Shown here piece by piece: positions 1 to 64,000 of a stretch of DNA of 64,000 nucleotides. Source of the stretch: Kalmusia sp. IMI 367209. Taxonomy: Eukaryota > Ascomycota > Dothideomycetes > Pleosporales > Didymosphaeriaceae. How positions within the stretch are numbered: position 1 is the first letter of the stretch; every line of letters begins with the position of its first letter. The position numbers and the translations under genes were made by a program. The notes below the pieces were generated by a model. It made no database searches. It was not told the origin of the DNA and saw only the letters and a list, made by a program, of their open reading frames with translations. The stretch lies in contig JAPEUQ010000007.1 of NCBI GenBank assembly GCA_027946365.1, forward strand, positions 2,108,001-2,172,000. The letters run 5' to 3'.

Positions 1-1571
1 CAGATTAGGAACATTCAACCAGACATCCAATGAATTGATAGCCATTTCGCGAATGCCCTTAGACGGCAATGACCTGACATAGCGATAGGGTTCGGAAAGC
101 AACTAGAAAGAGTCTTAGCGTTGCCGTTTACGATTCATACTACTTACTTCTTCGCCGAGTCCTGGCAATTCAACACTTAAGATGTCCCCAAGGTTCCATC
201 GCTCTTCAAATCCATTACTCTGCTTTAGTGAGCTTCTACTTGACTCAGAAGATGAAGCGCTCTTTTCGATCTCTCTTGCAATTGAATATGACGTGCCGTT
301 TGCTTGGCTGTGTTCGAGTTTGTCAGCCGTATCCGATACATGCTCTTCTAACGGAAACGATGAGAAAGTAAACGACGACTCCTCATGCTGAGAGTCGTGC
401 GGCGTAAGGTCATCTGCCAAGTTTGTCATCTGCGGGATTGTTCGTGGTGGACTAAGTTTCTGGTCCTTGTGATATCTCGGACACTGCAAGCTCCAAACAA
501 CGTTTCCACTGACGCTGTACTGCATCAATTCGATGTAGCGTTTTGACTCGTCCGAGAGGTTCACAGAAGCCTTCGTCTCTTGAACGACTCGCAGGTAACT
601 GGCAACCTCCTCCTTTATGCGCACACGACACATCGCTTCCGCTTCTTCTTGCGTGATGTTGTGCTCATGCATAAGGACCCATATGCCATTCACAACATCT
701 GGTAGACTGGCCCGCTGTGCGGCTTCGTATTCCTTCTGATACGAGAAAAGATCGTTCGTCAGGCTTGCTGCATAAACGGCAGGGATAACCAAACGTTTGC
801 ACACCTCCTCCTCTTCCTTTGGTACGGTAATGGCACAACCGAAAGTGACTAGTGCATGCCAGAACCTATGAGCAGGGTCAGTAGAGGTACAGACTAGCGA
901 CTCTTCCATTCATACATATGCCCTACATCCTTAGCCCTATATGGAAGATATTCCTCAAGTGTGCAGAACTGGTGATGATGTTGCCTTCCAGACCCTTCCT
1001 CAATGAACGTGGCCCAGGATTTCACAGCATCCAACGCGCGCGGCCTATCGATAGCCAACATATGCGTCAAGATCTTGGCTTGCATCGCGCGTTTCCCAGA
1101 CTGTTGTACATCTATCATTCCATCCTGGGCACACTCACGAAATACGCCCAACGCTTCGTCATTTTCCACATCAGCCTGTTCTGTGTTAGACTAGATCTCA
1201 TATTACATGGGTGTTGTTTTACCTCTTGCCGAGACAAAGTGTCGATCACATCTTGACATTGTTAGTGTCCGAAATCATGTCGGGATTGCCCTACCGTCAT
1301 GCAAGAAAGCGAATTCATTCGCGTATGATACCACTTCAAATCGATCTGGAAGGCACTCGGGAAGTGATACTGCCATAAAACTGTGAACGGGACCAAGACC
1401 GCCTTTGAAATCAGATAGAGGTGCGACCAACTCATTCCAGTCTTCTTGCGCTCGTAATGACCCTTTTTCTTCCAACTCCGGCGCGACATGCTTGCGGATT
1501 GGAAGACCATCACAAAGACCATCCGTGGCGCAATCAGCAGGGTCCAGGAGCAACGAATTTCGATACTCCAT
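1..1571 (-). CDS. Bifunctional terpene synthase (class I cyclase + prenyltransferase), 3' end cut by window edge
   Basis: Chimeric fungal terpene synthase: the N-terminal class I domain cyclises an isoprenyl diphosphate that the C-terminal prenyltransferase domain makes. Exons by splice sites and homology: 1571-1295, 1251-1223, 1175-916, 865-148 and 102 to the edge; introns are 43-50 nt. Start is MEYRNSLLLDPADC at 1571. The Asp-rich motif DDVID (residues about 92-96) is created across the first splice junction. The NSE motif NDLFSYQKE lies at about 226-234, and the cyclase ends near VVWSLQCPRYH. A Ser/Glu-rich linker follows. The last intron (103-147, GTAAGT...CTAG) removes an apparent stop at 115-117, and the next exon reads EPYRYVRSLPSKGIRE, the typical start of the prenyltransferase domain. 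The rest is outside the window. Family members make fusicoccane-, ophiobolin- or sesterfisherol-like skeletons; the product and the C20/C25 choice cannot be told here. Divergent from the P450. Confidence 0.93.
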
Positions 1572-1924
1572 GACTCTTGACTTACCACCCGAGCAAATGG
1601 ATGATCAACAACTTTCTCTTATCCCATCATCCAGATGAAGTAGATTCTATCGCGAGTGACGTAATCTGTGTCTCTGCAGCCAAGCATTCTACTGCGCATC
1701 CAGCGCGAGACAAGCAAGGCAAACTTCTGCCTTCTGGTCCTAGATCAACTTCGGTGAGTACCGAATGAAATGAATCTGACGACAGGGTAGCCTGCAAGAC
1801 CAGCACGCGGCATGTAACTTCGATCATTCAAACGGACGCCTCCCTGGTCGTGTTGCTGGGTATCACGATATTTAAGGCAACCCTACGTCGTGACTCTTTC
1901 CAGCTGAACACCACAGACCCAAAG
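1572..1924. promoter_or_regulatory. Divergent promoter region between terpene synthase and P450
   Basis: These 353 bp separate the start codons of the two head-to-head genes and must hold both promoters, which suits coordinated expression. A TATA-like ATATTTAAG lies at about 1868-1876, some 50 bp before the P450 start. I recognise no cluster-regulator binding site. Confidence 0.6.
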
Positions 1925-3830
1925 ATGTCGTTCACATTGGTTTGTGCAGTTTTTGGCTTACTCGTTCTGCAGTATGGTCTCAGGATTGTATACCGACTCT
2001 GGCTCTCGCCGTTGGCACGATTTCCGGGACCCAGAATTGCTGCAATGACCAGCCTCTACGAGTTCTACTTCGACTATTTTAAGCGGGCCACCTACTGCTT
2101 TGAGATCGAGAGGATGCACAAGATCTATGGTAGGCAGATCTTGCGGCCATTGTAAGGCGGATATAGGCTGAGTCTCGCATGCAGGCCCCATCGTGCGTAT
2201 CAACCCACGTGAATTATCCATTGCAGATCCAAATTTCTACGACAAAGTATACGTTGCTGGGAGTGTGCGAAGGACACAAGGATACTCGCAATTTGCTTCC
2301 GGCATCGGTTTCGAAGGTTCGTTGATGGCAACTCGTTCGTTCCCGCTGCTAAACTGTCCATAGACACGTTCTTCTTATCGCACACCCACGAGCTGCACAG
2401 ACGGCGGCGGAAACCTGTCGAGCCTTATTTTTCTCGACTCGGAGTAAGCAAGGTCGAGCCGCTCATTCGCGAGTGTACGGCAAAACTATTGGCGCGCTTC
2501 GCATCATTTGCCGGTACGGGCCGGATTGTACGCCTGGATCATGCAATGCTGGCATTTTCAGGCGATGTCATTGGCAACATTTGCGTCGAAAGTCCGGCGG
2601 CATTGATCGACGATACTGATTTCTCACCACAGTGGTAAGTCGGCGATTACGACTGAGCATGCAGCACGAGAGTCTGATCGGTCCAGGTATGACCTCCAGC
2701 ATTCGATGATAAAGTGCATACCCCTGTTTACGGAGTTTCCTTGGCTCATACAGTGAGTAGTCTCCGGTCATGGCTGCATACCCACTGAACACAAGCTAGT
2801 GCCATCCGGCAGATACCCAGCCGTCTGCTTCTTTGGGTTGATCCCAAGGTCGAATGTTTCAACGTTTGGAAGAATGTGAGTGTTTGTCATGGCCCACATA
2901 TGACTTGAGTGTATCTCATGGTGTTCAGACTGCGCAAAGTCACATCAAGAAATTGATCGAGGAGAAGGCCCAACATACAGCTAAAGCGGATACAACGATA
3001 GGAGGGAGACCGACTTTGTTTCGCTACATGGTGCATGAGAGTGGCCTCCCCGAAGCAGACTTGACAACGGAGAGACTGACCAAAGAAGCGCAAATTCTCC
3101 TGGGCGCGGGGAGTGTTTCCACCGCTCGAACGTTGCATTTCATCATCTTCTATCTGCTAACCAATAGCTTGATGCGCAAACAACTGGAGGATGAGCTCGA
3201 AGGAGTAATGTCCGATTGGCCAAAAAACCCACCGTCCTGGGCGCAGCTGGAAAAGCTTCCCTATCTGCAGGCAGTGATCAAAGAGGGACTTCGGTGAGCG
3301 AGATGATAACAACAGCACATGCATCAACGGCTGACGGGTGGCACAGTCACAGCTACGGAACCATGCACCGTTTGCCTCGTATCTCGCCCGACGATGCTCT
3401 CCAATATACGAGTCCTGCGGATGGAAAGTTGTGGACGATCCCCGCAGGGGTAAGTGCCTCTGACTGGCGGATATGACGTCGCATGCGGCTAACCCCCGCT
3501 CAGGTGCCCGTGGGCATGACGGCCTATCTGCAACACACGGACCCCAACGTGTTCCCCGATCCCTTCAGCTTCGTCCCGGCGCGGTGGCTCGCCAATGTTA
3601 CGCCGCAGATGACTCGCAACTTTGTGCCCTTTGCACGAGGCTCGCGTAACTGCATTGGCATGAACCTTGCCATGGCTGAGCTTAACATCATGGTGGCTGC
3701 CTTGTTCCGCAGAGGCGGTATCCAATTTGATTTGTACGAAACGAATGAGAGTGATATCGTTGCGGTGCACGATTACATCGTGCCTCTTGCCCGTGCGAAC
3801 TCAAAGGGCGTGCGCGTAATCTTCAAGTAG
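1925..3830 (+). CDS. Cytochrome P450 monooxygenase, 8 exons
   Basis: Microsomal class II P450, probably oxidising the terpene made by the neighbouring synthase. Exons: 1925-2129, 2185-2316, 2364-2634, 2687-2752, 2800-2875, 2929-3293, 3347-3449, 3504-3830; together 514 codons, normal for the family, with every phase consistent. Start MSFTLVCAV opens an N-terminal membrane anchor, followed by the Pro-rich hinge PLARFPGPR. The helix C region reads HELHRRRRKP. The I-helix motif is GAGSVSTART (usual form AGx[D/E]T[T/S]), with Val where the acidic residue normally sits. ExxR is EGLR at residues about 369-372, its Arg codon split by intron 6. The haem loop is FVPFARGSRNCIG with Cys about 456. Resembles trichodiene-oxygenase-like fungal P450s. 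No frameshift or in-frame stop in the spliced product. Intron 1 uses a GTAGGC donor. Confidence 0.93.
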
Positions 3831-4056
3831 TTGACTTCTATAGTGCATTCGATCTGAGGTTGAGCTTATGGCACGTGGTGAAGCGCGTGACCAGGTGACC
3901 GCACGGAGTCGCGAGTGTCCTGTCTGTGAGACGGCCGTGTTACGCTGATGACATAACACGGTCCTGTGTAACCTACTCACTCATGACGCTGGTCCTTTTC
4001 TGAACCTTGCAAAAACCTATCGTGATTGTCACACCACACGGCGCTGCATCAACACC

Positions 4057-5928
4057 ATGGAGCACCCGGCGAATAGCTCCAGTTTCGATGTCCTAGTGCT
4101 CGGGGCAGGTACGGATTGTCTTTATGCCACTGCCGTGAGCCCGTTCTAACGTTCCATAGGTCTTAGTGGAATAATTGCAGCCCAGAGGCTTCTGCAGGCA
4201 CATCCAGAAACCAATCTAGCGATAATCGAGCGCGACGACTGTGTAGGCGGGGTATGGAGCAAACGTAGGAGTGCCTTCACCCGATTAGCTACGCCTTCTC
4301 ACTCGCATCTACAGGAAGGATATACCCCAGCTTTTGGTCGCAGTGGACCCATGGTATCGCCGAGTTTTCCGATATGCCAATGGAGCGGCCGCCCGAAGAG
4401 GATTGCATGAACGATCTGTTTCGCGCAAAGTACACCACGAAATACCTCGAAGACTACGTCGATACGATGCGTCACCGTGGGCTATCGCTACGTGACAGGA
4501 TACTGTTCAACACCGAGGTCCGGGCGATAGCCAAGGTCGATGGGAAATGGCAGGTGGCTGCTGTTGATACCCAAAATCAATCCCCGAGGACTCTGGTTGC
4601 TTCGAAGCTCATGATTGCAAATGGTCAAGCTTCTACGCCTAACATGCCTACATTCCCCGGTCAAGAGCGGTTTCGAGGCGCCATCGTCCATTCCATCGAT
4701 TTTGCATCTTCAAGCGTCATTGAGGACCAGGCTGTGCAACACGTTGCTATCGTGGGAGCGGGCAAGTCCGCCGCCGACATGGTGTACGAGTCGCTCAAGG
4801 CGGGAAAGACCGTCCACTGGATCATTCGCAAAAGTGGTACTGGTGGTTTGGGGGCAGCTGCATTTGCCCCTATCGATCTGCCGACTCCGTACAGGAATGG
4901 CGTAGAGGCGTCACAAGGACGAATCATGGCATCATTACAACCATGCTTCTTGATACCGAATCGGAGTTGGTGGACGTGGTTCCTCCATAGCACCAACCTG
5001 GGCGTGGGCCTCGTCAGCCGCATTTTCTCCGCACTGGACAACACGGTTCGGAAATATGCCGGTTATCGTGTGAGGAAGAGTGACAAGGGATTTGAAAAGC
5101 TGGAATATGATACTCCGTACGTCGGTCCTGTTTAATGATGGTCGTATACTGACTTCTGATAGCATCATCTGGCAGAATGGACCAGCTGGAGGCTGTCACT
5201 TTGCAGATTTCTGGCCGCTTGTTGCGGAAAAGGTCCATGTTCATCGGGCTGGCATCAAAGCGCTTACTGCGACTGAAGTCTACCTAGATGACGACGAGAC
5301 TACTCACTTTCCCTGCGACGCAATTCTCTGCGGGACCGGTTGGACAGGTGGCTTTCACATGTTCGACGATGAGCTAAGGAAGGAATTGGGTTTACCCTAT
5401 TCCAAAGACTTGGAGGACCAGGACAGTATCGATCATTGGGAGAAATTGGTAGCCGAAGCCGACGAAGAGATGCTTAAACGATTCATCATGCTCAGAAGTC
5501 CACCAGAGCACCACCACATCTATGAGCAGCGTACGCCATATAGGCTCTACCACGTTATGGCTCCACTCCGAGACGACTCAATCCTCTTTCTAAATCACGT
5601 TGTTGCAGGAGCGAAGATGTTTGCAGCCGAAGCCCAGGCAATTTGGGCTGTTGCTTACTGGGATAGAAACATACGGCTGCCGTCTGTCGAGGAGCGAGAG
5701 AGAGATATAGCACGCTGGATTGCATGGAACAAACGTCGCTACCTCTCCAACGGAGAGCTTGGACATTTCGCTGCCTTCGACAGCGTTCCCTATGTCGATA
5801 GGCTTTTCGATGAGATCGGCCTCACCGCCCATCGCAACAAGGGCTTTTTGGGGAACATATTTGCACCTATTCGCCCATCCGATACAGGCAAAGTATGGCA
5901 AGAATACTTGGCGAAGCAAGCAATCTGA
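4057..5928 (+). CDS. Flavin-containing monooxygenase (class B flavoprotein)
   Basis: FAD/NADPH-dependent monooxygenase, likely a tailoring oxidase of the terpenoid pathway. Exons: 4057-4108, 4160-4264, 4315-5116, 5163-5928; 574 residues, with phases consistent. The FAD Rossmann motif GAGLSG is built across intron 1. Intron 2 (GTAGGA...CTACAG) joins GGVWSK to RIYPSFWSQWTHGIAEFSDMPM, typical of this family; without it the frame is wrong. The fingerprint FRGAIVHSIDF at about 172-182 fits FxGxxxH with a final aromatic residue (FMO type) better than the Baeyer-Villiger W/D form. The NADPH Rossmann motif is GAGKSAAD at about 200-207. A late ILCGTGW matches the family's TG-containing motif. It lies 226 bp downstream of the P450 in the same direction. 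The exact reaction (hydroxylation, oxidation or Baeyer-Villiger) cannot be read from sequence. Confidence 0.9.
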
Positions 5929-6487
5929 GTGCATTGCAGTACATAGCTGTGCGATGGTGGTACATTCTTGGCCGCCTGTTCCCCACGGAAGACTATTCAT
6001 AGTAATCAGAATTCCCATGCCTGGGACATCATCGTGAAGTCCGGTCAGGGATGCTATTACATTTTAACATAACTTGTGAACCTAGGTGCAGGTTGCAGCT
6101 TGTGTACGAGATTTGCATGGTTCGGACAGCGAAGGACTGTTACAGGGTGGCGGGATCGGCCCATGGCAGTTATCCCTCGCATTGCCCATTGGACAACGTT
6201 GTCGGGAGGCGCAGTCTTAATCTCTAGGCTCTTGAGGGCGGCATTGGACCTTGTGTTCGCGACGCGGCACAGCCTTACTTGGTTGATTGCCTTCTGGCAG
6301 CCCACCCCTGCGGTATGCAAGCCTGGACCATTGTCAGCTGGTTGTATCTCAGCGCTTGTCGAAGCTTGCCTCCGATAGAATTGTCCATGATCTTTTCGCT
6401 TCAACATTAGTACAGTCTCTCCCACAAGTGCTCCTTTGCTTGTCTTTTCCCATTATAACTGAGCGCGAATATCGTTCGCGTTCTGCC
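5929..6487. other. Intergenic region
   Basis: About 560 bp between the flavoenzyme stop and the membrane-protein start. Open frames here have no recognisable homology and no fungal gene structure. It should hold the terminator of one gene and the promoter of the next. Confidence 0.5.
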
Positions 6488-7853
6488 ATGGATCTTCCAG
6501 CTGCTCCGCCACCTCCCGGTGGGCGATCCAACTTCGACAACCCGGACAATTATAAACACGACAATATAGTTTTGCACACAGTTGTGCTTGCGTTCACCAC
6601 TGTAGCCGTGATTGTCCGCGTGTATACTCGGGCTGTGATCAAGAGAAATTTTGGAGTAGATGATTGTACGTATGGAACGACTCGAATTTGTTGCGCAGTT
6701 ACTGATATAGTTTGAAGGGCTCGCATTGCTATCATGGGTAAGTCGGAATAATCTTGGAAGCCACTGTTGAGAGCCCACCTAACTAACAGCGTTAGTCATT
6801 GTCAGTGGAGTTTTCTACCATCTTAGCCTATGGTAAGACGATGTCAACAATTGCGACAACCTGAGCTTATATTGCAGCCACAAAATGGGGCTTCGGCATG
6901 CATATCTATGATATTCGTGTTTCAGACATACTTCACGCGCTGAAAGTACGATACCAGGACTCTTCATGACGTTGTAATCGTACCGCTGACATATTTCGAC
7001 ACAGTGGCTCAATGTCTCGCAGAAATCATACTACTGGCTCATCCTCTCCATCAAACTGTGTATCCTTACAGGGTACCTGCGAATCTTCAAAGTGGACCGC
7101 GGCACGAGCTGGGCCATATACTTCGGGATCTTCGCCAACTCGGTCTTCTACGTGATCACATTCTTCATCGACGTCACCCGGTGCAAGACCTGCCTGCTTT
7201 ACTCCGCGTTCCCGTGGGCGACCGGAATTTTCAACATGATCAGCGACTTCTACATACTGCTTCTACCGATGCCTCTGATCTTCGGTATGCTCATGCCCCT
7301 CGCCAGGAGAATCCGGATCGCTTCGATCTTTGGACTCGGTCTATTGTGAGTACCAGACACATGCGCTGGATCCATACATCTAATCATACCCAGCACCTGC
7401 ATCACGAGCGTCATGCGCTTCGTCGTCTCGCGCCAATACGCTTCCGAACCAGACCAGACATACGTTGCCGCCAAAGTAATGCATTGGACGTACGTGAATC
7501 TCCATCTGACCCTTCCAACCCATTTTTCCCTTTTACGAGAGCTGACTCAACGAACGCGGCGTAGTGTACTCGAGATCAACATCGCCATCATTTGCGCGTG
7601 CGCCGTGGGCTTCCCGGCTTTCTTCGATGCTAAAACGCCCCGCTCGTTTGGGTCTCTGGTCGGAAGTCTGCTGGCGAGGAGGTCGGCGTCGAAACTTAAT
7701 GTGGCGTCGGAAGAGACTACTGAGAAGCCGTATGAGGGTGCTGCTGGGTCGGCTGAGAATGAGATGCTGGGGAAGTCGCGGTGGAGGATACTCACTAGGC
7801 CTAGTAAAGCCAGCTTGCGCCCTCGAGAAAGACCTGGGGTTGGGGAAGTCTAG
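6488..7853 (+). CDS. SAT4/rhodopsin-like fungal integral membrane protein
   Basis: Seven-helix membrane protein of the fungal 'rhodopsin domain' (SAT4/PTH11-related) family, often near secondary-metabolite genes; no biochemical role is established. Exons: 6488-6665, 6718-6737, 6796-6832, 6878-6945, 7005-7345, 7394-7489, 7565-7853; 342 residues with all phases consistent. The two tiny exons (20 and 37 nt) were placed by reading frame: splicing gives FGVDDWLALLSW, then SLSVEFSTILAY, then ATKWGFGMHIYDI, all matching the family. The proline-rich start (MDLPAAPPPPGG) and the first helix (IVLHTVVLAFTTVAVIVR) are typical. Later landmarks are YLRIFKVDRGTSW, FFIDVTRCKTC, DFYILLLPMPLIF and, in the last helix, INIAIICACAVGFPAFF. 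A polar cytoplasmic tail of about 75 residues ends the protein. Could be a receptor-like or accessory protein rather than an enzyme. Confidence 0.85.
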
Positions 7854-8295
7854 AATGTTTGGGATAGTTTGCTGGTAGGAGGGATGTGGTAGTTGCTGTG
7901 GGCTGTTCACGGGGTCTTTCGAGGTTGGGATCTTGATGTACTCTGTTTAGTCTTGTAACATTCATGGTTTCTCGCGCTTCTTGTGTAGTTGTCGCTCCTA
8001 TCATCTGAAATTCAGTACGACTTGAAAAATCGATATAGTTAGCTTGTTCTAGAAAGGTATAATAGATCTGGATTGCGTACAATACCTGCTGCCTACGGGA
8101 CGGCTACTTTTAGGCCACTTGTAATACGGCAATCGCTGTAAGGGTAACGTGACTGCTCGCCAATATAACCCTGCGTGCGGGGTATGCAGCTGATTGCATA
8201 AGTCACGTTAGGGTAACTGGAAGAAATCTTTGTGGGCTTTATAGTTGTCGCGCTCTCGTAAAATGTAGATTTCCTACTTCTCCTCAGGCTTCAAT
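7854..8295. other. Intergenic region with a small inverted repeat
   Basis: About 440 bp between the membrane protein and the hydrolase. It holds a 10-bp inverted repeat, TAACGTGACT at 8145-8154 and AGTCACGTTA at 8201-8210, with CTGC/GCAG arms inside the loop. Each arm contains a CACGT-type core, so this could be a paired transcription-factor site or a short cruciform. No gene is seen. Confidence 0.4.
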
Positions 8296-9463
8296 ATGGT
8301 TCTGTCCTCATCTCGCCCACCCTTGTCTAGGTCAGAACTCCTGACTCTGAATTCTCGCGACCCTGAACTAGAAGAAGTAGTTTTCCCCCGAGCTTATTTA
8401 AGTCACCAAGCTAACCGCGCAAACCCCAAAGCTTCTTCAAACGTCCGGCCCGTGGCCCGACCCGCCCTTTACTGACATCCCCCAATGCCGCTCCCTGTCC
8501 GACTATGCAGATAACCTCCTCTCAAACGCCCATGGGCCTCTACCTGATGGACTCGTCGAGGATACGATCTCCATCCCAACATGCGACACATACACCTCAC
8601 AGGCTACATTGACGCGACCTAGCACCAGCAGGCCACCAGGTCCACTAGTCATCCTCTTCCACCCAGGCGGCTTCTTCCTCGGAAGCCCCGCGAAAATGAC
8701 CACATACGCACGAGCTCTCGCCACACTATTCGGCGCCTCAGTGCTCTGTCCGTCCTACCGATTCGCCCCGGAGCACCCCTTTCCCACCGGCATCAAAGAT
8801 GCCTGGGCCGTCGTGCAATGGGCAGCGTCACTCGCCGAGGAACTAAGCGCAGACCCCGTCTCACAAGGCTTCCTCCTCGGGGGCGTATCAAGCGGTGCGA
8901 ACTTTGCAGTCGCACTGACACGTCATGCCGTGGAGGCGGGCTTGCATCCTCGCGTCACGGGCGTCTGGGCGCCGCTGTTCATCGGATGCGTTAGCCCTGA
9001 GCACGTCCCCAATCGCTATGGCGAAGTGTACGTGAGCCACGAGCAGAATGCGGATGCGCTTGTCATTGATAAGGGGAAGGCGGCGACGATGTGGGAATAC
9101 TACAAACCTGAGAATGCATCGCCTTTGTTCAATCCGCTTGCTGTGGGAGCGGGTTCGGCATTCGATCTTGGACGTATGCCTAAGGTGTGCCTCCAGGTAG
9201 CTGGGCAGGATCTGTTTCGCGATGATGGGCTGGTGCTTGGGTATGCGCTGCGAGATGCGGGTGCGCAGGTAAGGGTGGATGTATATCCTGGTGTTCCTCA
9301 TTCGTTCTGGGTGTTTGCGCCCTCGCTTGAGGTTTCTAGGGAGTGTATTCGGGATATGGTTGAAGGGTTTGCGTGGTTGCTTGGTGTTGCTATTGAGGAT
9401 CTCCCGCAGGGGTGGGAAGTAGCTATGGTTGCTCCTAGTATTAAGCTTGATGATAAAGTATGA
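8296..9463 (+). CDS. Alpha/beta hydrolase (hormone-sensitive-lipase family)
   Basis: Serine esterase/deacetylase-type hydrolase (alpha/beta hydrolase fold 3), which could trim or transfer ester groups on the cluster product. Exons 8296-8376 and 8432-9463 give 370 residues. I chose ATG 8296 because the 55-nt intron (GTAGTT donor, GCTAAC branch, AAAG acceptor) joins RDPELEE to LLQTSGPWPDPPFTDIPQC, the usual N-terminus; without it no ATG precedes the conserved core. Oxyanion-hole motif HPGGF (usual HGGG, first Gly replaced by Pro) at about 104. Nucleophile elbow GVSSG with Ser about 180. Catalytic Asp about 287 in GQDLFRDDG, and His about 317 in GVPHSFW. No signal peptide seen. It is the last gene before the AT-rich tract and is intact. 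Confidence 0.88.
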
Positions 9464-9710
9464 ATAGATTCTATGTTTAGTCTGCGTTCTTAGAGAGGCG
9501 GCTATTATATACGCTTTGGAGATGGTCCCATAACTGTATGAAAATCCCGTACTTGCCTGCCATGCGGTACAGCGTCGGTATACTCCAACCGATCGGACAC
9601 TCCGATGCGCCACATATCGCACATCTGATTCTAAATTATCATGGCTTCTAGGGTAGCCGACCGGTTGAAATTATCAATTGTTATCGGCGCTAACTTCCCG
9701 GCACTCTACG

Positions 9711-9753
9711 ATACTTAGGGGTGAAACGGTGCCACTAAGGTAGGGTTAGATTA
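9711..9753. repeat. 43-bp repeat copy 1, at the edge of the AT-rich tract
   Basis: The core GGGGTGAAACGGTGCCA plus flanking bases recurs with about three differences at 21813-21855 in the same orientation. It sits where composition switches from gene-like to RIP-degraded. The 247 bp between the hydrolase stop and this point hold nothing recognisable. Confidence 0.7.
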
Positions 9754-9959
9754 CCCCTAACCGATAAGTAGCCACGGGGCTGGCCAACCCTTCGACGAAG
9801 TAGGTTTAGCGTTAGGGTTTAAGCGTTCTGAAATAGAGATTTAGGGGGCAACCCCATATGGTAATCCCACGTATATTCTAACGTAAAATTATAAAAGCGT
9901 CCTATAGGAAAAGTATTCTTTATATCTTTCTACACCTTTCCATTCTATTTACATCCTAA
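9754..9959. other. Transition DNA between gene cluster and repeat tract
   Basis: GC content falls steeply through this stretch. It contains TTAGGG-like pieces (for example GTTAGGGTTT near 9811) and no gene. Confidence 0.4.
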
Positions 9960-11000
9960 AATTAGATACAGCTTAGGGTTATGTTTTTAGGGTTAGGGTA
10001 AATCTACTTAGGATTATAGAGCTCGTCTAGGATGCACGGACTGGTAACGCCAGAGATAGCTATTTATTAATAGTTTAGTATTTATAACTAATAACTAGTA
10101 TAGGTTACGCTTAGGAAGTAGTAGACTAGTCTATTATAAATATTTATATATATCTCTATTACTTCCGCTAGTATAAGGTTCTTATCTATAAGAGCTATAA
10201 GACTAGTATATAGAACCTTAATGCCTATCTCTACTAGTAATATATTATACTAAGGGAGAACTACTTTATTATTATTAAGTACTATAAGCGCTTCCGTATT
10301 AAGGATCTAAAGGATGTTAGGCTTCTATAACTACTAGGAAAGCTGATTAAGATACTTAAAGAGCTAATTAATATACTCTAGTATAATATAGAAAGATATA
10401 ACTTTATTATTATTAATATAGACGAACTAAGGAAGCACTATAAAATAGATACTAAGAGTTATAGAAGGGTGATATAACTCAACTATATACTAAGATTAAA
10501 GTATAGACCTTCTTTAAAACGTCTAGATTATAGCGCTACTTTATTATAAATCATTACAGTGGTTAATTAGATAGCCTAGCTACTATAAATTATAAAGGTA
10601 AGATTAAGGCGCTGCTTAATGAATGGAAAGGAGACCTATAGCTATATAAAGAGGAAGCGTAGGTTCTAAAAATAAAGATAATAAAGACTAATAGAATAGA
10701 TTAATTTAATTAGACTAGATAGCTAAAGTATCTAGGCGGGTAAAATCTAAAGCATCTAGTCTATACTATAAGACTTTTTAGCCCAGATGAGCTGAAGCTG
10801 AAGTATACTAGTAATCTAGTAGAAAAGTTACTTAAAAAGAATATATCTAGACTATAAATACTACCGCGAGAGACGCAGCGTTGGCTAAAGAGCGTAAAGA
10901 TATTTAAGATTAATTAGTAATTATAGGAATGGCTTTAGAATTCTAAATCGTAGGCCTATTACGCTGATTATATAAAACTGTTTATATACTACTTCTATCC
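9960..11000 (+). pseudogene. Telomere-linked RecQ-like helicase relic, N-terminal part
   Basis: RIP-degraded remains of the large fungal protein that joins an N-terminal repeat-family domain to a RecQ helicase. With stops read through, fragments follow the family order: a C2H2-like region near 10.35-10.45 kb, KTSRL...YFIINHYSG near 10.52 kb, KITKTNRI followed by FN near 10.68 kb, ILPRETQRWLKSVK near 10.87 kb, then SQAYYADYIKLFIYY at about 10.94-11.0 kb. The frame is full of TAG/TAA at former Trp/Gln codons, as RIP predicts. The relic stops where a Copia LTR begins at 11001 and resumes beyond 16627. Degenerate TTAGGG motifs lie at 9972-9999. This gene class typically sits next to telomeres. 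Confidence 0.65.
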
Positions 11001-11426
11001 AATATTAGTACTATTATTAATCTCTAGAGTTACTATAAATTACTATATTAAATAGGTAGTGTATATATAACTATAAGCCATAGTAATAAAGATAGTTAAG
11101 AATTTTAGAGTAAAGATCACTATAATATTTTTTCTATTTACTATAAAGAACTATGTTATGTCTGTCCTATATCCTCTCTATTTAAGATACTAAGGCCTAT
11201 GATCTAAGCTAACGCTATATAAGTTATTAGCTTATTATTCTTTATTTTATTATTTAAGTAAACCTAGTTAACTCTACTTTATATATAAAGCTTTCTTTAT
11301 TAATCTTATTTATAAAGCCATGTTAGGATTTTCATAAACTATTATAGACTATTAGAGACTACTAGGGACTTTTATGGACTATTATTAACTAGGATGGACT
11401 GGCATATATTACTATTTTATCTAATA
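11001..11426 (-). repeat. Copia LTR (left copy)
   Basis: Starts AATATTAGTACTATTA and ends TTTTATCTAATA. It aligns along its whole length with 16203-16627, with scattered differences that are mostly C/T and G/A. Confidence 0.8.
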
Positions 11427-14400
11427 TACCCCTTAGCTTAGAATATCCTTAAGCTATTACTATCGCCTTAATAACGTTCTTAATAGCTTATAATTATTCT
11501 TCTACTTTAGCCAGGCTTACGTTTCTTTCTAATAGTTTATCTTATATATCTATAAGTTTTATCTAATTTAGGAACCTAATCTACTTATTCATTAGTAGTA
11601 TCTTAGTTAAGTCATCTACGATTATTTTATTTAATAGAGTATATTTAATATTTATTCGTTTTATAGAAACTTCCTATTAGAGCTAGTAATTATATATATC
11701 TATATATTAGAACTTTATTTATAGCTGAGATGTCTCTTTAGTTAATAGTCGGATGGTTTACTTATTATTATATTTAATTATAATAGTTGATATTAGTAGT
11801 TTTATAGCGATTTCTATAAGTAATTATATAATAAATAGTACTTCTTTTACTACTTAAAATAGAGCTAGAAGTTTAGCCTCTATTATTAAGATGATAACTA
11901 TGTCTTATTTATTTACTTTCCATGCAATCAGTCCACCAAATAGTTTAATTATATATCTTTAAAAGCTCTTTTAATCTAGGGTATTATCTATAAAAGAAGT
12001 ATTACTTATAACCTCTAGGCCTTCTCTATCCCCTAGTTAAAGAGCTTATAATCTTATTTATAATAGATATAAGAGAACTTAATCTATCATATTATGGTAT
12101 TCTTCTCTAGAGTTAATTAGAAATCTGGCTAGTTATAAGGTTGTAAAAGTGATATCCAGTCTTATAATAACTACTATATATAAAAGAGACCTAATCTTTT
12201 ATTAGTATAAATTAATCTCTACTAGACTAGTAAACCTTATCCATAGGAGAAGCTCTACTCTATCTATTAATATATTATATCTTATATTTATTTTGTTCGC
12301 TAATCGACTGATCTTATTAATATATAAGACTTAAGATAGCTAAGCTCTCTAATAAGATCTATCTTAAATAATTTTAATCCCTAGGAATTATTATAGGTCC
12401 TTATCTTCCGTTAGGTATATTTCTTTATAAGCTCTTAAATTATTATTTTTATATCTACCTTTTTGTCTTTATGGTAGGCTAGGATGATATTATCTATATA
12501 GAAGAATATAAGTATTCCGTCTTTAATTATATAATAGGGCTTATAAGGTATAGTTTTAAAACCCATACTCTATAAGGAAGATGTAAATTCACGCTACTAT
12601 AATAGTAGTAATATTTATAGACTATATAGTACTTTATTAAGTTGTAATATTATTTCTAGCTTAGTATATTTATATAGTATTCTTATATAGATATCACGGT
12701 CGATTTTTATATATATAAAGGCGTTTATAATATTATATTAAGTAAGTTCTAGGTCTAGATGTGCCGTAATAGTTATTAGTATATAGAAAGACCTTTCTAC
12801 TAGGGTTATAGTATATATATCTTACGAGGTAATATTCCTCTACTAGTCTCCTTATACTATAAGTCGTGTCTTATATTTTTATAATCTATAAAGCTTATCA
12901 ACTTTATATATATATATCTATATATAGTTAAGTATCTAATATTTTATTAGTTTAATTTACTTTACTAGGACTTCTGTCTAGAGTTCATTTCCTAGTAACT
13001 ACTTAGGTATAATCTTTCAGCTTCTTTAAATAGTTTATAAAGTGGATGATTTTCTAGCTTATTTCTTTAAGTTAGTGGCGTAGGCAGCTGGCTATAATAA
13101 GGCTTATTTTCTTTAATAGAACTCTCTTTAGCTACGCCTTATCTAGAGTATCTCTATTAAACTTTTTAAAGCTATCTACTTTAGTTCCTATTATAAAGAT
13201 AGCTATCTATAATTTTATCTTAAATAATTTTTTATTATAGGTTGAGGCATTGCTCTAGGTTTTCTATTATCTATCTAGTAAGGAATGCTACTAGCGGAGG
13301 GGTTAAAGGAGGTATAAAATAACTCTCTAATCTTTCTCCTTAATAGTATTCTGGCGGTTTTTATTTTAAGAATTCTTACTAGTAGTTTTATCTTTATGGA
13401 ATGGCTCCATTACTCTATAATCTGATAGTATAGGAGTTTAATTATTCTCACGTATATAGTAATTTCCTCTAATGTATTATATATAAGGTTATTTATTAGA
13501 TCTTTAATTTTTCTATTAAAGATAGTTTATTTATCGAAAATAACATCTCTAATACTAATTATCTTAGTTAGTAATAGTAACTAGATTTAATAGATATTTA
13601 AAAATTAATATTTTATATAGTATTTAATCTACGCCTTTAGATCTAAGTATTAAAGTCTTAACTTTCCTTAATATATATTATTAGTTATAGTAAATACTTT
13701 ACACTTATATACTTTTAGATACGTTAGATTTAGTTTCCTTATAAATATTACTATACCGTTCTTAAATGCTATTTATATAAAGAAGATCTTATAGGGATTT
13801 TTTAGTTATTTATATAGTTTGGCGTTCTATTATATAGATATACGCTAGCTCTTATAATTTTAGGTTATAGCTCCTAGGGTAGATTGGTATCTAGTTATAT
13901 AGCGTGAGACTTCTCTTTATTCACCCCTTCTAAGCGTTTAGCGCCTCCATTTTATACTTAAGTATCTCAGTATAGATGACTTAATAGTTACTCCTTATAT
14001 TATTAACTATTATTAGACTTTTAGTTTTATTATTATAATTTCTGTTATCTACTTTAATAACTTTTATGGTAATTTTATAGTAATTTTTAAAAAAATAGTA
14101 AGAATTCTCCTTAGTACCTAACTATTAATCTTACTAGTTAATAGTCTATAAAGTATAGGTTTTATTAGAAGCAGAAAACCTATTAGTTATAAGTATTTAG
14201 CTTTTCTTCTTATTAAAGCTTTGCGCTTTATATGTATAAAAGTTAATAGTTAGTCTTTCTCTAGGTCCTTTATTATTTATTTATAAAGCGTGGCTAATCT
14301 ATCTTTTAGATTTAGCTTTTCTATAGGCGTTATATTTAATAGTTATAAGTCCTTTAATTTACACCTCTAAGCTTACTGTACTAGATGTTGAACAGCAGCT

Positions 14401-16202
14401 GGTCTAGGATATCTAAGCCTCTTATACCATAAGGTAGTAGTAACTTATTAAGAATCTTTCTTTATTTTTAAGTTTATCTTATATGTATAATAAGCAGCCT
14501 CTTATAGTAGATAGTATTCTAATACCTATTATCTATAAATTTCTTTAAGTTCTCTAAGTATATTACTATTAGATTATCTTAGTATTATAGATTTATATTA
14601 ATTATCCCACCATATTCCCTTTCGTCTAAGTATACGAAAAGATACTAGGTTATACTATAGATTAGGATATATTATTATATTATATAGAGCTAGTTTGGTT
14701 GTTCCTATTCGTCTACTTAGATATAGGTTAACTAAGCCATATCCTTTAATTTTAACTTATATATTACCTACCTAGATAAAATCTCTAGATATTAGTAGAT
14801 AATAGTTGATTATTTAATTAGAATTATTTATAATATGGTATATTAATCCTGAGTTGAGAATAAAGGAGCTTTATAGTAAATATCATTATAAAGTTAATTT
14901 AAATATAACTAATATAAAGTTAATATTAATTAATATAATTTATTATTTTTATAGTTATTCTTTTAGACTTTAGTAATACGCGTGGACGATTATTTTATAA
15001 TTAAGGTTTAAGTTTAAGGTTTACTCTATCCTCTAATTAACCCTATAAACGTTAGATTATTCTTATATTTAAAATTTATAAGGTTATTAATTACCTTATT
15101 TAGAATCTACCATTTAGGTACTTAGTCTAGATTAACATAGAAGTAGTCCTTGATGGCGTAATGTATCTATAAGTAGGGTATCTTTTAGCTACTATATTAG
15201 ATTCTTATTCTTAAGTCTTCTTTTAATTAGTATTATTTTTATTATTTAGGTATTAATAACGGGGTCTTCTCCGGTTCTTAGATAGCGCTATTAATCTAAG
15301 AGGCGTCCCTATTATAGTTCTAGTCGGTTATACTACTAGTAAGAGTTAATCCATCTAATACGTTACTAGCTATAAAACTAGCCCTATTCTTCTCTAATCT
15401 AAGGGGTGATTTTATATTATATACTCTTAGAAACGTTTTATTATCTCTTATCTAGTCATCCTAGTAACGTATTAGTTATTATTCTTAAACGTTGTGGCCT
15501 AGGTATTTATAACCTTATTTATGGCTGCGAGAAAGTCGTCTATAATAGTATTAATTAACTATAATTTAGGGATATTATATATCTCTACTTTAGTGGCTAC
15601 TTAATTATATTTCATAAGCTATATATTCTAGTTTAACGAGTTCCATATTGGTTTAAGTGTGGATAAGTATCTATCCTACGCTTAGGACCTTTTAAATCTT
15701 TTATTTATACTAACTATTAATTTTAGGTTAGTAATTTAGTCTTATATTGGTAGTTTAGATATATAATAGATATATAGTAGATATAATAACATTATAGACT
15801 AGATAAAGGAGATAATCTATTAAATATTTATCTTTTTCTTCTTATATTTATGCCTATCGCTCTTATAGTGATTAATAAGGATCTTATAGTATTTAAGGTC
15901 TTCTTTAAACGCCTTTTATTCTATTATAGATATCTTAGATTATCTTTTAGGTATGTTAATATTTGCTATAGGTATATAGTTAGCTATTTGTGGTATAAGG
16001 GTTCTAGTGATTTAAGTAGTAATAGGATTAAAGTTATTGGATTAACTTTATTTTTATATATTATATATGATGCATCTGACTTTTAGTTAAGTTATTTAGG
16101 TAGTATAGTTTATATAGTCCTTTAGCTTTACTATAGGATCGTGTTAAGATTATTATATTATGTTTAATAATCGATCTGAGGCAGTAAGACTCTTAATTAT
16201 CT

Positions 16203-16627
16203 AATATTAGTACTATTAGCTAATCTCTAGAGTTACTGTGAATCACTATATTAAATAGGTAGTATATATATAACTATAAGCCATAGTGATAAAGATGGTT
16301 AAGAATTTTAGAGTAAAGATTACTGTGATATTTTTTCTATTTACTATAAAGAACTATGTTATGTCTGTCCTATGTCCTCTCTATTTAAGATGCTAAGGTC
16401 TATAATTTAAGCTAACGCTATATAAGTTATTGGCTTATTATTCTTTATTTTATTACTTAAGTAAATCTAGTTAACTCTACTTTTATATAAAGCTTTCTTT
16501 ATTAATCTTATTTATAAAGTTATGTTGAGATTTCCGTAAGTTACCATAGACTATTAGAGACTACTAGAGACTTTCATGACTATTATTAACTAGGATAAAC
16601 TGGTATATATTGTCATTTTATCTAATA
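16203..16627 (-). repeat. Copia LTR (right copy)
   Basis: Partner of 11001-11426. The differences between the copies are mainly transitions, consistent with RIP after insertion. Confidence 0.8.
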
Positions 16628-19600
16628 ACTTCCTACGTACCCTAGTTAGCATAGAAGCAGCAATAGAGAGTAATAAGAGTAATAGTAATAATACTATTAG
16701 TAGTAGTAGTAGTAAGAGTATTATTAATAATAAGAGGAGTAGTAGTAGTAGTAGTAGTAGTAGGAAGGGGAGGTCTTAGATAGACCCAATAATAAGGGAC
16801 ACGTAGAAGCTATTCTTATAGTAGAGTAGCTAAAAGATCCTAGCCAGTGAATTCCTAGGCTTTCTAGATAGCTAAGACGAAAGTTATCTAATAGAAGTCT
16901 TACTATATATATTAGTAGCGTTTATCTTTTATAAGTATAATAGATTTATCTTTATTAGCGGGCTTATCTACTTTACAACTATCCTAGGAATTAATATAGA
17001 TATAGGTCGTCCACGTCTTATAAAGTACTATTTATATCTACTAGCTAGTATTATATACTACGTGTAGGTCCTTAGGGTAGAGGTACTATTTCTAGTATCT
17101 TAGCGTAATCAGTAGACTAATAATGAGCTAGATATATTTCTAATAAAATAAAGGGAGTTCCTAGTAGATAGCTTATATAGCCCTATAAATAAGATACTAA
17201 GTCTACTAGTATTTAGTAAGTATATTATATTTAACGATAGTAATACCAGTGTAGCCCTATAATTATAGAATAAAAAGATCCTATATTATTATAGAAAACC
17301 CGTTAGGATCGAACGATTCTAGCAGATAGTAAAGAATCTAATAACTAAGTTTAAAAATGAGATATAGTAAGAATTACTCTAGGTCCTAGATAAAGAGGGT
17401 AGGTTTTCTATCTAGCTTAATTTAATTTAAGATAATATTATCTTCTCTTATGCGGCTCCTACTTTATAAATAAAGAAAATGGGCTTACTAATAGACTATA
17501 ATCTATGCTTAAGCGAGCTTTTAAAAGTAAAGAAGGGTAGAGGTTATAAGTACCTAATGGCTAGTAGAATATCTAGTAGATAAAACGATATCTATAAATC
17601 GTAAATTACTTTCTAGGTAATAAGTTAGTTATCTATTACGTATTTAATAGGCAGCCACCTTAAGGTAGTAGTTTATAGCTATATAACTTTAAAACGGCGT
17701 ACTATAGATTAAAACTAAGTTATCCTAAATAGAATTATAATAACTATTATTTGCTACTATAAGTCGATGTTATAATAGGATAGTCCTAAGATTATTCTTA
17801 CTTTTATTTATATGGCTAGGTTAGGTTGCTATTATCTATCTGGCGTACATGCAGCCATTTATAGAATATCTATAGGTTAAGGTACTAGGCGGCTTATTTA
17901 GCGACTATATCTAGGCTAATAGCTATAGTCTATAGGGAATAGATCGTTTAACCTAAGCTTTAAAGTGGGAGATAGAGAAGTACTTAGATATAATACTTAA
18001 TATATATAAGTATTAACACGTTACTATTAGTATTAAAAGAGTTATTATAGGAGAGTTATTTATTGTGGGTACTAGGATAAGGTTGGGAGGAAGAGGAGCC
18101 TAAAGCTAAAGATAAGAGTTTACTAAAATTATAGAATTTATAGATAATAGTAATAGGCGTCTCTATATATAGTATACTACTAATATTATTAAGTATTCAA
18201 GTAATTAGTTAATTGAGACCTTCCAATCACTTAGTAAGGTATAATATAACTTTCTAGGTCTTATAAGTAGTTAAATAGTAAATAAGTTAGTATTCTATAG
18301 ATTAGATAAATATTTAAGTTTAGAAGTGTGTTAAGTAAGGCCCTATTAGAATAGCCTCTTAACCTATATCTAAAGCAGAACTAGAGTCTAGTAATCTTAA
18401 AAAGAATATTAATATAGCTATATAGTATATATTAGAGAGCTTTAAGGTTTCTGTTTAAGTTAGTAGAATAAGAGTATTATATATATTATAGTTTTAAGGC
18501 CAGATACATTTATTATTATCCTTTTAACTAGTGGTGAAAAGAGTTTATTATTTATTATTTTAGCTTCTATACTAGGCGCTTACGTCACTATATTTATAGT
18601 TCCCTACTAAGCCTTAATTAAGGACCACGTATAAAGAATATTATAGAGCAGAGTAATCTATACTAAATAAATATAGATATAAATATACTATTCTATCTTT
18701 ATTATTATTATAAGTACTGATGTTGCTAGTAGCCTAAGCTTCCTATAATATATAATCCTACTTAATGAGAGGAAGCTACTATAGTAAATAGTAATTAATA
18801 AATATTATTTAGTTATTATATTAAGTTACTAGCGTCTAAAGCTTACTAAACTTAAAAATCTTTATATATTATTCTATCCTATTATATTACTAATAGCGAC
18901 CTCCGCTAACACTAAAGGGAGTACTTATATAAAATATATTAATATTCTATGCTATCTATATCTAAGTTAATACTATATGGCTGAATATCCACTACTTTAT
19001 GTTATGATATACATAAGGTAAGGCAGTAGAGACAGCGCTAGTAATAAATTAATAATAGATATAGATATTATAAAATAGTAAAAAGGCGTTATCTACTATT
19101 ATACTAAGGCGTAGTATAAGGAGCTGGTGAAGATACTATAGTATATATATTACTATATTAGAGTATAAAATCGTGTAGACTATTTAAAGTAATAGCTAGC
19201 GTAAAGGGACTTTATTATAATAATATCTACGCTTAGTACTAGAGTAAACTTTTCCTAGAATTATATTTATCTTATATATAGAGATATTATAGAGCATGAT
19301 TAATTACTACTAAGAGAGTAAGTAGACTAGGCGTAGTAGTGAGGTTACTAGCTTAATCCTTATTATAGAGTAGGGTGAGGTAGAGTAATAGCTATAATAG
19401 AGTAATAATTTTATAGATATACACGTAATAGGTATGTTTATCTAGGTAATGGATGCTGACGAGGTTATATAGTAAGTATATAGATAGAAAGTAGATAGTA
19501 TATAATAATATTAAGTTAGTAGGTATAATTAATATAGGAGAGATAGGCTAAGTAGTAGTAATCATAGTCGGACGTAGCTAGTAACTAGTAGAAGATAGAG

Positions 19601-20200
19601 AAACTTATAAGTGAGTTATAAATAGGTTATATAGTATACTAGATACTAGGTAATAGGGGCTGGTAGGCATATAAAACTATATAATATAAGATAGAAAAGT
19701 TATATATAAATATAGAGTTAGATTAGTTTTAGAGAGATATATATAATACTAGAAATTATTATAGCTACCAAAGGTACTAGGTTAGCTAGAAATAATATAT
19801 AATAGAATAGGATATCTATAATAAATATTAGTAACCTAACGTAGTTATTCCGCTAGTAAGAGTTACTACGGGAACTAAAGAGGGGTTAGAGATAATTTAG
19901 TAGTATAGTTTTTAGGGTAACTATAAGAAGAGTTTTTATATATATTAGATATAGCTTAAGAGACGGTTAATAGTAAGGATATAGGGGAGTTTATAAATAA
20001 CGTTATAGTAGTTATCATTTAGATAATATAAAAGGAATAACACTAAAGAAAAGGATAGATATATAGAAAAGGGAGGGTTAGGATAAGTAAGAAAAAGGGG
20101 AATATAAAAAAAAAGAAAAAGGACGAAAAAGATAACTTAAGTAAAAGTTAAGCTACTATACTATAGTAACCTAGAAAAAGAAAAAAAAAAGAAAAAAAAT
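16628..20200 (+). pseudogene. Telomere-linked RecQ-like helicase relic, remainder including helicase domain
   Basis: Continuation of the relic cut by the Copia insertion. Readable pieces in order: EFLVDSLYSPINKILSLL near 17.16-17.21 kb, LYYYRKPVRIERF near 17.28-17.32 kb, a short stretch ending HVTISIKRVIIGELF near 18.01-18.06 kb, then the RecQ part. There EKSLLFIILASILG (Walker A region, about 18.535 kb) and AYVTIFIVPY (motif Ia area) mark helicase motifs, and LSTRVNFS near 19.23 kb resembles motif V. Many stops come from G-to-A or C-to-T changes, so it is non-functional. A Lys/Arg/purine-rich tail runs to about 20.2 kb. An (AGT/AAT)n microsatellite at 16669-16763 lies inside, probably an expanded low-complexity linker of the protein. 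Confidence 0.65.
16669..16763. repeat. (AGT/AAT)n microsatellite
   Basis: Imperfect trinucleotide run, purest at about 16739-16763. Lies within the helicase relic. Confidence 0.85.
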
Positions 20201-21340
20201 AAAATAGAGATAGAGATAGTATTAATTATATTACTTCTATCCTCTATTTTATAATTATTCTAGGATTTAGAAAGTATATATAGGTACCTATCTCCTTATA
20301 TGCTGGCGGTGGTGGCGGTAGGAGCGTAAAAGATAAATAAAAAAGGGTTAAGAAAAGAGACTAAGTAGGAAGGTAGATAGGAAGGAGTAGAGCCTAGTAG
20401 AATAGTAGATAGAAAGGAGGAGCCTAATAGAATAGAAGAAAGGAGTAGAACTAAAAGGAAAGAATAAATAAAATTAAAAGGGAAAGAGGAATAGAACTAA
20501 GAGATAAGGAGGAGCCTAGTAGGATATAGTAGGATAAAGAGAAGGAGTAGAGCTACTAGATAGGATAAGGGGAAGAAGTAGGGTAAAAGTTAGATAAAAG
20601 GGGATTAATTATAATTATAAATATAAGTAGAAATATAGTCTTTAAAAATTTAATAAAATAATAGTTATAATATTAATATTATTAAAAAATATTTAACTTT
20701 TAAATATTATAATATAAAAAAATTTAATCAATAAATATAAAAATTAAAAGTAAAATATTATATATTTTAATTTTTAAATTTTACTAAAAACTTACTAATA
20801 ATATAAAATAAAAAAATTTATAATTCACTAGTATAAAATTAGGAAAGAGAAATAAATTAATAAATTAATAATTTTAGAGATATAGATATTAATAAAAAAA
20901 TATTTATAAAAAGATTTACTATTTATTTAAAAATTAAAGATAAGTAATTACGTTTAGATATTTTTAAGAAATAAAATATAATGAATAATAAAGTTATAAT
21001 AATAGAAATAAAATATTAAAAAAATTAATATAATAGGGCGGCCGTTAGCGTAGTAGCCATAATAACTAATATATTAAAAAAATAAAAATAATTATATATT
21101 TAAATTAACATTTTATAATAAAAAAATATAACTTAATAAAGAAAATAAAAATTTAATAAAAAATAAAAAGAGTTAAAATTTTATAATGATAAAATTTCTT
21201 ATATTATAAAAAAAAGTTTAAAGTAATCAAATTACTATAAATAGTAAAAAGAAAAATAAAACTAAAAATAGTAAAGATATTAAGAATTTAGAGAAAATAA
21301 AAATAAGGAAATTTTAATACTATAAAATAAAAAAACTAGA
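20200..21340. other. AT-rich, purine-skewed DNA without genes
   Basis: About 1.1 kb. The 20.2-20.6 kb part is strongly purine-rich on the plus strand (AGGA/GGAGTAGAG-like runs). After that come A+T stretches with poly-A. No coding signal or repeat boundary is visible. Confidence 0.5.
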
Positions 21341-21812
21341 CAATTAAAAGGATTTAAGAAACTAAAAGAAGCTAAAAACTCTAGAAAACTAAAAAAACTC
21401 TAGAAAACAAAAAAACTCTAGAAAACTAATAGAATTTAAAAACTAAGAAAGCTTTAAAAGAATAAAAACTCTAGAATACTAATAGTATTTAAAAACTAAG
21501 AAACTCTAGAAAACTAAGGAATCTAGAAAACTAAAGAGCTCTAGAAAACTAAAAAAATCTAGGAAACTAAGAGGGTTTAGAAAACTAGGAGGGTCTAGGA
21601 AACTAAGAGGGTCTACTAAGAAGGGTTAGTTTACTAGAGGGTTTTCTAAAAGGATCTAGTTTATTAAAAAGATTTTCTAGAAAGGTCTAGAAAAGTAGAA
21701 GGGTCTAGAAAAGTAAAGGATCTAGGAAAGTAGAAGGATATAGAAAAGTAAAAAAGAGTCTAGAAAAGTAGAAGAATATAGAAAGTAGAAGAATATAGGA
21801 AAGTAGAAGGAT
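21340..21812. repeat. Short-period minisatellite (CTCTAGAAAACTAA-like units)
   Basis: Roughly 18-20 bp imperfect units built on CTAGAAAACTAA, drifting into GGGTCTAGAAAAGTAGAAG toward the right. It ends directly at the second copy of the 43-bp repeat. Confidence 0.75.
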
Positions 21813-21855
21813 ATACTTAGGGGTGAAACGGTGCCAGTAAGGTAGGGTTAGGTTA
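21813..21855. repeat. 43-bp repeat copy 2
   Basis: Same orientation as 9711-9753. The two copies flank the helicase and Copia block of about 12.1 kb. Confidence 0.7.
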
Positions 21856-21879
21856 TCTCTAGGGACGAAAAAAGTGGTG

Positions 21880-22825
21880 TAAGGACGACTTATAGAGGTA
21901 AAAACCCTATAGAAGACTACCCCTAGGGGTAAAGACTCTGGTAGACTATTATAGAAGTAAAGACTCTATAGAAGACTACCCCTAGGAGTAAAGACTCTAG
22001 TAGAGTTATAGAAATAAAGACTCTATAAAAGACTACCCCTAGGGGTAAAGACTCTAGTAGACTATTATAGAAGTAAAGACTCTATTAGACTACCCCTAGG
22101 GGTAAAGACTCTAGTAGACTACCATAGAAGTAAAGACTCTATAAAAGACTACCCTAGGTAAGACTTAGTAGACTACTATAAAAGTAAAGACTTATGGAAG
22201 ACTACCCTAGGGGTAAAGACTCTAGTAGACTATTATAGAAATAAAGACTCTATAAAAGATTATCCTTAGGGGTAAAGACTCTGGTAGACTATTATAGGAG
22301 TAAAGACTCTATAGAAGACTACCCCTAGGGGTAAAGACTCTAGTAGACTACTATAGAAGTAAAGACTCTATAGAAGACTACCCCTAGGGGTAAAGACTCT
22401 AGTAGACTACCATAGAAGTAATTACGGAAGACTACCCTAGGGTAAAGACTTATAAAGACTATCTCTAGGTAAAGACTCTAGACTATCCTCCCTAGAAGTA
22501 AAGACTCAAGTAGAGCCATAGAAGTAAAGACTTTATAAAAGACTACCCCTAGGGGTAAAGACTCTAGTAGACTACCATAGAAGTAAAGACTCTATAGAAG
22601 ACTACCTCTAGGGGTAAAGACTCTAGTAGACTACCCCTAGGGGTAAAGACTCTAGTAGAATTATAAAAGTAAAGACTTTATAAAAGACTACCTCTAGGGG
22701 TAAAGACTCTAACAGACTATTATAAAAATAAAAACTCTATAGAAAACTACCCCTAGGGGTAAAGACTCTAGTAGACTATCCCTAGAGGTAAAGACTTTAT
22801 AGAAGACTATCCTTAGGGGTAAGAG
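21880..22825. repeat. About 57-bp minisatellite with palindromic CCCCTAGGGG core
   Basis: About 16 tandem units, each of two half-units: one around CCCCTAGGGGTAAAGACTCT, the other around AGAAGTAAAGACTCTATA. Some units are shortened (near 22140-22200 and 22420-22500), showing past unequal exchange or slippage. Confidence 0.85.
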
Positions 22826-23365
22826 GTTTAAACTAGACTTATAGATTTATAAGTACTAAACCTACTCTTAATTAGTTTAGTAGATGACAACTTTATAAAA
22901 TTAACGTTATATCTTAAAAGATCCTACTCTCTCTTTACCTTCTAATCTAATCGCACCCAGAGCTACCTACTATAAAGTATAAAAGTATAAATAATATAAA
23001 AGTAATAAAAGGTAACGTATAATAATTAAGGAAGTTAGAGAGATAGATTTTCTCTATAATTAAGCTACGCTATATAAACTAATAATAGCTAGATTTCTAA
23101 TTAATATACTTAGCCTAGATTAAAGCCTCAGTATTAACTAATCTATTAATGAAGTATATAAGCGTCGCCTCTATAAGATTTTTAAAGAGGTAAGTATTCT
23201 TTAGTAAGATATAAGCTATCGGTTACAGGTTACTTACTCTAAGATATAAATATAGTAGATACTAGACTATCTTTACTAGAAGGGTTAGGCTTAGACTACC
23301 ATTGCTTCAGGTGAGAGCGGTAATAAGGATAGTATAAAGTAATTATTATTTAAAAGTTAAAAATA
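22826..23365. other. AT-rich DNA without recognised features
   Basis: About 540 bp of degraded sequence between the minisatellite and the hAT insertion site. No gene or clear repeat was recognised. Confidence 0.4.
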
Positions 23366-23373
23366 GTATAATT

Positions 23374-23577
23374 TAGACTGGCAAATGGGTTGGGGTTAAC
23401 CATAGGTAGGTTGGGGTTGGGTTAGCTATTACTAAGCATTGGGTATAGGTTGGGGTTGGGTCGCACGAACCTTAGGTGTAGGTTAAGGTTGGGTCAATGG
23501 ACCCTAGGTGCAGGTTAGGGTTGGGTCATTCTAGTTGGACCTTGGGTATAGGTTGGTTAAGGGTTCCTATCAGGTTG
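23374..23577. repeat. hAT left terminal inverted repeat and subterminal G-rich array
   Basis: The terminal repeat is 23374-23390. Inside it are about five spaced copies of GGTTGGGGTTGGGT-like units (two as GGTTAAGG/GGTTAGGG variants), several preceded by GGTATAGG or GGTGYAGG. Arrays like this usually serve as transposase binding sites in hAT ends. Confidence 0.85.
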
Positions 23578-23718
23578 GATTTATATAACGGTAATTTATA
23601 TTGATATTTTATATAATTCTATTACTAGAAAGTATATTTAGGGAAACGTCTATAACTTTTGTAGAACACTCTACTAGCGGAAGTCAGAGAGATATGAACT
23701 ATTTATTTATAACAGCTA

Positions 23719-26376
23719 TTAAACACGGTAACGTAAAGGAGGTTGAACCCTTCGACGTTTACGTGGTTGGAGTATTTGCTCCCTATTTACACTAGGAATA
23801 TGTACAATATCTTCCTGCTCTATAATATCTTCCTCATCTATAACCTCTTCCTCCTCTGTAATCTCTTCCTCCTCTATACTATCTATATGATCTGAATAGG
23901 TTGGAAGCTCAAAAAGATCATTTACTCCATCATAAGGTGCTAGGCTATCCTCTGTAATAATATATTGCTCCTTCTCTTGAAAAATTGCATGCTTAAAAAA
24001 CATGATCTGCTGAATTCTCTGGGCTGAAAGACGGTGTCTCCGATCTCCAATTACATCTCTTGCAATATTAAAAACACGCTCAATACTTACTGCAGTAATC
24101 TGAATAGGTAGAATATCTTTTGCAATTTGGGCAAGATGAGGATAAGTATCCTCATTTGCTTTCCACCACTGTAAATATCAAAAGATTCACCTATAATAAT
24201 ATGAGGTGTACTTAGATAAGCTTCTCCTTCCTGACGTGCTGCCCTTGCTCTTCTTCCATATGTTGTAAGCTAGTACCCTGGTTTTGGCCAGATACTGAAA
24301 TACTACTTGACTGTGATTGGTTTAAGGATGGGGCTTCCGGAACCACTCTGTACCTGATGATCGTCTAGGATAGGTAGTTGAGACTGGAGTAAAATCTCTG
24401 GTTTCTTTATTATCATAGCGATCAAGGTATTGAAGAAATTGCTGGCGGTAGTTATGCTTGTCCTGAGCTTCCCAAGTATCATCCTATAGATAGTATTAGT
24501 GATTACTGTAATAAATAGCTGTGATAATAGTACCTCATATGCTGTAAGCTTTTGTGTTGGATCGAGAATAGTTGCGCAGTTGAATAAGAAGCCCCGCTCT
24601 GCATCTGTTTTCGAATAGTACTTGCTTAGTTTAGCTCGTCCTTTTCTAGCTGCAGCTCTTACTACTGTTGGCCACTCTGCGTTATCTCTATTCTCTGAAT
24701 CTTCACTAAGCTCTTCCGTCATCTTATCTAAAAAATCAAAGAGTCGATTATACATAAGCCAGATATATTGGATCTGTTTTTTTTTTGGTTCTGGCTCAAA
24801 GAGTCGGTTGCATCCTTAAACCTCTTTAGCATAGCTGTGATAAGCTCAAGGTGGTGCCACTCAGTATGAGATAGTCGAAGTCGTTTAAGGTCACGGAAAT
24901 CTACCTCCGCGTTATCATTATTACTGGTAGCCCTAGTAATATGAGGAGTCGTTTTTAAGTTGATTTCTTGTTTAAGCCATTCATCGATATATGACTGGAG
25001 CTTAACTGCGCGGTCACACATGTCGAACGTCGAATTCCAACGAGTTCTCACGTCTCGTATAACAGAGAGACGTTCTTTTGGTGGTAGGGATTGCTGAGTA
25101 GCAATAAAACGTTCAAAACGTTGTGGGGATCGATCAATCGCTTTGCATATTGCCCGGAGCTAGCCATAACTTAGTCTGTAATAAATACCTGTGATAAAAG
25201 CTAGCTTACCTTCCGAAGAGAATTCGGTATTGAAATTTCTGATTGAATCTCATTTATATGGCGCCGTTGTAGATTCTCTTCAACCTCTAGCTCACTAGGA
25301 GCTGCTAGCTCAAGATGCTGAATGATATCCTGGACAACCAGATTGATGATATGAGCGAGGCATGGAACCGTATTCTCAGTAGAATCCCAATTAATACCTT
25401 CTTCTTGTAGTTGAGTTTGGATAGTACGAGCCAGTGTTCCATTATTACTAGCATTATCACATGTGATAGCTAGAAGTTGCTGCTTAGTATTCGTATCAGA
25501 TAGAACCTGTAGTACTTCTAATGCCATAGAAGTACCTGTATGGCTTCCACGAATTGGGATAAAATCAAGTAGCTTCTCACAAAATTCCCAGTTGTTATTA
25601 ATATAGTACTCCCTTTACTGCAAGAAAGCTAAGATGGTTTCTTGCAGACCAACATCTAAGGCAATTGAGATCTTCGTAGTTTTACAAAGATCACAAAGTA
25701 GAGAAGCTTTAGCTGTTTTAACTTGATCCTGGAATATCGACTGTAATTTATAACGGCTCGTTATCACAGTATTGGGCCTAAGGTATTGAAGGAAGCGTTG
25801 AAAGGATGGCCTCTCTACTGTTCGGAAAGACCAGTTGTTGTCTATTACCACCCGTACAAGTTCATTCTCATAGGTCATAGGAGAATACAATGGGACTGGT
25901 GTTATAGTATTTCGATAATGTAGAGGCCGGGCCGTAGGTGTAGGTAACTGAATATGTATAGGAGTTAGAGTCTCCTTACAAGATTGAGTATTAAGGTGAT
26001 TCGTAAGATGCTTAGTTCCAATTGTTTTGACTGTTGGATGTTGAAGTGCAAATCCGCAATTAAGACAGAATACATATGGGCGACCATCTGTATACTGTGC
26101 GGCCTCTCCAAATTGGGTCCAGATTTGGCCAAAACGAGAGGTTGAATTCCACCGTGGGTTATGAGTTAAAGGATCCGTAGCCCATGTAGTTTCACTCCAC
26201 CACTTATTCCATATAGAACGAATTTCGCTTTGTTCCTCATTGTGTTCGTTATTCGTAGATGGATATTTAATTAATATCAGGGTGCTCTGAGTTCCCCCTC
26301 TAACAATTTGGGGGGCGCTTAATTGGAATTGATTAAGGATAGGTGGAAACTGTGGGGATTGAAGAGCAGATGCCAT
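23719..26376 (-). pseudogene. hAT transposase, frameshifted
   Basis: Start MASALQSPQ at 26376 (an upstream in-frame Met at 26484 is less likely). Domain order: N-terminal BED-type zinc finger (YVFCLNCGFALQHP...HLTNHL), a region ending KISIALD followed by a shifted WSARNHLSFLAVKG, RGSHTGTSMALEVL, TCDNASNNGTL, RTRWNSTFDM, and the C-terminal hATC dimerisation domain (WWKANEDTYPHLAQIAKDIL...SIERVF). An acidic stretch and a basic RKRRR nuclear-signal-like end at 23719 follow. Two introns are clear: 25160-25209 and 24484-24533, both 50 nt and phase 0. Frameshifts: two compensating ones near 25.66 and 25.62 kb, at least one between 24.32 and 24.25 kb, and one near 24.18 kb just before the WW of hATC. 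It therefore cannot encode a full transposase as read, unless some are sequencing errors. Confidence 0.85.
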
Positions 26377-26484
26377 AAGTAGAATGGATAAGGATAGTGG
26401 TGTGATAAAAAGATGTGATAAAACTAAAGGAGTTGTGAGATATGTTGGTGGCCTGAGAGGTTTAATGCGTATGTTTCCATTCAT

Positions 26485-26724
26485 GACTATAAGATAGGGT
26501 GCAGGGCTTATGATATTCTAGTACGTCTGTTTACATTCCTAAGTACATTCCATAATAAGTGAGTATTAAAATCATAAATGATATGTTTACATTCCAGGTA
26601 AACAATCTGTGATTATTGGCTGTATTAACTATTACTAGCTAATTGCAGTTAAGCAGAGTGCCAAAACTTAACTAAGATCTACCTCCTAATATTTGAGTAT
26701 TCATTCTGTAGTAGACTCTGACAC
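26485..26724. other. Spacer between transposase and acidic-tail gene
   Basis: About 240 bp between the 5' end of the transposase and the 3' end of the next minus-strand gene. It should hold the transposase promoter. No other feature was recognised. Confidence 0.4.
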
Positions 26725-27937
26725 TCAATCGTCTTCATCAGAAAACCCCTCAAAATCTGTAAAGCCCTCAAACTCCTCCTCACTATCATCATTATCCTCA
26801 TCCTCATCTTTATCAGTAGAGGTCTCATATTCATCATCCCCCTCATTATACGCAGCGTCAATCTCAGAGTCATAGTCAACTTCTTCTTCACACTCATCAC
26901 TCTCATCGCCAAGAACATATGGCAAATTGCTTTCAAGCGTAATATCTTCTCCCCCAGATATACACTCAAGGACAGACGTAGGCTCACAACGTCTAGCGTA
27001 ATTAGTATATAAGCGTGATAAAAGAATGTAATAAACTTACTGCCAGTCCTTATCTGTTACCATAGCTAACTCTTCTTTGGTAAGGCCATCTATAAATTGT
27101 TGCCAATCAGCTTTAGCCTCTTTACTTTCGAATGTATTGCTTTTGAGCTTTGCTAAGCCGTCTTCATAGGTGTCTCGCATAATTTTCTCAAGGGCACCGC
27201 CAGATCCATAGAGTCGCAACTCTCCACGGCCTTGGAGTTGTCTATCAGGAGAGCTTTTACTAGCCTGGGCTAGCTTCTCTAGGGATTTGTGGTGCTGCCT
27301 AAGGGAAACTTCGTGATTAAGCTTCTCCCATTTCCGGTGGACTCGTTGTAGCTGAGCTACTAGCCATTCACCTACACCTTGTAAGTATAAACATGTGATA
27401 AATTACTGTTATAACTTACTACTCTTCTGATTCTGAAAGCGCTGATCTGAAAGCTTCTCCTGCTCCATCTTAAGGTAGTTTTTCTTTGCATCCTCAGACA
27501 GAGAAGTGTACGTGTCTTGTTTTTCAAGTCTCTTCTTAAGCATACTTTTGGCAGAACGATCAGCAGCATTAGCGCTCTCAATAGCCTTGGTCTCTATCAC
27601 GTAGAGCAGCTCGATCTCTTTGCTGAACAGCACGAGCACTATTACTAAGTACGCCCTTAAACGGTACTGATAAGTTCGTAGGACGACCTTTTCGAGAACC
27701 GCTCTGTCCACGTAGTGAGAGGACGTGATCGATTTCTTGCTCTTCAGAAGTAAAACCCTATATAAATTAGTTTATACTGTGATAATAAACTAGAATAAAT
27801 ACCTTCGTAAGCTTGTCCCACTCATCATAGTCATATCCAGCTGGTATCTCGCGCTTAATACTGGGCAGTAAACCCTCAGGACGATCTAGATAATCGGTCT
27901 CTTCAATAGGCTCTTGCTTAATAGGCGGAGACTTCAT
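26725..27937 (-). pseudogene. Unknown protein with Asp/Glu-rich tail, hAT cargo, one frameshift
   Basis: Four exons: 27937-27803, 27757-27420, 27377-27041, 26992-26725, with introns of 45, 42 and 48 nt in consistent phases; about 359 residues. I do not recognise the family. Visible features: start MKSPPIKQEPIEE, with IKQE and IKRE both fitting the SUMO-acceptor pattern; a basic, Arg/Ser-rich stretch (SGSRKGRP); a charged, probably helical middle (ESANAADRSAKSMLKKRLEKQ and later HRKWEKLNHEVSLRQHHKSLEK); and a C-terminal tail of about 60 residues dominated by Asp/Glu, ending FEGFSDEDD. Exon 2 has one reading-frame break near 27,595 in an AGAGA run. An acidic tail beside a histone-like gene suggests a histone-binding or chaperone-like role, but this is inference only. 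The start codon lies 519 bp from that of the H3-like gene, in the opposite direction. Confidence 0.7.
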
Positions 27938-28456
27938 TGCGCAGAAACTGTAATAAAGGTATGTAGTAACTTATAGAGCGATCCTGCAAAAGTGCGATAG
28001 TAGAAGGTAGGTAGAAGAAAGTTGACAGGGGACTGACTATAGATGCAGTTAAGCGAGATTTGGTGGCCCGTGCGCGACGCTAGCGCGGTACAACAACAAT
28101 AAATAATAATAATCGTATATTGCGCATACGCATACAGCGACCAAAAAAAGTCGCATTACTACGGCAAGAGTATCAATCGAAAGCGCATCTTAAGCTCTTT
28201 CCCTATGTGAATTATCACGGAAATTTATCACGGAGTTGTTGTGATATACGCTGATAGAGTCTGTAAATTAGCTTGCCCAACTTTTGTATTTCCCTCTCAC
28301 CTTCACTTTCTCCCTCTCACCTTCACTTTCTCGCTTCTATATTCACCGCTATATAACTATTGCCTCAGCGACTAAACTTCTACTTTCTACTTCTACTTTC
28401 TACTTCTACTTTCAACTGCTCTAACTTTTATCGCTGCTCTACAAACTCTACCTATA
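27938..28456. promoter_or_regulatory. Divergent promoter region of the two cargo genes
   Basis: About 520 bp between the two divergent start codons. It contains a TTTATTACAG on the minus strand 14 bp before the acidic-gene start, which looks like a 5'-UTR intron acceptor. Near the H3-like gene are pyrimidine-rich repeats (CCCTCTCACCTTCACTTTCT twice at about 28,290-28,330, and repeated CTTCTACTTT at about 28,377-28,410), typical of fungal core promoters. Confidence 0.55.
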
Positions 28457-28998
28457 ATGGCTAGATCTAAACAAGTTGCATTACTAAAAGCCTCGCCATA
28501 AGCTAGCAACTGGCGGAAAAGCTCCCAAGAAAGATCTAGCTAGTAAGGCTGCGCGCGAGAAGATCGCTGGCAATGCGAAGAAAAAGCGGCGCTTTAAGCC
28601 AGGCAGTAAGTTATCACAGCTTCTAATCACATTCTTAAGCTGATAGGATATAGCGGTGGCGCTTAGAGAGATTAGGCAATATCAAAAACTGCAGAGCTAC
28701 TTATTCGCAAGCTTCCATTCACGTCTTGTTCGCGAGCTAGTCCATGCCTGCAAGCCGGACTTGCGCATCAGGCTTCTGCACTAAGTGCTCTTCAAGAAGC
28801 TACTGAGGCGTTCATGGTTGGATATCTTGAAGGTATGTACCTCTAATCAGTATATTAACTATTAAGTAAATACTTATTTTCCTAGACTGCCAAATGAATG
28901 CGATCCATGCAAAGAGGGTTACAATTCAGGTCAAAGATTCTTATTTGGCAAAGCGTTACTACCAAAGATACCATATCCTGCACGTTCTATCAAATTAA
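28457..28998 (+). pseudogene. Divergent histone H3-like gene, frameshifted, hAT cargo
   Basis: Three exons: 28457-28605, 28654-28832, 28886-28998; introns 48 and 53 nt. Start MARSKQVA resembles the H3 tail start ARTKQTA. After a stop at 28499-28501 and a frame change, TGGKAPKKDLASKAARE matches H3 residues 11-26. Splicing intron 1 gives KPGTVALREIRQYQK, the H3 alphaN signature. Next come AELLIRKLPF, SRLVREL and PDLRI, then ALSALQEATEAFMVGYLED and, after intron 2, NAIHAKRVTIQVKD, covering alpha1 to alpha3 of the histone fold. The C-terminus (YLAKRYYQRYHILHVLSN) differs from canonical H3. At least three further frame changes occur, one at the A5 run 28684-28688. Loop 1 length looks canonical, so a centromeric H3 is less likely. 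Divergence well beyond the indels implies long independent evolution. Confidence 0.85.
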
Positions 28999-29218
28999 GG
29001 AGAAAACCTGTTAGGGGTAGTAGTTATAGGTCATGAAGCTCTAGTAGCAATGAATCTAGTTATACTGTTATAATTAACTGTAATAAATGCGTGATAGTTG
29101 ATATTACCTAGCTACCCTAGTATCCACCTTAACAATAATCATAATTAAAAACGACTAAGACGTAAATAGAAATATATTAATTGATTATGATTACTCAGAC
29201 CCTAGACATAACCATATA
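28999..29218. other. Right inner flank of the hAT element
   Basis: Contains, at about 29,078-29,096 (minus-strand sense), another TATCAC...TTTATTACAG block with a GGTAATAT donor-like start. It looks like an orphan intron, perhaps of a lost exon. No open frame supports a gene. Confidence 0.4.
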
Positions 29219-29368
29219 CCCTAACCCTAACCCAACCCTGATTTTAGTAACCTAACTCCTAACCTATACCATTACTAGCGCTAAATTAATGGGTTTAGGT
29301 ATAGGTTAGGTTAGGTCTTATGTAATCTGACCCAACCCCAACCCAACCTATACCCATTTGCCAGTCTA
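29219..29368. repeat. hAT right subterminal C-rich array and terminal inverted repeat
   Basis: The inverted counterpart of the left end: CCCTAACCCTAACCCAACCC, two GGTTAGGTTAGG-type units, ACCCCAACCCAACC, then the 17-bp terminal repeat at 29352-29368. The telomere-like CCCTAA units belong to this array, not to a telomere. Confidence 0.85.
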
Positions 29369-29376
29369 GTATAATT

Positions 29377-31679
29377 AGAGAAAAGATAAAGCTTATTATA
29401 GGCTATTATTAAGTAGAAGCTTTTAAAGAGTATCTCTAACATTTTTAATTACTAGAGGAAGAGCGTTAGTAGATATATAATATCTATAATAAAGATTAGT
29501 TTTACCCCTACTTATATTAGTCAAGGTAAGCTAACCCTAAGAGATAGATATACTTCTACTATACCTGTGGATTAAGCTCGTGTTAATTAAGAGAATATTA
29601 TATTTCTAGATAACTATGGCCAGATCTAGACTAAATTAGTAAATCTATCCTTAAATAATAACTAGCTATTCTAGGGGTTAAACTAGTTAGTTGAGCAGAA
29701 GATACTAGAGTAACTTAAATTTAGTAGTTAAGTAAAGTTTCCTATATAATAGCTAACTATACTATAATGGAACATTAATTGGAGCCCTATAATTATAAGA
29801 TGGTACCTGTACCTTAATTAGATAGGTAACCTTTAATATCTCTATGTTTAAATGGATGGTAAGCTGTAGGATAGATAATATAAATATAAACCCAGCCTAA
29901 AACCCCCTATCTATCCTATATTAAGTAATACTAGTAGTATTGGTTCACTACCTTTAATGAGGTTATTAAGCTTACCTTAGAAATCTATGACTAGTGGGGA
30001 CTAGTAGTCTAATTAACTAATTAAAATAAGCTAGCCAGCTTACTATAGATACGCAGTAGAGGTGACGTATAGGGCCTATTCTATCCTAGCCTTAAGTATA
30101 ATATAGAGCCTCACCCATCTAGTAGTTACTGAAGAGGCTTCTTCTTAATAGTAAATAATAATATATATTATAGCTTATATAAATGGGTATCTATAGAGCT
30201 AGGTAGACGCTTCATTAACATCTAGGCGCTCCTTAAGACTAGGAAGCAGGAAGGGAAGCTTATGAATATCTTAATAATATACATTAGTTAGTAGTTAAAC
30301 TAGGAGCCTACTAAGGTCCTTAACTATAAGAATAATAAGCCTATGTTATAGAAGGACTTAGTGCCTACGCTATGAGAAAGGTATAGAGAAGAGGCAGAAG
30401 CTACCTCACGGATCCTCTAATAATAGGTTCTTAACTATATATATAAGAATGGAAAAGAGTATACTAGTATAATATTTAAGTACTATCTCTATAAATATCT
30501 AGCCAGATATAAAAACGCCTATAGTATATACTTTAAGTATAAGGTATAAAGGAGACACTACTTATTATTATAGACTTTACGGGGCTAGCTCTCTAGTATA
30601 AATATCTAGCCGACTTCCTTCTAGAGGAGATATATATAACTAGTATAGATCTTTTTTATTAATAATTATCTAAATCGCGTGTATATTTATCTACTAAATC
30701 CTAGAAGTCGTCAACGACCTAGTACTCTAGTTAAAATATATAGACTAAAAGCTATTTATAATAATATAGTTAGTAATCTAATAGTAGATCTTAAATAATA
30801 TATAGAAACGCTAGATAGTCCTAGTAAAGAGGAGTAGTCGTTAATAACTAAGGGGATAGAGATAACGCTTAAAATGGCTAAGGGGATAGAGGTGACGCTT
30901 AAGACGCTCCCTAAAGAGCTAAGTATACCCATTCTAATCTAAAGATAAGAAGTATCTATAATATATTAATAGTATAGGTCTTTATTTCCTAGAGTATAGA
31001 TGGTATTATATAGGCATAAATCTATAAAAGAGTAAGACGCTACCTAAACCTTATAATATAGATTATAAGTAGTATTAGGTAGAGAGTCGCCGTATAATAA
31101 CGTAAGTAACCTTATCCTAAATAAGCTACGTAGCCTTTATAAATAATATTATTAGTAGAAGGATCTAATATATTAGGTCTTCTTAATAATTATTACTAGA
31201 TTAATAACTACTGCTAGACTCTACTAGCCTACAGATTCTAAGCGAGCTAGCCCCATATAGACTATTATAGACTTATAATATTAGAGGTAAAGAATATTAG
31301 TAAAATATAATATAAAGTAAGTTTACTAATCTTAAATAATTAATGTGGTTCCTTACTAGTCTAGACGGCCTAAATAGTATAAAGTTATTATATAGATAGG
31401 AGTACTAGTTCCTATAAATTACCTAGACTATATATTATCTTCTAGACTTTATATGTTTAGCGTTAGTGCGGCTGATAATTTAATATTAAATAAATATATA
31501 TTATATTTTACTTTAAAGTTCCTTTTCCTTATAACTTATTTTTAGGGGTAAGGGATAGGACTTAGTACCTACTCTACTACTTTTATCCCTAAAAGTAGCT
31601 CCTCCTCTATACTATTCTATTAATAATAGATCTATTATTAGATGAGGTAGGCCTAGGTCCGCTTAGTAATATAGACTAG
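29377..31679. other. RIP-degraded repeat DNA, unclassified
   Basis: Stops in all frames. Some plus-strand stretches still look protein-derived (for example NIEPHPSSSY and VSIELGRRFINI near 30.1-30.2 kb), but I cannot name the family. No LTR pair or inverted ends were found. Confidence 0.4.
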
Positions 31680-31910
31680 TGGCTAAACTTTTTATCTATC
31701 ATTCCTATAACGCCTATACCTGCATCTATAATGCCTACATCTATACCTATAATACCTATATCTATATATACATCTATAATACTTACATCTATAATATCTA
31801 TATCTACACCTATACCTATAATACTTATACCTACAACATCTATATCTATAATATATATATCTATAACACCTATACCTATAACGTATCCAACATACCTAAT
31901 ATATAAATAA
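31680..31910. repeat. CTATAC/CTATAA-type low-complexity tandem repeat
   Basis: Imperfect 6-12 bp units (CCTATACCTATAATACCTAT and variants). The 75-codon open frame across it is Tyr/Ile/Thr repeats and not a gene. Confidence 0.8.
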
Positions 31911-34900
31911 GAGAGTAATAATAATTTATCTAATACTTCTAAAGATAACGCTAAACCCTAGGATAATATTACGCCTTATAAATTAAGATAGAATAATAAC
32001 GAAGATAGTTTTAGTAATAAAGAATAGATAATTATAATATTTAAATAATATATATGGAAGATTAACTATATAAAGGGGATTATAAGTTTAAGGATAAGTA
32101 ATAGATATATAGGAGAACTTATATAGCTATTAACTATATAGTAGTGTAAGACTTTATCATAGTAATAGAGTATATCTCTTTTAATAATAGTTACGCCACC
32201 GATATACTATAAAGGTGATATATACTTAACTATAAAAGTTAAAAAGCTAGCTCATAAGCTATAGTACTAAAGGATGACTATATATCCTTCTTTTTCTTAA
32301 CCTTCTTATAATTGTCGGTCAGCCACTAAGGCCAATTATATAATAGTTAAGCCGGTTCTTTAATAATATAATAATAAGCTTTAAGAACTAGAGGACCTTA
32401 TATAGCTATAAGTATATCTATAGACTATTATTTAACCTAAAATATTAGATATTTTGGCTAACAATCGTTACTATAAGGAGGCCTAGTACCTTATTATATA
32501 CCTAATTACTAATCTACCTAAAGAGCTTTTAATAAGAGGTAAACTTTAAAGATATTATAAGAAGATATTCTAATATAGTATCCTAGAAGACTACTACGCG
32601 GAATTCCTAATCTTATATATTAAATAGATCTTCCTCATCGGCGAACTACTAGGCGAGGATATAGAGTTATTATAAAGACTAGGTAATTTATATATATAAA
32701 AGATAACCGTTAATAAGTAGATGCTATTCTAAGAGAAATTTATAATAGAGTGACCCATATACGTTAGATAGAGTACGCGAGACGCCTTTTAATTAAAAAA
32801 TAAACTAGTGTTCTATATATATAACTATAATATAAATATTAAGATTAAGGTAATAGAGTAGCTATAATTAGTACTAAAGGAGACTTAACTTTAATCTAAA
32901 GAAGATAAATTTAATTTATTAGATAAAGAGACTAGAGAGACTATAGAGTAGAAAGATATTATTACGTCTAATAAACTGGCTGAAAGTAAAGTACTAGAGG
33001 CTAGTAATTTTTATATTAGTTATAACTATTAAAGTCTCTTTACTAGCGGACTCAACTAGCTATAAATAAAGTTAAAATAAAAGTATATTCTTAATAATAT
33101 TAAAACTATCTTTTATACGCTAGCGGTTAATATTAATTACCTAAATAAATAGTCTCTAGATCTATATAGTAATAGACTAGTATGCTATCTTCTAGCTAAT
33201 TATAATAAGATTCTTAGGGAATATTAAGGGCGCTAAGACTTTACCTTCTACCCACTTACGTTCTATCTAGTCTATAGTAACTTCTCATTAGCATAGCCGC
33301 TAGCGTTCCTTATAGATAACCTCCTTATAATTATATAGGAGAATATAAGCTACTAGTATAATAGAGTAAATATACTAAAGTATAAATACTTTTAGGTATA
33401 CTCTAATATTAAAGGAGCATTTAATATAGGCCTAATAATCTATTTACTACTAAAGATATTATAACTATAGCACTAACGCTCCTAATTATAATAGAGCACT
33501 ACCTATATAGGTGGTAATGAAGCGGAATTACCTTTATAATATTTAAAAAGGGTAGCTAATGTCTAATAACTCTAAAGTATTTAGGCCCTTTATTTATAAA
33601 TGATAGCATATTAGGTAGGCTATCTAAGAGAAAGAGTATATCTTTAGGATAGAGTAGGTGCTCTCCGTATAGATATTAAGGCTAAATAAGAATAGGTGGA
33701 GCTTCTCTACTATCCTTATCTCTATCTTTTAGTTAATACGTTTCTTCCTTAAAGAGTTATAATACTATATATATCTCTTTCACTCCTTTATATTATCTAT
33801 ATTTTCTAGTATTTTAATATTCTTTATAAACCTCTTTATATAGGCGATTAATAATCTCTATACTTAATTTAAGATTACTAGCTCTAAGAGACTATATATA
33901 GTATTAATAGAGGGTATATCTATTCTTAATTATTTAGATAGCTACTACTTTATTAGCTTTCTAAGATTCCTAATAGGCTTAATACTCACCCCACTTAGGA
34001 CGATCGATAGTATTAAATAGAATAAATAACTATTTATTAACTCTAGTATTTAGCCTATAAGGTACTAACTATCTTAGCCTCACGTAGTGGCCTTGATGCG
34101 GGAATAGATAGCCTATTCTAATATATATAGTATCTATCACCTTTTATTACTCACTAGAGGTTGTAGCTAGCTACTATAGTAAAGTATAGTTTAGGGAGCT
34201 AGGTAGACTATAGGTATAAGGGCTGAGTAGTACTAAGAGGTTTATTAAAGAAATATTATAGAAACTCTAAAAGCCTTAAATAATTATCTTTATTACTAGC
34301 CGCCTCCATTAAGCGTTGAATAAGGGTAGTTAAGGTTAAGAAGGGGACGGTAATAGTCTGGAGATGCTATAATTACTAGAAGAATAATAGGAGTAGATAA
34401 GGTAATAGGCATAGAGTGAGGACCCCTTCTTATAAAGGTTTAACTTTTAAGCGCTATTTTAGCCATTATAAAGAAGCCAGCTAACTATTATAGATTATAG
34501 AAAGTACTAGTCGATCGTTCCCTACTACTTAATATAAAGAATAGTTATATTCTCTATTATATTTCTAACCGCGTGACGCGACTTTATGTAGGATCTATAT
34601 AATAGCTATATATAACATAACCTAGTAGTAGAAAGGCCATTCTATTTATAGAATATAACCTAGTTCTTAATACTCTACGCTACTATATGATATACTAGGG
34701 AGAAGACTATAAATAAAGACTAATAGGTTGGCGTAATTATTACATCTATATTTATATATTAGATTAAGTATATACTAGGCTTCTACTAGGTTAAGGTTAG
34801 CTCCTAGAGGGTTATCTAGCTAATAGGATTAGCCCCTATAGTATTAGCTATCGCGGTGAGGCCTGGTAGCCTTAAGTATTTAGTTATTAAGGTGGAATAC

Positions 34901-35879
34901 TAGGCGAAGTAACTATTATTATAATAGAGTATAATTAACTTTAACTATAAGTTATTCTTCCACGTTATACCGCTACTAATAGAGAATAACTTTTAATGGT
35001 ATAAGAAGCTCTTTATAATAGATAATTACATCATATTAGAGTACTACTAGATAATTTATTAGTATCTAACTAAGTGTCTGGGCGATCCGCTTTATAATCT
35101 AATATTTATAATAATATTAATATTAGTCTCCTCATCTATAATACCTATTATAGTACCTAAAGCGTAGGCGTTTAGTATAGAATCTAAGAAGAAGACTAAC
35201 TTATTTATAGTAAGCCTAGTAATTAGGATACTCTAGTTTCTACGATCTAGATTCTTTCCTTAAAATAATAATAATATGGATAACGTAGTACTATAGATAT
35301 TAGAGATAATAAAGAAGATTAGTAAATTAGTAAAAGATAAGATATAGATAGAGCTAATAACTAATACTATAAAATATAAGGAGTTAGTAATTAATTACTA
35401 TGAGAACTAGGCTAGATAGAGATCTTTTAAAATAATTAAGATAGTCCGTATAATAGTAAGGTTAGGCTTTAGGATTAAGAGTCCTACTTAATTAATATAA
35501 GGGCTTAATATCCCTTTAATTAGATATGGTAGGGTTTATAGGGTTTATCTTTTAGAGTAATGATTCTATCTAGGTTAAGTGCTATACTTTTATTATAATA
35601 GACTCGTAGATCAACTTTACTTTTATGAATAATTATTAAGGATAGACCATTATAGATATTATAATTATAATAGATTATACTCTTAAATATATTTACCTAC
35701 GGACTCATCTATACTAGTATCTATAGTAGAACATAAACCCCCGTCATAGAAATGAGTAGGATAAGTGCCTAATTATATATAACGTATCTCTAACTAGTAA
35801 TAAACGTATAGGGTATTAGCTTTATAATCTATATATTAGATTATAATTAGATTAGTATAAATACTTTATAGTCCTTTAT
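31911..35879. other. RIP-degraded repeat DNA, unclassified
   Basis: About 4 kb, AT-rich, stops in all frames. No recognisable RT, integrase or transposase motif survived my reading. Probably one or more dead retroelements. Confidence 0.35.
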
Positions 35880-36615
35880 AATACTGAAGAGATATGATAT
35901 TTATATAATAATACTAGAGTATTTATTATAGTTAAGTAAGTAATAGATTAATATCTATACGTTTATATAACTATTCTATTATATACACGACGTTATATAG
36001 TAAAGTAGTAATAATATAGATTTTATTAGTTCTTTCGTATAATGTATAATTGCAAAAAAGAAAAAAAAAAAAATAAATATTAACTAGATAGTATAAACCA
36101 TAATATTTATACTAATCTTAAATAGTTTTATAAGAGGCTTATAGTATAATATTTTAATTCTCTATACTTTCATGACTCCTTTATAAGACCTAAGTAGTTA
36201 GGTAGTTTCTTTGAGTAGATATAGTTGCTGGAGCGTAGTAGATCTACCCTAAGACTTAAGCTATAATTATGGGAATCGAGAGGTAAGTAAAAGTTAAGTA
36301 GTAATATAAAATAGTATATTATTATAGACTATAATGATATACTATAGACTATATTATATAAAGATATACGTATAAGGTATTTAGACTAGCTACGTTCCTA
36401 TTAGGAATGAAGCTATAGTAATCCTTAATATATTATAAATAAAATTATAAAATTATCTAGAGGTATTATACTAATATCTATTATATTACTAACTATCTTT
36501 TATTATTTACTCCTTTAGCTTAAAGAAGAGTCGCCTAGATAATATTTCTATTTAGTCCTCTTACGCAGCATTATTAGCATCTACTATAGTAGAAGAGTTA
36601 TCCCTTCATCCCCTT
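35880..36615. repeat. Diverged direct repeat, copy A
   Basis: Shares ordered blocks with 36785-37580: ATATAGTAAAG, a TTTATATAATGT-like block, GTTCCTATTAGGAAT versus GTCCCTAGTAGGAAT, TTTAGTCCTCT, and a TAGAAGAGTTAT end. Could be two LTRs or a tandem duplication. Boundaries are approximate. Confidence 0.45.
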
Positions 36616-36784
36616 TCTAAATAAAATATCTATCTACTTAAACTATATAAACTTTTAAGACTATTATTTAAAGTATACGCTATGTAATAATTTAAAATAT
36701 AGATATCTATATAAGATTTTTTTTATTCCTTCTCATACTAATTATCGATCTAAAAAATACTTAATAGCCTCTTATAATATAAAT

Positions 36785-37580
36785 AAGACCTAATAGTAGA
36801 AAATACTATAGTATAAAAGTACTTAATATAGATAAATTAGTATATAATAAATATCTCTACATCTATATTATTATTCTAGCGTATATATAATATAATATAG
36901 TAAAGAAGTTTTAGTTAGAATTTTTTTATTATTTTATATAATGTCTTATTTTAAGAAAAACTATTAGTATATATTAGCAACCAGACCTTATACGCTAGTC
37001 CTTAAATAAGTCTAGTAAAGGGCCTATAGTATAATATATATATAAATGAAAGCTTTAGTAACTATTTTATAAAATCTAGATATAGTTATATAGTTCTTTG
37101 GGTAGGCGTAGTAATGGATAATTATATTAAAGTATAGTAAGACTACTATAAAGATATAAGATATAATTATAAGATATAAAGAAGGAATATAAAGTTATTA
37201 TATAAAATAGTATACTACTTTATAATAGACTATTATAGTATACTATAGATTATTATAGATTACACGTAAAGGTGGGTAGGAATAGAGATAGAAAAGGCGC
37301 TTAGACTCTAAGATACGTCCCTAGTAGGAATACAGCTACAGTGGTACTGATTAACGTTATAAATTAAACTATATAGATGATTAGAAAACTCTAAAGATAT
37401 TATATTATACTAGAATATTTATTATAATACTAACTTTATATATATAAAATATTATATTTTATTATCTAGAATCCATCGCTCACTCCTTAGGCTTAAAGAG
37501 CTCTATTAGTAATAATTTTATTTAGTCCTCTCATATAGCACCATCGCTACCTATTATACTAGAAGAGTTATAATTAATCT
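36785..37580. repeat. Diverged direct repeat, copy B
   Basis: Same orientation and block order as 35880-36615. The two copies lie nearly back to back with only about 170 bp between, too little for an internal retroelement region. Confidence 0.45.
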
Positions 37581-40500
37581 TTCTATACCCTCTTTATCTT
37601 CTTCGTCCCTCTCCTTTATTATCTTTAACCTCTAGGACTCTGCTCAGTAGTAGAGGCGCTTTAATCTATAGAAGTGGCTTCTCCTATATTGGCCCCTATA
37701 ATCTTAAGCCCTAACCACGCCTCTAACGCCTAGCTAATAGTATATATTTATAGGTTTACCTTCTCTACTAGTACTAGCTAGATAGTCTATTTTACCCACG
37801 CGTAAGGTCTGCTTAATCTAGGTAGTAGTAATAGACTTATATAATATAAGGTAGAGAATACTTTAATTAAGCTTCTAGGTAGTATTATACTATTAGATAG
37901 TCTAGTATAGGCGCTTCCGAAAGTCCTTTAGATTAATATAAAAAAGTCTAAGTTAAAGATTACACTATACCTCTAAATAAATTTTATTTTAGCTACTATA
38001 ACTACTATTCCGTCCCTACTCCCTATCTATACGCTAGAGCTTCTTAATCTTCTTAATATAATAGCGTTCTAGGAGGGCCATCGCCTAGTAGTATTAGATA
38101 TCTATATATATTTTTATTATCTTAAACGGAGAACCACGTCCTAGGCCTAGTAGAATTAATTATTAATAAGGATACGCTAGGATATACCTTCCACGCCTAT
38201 CTAGACTATAGAGGAGGTGGGCGTTAGAGATATTATTATACTAAAGATTCTAGTATTAAAGGGATCCCTACGCTTATATTAATTCTATAGAAAGGTGGAG
38301 GTATAGCCTTATATAATCTTATTACTAAGTAAGTGGGCTTTCTTAAGCATAGCTACGGATGTATAGTATGGGTAGATTATTTTAGTATAAAAGTTTAACT
38401 TCCCTATAGACTATTATAGAATTTACGTAACCAGCGTTTCGTCCTTACGTATAATAGTATTAAAGGCTACTATTTCCTTATAATTAATATTAGCCAGAGG
38501 CGGTTAAAGCGTTAAAGTATATTACCTTATAGTTATAATATGCTAGGCCTTATTAAAGGAGTATTATTATTATTAGGTATATATATTATTCTCTACTACT
38601 TTTAAAGCTATATTTACTTTTTACTACTACTACTACTATTACTACTATTACTACTGAGTTGGGGATTGGAGTCGAAGGCGCTAAGGACTTATAGAGTTAA
38701 TATTCTCTCTAGTAGAATATTTATAGCTATAGTTAAATATACTTATATTATCTTTATACTTTATCTCTTTTTATTTATAGTCTTATCGGCGTCGTTTACT
38801 TTATAATAGCTATAATATTTATATGCCTAGTAGCTACCATCCGTTTATATTTACCTAGAATTAAGTTATATATATAGTGGTCTATATAAAGCCACTCTAT
38901 ATTAAATAGGATATTCTATAAAAGGGACTGCCTTACTAGCCATATTACTATAAATAAGGAGTGGGTGATAAAGACTAGCTTATAGAAGGATATTTTAGTC
39001 ACGCGTAGGGGAAAGATTTATCTAGTATTATATTAGACTAGTATTATATTCTTATCTTTATTACTATTAATTATTATATACGGCTCCTAGGCTATTTATA
39101 CTAGTAGTACTCGATACGCGTCATTAGGCGTATAATAGATATATCTAGATATAAGATTTATTTTTACTTCTATAGAGAAGTTCCGCTAACCCCTATCCTA
39201 CTATTATATGGCTAAGCTAGTATAGTCGGGCAGCGTAGATAGAGGTGAGGATAGTAATAAGTTTAAGTGGGACGTTAATAATGATATGATTAAGACGTAG
39301 GAAAAAGGAGATAGTAGATTTTTAAGACGTGATCTTATTTACTATAAGCTATTCTAGCGTATTAGGGCGTTCATGCGTTAAAGTAAAGTATATAGTAGTA
39401 TATATTATATTATATTATAAATAAATTAGACCTAGGATGAGAGACTAATAATCGTGACGGTATTATTACTAAGCTGGCCTATATATATCTTATACGTTAT
39501 TAGTTAATCTATAACTTAACCTAATTATTATATTAACTTAGCATAACTACTATAAGGCTTAACTTAATTACTAGATCTACTTAACCTATCTACTACGTTA
39601 TCTTATAATCTATCTAGTATTACGTAATAATTAGTTATTAATATATAAGTTTACTAGGTTGTAAAAGGTTATCCTACTATTATAATAACTCTTAAGGAGT
39701 ATATCTAATACTATAGGAGGGTACTATTAACGATAGTATATTTAGAGAAATATAAATAATTATAGGTAGAGTACTAGTAAAGTCTATAATAATAATCTAA
39801 AGACTATTATAAATTACTATAAAATTATAAAGATTACTAATAATTAGAAGTATAGGCTATAGTGGGAAATGAACCGGAGCTATCTAGATTATTATCTAGA
39901 TATATGAGTAATCTAACGGGTGTAAGAGCTCTAAAATGACTCTCTAATCCTAATTTATATATATATAAGAAGTCTATATTATAAAGGACCTTTTCTCCTT
40001 ATCTAATATCTTAAAACCTTAAGGTAGATTATAGATATAATAATACTTAATTAACTCTTCTTTAGACTTAATTAAACTCGCTCGTTACGTGGAAGTCTAT
40101 TATAGTAGAATAGAAAGGTTTATAGTAGATTATTTAGTTCTATTAATCTAATTTACTAGGTAATATATATCAGATAATAGGTAATGTTAGCCCACCTCAT
40201 AATAGTTAACTATAATTATTAATAATTTTTAGTAGTCTCTAGAAGTCTCTAATAGTCTATAATAATATATTATTATCTAGACTTTTATTTAAGCTCTAGC
40301 GTTATAGAATGGTATGATTAGAGGAAGTAGAGTTTTATTTATTATAATAATAACTTTAGACTATTAGAAGTAGTATGATTAGTTATTAGAAGATAAAGAA
40401 TCTTAGAATGAGGATTAGAACTATACTAACTAACTATAACTCCTTATACTAAGTATTGACGGAGGTTGGCTATTAACGATAGTTAATTAACCTAGAGTTA

Positions 40501-41379
40501 AAAGATAAGGTTAAAGAAAGTAGGGCCCTAGAGATAAATAGAATTAATTAACCCTTAATTAAATCTATAAAATAGTTCATCTATAGTTTAGCTAACGGTG
40601 CTAAAAATTAATAGTAAAAGTCTTACTACCTTAATTAGTTTTATAATATAATGTAATGATCTTAACGTAATCCTTTAGTAATACTAAAAGACTATACCGA
40701 TTATATAAGCTAGAAAGGCTTAGCTAAAGGCTAAATGTGTTATCTATAATATCTAGATTAAGATTAATTCTAAAGTATATATTCCACTATTATAAAAACT
40801 AGTTAAATTAAGGCTACCTCATCTAATGGATTACCTAGTAGTGGTAAATATTAAAACCTTTAAAAATAATTAGAGATATCCCCTATAGGATAAAAAGGCG
40901 TTTAAGGAGGATATTAAATACTATAAAATCCTCTATGAGTTATTTAAGAGTGATAGACATGACTATGACACGGAGAGAATAAATCTATAATAAGTAGTCT
41001 CCTTTATTTAGTTAATTATATCTCTATATCTACTCTACTCTTACTATCTTCCTAAAACGCTAGTATATAATTAATTTATTAATTTAAGATTAGTGATCGG
41101 CATTAACGATTAATTTAAAATAATAAGAACTTATAATTAATATCTATCTATGCTAAACCCCTATAAAGTACTATAAGATGGGATATATAACTAGTAGAAT
41201 ATAACTAGGTAGCTATAGAAGTAGAGATATATAATATCTCTAAGTTAGCATTAACTAACGCAGTAACAAGCGATTTTCTAATAGCTATAAATAAGATTAT
41301 AAATACCTAGGTTATAGCGTTTAAGGAGAACTCTCGTTATATTACTAGGATGACTAGGTGAGAGATGGTGAAACGATTC
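37581..41379. other. RIP-degraded repeat DNA, unclassified
   Basis: Stops in all frames. Contains a TAC/TACTAT microsatellite at 38621-38656. LTR-like A/T-rich text near 39.8-40.3 kb has no partner that I could find. Confidence 0.35.
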
Positions 41380-41722
41380 TGTAATGGGGCGGTCGTGAGG
41401 CTGTCTTAAAGGGGGTAAGTAGGAAATGAGGATATATAGGGTTATATAGTTATAAGGGGTAAACGTTAATTAACTACTATAAGTATTAATTACTAATAGG
41501 GTTAATGGTAGTCTTCCATAAAGAACTACTTATAAGAGAATTTAATAGATTAATAATAAGGATTACAGGTAGTTATTCATTATCTCTATATACTACTATC
41601 TAGGGTTGGCTCTATAGGCTCTATGGGTAGAGTCTATAGAGTTGGCTCTATAGGCTCTATAGATAGAGCCTATAGAGTCATTATGTAATTATATTATATA
41701 TTTATATTATACTTAGTATTAC
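41380..41722 (-). repeat. Gypsy LTR (left, 3' LTR of the element)
   Basis: Begins TGTAATGGGGCGG and ends TTAGTATTAC. Aligns with 47899-48242 almost base for base. Holds a hairpin-prone block of GGCTCTATAGG/CCTATAGAG repeats at about 41,590-41,680. Confidence 0.85.
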
Positions 41723-44700
41723 TTCCGTGATTATAATACCAGTCCTTCTAATCTTATTAATTATTATTATTAATATTATTATTGTCGTAATTTTATTATG
41801 GTATAGTAGTTATAATACTATTTCCCCTCTTAGTTCTTTGGCCTAAAGAATGTTTCGTTATAAAAATAGAGTTATATTAATAGGGTAGTCTCTATTAATT
41901 CTTAGGTTACTATTATTCTTTATACCTTCTTATAAAACTACCGAACATCTTATACTTATTAATAAAATTAGTTATTATAGGTTTATTACTATATCTTATT
42001 TTTAATATACTAGGCTAAATTTAAATTATATTATTTCTCCTTATGATACTCCGAAAAGGCTGGCTTATAAGCCTTATATAAGATCTAGTGTTTAATATTC
42101 TTATAACGTAAATAGTATTTTAGTAGCTAAGAGTAAGTAATTTATCTAAGTATCCTATCTTATACTAATTATTTATAGTGCGATCTGTTAATCGTTCCTA
42201 AACTAAAATTTAAGCTAAACTAGATAAGGCTAAGAAAGTCTAGGAGGTAGTGCTAGATATATTAGCTATTATTTATATTAGGGTGGTAAGGCTTTAAAAA
42301 TAGAAAGAGTTTTTTAATAAATAGGAGGATTATTAGTCTATAGTTCTAGAGGTGGAGTTAGATTAAAAAGAGATGGATTTATAGGCTACTAGCCTATAGA
42401 ATAGTCTAGAGGAGGTAGGAGTTGACCTAAGTATTACTTATACCTCTAGTGGTAACGTTATTCTTCCTAATTTATAGCTAGGCGGTCTAGGTCTTAGTCT
42501 ATTATCTTTTAGTTTTCTTTATAAGATTAGTTTAGCTAGTACTCCTCTAGCTTCTTAGGGTAGTTAAGGTTTTCTTTTAGTTTCTAGATATTATCCTATA
42601 GGTTTCTACTTTTATCTATTCTAGCCTATTTAATCTAATAATAGTTCTTTCCGTTCTAATAGTAGTAGTCTATTATATATAAAACTTTTTATTCTTTTTT
42701 ATCTCTATACATGTCTACTTTATACACCGTGGGTTATATATTCTAAGGTGCCTTTTCTAATAGTACTATATAAAAGATAGAGTAAATTTTATAAATTCTA
42801 GTAGCTTTAGTTAATATATAACTAGTGTAATTTATTCTATTATCTTATATAGTTTAATTTTTAGGTGATTAAGTTTTCCGGAAGGTCGTTTACTGGCTAT
42901 ATTTTTTTATAGTAGCTAGACTTTCTCTCCTTTTTCTAATAGAGGCGTAGCCTTTTACTTATAATTATAATATTTCTTTATTTAAAGTTATAGGAACGTG
43001 ATATTATTTTTAATATATTATATGTTTATATAATCCTTTTATCTAGTTTTTTTATCTATACTTTATAATTTTATTACTTTTGGTACCTGGTATACTTTTA
43101 GTATAAACCCATAATTTATATAGAACGGCGTGACCCTATAGCGCTGTATTATAAGCTATTATAGGCTAACTAGGCCATAGAGTAGTCTCACCTAGTTATT
43201 TTATTAATAGTTTAAGTAGCACCTTAGATATTATTCTATTATTTAATTTATATGTTTAGTTTATTCGTCTATTTAGGGGTGATATACCGTGGATATACTA
43301 TACTTAATTTCAATTAATCCGATTACTATTATCTATAGTTTTAAGATGAATTAGACGTCTTAGTCTATAATAATCTTGTCTAGTATCCCATAGTAGACTA
43401 CTACTATTAATAGGAATCTAAAGGCTATCTGTTCTATTTTACTAATTTTCTAATATAGGAGAAAGTAACTATACTTTATTATTTTATTAATGATTATTAT
43501 AATTCTATTATATTCTATTCTATTATTAGGTCCTTAGATTTTAGTAATTATATAATAAAATCCATTATTACCATTTCCCATAGTCATTTGGGGTTTCCAC
43601 TAGTTAGAGTTCTCTATAGGTATATATTATTTAGGTTTATTTCGGTGATAATTAGTATAATTATAAAGAATTTTAGTAATTATTTATTTTACTTTTAGAA
43701 AGTAGTAGCTTTATATAAGTTACTCTAGGTTCTTTTAATTTCCTAGTATCTATATACTAGTACTTTATAGAATTGTCTAACAAACTCTCGTTATACTTTC
43801 TTAAAAATATAGGTTTAATTAAAGACTTTTATTAGTCCTACCTTAATAGTAATTTTTTTAATAAATAACTTAAGTCTTTCGTCGCTTATTCTATTTCCCA
43901 TTGAATCCATTTCTCCTACTTACTAGTTTAAAGTTCTATTAAGGCTACTAGTTTAGGATGATTATAGATTATATTTTCCTTATTATTATATGTTAGTAAA
44001 GTTGCCGAGACTAGGGTTATTCCTTATAAGTCTAGTCTTCTACTTAAGGCGTTAATCTTTAGATTATCTATTCCTTTAATATAAATAATTTTAAAGTTAA
44101 ATATAATTAATTATTTTATTTATTTAGTTTATCGCTAATTTAGGACCTTAATTATTATGAATCCAGTAAGATTTTTATAGTCTAAATAAACTAGGATCTA
44201 GTATTTTACCCCTTAGAGATATATCCTTCATTCCTTAAATATTATAAATATGGCTAGTATTTCTTTATTATATATATTATAGTTTAACTCTGGTGGTTTT
44301 ATCTTCTATAAGTAATATTTTACTAGGTGTTTCTCATCTGTTTAGGGTCTCTCTAGAGTAGGTATGCCTTAATAATAAAGTTGAATGCGTCCATTTCTAG
44401 AATTATTAATAGATATAAGTTAAAGATTTATAATACTAGATACTTTATAAATTTCTTTTTTAGGGTACCCATTACCGTCGCGCATTCCTAAGTCTATTTA
44501 AAAGGGGTATCCTTTTTATTAATTTTATTAAAGGGTTGGTTATTTTAGACTAATGTGGAATAAACTTTCTATAAAAATTATAGAATTCTAAAAGGATTAT
44601 ACTTCCTTAATATTCTTTAGTTCTAGTTATTTAAGGATATCTTTAACCTTTACTGATTCTATCTTAATCCTTCCTAGTTCTATTATATATCCTAGGAAAA

Positions 44701-47700
44701 TGGTTATAATTATATTAAATTCGTATTTTTAGAGCTTAAGGTAGAGTTTAGTATCCCTTATTTACTAGAGGACCTTATTTATCTATTACTTATGTTCTTC
44801 TGGTTTTTTCAAATAGATTAGGACGTCATTAAGATAGGTTATAATATATTTTTTTAGATAGTCTTTAAGGATAGTGTTTATTCACCGCTAAAAGAAGGCT
44901 AGTATATTTATAAGACTAAACGGCATTACATTCTATTTATATAGCCCTATTTTAGTATAAAAGACTATCTTTTATTTATATTCTTTCTTTATTCTAATTT
45001 AGTGGTATGCGTTTTTTACGTCTAGCTAGGTGAAACGTTTAGCATATCTTAATTAGTCCTAAAGATCTAATATTAAGAATAGGGGTACTTATTTTTAATA
45101 ATGATATTATTTATTTTTAGTAGTCTATATAAAACTATAGTATAGAATCGTCCTTTTTATAGTAAATATAACCCTATAGGCTGCTAAAGAGGTGGATTCT
45201 TAGATATATTCTTAGATTATATGTTTAATAATTATATTTTAGATGATTTCATCCTCCTATATCATTATCTTATAAATGGGTCCCACGTAGGTTACTTTCC
45301 TTCTATATAATTAATCTCATAGTCCCATTCTGCGTGTTCTAGTAGATAATCTAGTGGCTCCTAGAAGATTTCCTTATATTCCTAATAAACGTTAGGAATT
45401 TCTTCTTTCTAAACTCCTTATTTACTAAAAGATGATAAGGATATTCTATTTATTATTTCTACTAGTTAATTATTAGGTTAACTTATTTTAGCTAGGGTAA
45501 CCTAAGAATGACGTCCTGGAGGTTATTAATCTAGATGACATCTATAGTTATATTCCTTATTTCTAATCCTTAGGATAGGAATAATCCTTTTCTTATTTCC
45601 TTTATTATTTATTTTTAGAATGGTAACCCTTCAATCCCTAAAAGGACGCTAGGTTCCTTTTTTATTAGATTTATATTTCTTATTTCTATATAAATTCTTT
45701 AGAGATAAAGTTTCTTATAGCTCTACTATTAATTATTACCCTTATGGGCTGTCTATAATACTCAGCCTCTAGTATTAGATGGATTCCTCTTATTCCCTTA
45801 AAAGTTTCTTTCTCTTTATGCCAGTATTTAGTCTGGATCTTTTTTCCATATATTTTAGATATTTATTTTCTGGATATTCGTACTATAGTCTTCCCATAAC
45901 ATATTCCATTAGTAGTAAGGATCCTAGTATAAGGATGAGATATCCTCCTTATTTCTTTTAGGTATTATTTATATATTTCTTTTCTGGTGATAATATCGGT
46001 GTATAAATCCCTAAAGACCCTAGTTAAATATATTTAATATTTTATTTTTAGTACTAGGTATAATAAGCACTTGTTACTAATATATAAGACCCATAAGATT
46101 TTATAATATGCGGGATATTTTATGCTTACTTAGAGGTTATCTTTTTATTAGATTCTTCTTCTATTACTATATTATGTTCCTAGATTAGGATCTAATATTT
46201 TACTAGAATTTAGGCGTATATATTTTATTAATTTATTTAACTTCTCTGGCTACGCTATATCATTCTAAGTTATTAAGAGATTTATTTACTAGAATCTTAT
46301 TTTACTCTACCCACCTCTAGAAATCCGTAAATTTAGTATTTTGAGGGTACTTAATTTTCTATTCCTTATATACCTCATGGACGTTCTATTCTGGTGAGGC
46401 CTATTTAAAGAATTTCCATTTTTTAATTATTTCCTAGAATAACTATAAACCTTAGGGTTAAGCTATTTACTATGCTAGTCTAGTAGACTAGAAATATTCT
46501 ATTCCTCTAATTTAAATATTCTTTATAGGGTATTATTTCCTTTTTGAGCGATTAGGGATAAGTATAACTTATCTTCCTCTAATTTTTTTCTTTAACTTAC
46601 TTATTCCTTTGGAGTTAAATTAATTATTGGGAATTTAGGCGTCTTATTCTTTTTTATTTATGGTAAGGCGTTCTTTAGTCTATTTTAATTAATATCTTAT
46701 AACCTCTTTTATACTTTTATAGGTGTTATAGTTATCCTTTAAATACTTAGCCTAATAGGTTACTTTATATTCCTAATTTCTAGCTAACTAGTCCTTAAAT
46801 TCCTTTTAGTTTCTTTCTCCTAGACTTTTACCGTTGGTGTTTCTTTTATCAGGGTAGTTTCTAGCTATATAGCCTTTCTTTTTATATCTAAAATATACTT
46901 TTTCTTTCCTAAGTTAGTCCTTCTTTAGATCTATTTTATTATTATTCTAAGGCTTTCTACCTTCCTTATTAGCGTTAAGAATTATTAGGTCTCCTATATT
47001 AGAGTTAAGTTTAGACCTTCCTTTCACCCCTAGCTATTTTCCTATTGGTTATCCTACTTCCAAAGATATAATTTATTATTTACCTAGATAATCTATTAGA
47101 TTATAGTAGGGAATATCGTGGATTTTTCTATATAGATTATCTTATAACGGATATCCCTTTTCAGGCTCTTATAAAACCTAGTTATTAAGGCTTATTCTCC
47201 CTAGTCTAATACTAAGGTAGCCAACTATTTAAATATAGATATATAAGCTACCACTATCTTAGTTTAGTATAGCTATAATAATCTTTATTCTACTATTTAT
47301 TCAGCGTCTATATTATTAAAGGTCCTATAGAGTTTCTATTTAAAGTATTTATAACTTTAAAATATTAAGTTAGTCTCTATTTTCTTCCGCTTTTTATATT
47401 TATGTGGAAATCTATTAGGAATCCATTAAACCAATTCATAACTCATCCTATAAAATAGATAGTTATATAAGCTATCTTTACTTCTTCGGTTTCAGGAAGT
47501 CATGGTTTAAATCCAAGTATAGAGATATAAAGATAAGGAATCTTCTTAGTTTATTTTAGATTCTATTAAACTTCTTAGGTTCTACTAGCTTAGGGGCGGT
47601 TTTAAAGTCATATTTTAATCTTATCTAGTTGTTATTTTATCTCTCCTCCTCCTTCCCCTTCTTCTTCTTTTCCTTAAGCTACTAATAGGGCTTTAATCTA

Positions 47701-47898
47701 TTTAACTATTTTATTATATATTTCCTTTTATTTCTTACTTTTATCTCTAAGATGATTAATTTATATTTTTATCTAAATATACTTTGTATTATTTATAGAT
47801 ATTACCTTAAGTAATTCTAATGGAGTAGTAGATACCATTATTAATAAGGGTGCGACCTAATATATTTATAGTAGATTCTTAAGATATAATTATTAAAG

Positions 47899-48242
47899 TA
47901 TAATAGGGCGGCCATAAGGCTATCTTAAAGGGGGTAAGTGGGAAATAAGGGTGTATAGGGTTATATAGTTATAAGGGGTGAACGTTAATCAACTACTATA
48001 AGTATTAATTATTAATAGGGTTAATAGTAGTCTTCCATAAGGAACTACTTATAAGAGAACTTAATAGATTAATAATAAGGATTACTGGTGGTTATCCATT
48101 ATCTCTATATACTACTATCTAGGGTTGGCTCTGTGGGCTCTGTGGATAGAGCCTACAGAGTTGGCTCTATAGGCTCTATAGATAGAGCCTATAGAGTCGT
48201 TACATAATTATATTATATATCTATATTATACTTAGTATTACT
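47899..48242 (-). repeat. Gypsy LTR (right, 5' LTR of the element)
   Basis: Partner of the left LTR, with the first G changed to A (TATAATAGGGCGG). Contains the same GGCTCTRTRGG inverted-repeat block at about 48,127-48,198. Confidence 0.85.
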
Positions 48243-48269
48243 TTCGATATAATAAGAAACTTCCCTTTA

Positions 48270-49950
48270 GATTAGGAAAGATATAGCCAGCTTTATAATT
48301 AAGGAGGTATTATACGGAACGACTCTTACTGACGATATATTTAATTAGGGTTATAATAAGGATGCCTCTTAGGCTAAAAGTACGTTATTTATAGACTAAA
48401 ATAGATCCCATAACTAACGTTCCTGAGAGGTAGTAGAAATGATACCAATTAGAAGTGGGCTTAAGTATAAGAGTCTTAGGTGATGGGAAGATAATATCCT
48501 ATTTATAGTTAATAATATATTATTAAGGATTATTATTATATTAATCCTGAATAAGCACCTGAGTGGTGAATACCTAACTTAGTAATTAGCGTCACTTATA
48601 AGCTTTAAGTATAGGTATAATTTAACGTTTATAGGGTTAATTAGAGGATAGAGTATACCTTAAATCTAAATACTAGTCATGAGATTATTATAGATAATAG
48701 AAGTCTAAGAAGAGTAACTATATACGGTAGAAATATAGTAGTTATTAATATTTATTTTATATTAGCCTCCTTAGGTCTATTCTATAATAATACCTGCTGC
48801 AGTCATTATATAAACTTAACTTAGAATTAATATATCTTATTATAAATAAACCTAACCATATTACTAACTACTATCTATTTATACCTAGGGGTTCTATCTG
48901 CGTAGGCAATATATAAATAAAAGTAAAAGAATATATTTAGAAGAAAGTTACTTAGCTTTAACTAAATACTTCTTATCTAGGTCTTTAGGTTTATAGTAAT
49001 GGCCTAGATTGGGCCGGCCTTAATAGGTACTAGAGGAAAGCATTACTATATAGGATGATAGATAACTAGCGCTTACTTCTATGATATATTAATATATATA
49101 TAGTAAATCTAGTTATAGAGCTCTAGATTTACTTAGTTACATTCCTATATAATTGAACCAAAAGACCTACTAGATAGAAGATTTAAGAAGTAAAAGGGCT
49201 TTCTATTTACCTTATTTTTACTATTATTTCTTATAGTAATGATGAGATTACCAACCTTAATACGCTTAATAATAGAAATAGTACTAGACCTAAGAGTAAG
49301 GCGCTTCTTCTAGGTAAAGAATAGTCTAGGCTTAAATATAGTAGGAGGCTCCTTACGCTTATAAGGAGTTGGTGGTAAATGACTAAGATATTATTAGTAA
49401 AAGTAACTATAAGAGCTTCTTAGACGTATATACTAATATAAGGCTAATAGCTACCATTGAAATTAGTACCTAGTTAACTATAATAGAAGCTGAACGGTGA
49501 AGCCCTATATTAAAAATAGAATATAGAGTCTTATTTAGGTCTACTTTATATAAGCTAACTTTCTTAAACGGGTGCGGGTTTTACGTTAGTTAATTCTTTA
49601 AGGTATAATAGAGCTAAGTATTTATAATATAATATACTTAATTTTTAATAAAATTAATTATAGAGTATAGGCGACTATCGATTAAGCTATTATTTAGGGG
49701 AAGAAAAGATTAGTTAATGGGGTCTCAGCTTTATATAAGGCGATAGGGACGTACTAGCCTCTAGTAAAGATAAAATAATTATATTATATTATTAGAAGTA
49801 TAGATTATATAAGCTTTATAAATGAGAGCCTGTCTCTATATACTTTTAGATATATAGGGTCTAGTAGTCTTAAAGTGGAATAACATAGAATAAATATAAA
49901 TAGCTACTTAACTATATCTAGTAGGCTTAATGATATACTTAAGTGCCATA
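48270..49950 (+). mobile_element. Copia retrotransposon fragment, RIP-degraded
   Basis: The stretch with TTTATAGGGTTAATTAGAGG near 48.63 kb matches the reverse complement of the 15.0-15.1 kb segment of the first Copia element, and the surrounding sequence aligns in the same sense. This is therefore a second, plus-strand copy of a related element. I found no LTR pair for it, so it may be truncated by the Gypsy insertion on its left. Confidence 0.5.
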
Positions 49951-50759
49951 TTAGTATATCGCTACTAAGCTAATTTATATATATCTAAATACATACCGCC
50001 ACATTAACTTAACTCTAAACGTTATATAGACTTAATCTATTTATTATACTAACTTAACTATTTCTATATTATATTATACTTAATATAGTCTTCTATAAGC
50101 TGATCTATTCTTTATATTAACGTTAACATCTGTCCATTATATTGACTTATGGATATACCTAATCTATATATAATCTTAAGATAAAGATTAGATATATAAA
50201 TTAGAATAGCCATTTAATATTAATCTATAAAAGGATTTATTAACTAATTAATATTCCAGGATTTATTATAGACTTAGAAAAGTATCCTTATTAATTATTT
50301 AATCTATTGTTAGACGTACGGTAGTCTCTAGTAGATTAAATATAGTATCTATTATAATGACTTATCTACTATACGACTCAACCTATCCTTTCTATTAACC
50401 TAACATACCTAGTATGTATATAATCTTAATATAAAATTAAGATCTAAATTAGAATTACTATATTATACCTCTCTATCTAGATTATATACTAGAATATTAC
50501 TAAGAACTAAAAGTTTATTCTTTTCTATGAGAATATATTATAGACTATGATAGTTCCTTACTTAGCTCTACTATTAATGACAGCCTGTCTCTACGGATGT
50601 ACTTTCCTAGACTTATTTAGGGCGTTAGAGTATAGTCCTAGTATTAAAAGACCGTATCTAAAGGATATTATATTCTCCTTAATGGGCTACTTACTTAAAG
50701 GGCTATTCTATAGTCTAGTATACGTTAATTCTAAACCCTATATTAAGAATCTAAAGTAG
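49951..50759. other. AT-rich DNA with one copy of a dispersed LTR-like repeat
   Basis: The stretch around TTAAGATCTAAATTAGAA (50436-50560) recurs near 54405-54510 and 59905-60010, with a fainter match at 61150. The open frame 50547-50759 crosses the end of this repeat and has no recognisable protein. Confidence 0.45.
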
Positions 50760-51860
50760 TATATTATTAAATCTTTTACTTAGAGGGCTATCCTTTATAA
50801 CAGTCTACTAGTAGTAGTATTTATCCATATATACCCTAGTACTAGTATTGAAGAAGCTAAACTAGCTTATTATATTATTCTTCTATACTCTAGCCTCTTT
50901 TAAAGCTAATCTTCCCTAACTATACTACTAGTAGGGTGTTTGACGTCCGCCCTAGCGTATTAAGAAGAAATAAATTAGCTTAATATTATTCTATAGCTAT
51001 AAGTTAATAGTAGGGTCTAAAGAGGCGTCACCTCTATATAGTCTACTAGTAGTATATTAACGTCCGCCCTAGTATTAAGAAGAAGCTAAACTAGATTAAT
51101 ATTATTCATTTATAGCTACTATTTAGAGGGCTATACTTTTCTATTATTTATCCTAGAGGGCGTTAACGTTTCCGCCCTAGCATTAAGAAGAATCTAAACT
51201 AGCTTAATATTATTCTCCTTTATTCTTTTTAGCTACTACTTAAAGGGCTATACTTCTCCCTAATTATAGTCTACTATTGGGCGTTAACATCCGCCCTAGT
51301 ATTAAAAAAGAATCTAAACTAGATTAATATTATTCCTCTTAACTATTACTTAGAGGATTATACTTCCCCTATTATATGTTGCTGGGGCGTTAATATCTAT
51401 CCTAGCATTAAGAAGAATCTGAACTAGGTTAACGTTATTCTTTTTAACTATTACTTAAGGGCTATACCTTTCTTTATAGTCTACTAGTGGTGCGTTAATA
51501 TTCATCCTGGTATTAAGAAGAAGCTAAACTAGATTAACGTTATTCTCTTTAACTACTTATTTAGAGGACTATCCTTCCTAAATATCTACTACTGGGGTGT
51601 TGACATCCGCCCTAGTATTAAGAAGAAGCTAAACTAGATTAATATTATTCTTCTTAACTATCACTTAAAGGGTTATTTATCTTCCTAAATAATATACTAC
51701 TAGAGCGTTAACATCCGCCCTAGTATTAAGAAGAATCTAAACTAGCTTAATATTATTCTCCTTAACTACTACTTAGAGGACTATACTTTATAATATATAT
51801 TACTGGAGCGTTGACATCCACCCTAGTATTAAGAAGAGTCTAAGCCAGCTTAATATCACC
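50760..51860. repeat. About 110-bp minisatellite (CATCCGCCCTAGTATTAAGAAG units)
   Basis: About ten tandem units, each with a GTTAACATCCGCCCTAGTAT-like block, AAGAAGAAGCTAAACTAG, TTAATATTATTC and a TACTTAGAGGGCTATA-like block. Unit length varies around 100-125 bp. Confidence 0.85.
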
Positions 51861-54800
51861 TTTCCTAGAAATATACTAAAGGGTAGTTACTTTTAATATA
51901 TATAAGTTTAGGTTTACTCCTATATTAATATACTCCTATATTATTTTAGGCATATAGACTATACTATAAGTTAAAAAGGATATTCTATAAAAGCTTCTAC
52001 TATTAGGTATTATATTAATAGGAGAGACTTTAAAACTATATAGTCCTCTCTTCTTAGAGAAGTTTTAGCTAGTATACTAACTATATTACTATATAATATA
52101 TTATTAGTTAGTAGATATACCGCTAGGCTAAGATACTATATATTTCTATAGATCTAAATAAGCCTACTAGGACCTTTAGCACTCGCTCTTATCTTACTAT
52201 CTAGGTCTTCTAGAAGGATGCGTATAGATAATTATAGAACTACTAGGTAGTATTTAACTAGTTTATAGCCCTCGTAGTATTAACGTAAGCGCGGACTATA
52301 GAAGCTATCATCTTTAAAAGTCTATAGGTATTCTACTTAATAACTAGGGCTTCTATAACTTTAATAGAACTAGATTACTAACATGAGGAGGATACTTAAT
52401 ACTAGTAGAAATGGTGACTAGGTCTGAATAGGGACTAACTAGTATAGTATTAGCTATATATATAAATATTTTAAAAGGGTACTTACCGTTAGACTAAATC
52501 ATAGCCATGAAATAGAACTAGGGTAGGTTATATAATAAAGCGGCGTTAGCTTATAAGACTAGGGAGATAGATATATAGACTCCTTCTAGTGTTCTAGGGT
52601 TGGCTCTATTGAAATATATAAGTATTTTATATAGATACCTAGGAGCCTCTAGTATTAAGGTCATCACCTTAAGATCTATATAAGAATATTTTCTTATAGT
52701 TATATATTAGACTACCCTCTTTAGTCTTTTTATTAAGATACGACCTTTCGTTAATACGTAGCTAACTCTCCTTTCTATCTTATATACGTTTAGTAACTTT
52801 TAGTTTAATGGCTTTCTAGAAGGCCTTTATCTAATTCTTCTAAAACCTCTATTACTTAAAGTATATCTTATATTGGCGTTTCCTTCTGGTTACTATTAGT
52901 GATAGTTAGGATAAAGATTATAGAGGGGAGTTCCCTACGTAGTAATAAAGGTATAATTATGAGGATATTATTACTATTACGCCTTAAAGTATCTTTTCCT
53001 CTTTAAGGTAGAGAGATCGAATCATTAGCTAATAGCTTTTCTAGGTAGTATTAGTAGGGTGGGGGGCCATGGTAATGTACGTATAGTACAAAGGAAGAAG
53101 TGGAGCGAAGACTAGTTCTAAATATAAATATTAGCTATAAATAATAGTACTAAATCTTTATATCTATCTAGCCTTTTCTAGATTAACTATTTAGGTAGGT
53201 TACTAAGCTATGATCTAACTGGACCTAATTAGTAGGTTCTAAAATCTTATCTATAAACCCTTCTAATTTATTAATTCTATAATCTCCCTATATTAACTAG
53301 TATAGCCCTAGGGCTAATTTTATCTATATATTACTACTAGCGCCTATTAGCCTTCCGCACCTAGTAGCTAGGATACGAATGAGGTTCTATTAAACAATTT
53401 TTAAATCTTTTAGTATAGAGATATCTACCTACTAATAAGCCTAGTAATCTAGTGCCTAAGTATTATACTAAAGTACCTATCTTTTTTATCTATATAAGTC
53501 CCCTCTTAGGCCTGGCTATAGCTTAAAAATAGATATAGTATCGTTATTATAGGCTTACTAAGTACTTAAAATCCGTAGGGCTGTATTAACTAACGTAAAT
53601 ACGATAAAACCTATAAAAATATTTCTTAGAATATACTATTACTCTAAAACTTCTTAGAATATTCTATCTTTAGCGTTAGTTTGCGCTAACAGGATTAGAT
53701 ATAGTCCTAGTAAAGCTATACCTACTCTTATCCCTTAAATTATATTAGTTATAGGGAGTCTTATAATACCTATTACTATATTTACTAGGTTGGTTCTAAC
53801 CGCCTAACTATTAAGAAGATAGAGTATATGATTAGTACTTTATCTTAATTTATTATTACTCTATATATACTAATTGAATTTACGACCGTGGTAATCTTCC
53901 TTAGTATAATCTAGATTATTAACTAACTTCTTTTTAGCTTTTATACCACGAACCATATTATGACCTATATAAGAATCTATAGTCTATCTATATTATTATT
54001 TATAATCCCATCCGCCCTACTATCTATAGCCCTACTTACTCTATTATTTATAATTCTATCTACTACTATCTACACCTTTCATATTATAATAGTATTAATA
54101 AGCCCTTCTATTCTATTCCTATACTTGAGCGTATAGAATAGTAGAGGGAGGATAGTAATTAGGATGGTAGATCTAGTCTTTTAGTTAGATATTAGTAGAG
54201 GACGCTTAGACCTAAGTAAGTAACGTTATTAGCGTTATATTTTAGTATAGTATTAAACTTATTCTATATTTATAAATACTAGTTAAGAGCTATATTAATT
54301 CCTTCTTTATAAAAGCTTCCCTACCTTACTATTTAGCCTATAGCCTCTAATGGGATAGATAGACTATTAGACCTCCACCTTTTAACCTCCTATATATATA
54401 ACCTTAGTATTAAACTAAGATTTAAATTAGAACTACCATATTATATCTCTCTATATAGAGGAGTATATTAGTGCTCTAGAAGTTTATTATAGATAATTAA
54501 AGTTCCTCATTTAGTATTAGAATCTACCTAGACTATAGAAGGTTTTTATAGTAAACTAAAGACTATAATAATTTCTAATAGCTTAGTTAATCTATCTATT
54601 ATAGTAACTTATCCGCGGAGTCAGGATGATTAATTTAAATAGAAAGGACTTTCTAAAAGGATAATATTTATATTTATATCCTCTAACTACTCTAAGACTT
54701 ATTATTATAGTAGCCTCTCTAATGATGTCCGGTAGCTATTTAAAGTTATTAATAAATCTACTAAAGTACTTTAAGATAAAGAAGTCTACCCTTTTAGCTA

Positions 54801-55544
54801 GAGGAGTCTATTATAGATTATAGAGGCTGTCTATAATTTATTATAACATATAGTAGGCTGCCGTAGTCTATCCTAGAATACAGTATATTATAGATAAGTA
54901 TAAAAGAAAAGTCTAGTCTCTAGGGTACTCTAGTATGACTCTTTTACTTAGTATATATTTATAATATTATATAGCTCAACTACTACGCTATAGAGTTAGT
55001 ATAGTTAAACTATCTCTCTCTTTTATATTTATTTATGTTTACTTTATATTATATAATTATTATAATATTAGGTTTCATATATACCGCCGCCGCTTATAGG
55101 CGCGTGCCTTCCTTTTCTATTATAAGTATAAGGCCTCCATTTACTAGTCGCGTTAGTATAAATGAGCTATTATTTTTTATACTCTTATCTATACTCTTTT
55201 CCTTTAGTATTTATATTATATTTTTACTAGTCCTCTTTTACTTTACGCTTATATTATCCTCTTATCTATCTTTCTTTATTTTAGTATTTATAATTATTAC
55301 CTTTCCCTCTCCTCTTTTATTTTAGTATTTATACTAATACCCTCTATATTACCCTACACCACGCTCTTCTAGTGGACTAATGGGTATACCCTAACGCCCT
55401 TCCTAAACGTCTCTCTAATAGTAGCTAACTAAAATAGTAAGTTAGCTATTATTATAACTATAGTTATTAAAATAATCCTATTATACTTATTACTTTAATA
55501 TATTCGTCCTCTATAAGAGGCGGGGTAGCTTCCTAAGTATAGGA
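51861..55544. other. RIP-degraded repeat DNA
   Basis: Contains a second copy of the dispersed LTR-like repeat at 54405-54510. The 96-codon open frame at 55035-55325 is a hydrophobic product of AT-rich sequence and has no family resemblance. Confidence 0.35.
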
Positions 55545-55915
55545 TTCTTAATTCTTTACTTTAAGCGCCCTAGAGGATAAGAGGGTAATAAGGTAGTTAT
55601 ACTAAAATATTAATCATTCGGACTTATCTAATTTTATGATAATATTAATTATAGTTACTTATAGACTTATAGTAAGTCTTAAAGCTAACAATTAATAAAG
55701 TATATATAAGACTAATAGATAAATAGGCTATATAGCTTAAGGACCCTTAATCCCTCGCTTTGAGCGCCCTAGAGGATGAGACGGGCGATAAGGTAATTAT
55801 ACTTAAATATTAATTATTTAAACTTATCTAGTATTATAAAAGTATCCCTAATCTATATTAATAGTTTAAACTTATCTAATTTTATAATAATACTAACTAT
55901 AGCTATTTATATAAA
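55545..55915. repeat. Imperfect tandem duplication of about 190 bp
   Basis: The block TTTRAGCGCCCTAGAGGATRAG...CTTATCTA starts near 55,558 and again near 55,758. Spacing is about 200 bp, with an extra partial copy of the right end near 55,862. Confidence 0.6.
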
Positions 55916-56224
55916 GGGTGCTGCTGCCTTACTATATAAGATTAAAGTTGGGACTATTAAGGATAAAATAAGAATATATTTACTCTATCTATTTATATAT
56001 TTATAAACTCTATAAGAGTACTAACTTCTAAGATCGCGTTTTTTAGCGTTCTAAAAGCCACGAAGCCAGGCTATTAATAATATATAAATAACGTCGCGAG
56101 AACATAGTCTAAGCTAGTAAGGAATCTATAACCTATTAAAGAATAAGAGTAGTGTAAAACGTTAATGCTAATAAAGGATCTAACGTCCTACTAAATATAG
56201 TGAAGTACCCCTTCCACCAATATA

Positions 56225-56600
56225 TAATTAATGGTAAGGAGGAGAGTTTATCTTTATAGATCTCTAGAAGGTGGGATCATTGATCATAAGATTATAGAGA
56301 GGTTACTAGTATTTAAATATATTATACTAAGTACTACTTCCTTAGACTTATGGATAGGTGGAACTTTAAAGACGACGCCTTAAAGGACCTAACTCATCCT
56401 AGGTATAAGATTAATAGATAGGCTTAAGTTAGTTTATGAGGAGTGGAGGGACTAATAAGGTAGAAAGTATAGACTAAGAAATCATCTAACTGGTAGCGAA
56501 ACTACCTTAAGTAACTTTTAAAAAGACTAGGTGGATACTATTAGAGTTTATTAGTAATAGTCTTTAAATAAGATAATAAGAAGTATATAGACTCTTCTAT
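56225..56600. repeat. Dispersed repeat, copy A
   Basis: Matches 62735-63110 in the same orientation, including TAGATAGGTGGAACTTT, GACGACGCCTTAA and GGCTTAAGTTAGTTTAT. Text such as GGTGGAAC suggests a protein-coding origin (possibly retroelement gag), but the family is not recognisable. Confidence 0.7.
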
Positions 56601-59600
56601 AATAAAAGATAACTAGGCTAATAACCTTAAAAATAGTTAAGATGAAAATTACCCTTTCACTCCTTCCCCCTTCCCTAGTTAATACTGGCGGAAGGCCTTA
56701 TTAATTTCTTTCTTTAGAAAGACTTCTACTAAGCTATAGGGTAAGGTAGAGGGCAACATAGAGGGTAGAGTAAAGGATAGAATAAAGGATAAGGATAAGG
56801 TAGAGAGTAGAAGTATAGTAAGAATAAATAAAGCTTAAGTCCCCTTTAATTAGGCCTTTTAGCTAACGTGCGCCGGACTATATATAACGGCTAGATAGAG
56901 ACTTACGTATAGATATAATAGGATAGAGAGGTCTACTATAGATTAGGGATGTTTATAGTAGCCTACCTAAGTCTACCCTAGACTATAGAGGTTTACTATA
57001 GTCTTAGTAGGTCTAACTGGCCTAATCTCAATTCAGTATCCACTCTCCTTATATAATAACTAGTACTAGCCCTCCTAATAAGAGGGGCTAGGGTTGGTAT
57101 AGGGTTAGTATAGGGTAAGGGGCTATGGAATTTCTCCCTTATACGGTCTAATACGTCAGTTAGTATCTTTTTAGGATATTTAAGATTATTTTACTATCTT
57201 TATCTACCGTATTGGTGGAAGGTACTATATAAGTACTAAATAGAAATATAGACTTCTACTATAAAAGATATACTACTCTACTTCTATCTTTTAGTATAGA
57301 GACGCTATTAAATCTAGCTACTCTCTATATTAATATTGAGGAATTAGTTAGAATAAAATCTACTATTTATCTTCTTATCTAGACGCCGCCTTCTATAACT
57401 CATGAGGCTTACTAATATCTAGATTCTAGGTGTTACCATTACTAGGTTGTCATAAGGCCGACTTATAATTATAAAGGCGCCTAGCTTAGGCCGTAATTAT
57501 CCTCTCTAAAGAAAGACGATTGAGGAGTATTACTATAAATAGTTTAATCTATATAGCGCTAGGACTAGGTCTAGGTCTAGTACTATTATCCTTATTATTA
57601 TCTATTTAAGTTTACCACGTATACTCCTACCTGTGTGGTAGTGGGTTAGCTCTAGTACTATAGTATCTATTAAGTTACCGAACGTAGTCGACGATAATAT
57701 AAATATATTATCTATTAAAGATATAGAGTTACTATATATTAATATATTATATCTTAGTTAAAGCTTATATATATATTTATTAATTATTTAGAACCATCCT
57801 TACTAACTAGGTAATAAAGGGTAGATGGCGTATGTAGACCCTTTATTATAATATTCTAGATATTTATTATAGACTAGGAAGGATCCCGTAGCGTATGAAG
57901 TCTATAGTATACTACCTTAACTATCTATTATTATAATCTTAACTTACTCATCTACTTTATTTATATATTTTTGGCGTTAAATTAGGAACTAAATTAGAAC
58001 TAGGTAAGAGACGTTAAAGCTTACCACTACTAGGAAGTTTATTACTAATTATAGAGACTTATTATAGATTATAAAGAATATATCCTATACTACTAGGGCT
58101 CTTTATAGATATAGATATATCTAGTTTACTAGGTTTAGATTATAGTAAAAGACTTAATATAAACGTTTATACTCTTTACTTAGTACTTCTATATTAATAT
58201 ATATCTAATTCAACGCTAACGACACCGTTTAACTTAATAGGCATCTATATATTAGGGTTAATAGATAAAGTTTCCGGCCAAAATGATATAGAGTTAAGGT
58301 ATAAACTTAAAAGGATAACGTTTCTAGCCTAGGCTCAGCATCCACCTAGTAATGCCTAACATAGATAATCTCTTAATTAAAAACTTTAAATATCTTTATT
58401 ATAGTTTCTAACTAAGGTAGGAAGTCCTATACTACTAAATAGGGCGTTATAGTCTCTAGTTAAAAATTAGATTTAAATGATAATATTTCCGGCGGAGACG
58501 CTATTTATAAATAATATTATAGATATATCTTTTATATAGGGTAGCGCGTGTGGATGGCTATTATAATAGATAATAAAACGCTCTATATTCTATATATCTA
58601 AAATATATATTTAAACTATTTACTTTTATCCTTTAGTAAATAAGATCTATTTTTATTATTATTATTACTACCGCCACCACCACCACCACTACCACTATTA
58701 ATAATATCTCTTAAGAATCTATTTCTACTATTATTATTATTACTACTATTATCTATATCTTTCGTCTATATCCGCTTTTAGGCGGACGGTTGGCCCGGCC
58801 TATATAGTAGAAATACTATATAGGCTAGTAAAGATAATCCTAGTAAGTAGATAGTTTAGAGAGTAAAGTATATATAGTCTTTATATCCTTAGATCTAGAT
58901 AATAGAGTAGAGGATTTAACTAACTATATATAGATATTTAAGACGTCTAGACTCCCCGCGTTAGAGCCTACCCACTCCTAACGCTCTCTAGCTTAGAGAG
59001 ACTAGTACTACTATTACTACTACTACTACTACTATTATTATTATCTCTACTACCCCCACCGTTCCTACTAATAAGGATATATAGATAGACGTAGATGTTA
59101 CTACTAAGTTATAAGTATACTATAGATATAGATATACTAGTATACTAAGGATAAGTTATAGATTACTAAGAAAGCGTAGTCACCTATATAGATAAGTCCC
59201 CTATATTAATCTAACTAGCTGGCCCTTTAAGGAAATATTTAGAGTAGTAGGAAGCCCTAGTAAATTATATAAGCTGGCATGTTCACTTTAAGTAGAAGTA
59301 GACGAGGGTAAAGGTTCTCACTTACTATAATCTAATTAGTAGAGAGGCGTTTAGTAAGGTTAAAGATCCTCCTACTCTTATTATAAACGCCTAGGGCGGG
59401 CGTGTCACTTATATAAGTCTAGTATCTAGGGTAATATTAGTATACATATATATAAAGTACTACTAGGGTATAATATATTATAACCTACCTAAGCGTACTC
59501 GCACGCATATATCTTATAAGAGGTAGTATAGGGAGTTTAGGGTTATAGTAGACTAATAATACTGTAAGGTAGAGGTTATAGGATGGTAGATAGAAATAGA

Positions 59601-59698
59601 GGGGGTTTCTTATTAGGGAGGGCCCTATTGGCGTTTAATTATGCTAGGTACTTTTTTATTTTTCTCGTCCTTGGTTCCTCGTCTCCTCCCTTCCTTAT
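56601..59698. other. RIP-degraded repeat DNA with trinucleotide microsatellites
   Basis: Holds (ATT/ACC)n at 58651-58752 with a CACCACCACCACCACTACCA core, and (ACT)n at 59005-59053. No gene was seen. Confidence 0.45.
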
Positions 59699-59791
59699 GC
59701 TTCTTCTTCTTCTTCTTCTTCTTCTTCTTCTTCTTCTTCTTCTTCTTCTTCTTCTTCTTCTTCTCCTTTTTTTTTTTTTTTATTATTTTTT
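59699..59791. repeat. (CTT)n microsatellite followed by poly-T
   Basis: About 22 near-perfect CTT/TTC units to 59765, then a T run. Two overlapping open frames here are only poly-Leu and poly-Phe. Confidence 0.95.
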
Positions 59792-61619
59792 TAATTCTAT
59801 ATTTAGTTCCTTCTCCTTATCTTTATCTAGAGTTAGAATATAAGCTTATTAAGGATATCATATGGCTCTATTTAATGAGGAAGTCATTTAGTCTAGATAA
59901 ATATATTTAGGATCTAGCTTAGAACCACCGTATTATATTTCTCTACGTAGAAGGGTATTTAGGAGTTAATAGTACCCCAGGAGTTTACCGTAGACTAGGG
60001 AAGTCTCCTAGTCATTATAAGAGCTTACTATAGACTAGGGGAGATTATTATAGACTATGGCAGTCCCTAATAGATTTACTTAACCTAAAGGAATATAATA
60101 GGCTATTTATCTTACCTAGTATGATAACCTAACTCACCTAGGATAGTCTTAACACAAACTCCCACCCTTAGTAAGGGTTATATAGCTTATACTTAGTAAA
60201 CGCTAATCTAAGTTATATTTATAGACTTAGTATCTATACTACGCTAGAAGATTCGCCCAGAATCGTTAACCTCTATAAGGAACTAGTATATAATAGTCAT
60301 TAACCCTTAGTTACCATTAATACGTTATAGACGACTCCTATATTAGGTATATAAGTTAGAAGTACTAGTCTTATAGTTCACCCTAACCATAACCTCTAGA
60401 TTCTATATATATAAAATATTATCTAGGTATTTTTCCTACTTTACTGTGATCGCACCATCCCAAATAGTATTAGCTAGTTTAAGATAAAAGATACTCTTAG
60501 CCCTCTACCACTACCCCTATTTTTAATATGAGGTAGTGATAACTTTGCTACTATAGTATCTTAAGCTTTATATCTACTTCCTAAGCAAGTAGACCGAGAG
60601 AGGTTATAGTTATTAATAACTACTAGTTAAGCTTATATGTTTAATTAAATACATTAACTTAGAAAAGACCTAATATATTTTACTATAAATATATAGGATC
60701 TTTCCACTCATTAGCCGACGCTTCTTTTTAATCATTAATTAAGAAGTACTACTATATATAGTCTATTTATATAGCACTAGGCCAGTTTCGGTAATACGGT
60801 CCCCAGTAAATCCTCTAATATAGTCTATAGAATATAGAACCATTACTCCTTAAAGGGAACTAAGCTACTCTATATTAATATATTATATCCTAGTTAAAGT
60901 GGCCGAAGCGTAAAAGGAGTAGGAGAATAAGATAATTTCTAAAGAGGAGCTAGGGTTAGATACTATAGACGTTTTAGATGAGGAGCCTAACATCCTAAAT
61001 ACCCTCTTAGTAGAGAGCTTAAATATCTTAAATAAGGACTAAGGATCCCATCCCTCTATATAGTATTATAATAGACTATTTATTCTACTAAAATTATATT
61101 AGATCGCCTATAACATTGACTTAACTAAGCCGTATATAATTATAGTAGTAAATTAAGATCTAAATTAGACCTAAGTAGGACGCTTTTAGATAAGCTATCC
61201 TAGTTAAATAGTTTATTATTAACTTAGAAAGACTATCATAGATTATAAGAGAGAGTTATATACTACTAATACTTTTTATAGACTACGCACGACCAGTCTA
61301 TACGGTCTAATAAATAGTAGAAATACTTAGTATGTATATATATCCTAAACCGACTTACTAATTTAATATTAATACGTACCATCTAACTTAAAAATAATCT
61401 AAAGCCTTGGCCGGAACCGTACTTATTATCTAACCTAGAACTATAGCTAAGCGTATAGATAGTTAAGGTATTAAATAAAGTAGATAAAGTTTTTAACTAA
61501 AATATTAATACTTTATCTAGTAATATTTTATATAGGCTAGCTCTTAGTTAGAAACTTCGCCGATTTTAATTATAATCCCTAGTAAAGATGGGAATCCTAG
61601 TATAGTTAAATAATCAGCC
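59792..61619. other. RIP-degraded repeat DNA
   Basis: Contains the third copy of the dispersed LTR-like repeat (59905-60010) and a fainter one near 61,150. Nothing else was recognised. Confidence 0.4.
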
Positions 61620-62040
61620 ATATAAGTCTATAATATCTATAACCTTACGCTAATTCTTAGTCTAGATGGCCTCCTTAGTCTATACTACCGCTAGGATCTA
61701 TACATTAAAGGTTATCCGTAATGTCTATAATCTTATGCTAATCCTTAGTCTAGTGACCTCCTTAGGCGTTTGAGCCCTTACTAAGCCCTATACGTTAAAG
61801 GTTATTTATAATATCTATAACTTTATACTAATCTTTAGTCTAGGTGGCCTCCTTAGGCGTTCCACTAAGTCCTATACGTTAAAGATTATCTATAATGTCT
61901 ATAACCTTATACTAATCCTTAATCTAGATGGCCTCCTTAGGGTATTTCACTAAGTCCTATACATTGAAGATTATTTATAATATTTATAACCTTATACTAA
62001 TTTTAGTCTAGATGACCTCCTTAGGCGTTCCGCTGGGACC
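61620..62040. repeat. About 90-bp minisatellite (GGCCTCCTTAGGCGTT units)
   Basis: Five tandem units containing TAATRTCTATAACCTTATACT, TTAGTCTAGRTGGCCTCCTT and TATACGTTAAAG-like blocks. Some units are shortened. Confidence 0.85.
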
Positions 62041-62734
62041 TATATATAGAAGTTTAATATAGAGTATTAAAGTCTATTATAGCGTATTAAAGTTTACTAT
62101 AGACTAGAGTAAACTATAAAGATTCTAGATAGTATAAAAGGCTTTAATTAATAATACTAGAGATAGATATTAATAAAAGTGACTCCACGGTATCTACTAA
62201 AAATACTATATAACTAGCTTAGTAGTTTCTATAGTAGCATCTCCTATAAACTTTAATAATTAACTTTTTAATACTTTATTAACGTCTATGGTGAAGTACG
62301 TATAGATCTAATTTATTAAGGCTATATATGATTTTTATATAAAACTAAGGATTTAAACTAAAACTACCCATAATACGCCTCCCATAACGTCCCTATTAAT
62401 ATTCTTAGAAAAAGGGGATCGTAGGGTGCTTTTTCACACTAGGAGTCACACGATGTAACTAGATGTCTAGTAGATACTATAGCTCTAGCGCCCTAATTAA
62501 TATAATCTAATCTAATAGCATAGACCTAAGAACTATAATTAATAATAAGAATATTATTTATATATTTAATCTAGAGACCGCTGAGACCACTATATAGAAC
62601 TAAGACGAAGACGTACTTAGCTTTAAGATTTTATATAGTAATAGACGTGTTTAATTAACTAATTCATCTATATAGAAGATTGAGATATATCTTATAATAT
62701 ACGCCAATCTTAAGTGGTACCATAAATTAAGATT
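62041..62734. other. AT-rich DNA without recognised features
   Basis: About 690 bp, stops in all frames. Confidence 0.35.
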
Positions 62735-63110
62735 TATAATTAATAATAAGGATGAGGGTTTATTTCTACTAACTCTTAATGGTGAGGTCGTCAGTCATAT
62801 AGTTATAGAGAGGTTATAAGCTTTTAAATACGTTAGTAAGAATAAAAAGATATGGGCGCTTACTAAGTACTACCCTCTTAGACTTATAGATAGGTGGAAC
62901 TTTTAAGACGACGCCTTAAGGACCCTATTTATCCTAGGTATAATATTAGTTAATAGGCTTAAGTTAGTTTATAAGGATTTCGAGGAACTGGTAAGGTAGA
63001 AAGTATAGAGTAAGAAGCTATCTAGTAGTATAAAATCTATTTTAATTAACTTTCTAAGAAATTTAGATGGACGTTATTGGAGTTCGTTAGCGGAGATCTT
63101 TAAAGAAGAT
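62735..63110. repeat. Dispersed repeat, copy B
   Basis: Same orientation as 56225-56600. Differences are mostly transitions plus small indels. Confidence 0.7.
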
Positions 63111-64000
63111 AATAAAAAGTTAAAGATATATATTATATTATATAGACTTAAGATAGGAGTAAAGTATATTCTTATAAAAGAATAATAAGTATTAACTAGT
63201 CTTCGTCACGTGATTAATATACTTATGGGGTATTTTAAAAAGATATCCGTTATTCTATACTTTAGATGAGAGCCTTATACTTTATAAATATTATCTTACT
63301 TTATTAATCTATCTATAATAGACCCTTTAGAAAGATATTTACTATAGCTTTACTTTAGATTTAAATTCGACTACATAAGTAACGAAGGGAAAGATGCTTA
63401 AGAAAGATATTATACTCTAGGCTTAAGACACTCTAAAGCCATTAATATCTAGTATATTTAGGAAGACTTTAAAGTCTTAATGTGAGAGATTAAGTCTTTA
63501 TATTAGTGCGCTAGTCTATAATATAGATTAAGTATTCTTAAGGATACTACCATTATAAGCGCCCTATCGTGAAAGAGTATAAACGCTAGGCTTATAGGAA
63601 GATATATTTTAGAGAAGATATAATAATACTATATAAGATATTTATAAATATTTTATAGCTTATATATCCTCCGTTCACGTTTATCATCCTTAAGGGGTAT
63701 ATGGTATAGAAAATGGGATCAGTAGTAGGAAAGAGGAATTAGTAGATACTATAGTATGGTAAGTTCTCATCTAAGACTATAGAAGAATAGTATCACTAGA
63801 CGTTATAGGAGTATACTATATAGTGCGGTAGGTTAGGAGTGGGAGTAGAAGGATTTGGCTTATAAATCTATATCTTTTTTTTTTTTTAAATTTTTTTTTT
63901 TTAAATTTTTCCTTTTCTTTTCTCCCTATTGCCTGCAGACTGTAGAGGTGTATAGATATAAAGGGGAGTAACTCCTTTCTATTCTAAGCTTTACCAGTCG
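63111..64000. other. AT-rich DNA to window end
   Basis: No gene was seen. T-runs interrupted by AAA lie at 63874-63910. Composition rises slightly in GC near the right edge. Confidence 0.35.

Follow-up and report, generated by a model that had tools for sequence, protein, structure and literature searches.

Histone H3-like genes carried by hAT transposons have been reported from the wheat pathogen Pyrenophora tritici-repentis (Ptr) and from the Mycosphaerellaceae. According to the available text of Manning et al. (2013, PMC3538342), the Ptr element is about 5.6 kb long and contains a hAT transposase, a central open reading frame (ORF) of unknown function and an H3-like gene (H3L), for which ESTs are reported and which is considered neither H3 nor CenH3. 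Dhillon et al. (2019, PMC6710886), in the passages that treat this element, report that the Ptr copies are nearly identical and that 23 of 26 H3L genes are apparently functional, and they call the event very recent, a transcript capture. The same paper describes a 9.5 kb H3-carrying hAT in Pseudocercospora fijiensis and five relatives (six Mycosphaerellaceae), with 20-bp terminal inverted repeats (TIRs) and one or two H3 copies per element, which are intronless and judged to be captured transcripts. In its available part, neither a dimerisation domain nor similarity to the Ptr hAT was found for these elements. Among the matches listed for full-text literature, which lies mostly outside subscription journals, there was no further report of an H3-carrying hAT. 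A direct literature query for a transposon-encoded histone gave nothing relevant, and histones are unmentioned in the main text of the P. teres paper PMC5915480.

Pairing between H3 molecules has also been modified by design. By the available accounts, H3-H3 pairing in yeast was brought under control by changes at positions 109, 110, 126 and 130 (PMC5626479), and H3 carrying C110E L126A I130A forms constitutive H3-H4 dimers (PMC5404915).

In the present study we describe an H3-carrying hAT element in a 64,000-nucleotide window, the whole stretch of Kalmusia sp. IMI 367209 DNA that was analysed and to which all coordinates refer unless a contig is named. The element belongs to the three-gene hAT type already published for Ptr, as that type is described in the available text of PMC3538342. 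Its H3L is probably an old and constrained resident of the transposon family, and not a recently captured transcript.

Results

Structure of the element

A search for TIRs and target-site duplications (TSDs) delimited a complete hAT element of 5,995 bp (23374..29368), the right end of which is common to 29 of 30 fetched copies. The 17-bp TIRs, at 23374..23390 on the forward and 29352..29368 on the reverse strand, are perfect inverted matches (TAGACTGGCAAATGGGT), and the 8-bp TSDs at 23366..23373 and 29369..29376 are identical (GTATAATT), so that the intact ends and perfect duplication of the preliminary description hold. Within the range searched, the runner-up among end pairs flanked by an 8-bp duplication matches at only 10 of 17 TIR positions. 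Telomere-like subterminal repeats (TAGGTTGGGGTTGGGT and kin) occupy 23385..23566 on the forward strand, where a 16-mer and a 28-mer each occur four times, and the right subterminal repeats (29214..29354, reverse strand) are partly the reverse complement of the left ones. These arrays are possible binding sites of the transposase. Short TIRs with an 8-bp TSD, together with a transposase that has a C-terminal dimerisation domain, place the element in the hAT superfamily. Most of the window, from 10000 to 64000, is an AT-rich block of mostly 22-35% GC, the first 10 kb having about 48-55%; the less RIP-mutated element stands out inside the block at about 40% GC.

The transposase gene (23719..26376, reverse strand) was taken from the ORF list with its start and stop codons and is broken in the window copy by introns and/or frameshifts. 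In a profile search, the window transposase matched PF05699 (Dimer_Tnp_hAT) on 23722-24177 with an E value of 1.8e-15, above the cut-off, and PF14372 on 24306-24815 with 6.3e-5, below the curated cut-off. It is 65-70% identical over two stretches to P0136 of Ptr, a fusion of central-ORF and hAT parts that fits the chimeric protein mentioned in the available text of PMC3538342.

The central gene (26725..27937, reverse strand), also from the ORF list, is frameshifted in the window copy; readings of the copies give four exons (27937-27803, 27757-27420, 27377-27041 and 26992-26725). Of 27 copies read for this gene (L030, L034 and L038 were left out), one has a frame open over the part read, L010, and this is not the copy with an intact H3L (L013). 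The predicted protein is helical and contains GRP, and its acidic C-terminus often has an EFEGFSD-like ending, as seen in several members. Sixteen homologues were found at E <= 0.001, and all those with species names come from Pleosporales: Pyrenophora (three species), Bipolaris sorokiniana, Alternaria panax, Boeremia exigua and Parastagonospora nodorum. The Ptr homologue P0124 is 50% identical over 89% (E 3.4e-92). Comparison by sequence and fold gave no clear match to a solved fold or chaperone; the acidic C-terminus with its EFEGFSD-like ending is only suggestive of histone binding.

The H3L gene

H3L (28457-28998, forward strand) and the central gene are divergently transcribed from either side of a 519-bp stretch (27938..28456 by gene coordinates), a candidate shared promoter. 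At the host H3 locus (L001) the opposite strand encodes an H4-like frame, and the H3L/central layout therefore resembles a histone gene pair. The gene runs from an ATG at 28457 to a TAA ending at 28998, with two GT-AG introns, and the H3 motifs quoted earlier for a spliced H3-like gene are all present. As read from the copies, exon 1 (28457..28605) covers the tail to T45, exon 2 (28654..28832) alphaN to alpha2, and exon 3 (28886..28998) loop 2, alpha3 and an extended C-terminus. In the intact copy, intron 1 (28606..28653) interrupts codon T45 and intron 2 (28833..28885) codon D106, both in phase 1. The window copy is frameshifted, and its spliced frame contains 6 internal stops. The protein sequence was therefore taken from L013, the only one of 30 copies read in which the spliced frame is intact (147 aa).

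Three unspliced metagenome proteins, P0139, P0142 and P0147, carry an additional stretch precisely at D106, and P0147 carries a second one at T45. Judged from the protein letters, these stretches appear to be introns read through, so that some relatives would share the intron sites of H3L. The introns of host H3 lie elsewhere, in codons R8 and Q120, and the shared sites thus argue against recent capture of a host H3 transcript. The two introns also set H3L apart from the intronless H3 retrocopies of the Mycosphaerellaceae hAT.

Copies in the genome and RIP

The source genome (42.8 Mb in 30 contigs) was searched with four probes, the results of which were combined. The H3L-region probe gave 35 matches, one of only 83 bases, and at least 34 H3L regions are present; 30 copies were read, five of the 35 matches without a locus being left out. 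There are at least 45 copy groups, 28 of which contain all four tested parts; of the 32 groups that the transposase probe matches, 28 also match the H3L probe (lower-bound counts). Alignments reach the last base of the element in 29 of the 30 fetched copies, the window included, and end 45 bp early in L022. The H3-like gene is thus part of the element, as had been proposed, and other hAT copies that carry it, which the preliminary description had called for, exist in numbers. Of 13 copies inspected for duplications, eight have an exact 8-bp one: the window, L017 and six of 11 others. L025 matches at 7 of 8 bases, the flanks of L011, L012 and L018 do not match, and in L013 the left TIR end could not be recognised.

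A cluster on one contig (G000 C29:1,544,261-1,582,733) comprises six H3L-hAT copy groups or fragments within 40 kb. Four of them have the H3L probe and three have all four probes, and two full copies follow each other head to tail with less than 1 kb between them. Two copies (G000 C8:63,598-70,430 and C30:1,993,505-2,000,350) are about 1.2 kb longer between the outer probes than the others and possibly carry nested insertions.

Heavy RIP mutation was found in 18 of the 30 copies, with 78-182 changes each in about 1.1 kb relative to the majority of seven low-RIP copies. CpA to TpA makes up 1,443 of the 2,565 changes summed over the 18. Transversions number 0-5 in 17 of them and 14 in L022, and in a milder copy, L016, 10 of 12 changes are at CpA. 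From the RIP type of the changes and the scarcity of transversions it follows that the copies radiated from nearly one sequence and that H3L is no shield from RIP. The earlier suggestion that the histone helps the element to escape RIP is not supported by these counts, and RIP escape as a family-wide benefit in the source genome was rejected. Many low-RIP copies contain indels of 1-2 bases, some in homopolymers, which are either assembly errors or decay.

Comparison with published elements

The Kalmusia element resembles the Ptr hAT in its three-gene architecture, at 5,995 bp as against the about 5.6 kb given in the available description, and in having homologous proteins for all three genes (P0136, P0124 and P0138). 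Its H3L shares with that of Ptr a tail insertion and variable alpha-helices, as far as the Ptr protein is described there. The central proteins are about 50% and the H3L proteins 59% identical, and the near-identical copies reported for Ptr contrast with the frequent heavy RIP mutation here. From species, copy number and the available description, we infer that P0138 and P0136 are the proteins of the published Ptr element. H3L and transposase are linked in one element here and, by that publication, in Ptr only. With the Mycosphaerellaceae hAT, as described in the available text, the element shares an H3-like sequence inside a hAT, 8-bp duplications, amplification and RIP mutation, but by that description the former is 9.5 kb long with 20-bp TIRs, whereas ours is 5,995 bp long with perfect 17-bp TIRs.

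Relatives of H3L

Relatives were taken from the best 120 matches per search, so the absence of H3L from a species means little. They include P0138 (Ptr, 19 member sequences), P0137 (P. teres), P0045 (Paraphoma, Pleosporales) and at least six metagenome proteins. Open H3-fold frames are present in Ptr, P. teres, Paraphoma and metagenomes at 54-75% pairwise identity. The window H3L is 58-68% identical to its relatives and 63% to host H3; as the relatives are no closer overall, the H3L clade is deep and is held together only by the tree and by diagnostic residues. Against host H3, dN is 0.36 and synonymous sites are saturated (pS 0.886; dS infinite under Jukes-Cantor).

Ten H3L rows lie on one side of a branch from canonical H3 and the host CenH3 with support of 100/98 (32 rows), and likewise from H3 and three CenH3s with 100/99 (28 rows). 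In the best trees of these protein sequences, then, H3 and CenH3 lie outside a single clade of H3L proteins, a grouping that is new. Since the H3L set was partly picked by its N110 motif, N110 in all ten is partly so by construction, and for this reason the tree was rebuilt on H3 positions 41-102 alone. In this tree of 134 rows the ten H3L and a single intruder, P0165, form a group. Strict H3L monophyly is absent from the best tree and has 0% of 200 bootstraps, and it is not rejected by the AU test (p 0.3). P0165 (132 aa, from environmental contigs) is a divergent H3 that has S68 but C110 and joins H3L when positions 41-102 alone are used.

A fresh capture of the host's own H3 was rejected by the tree and by the differing intron sites. 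H3L does not group tightly with host H3, the outcome that the preliminary description had named as counting against it, and joins fungal and metagenome H3-like proteins instead. Its reading, that the transposon lineage is long-lived and has an H3 variant of its own, fits this grouping and the many hAT copies that carry H3L.

Diagnostic residues, fold and tail

H3 positions 41-135 were scanned for sites at which 80% or more of the H3L residues occur in no more than 2% of 138 other H3-like proteins, all proteins being 85-165 aa long. Nine positions emerged (103, 107, 110, 124, 130, 131, 132, 133 and 134) and none in 41-102, so that the diagnostic changes seen in these alignments are confined to 103-134. 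C110N and L130Y fall at the H3-H3' contact, where H3L has N110 and Y130 in place of the canonical C/A110 and I/L130; L126 is kept. C-terminal residues were counted in 223 non-H3L proteins, of which 15 were off-pattern, leaving 208. None of these has N110 or S124, and Y130 is found in two, P0083 and P0085, both with odd C-termini. G102, present in 183 of the 208, was dropped as a signature residue.

Residues R49, R69, R72, R83, R116, V117 and T118 are invariant in all H3L rows that cover them; the five arginines are DNA-contact residues. Canonical H3 has an alpha3 of about 11 residues, and the last helix of the P0138 model is predicted, with modest confidence, to span 18. The engineered H3X/H3Y and C110E L126A I130A histones, as described in the available parts of PMC5626479 and PMC5404915, are changed at the same contact positions (110 and 130). 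Their substitutions were designed, however, whereas H3L has N110 and Y130 and retains L126.

H3L resembles CenH3 (CENP-A, Cse4) in being a fast-evolving H3 paralogue and in the EATEAF motif and S68, which it shares with some CenH3s. It differs in its separate branch in the best tree, in having no W84, and in N110 and Y130-Y131, which are missing from the three CenH3s compared.

In the tail, the window family keeps K4, K9, K14, K18 and K23, R8 is changed to T, K27 to E and S28 to K, and S10 is also changed. The altered ARKS region of the preliminary description is real in L013, which reads AARE-K against AARKS, but is not a trait of the family. In the eight aligned H3L tails, an alignment that is itself uncertain, K14 and K18 are kept in all eight, K27 in six of eight, K9 in four of six and S10 in one of eight. 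The two tails without K27 include that of the window family. With K14, K18 and K27 so widely kept, the H3L proteins are not united by a loss of methylation sites.

Discussion

The H3L clade, the introns of its relatives and the diagnostic changes at 103-134 argue against recent transcript capture, and we favour a three-gene hAT in which H3L is probably an old, constrained resident. Alternatively, H3L may be a passenger, a transduplicated host gene that is functionless and drifting, which is how the genes of the Ptr and Mycosphaerellaceae elements have been interpreted; PMC6710886 and PMC3538342, in their available parts, treat these cases as transduplications and regard the one in Ptr as recent. 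The single intact frame among 30 copies and the evolution of H3L far faster than host H3 agree with drift. Against it stand open H3-fold frames still 54-75% identical in Ptr, P. teres, Paraphoma and metagenomes, invariant histone-fold residues such as R49 and T118, a nonsynonymous divergence from host H3 of about 0.36 beside saturated synonymous sites, conserved new residues at 103-134, and intron sites common to H3L and some relatives. We consider a passenger unlikely.

A second alternative is that an H3L tail without the normal heterochromatin marking sites (the K9 and K27 context) helps the element to evade marking. The replacement of R8 by T, K27 by E and S28 by K in the window family, together with its altered S10, would suit this, as would the retention of S10 in just one of eight tails. 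K14 and K18 are kept throughout, however, K27 and K9 are mostly kept, subject to the uncertain tail alignment, and RIP still strikes 18 of the 30 copies, which makes this explanation very unlikely. Derivation from centromeric H3, with a centromere-like or kinetochore-decoy role, is highly improbable: EATEAF, S68 as in human CENP-A in nine of ten H3L, loop-1 insertions in P0055, P0059 and P0142, and AU tests that do not reject a joint H3L and CenH3 clade (p 0.18 with three CenH3s, 0.38 with the host CenH3) speak for it, but the best tree separates the two at 100/99, W84 is absent, and neither the window nor the Pyrenophora H3L has a loop-1 insertion.

If H3L is instead an old resident of the element, its mode of action may tentatively be sketched as element-encoded H3L-H4 particles with an altered H3-H3' bundle. 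Intact copies would make H3L, which would pair with host H4 via the conserved histone fold and form nucleosomes or tetrasomes. The H3-H3' bundle of these particles, with N110, Y130 and a lengthened last helix, would be unlike that of the host, and the particles might mix poorly with host H3. The resulting chromatin could be less stable or less repressible and so suit transposase access. The acidic central protein is a candidate loader or DNA-tethered partner of H3L. A stronger version, in which H3L-H4 tetramers exclude host H3 in an orthogonal nucleosome, the central protein acts as loader and the particles are unreadable by host silencing, is decidedly unlikely. In such a case, the conserved N110, Y130 and Y131 and the lengthened last helix would re-specify H3-H3' pairing, and the central protein, kept beside H3L, would be a dedicated loader that marks element DNA.

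Should H3L be both old and kept, then a core histone has travelled with its transposon through different genera of Pleosporales, and the Ptr case, published as a very recent transcript capture, would have to be reinterpreted. The diagnostic positions overlap in part with those that laboratories have changed to force the choice of H3 pairing, by the available accounts of that work. An old, kept H3L would also pose a concrete and testable question, whether a mobile element can re-engineer the H3-H3' contact to build its own chromatin.
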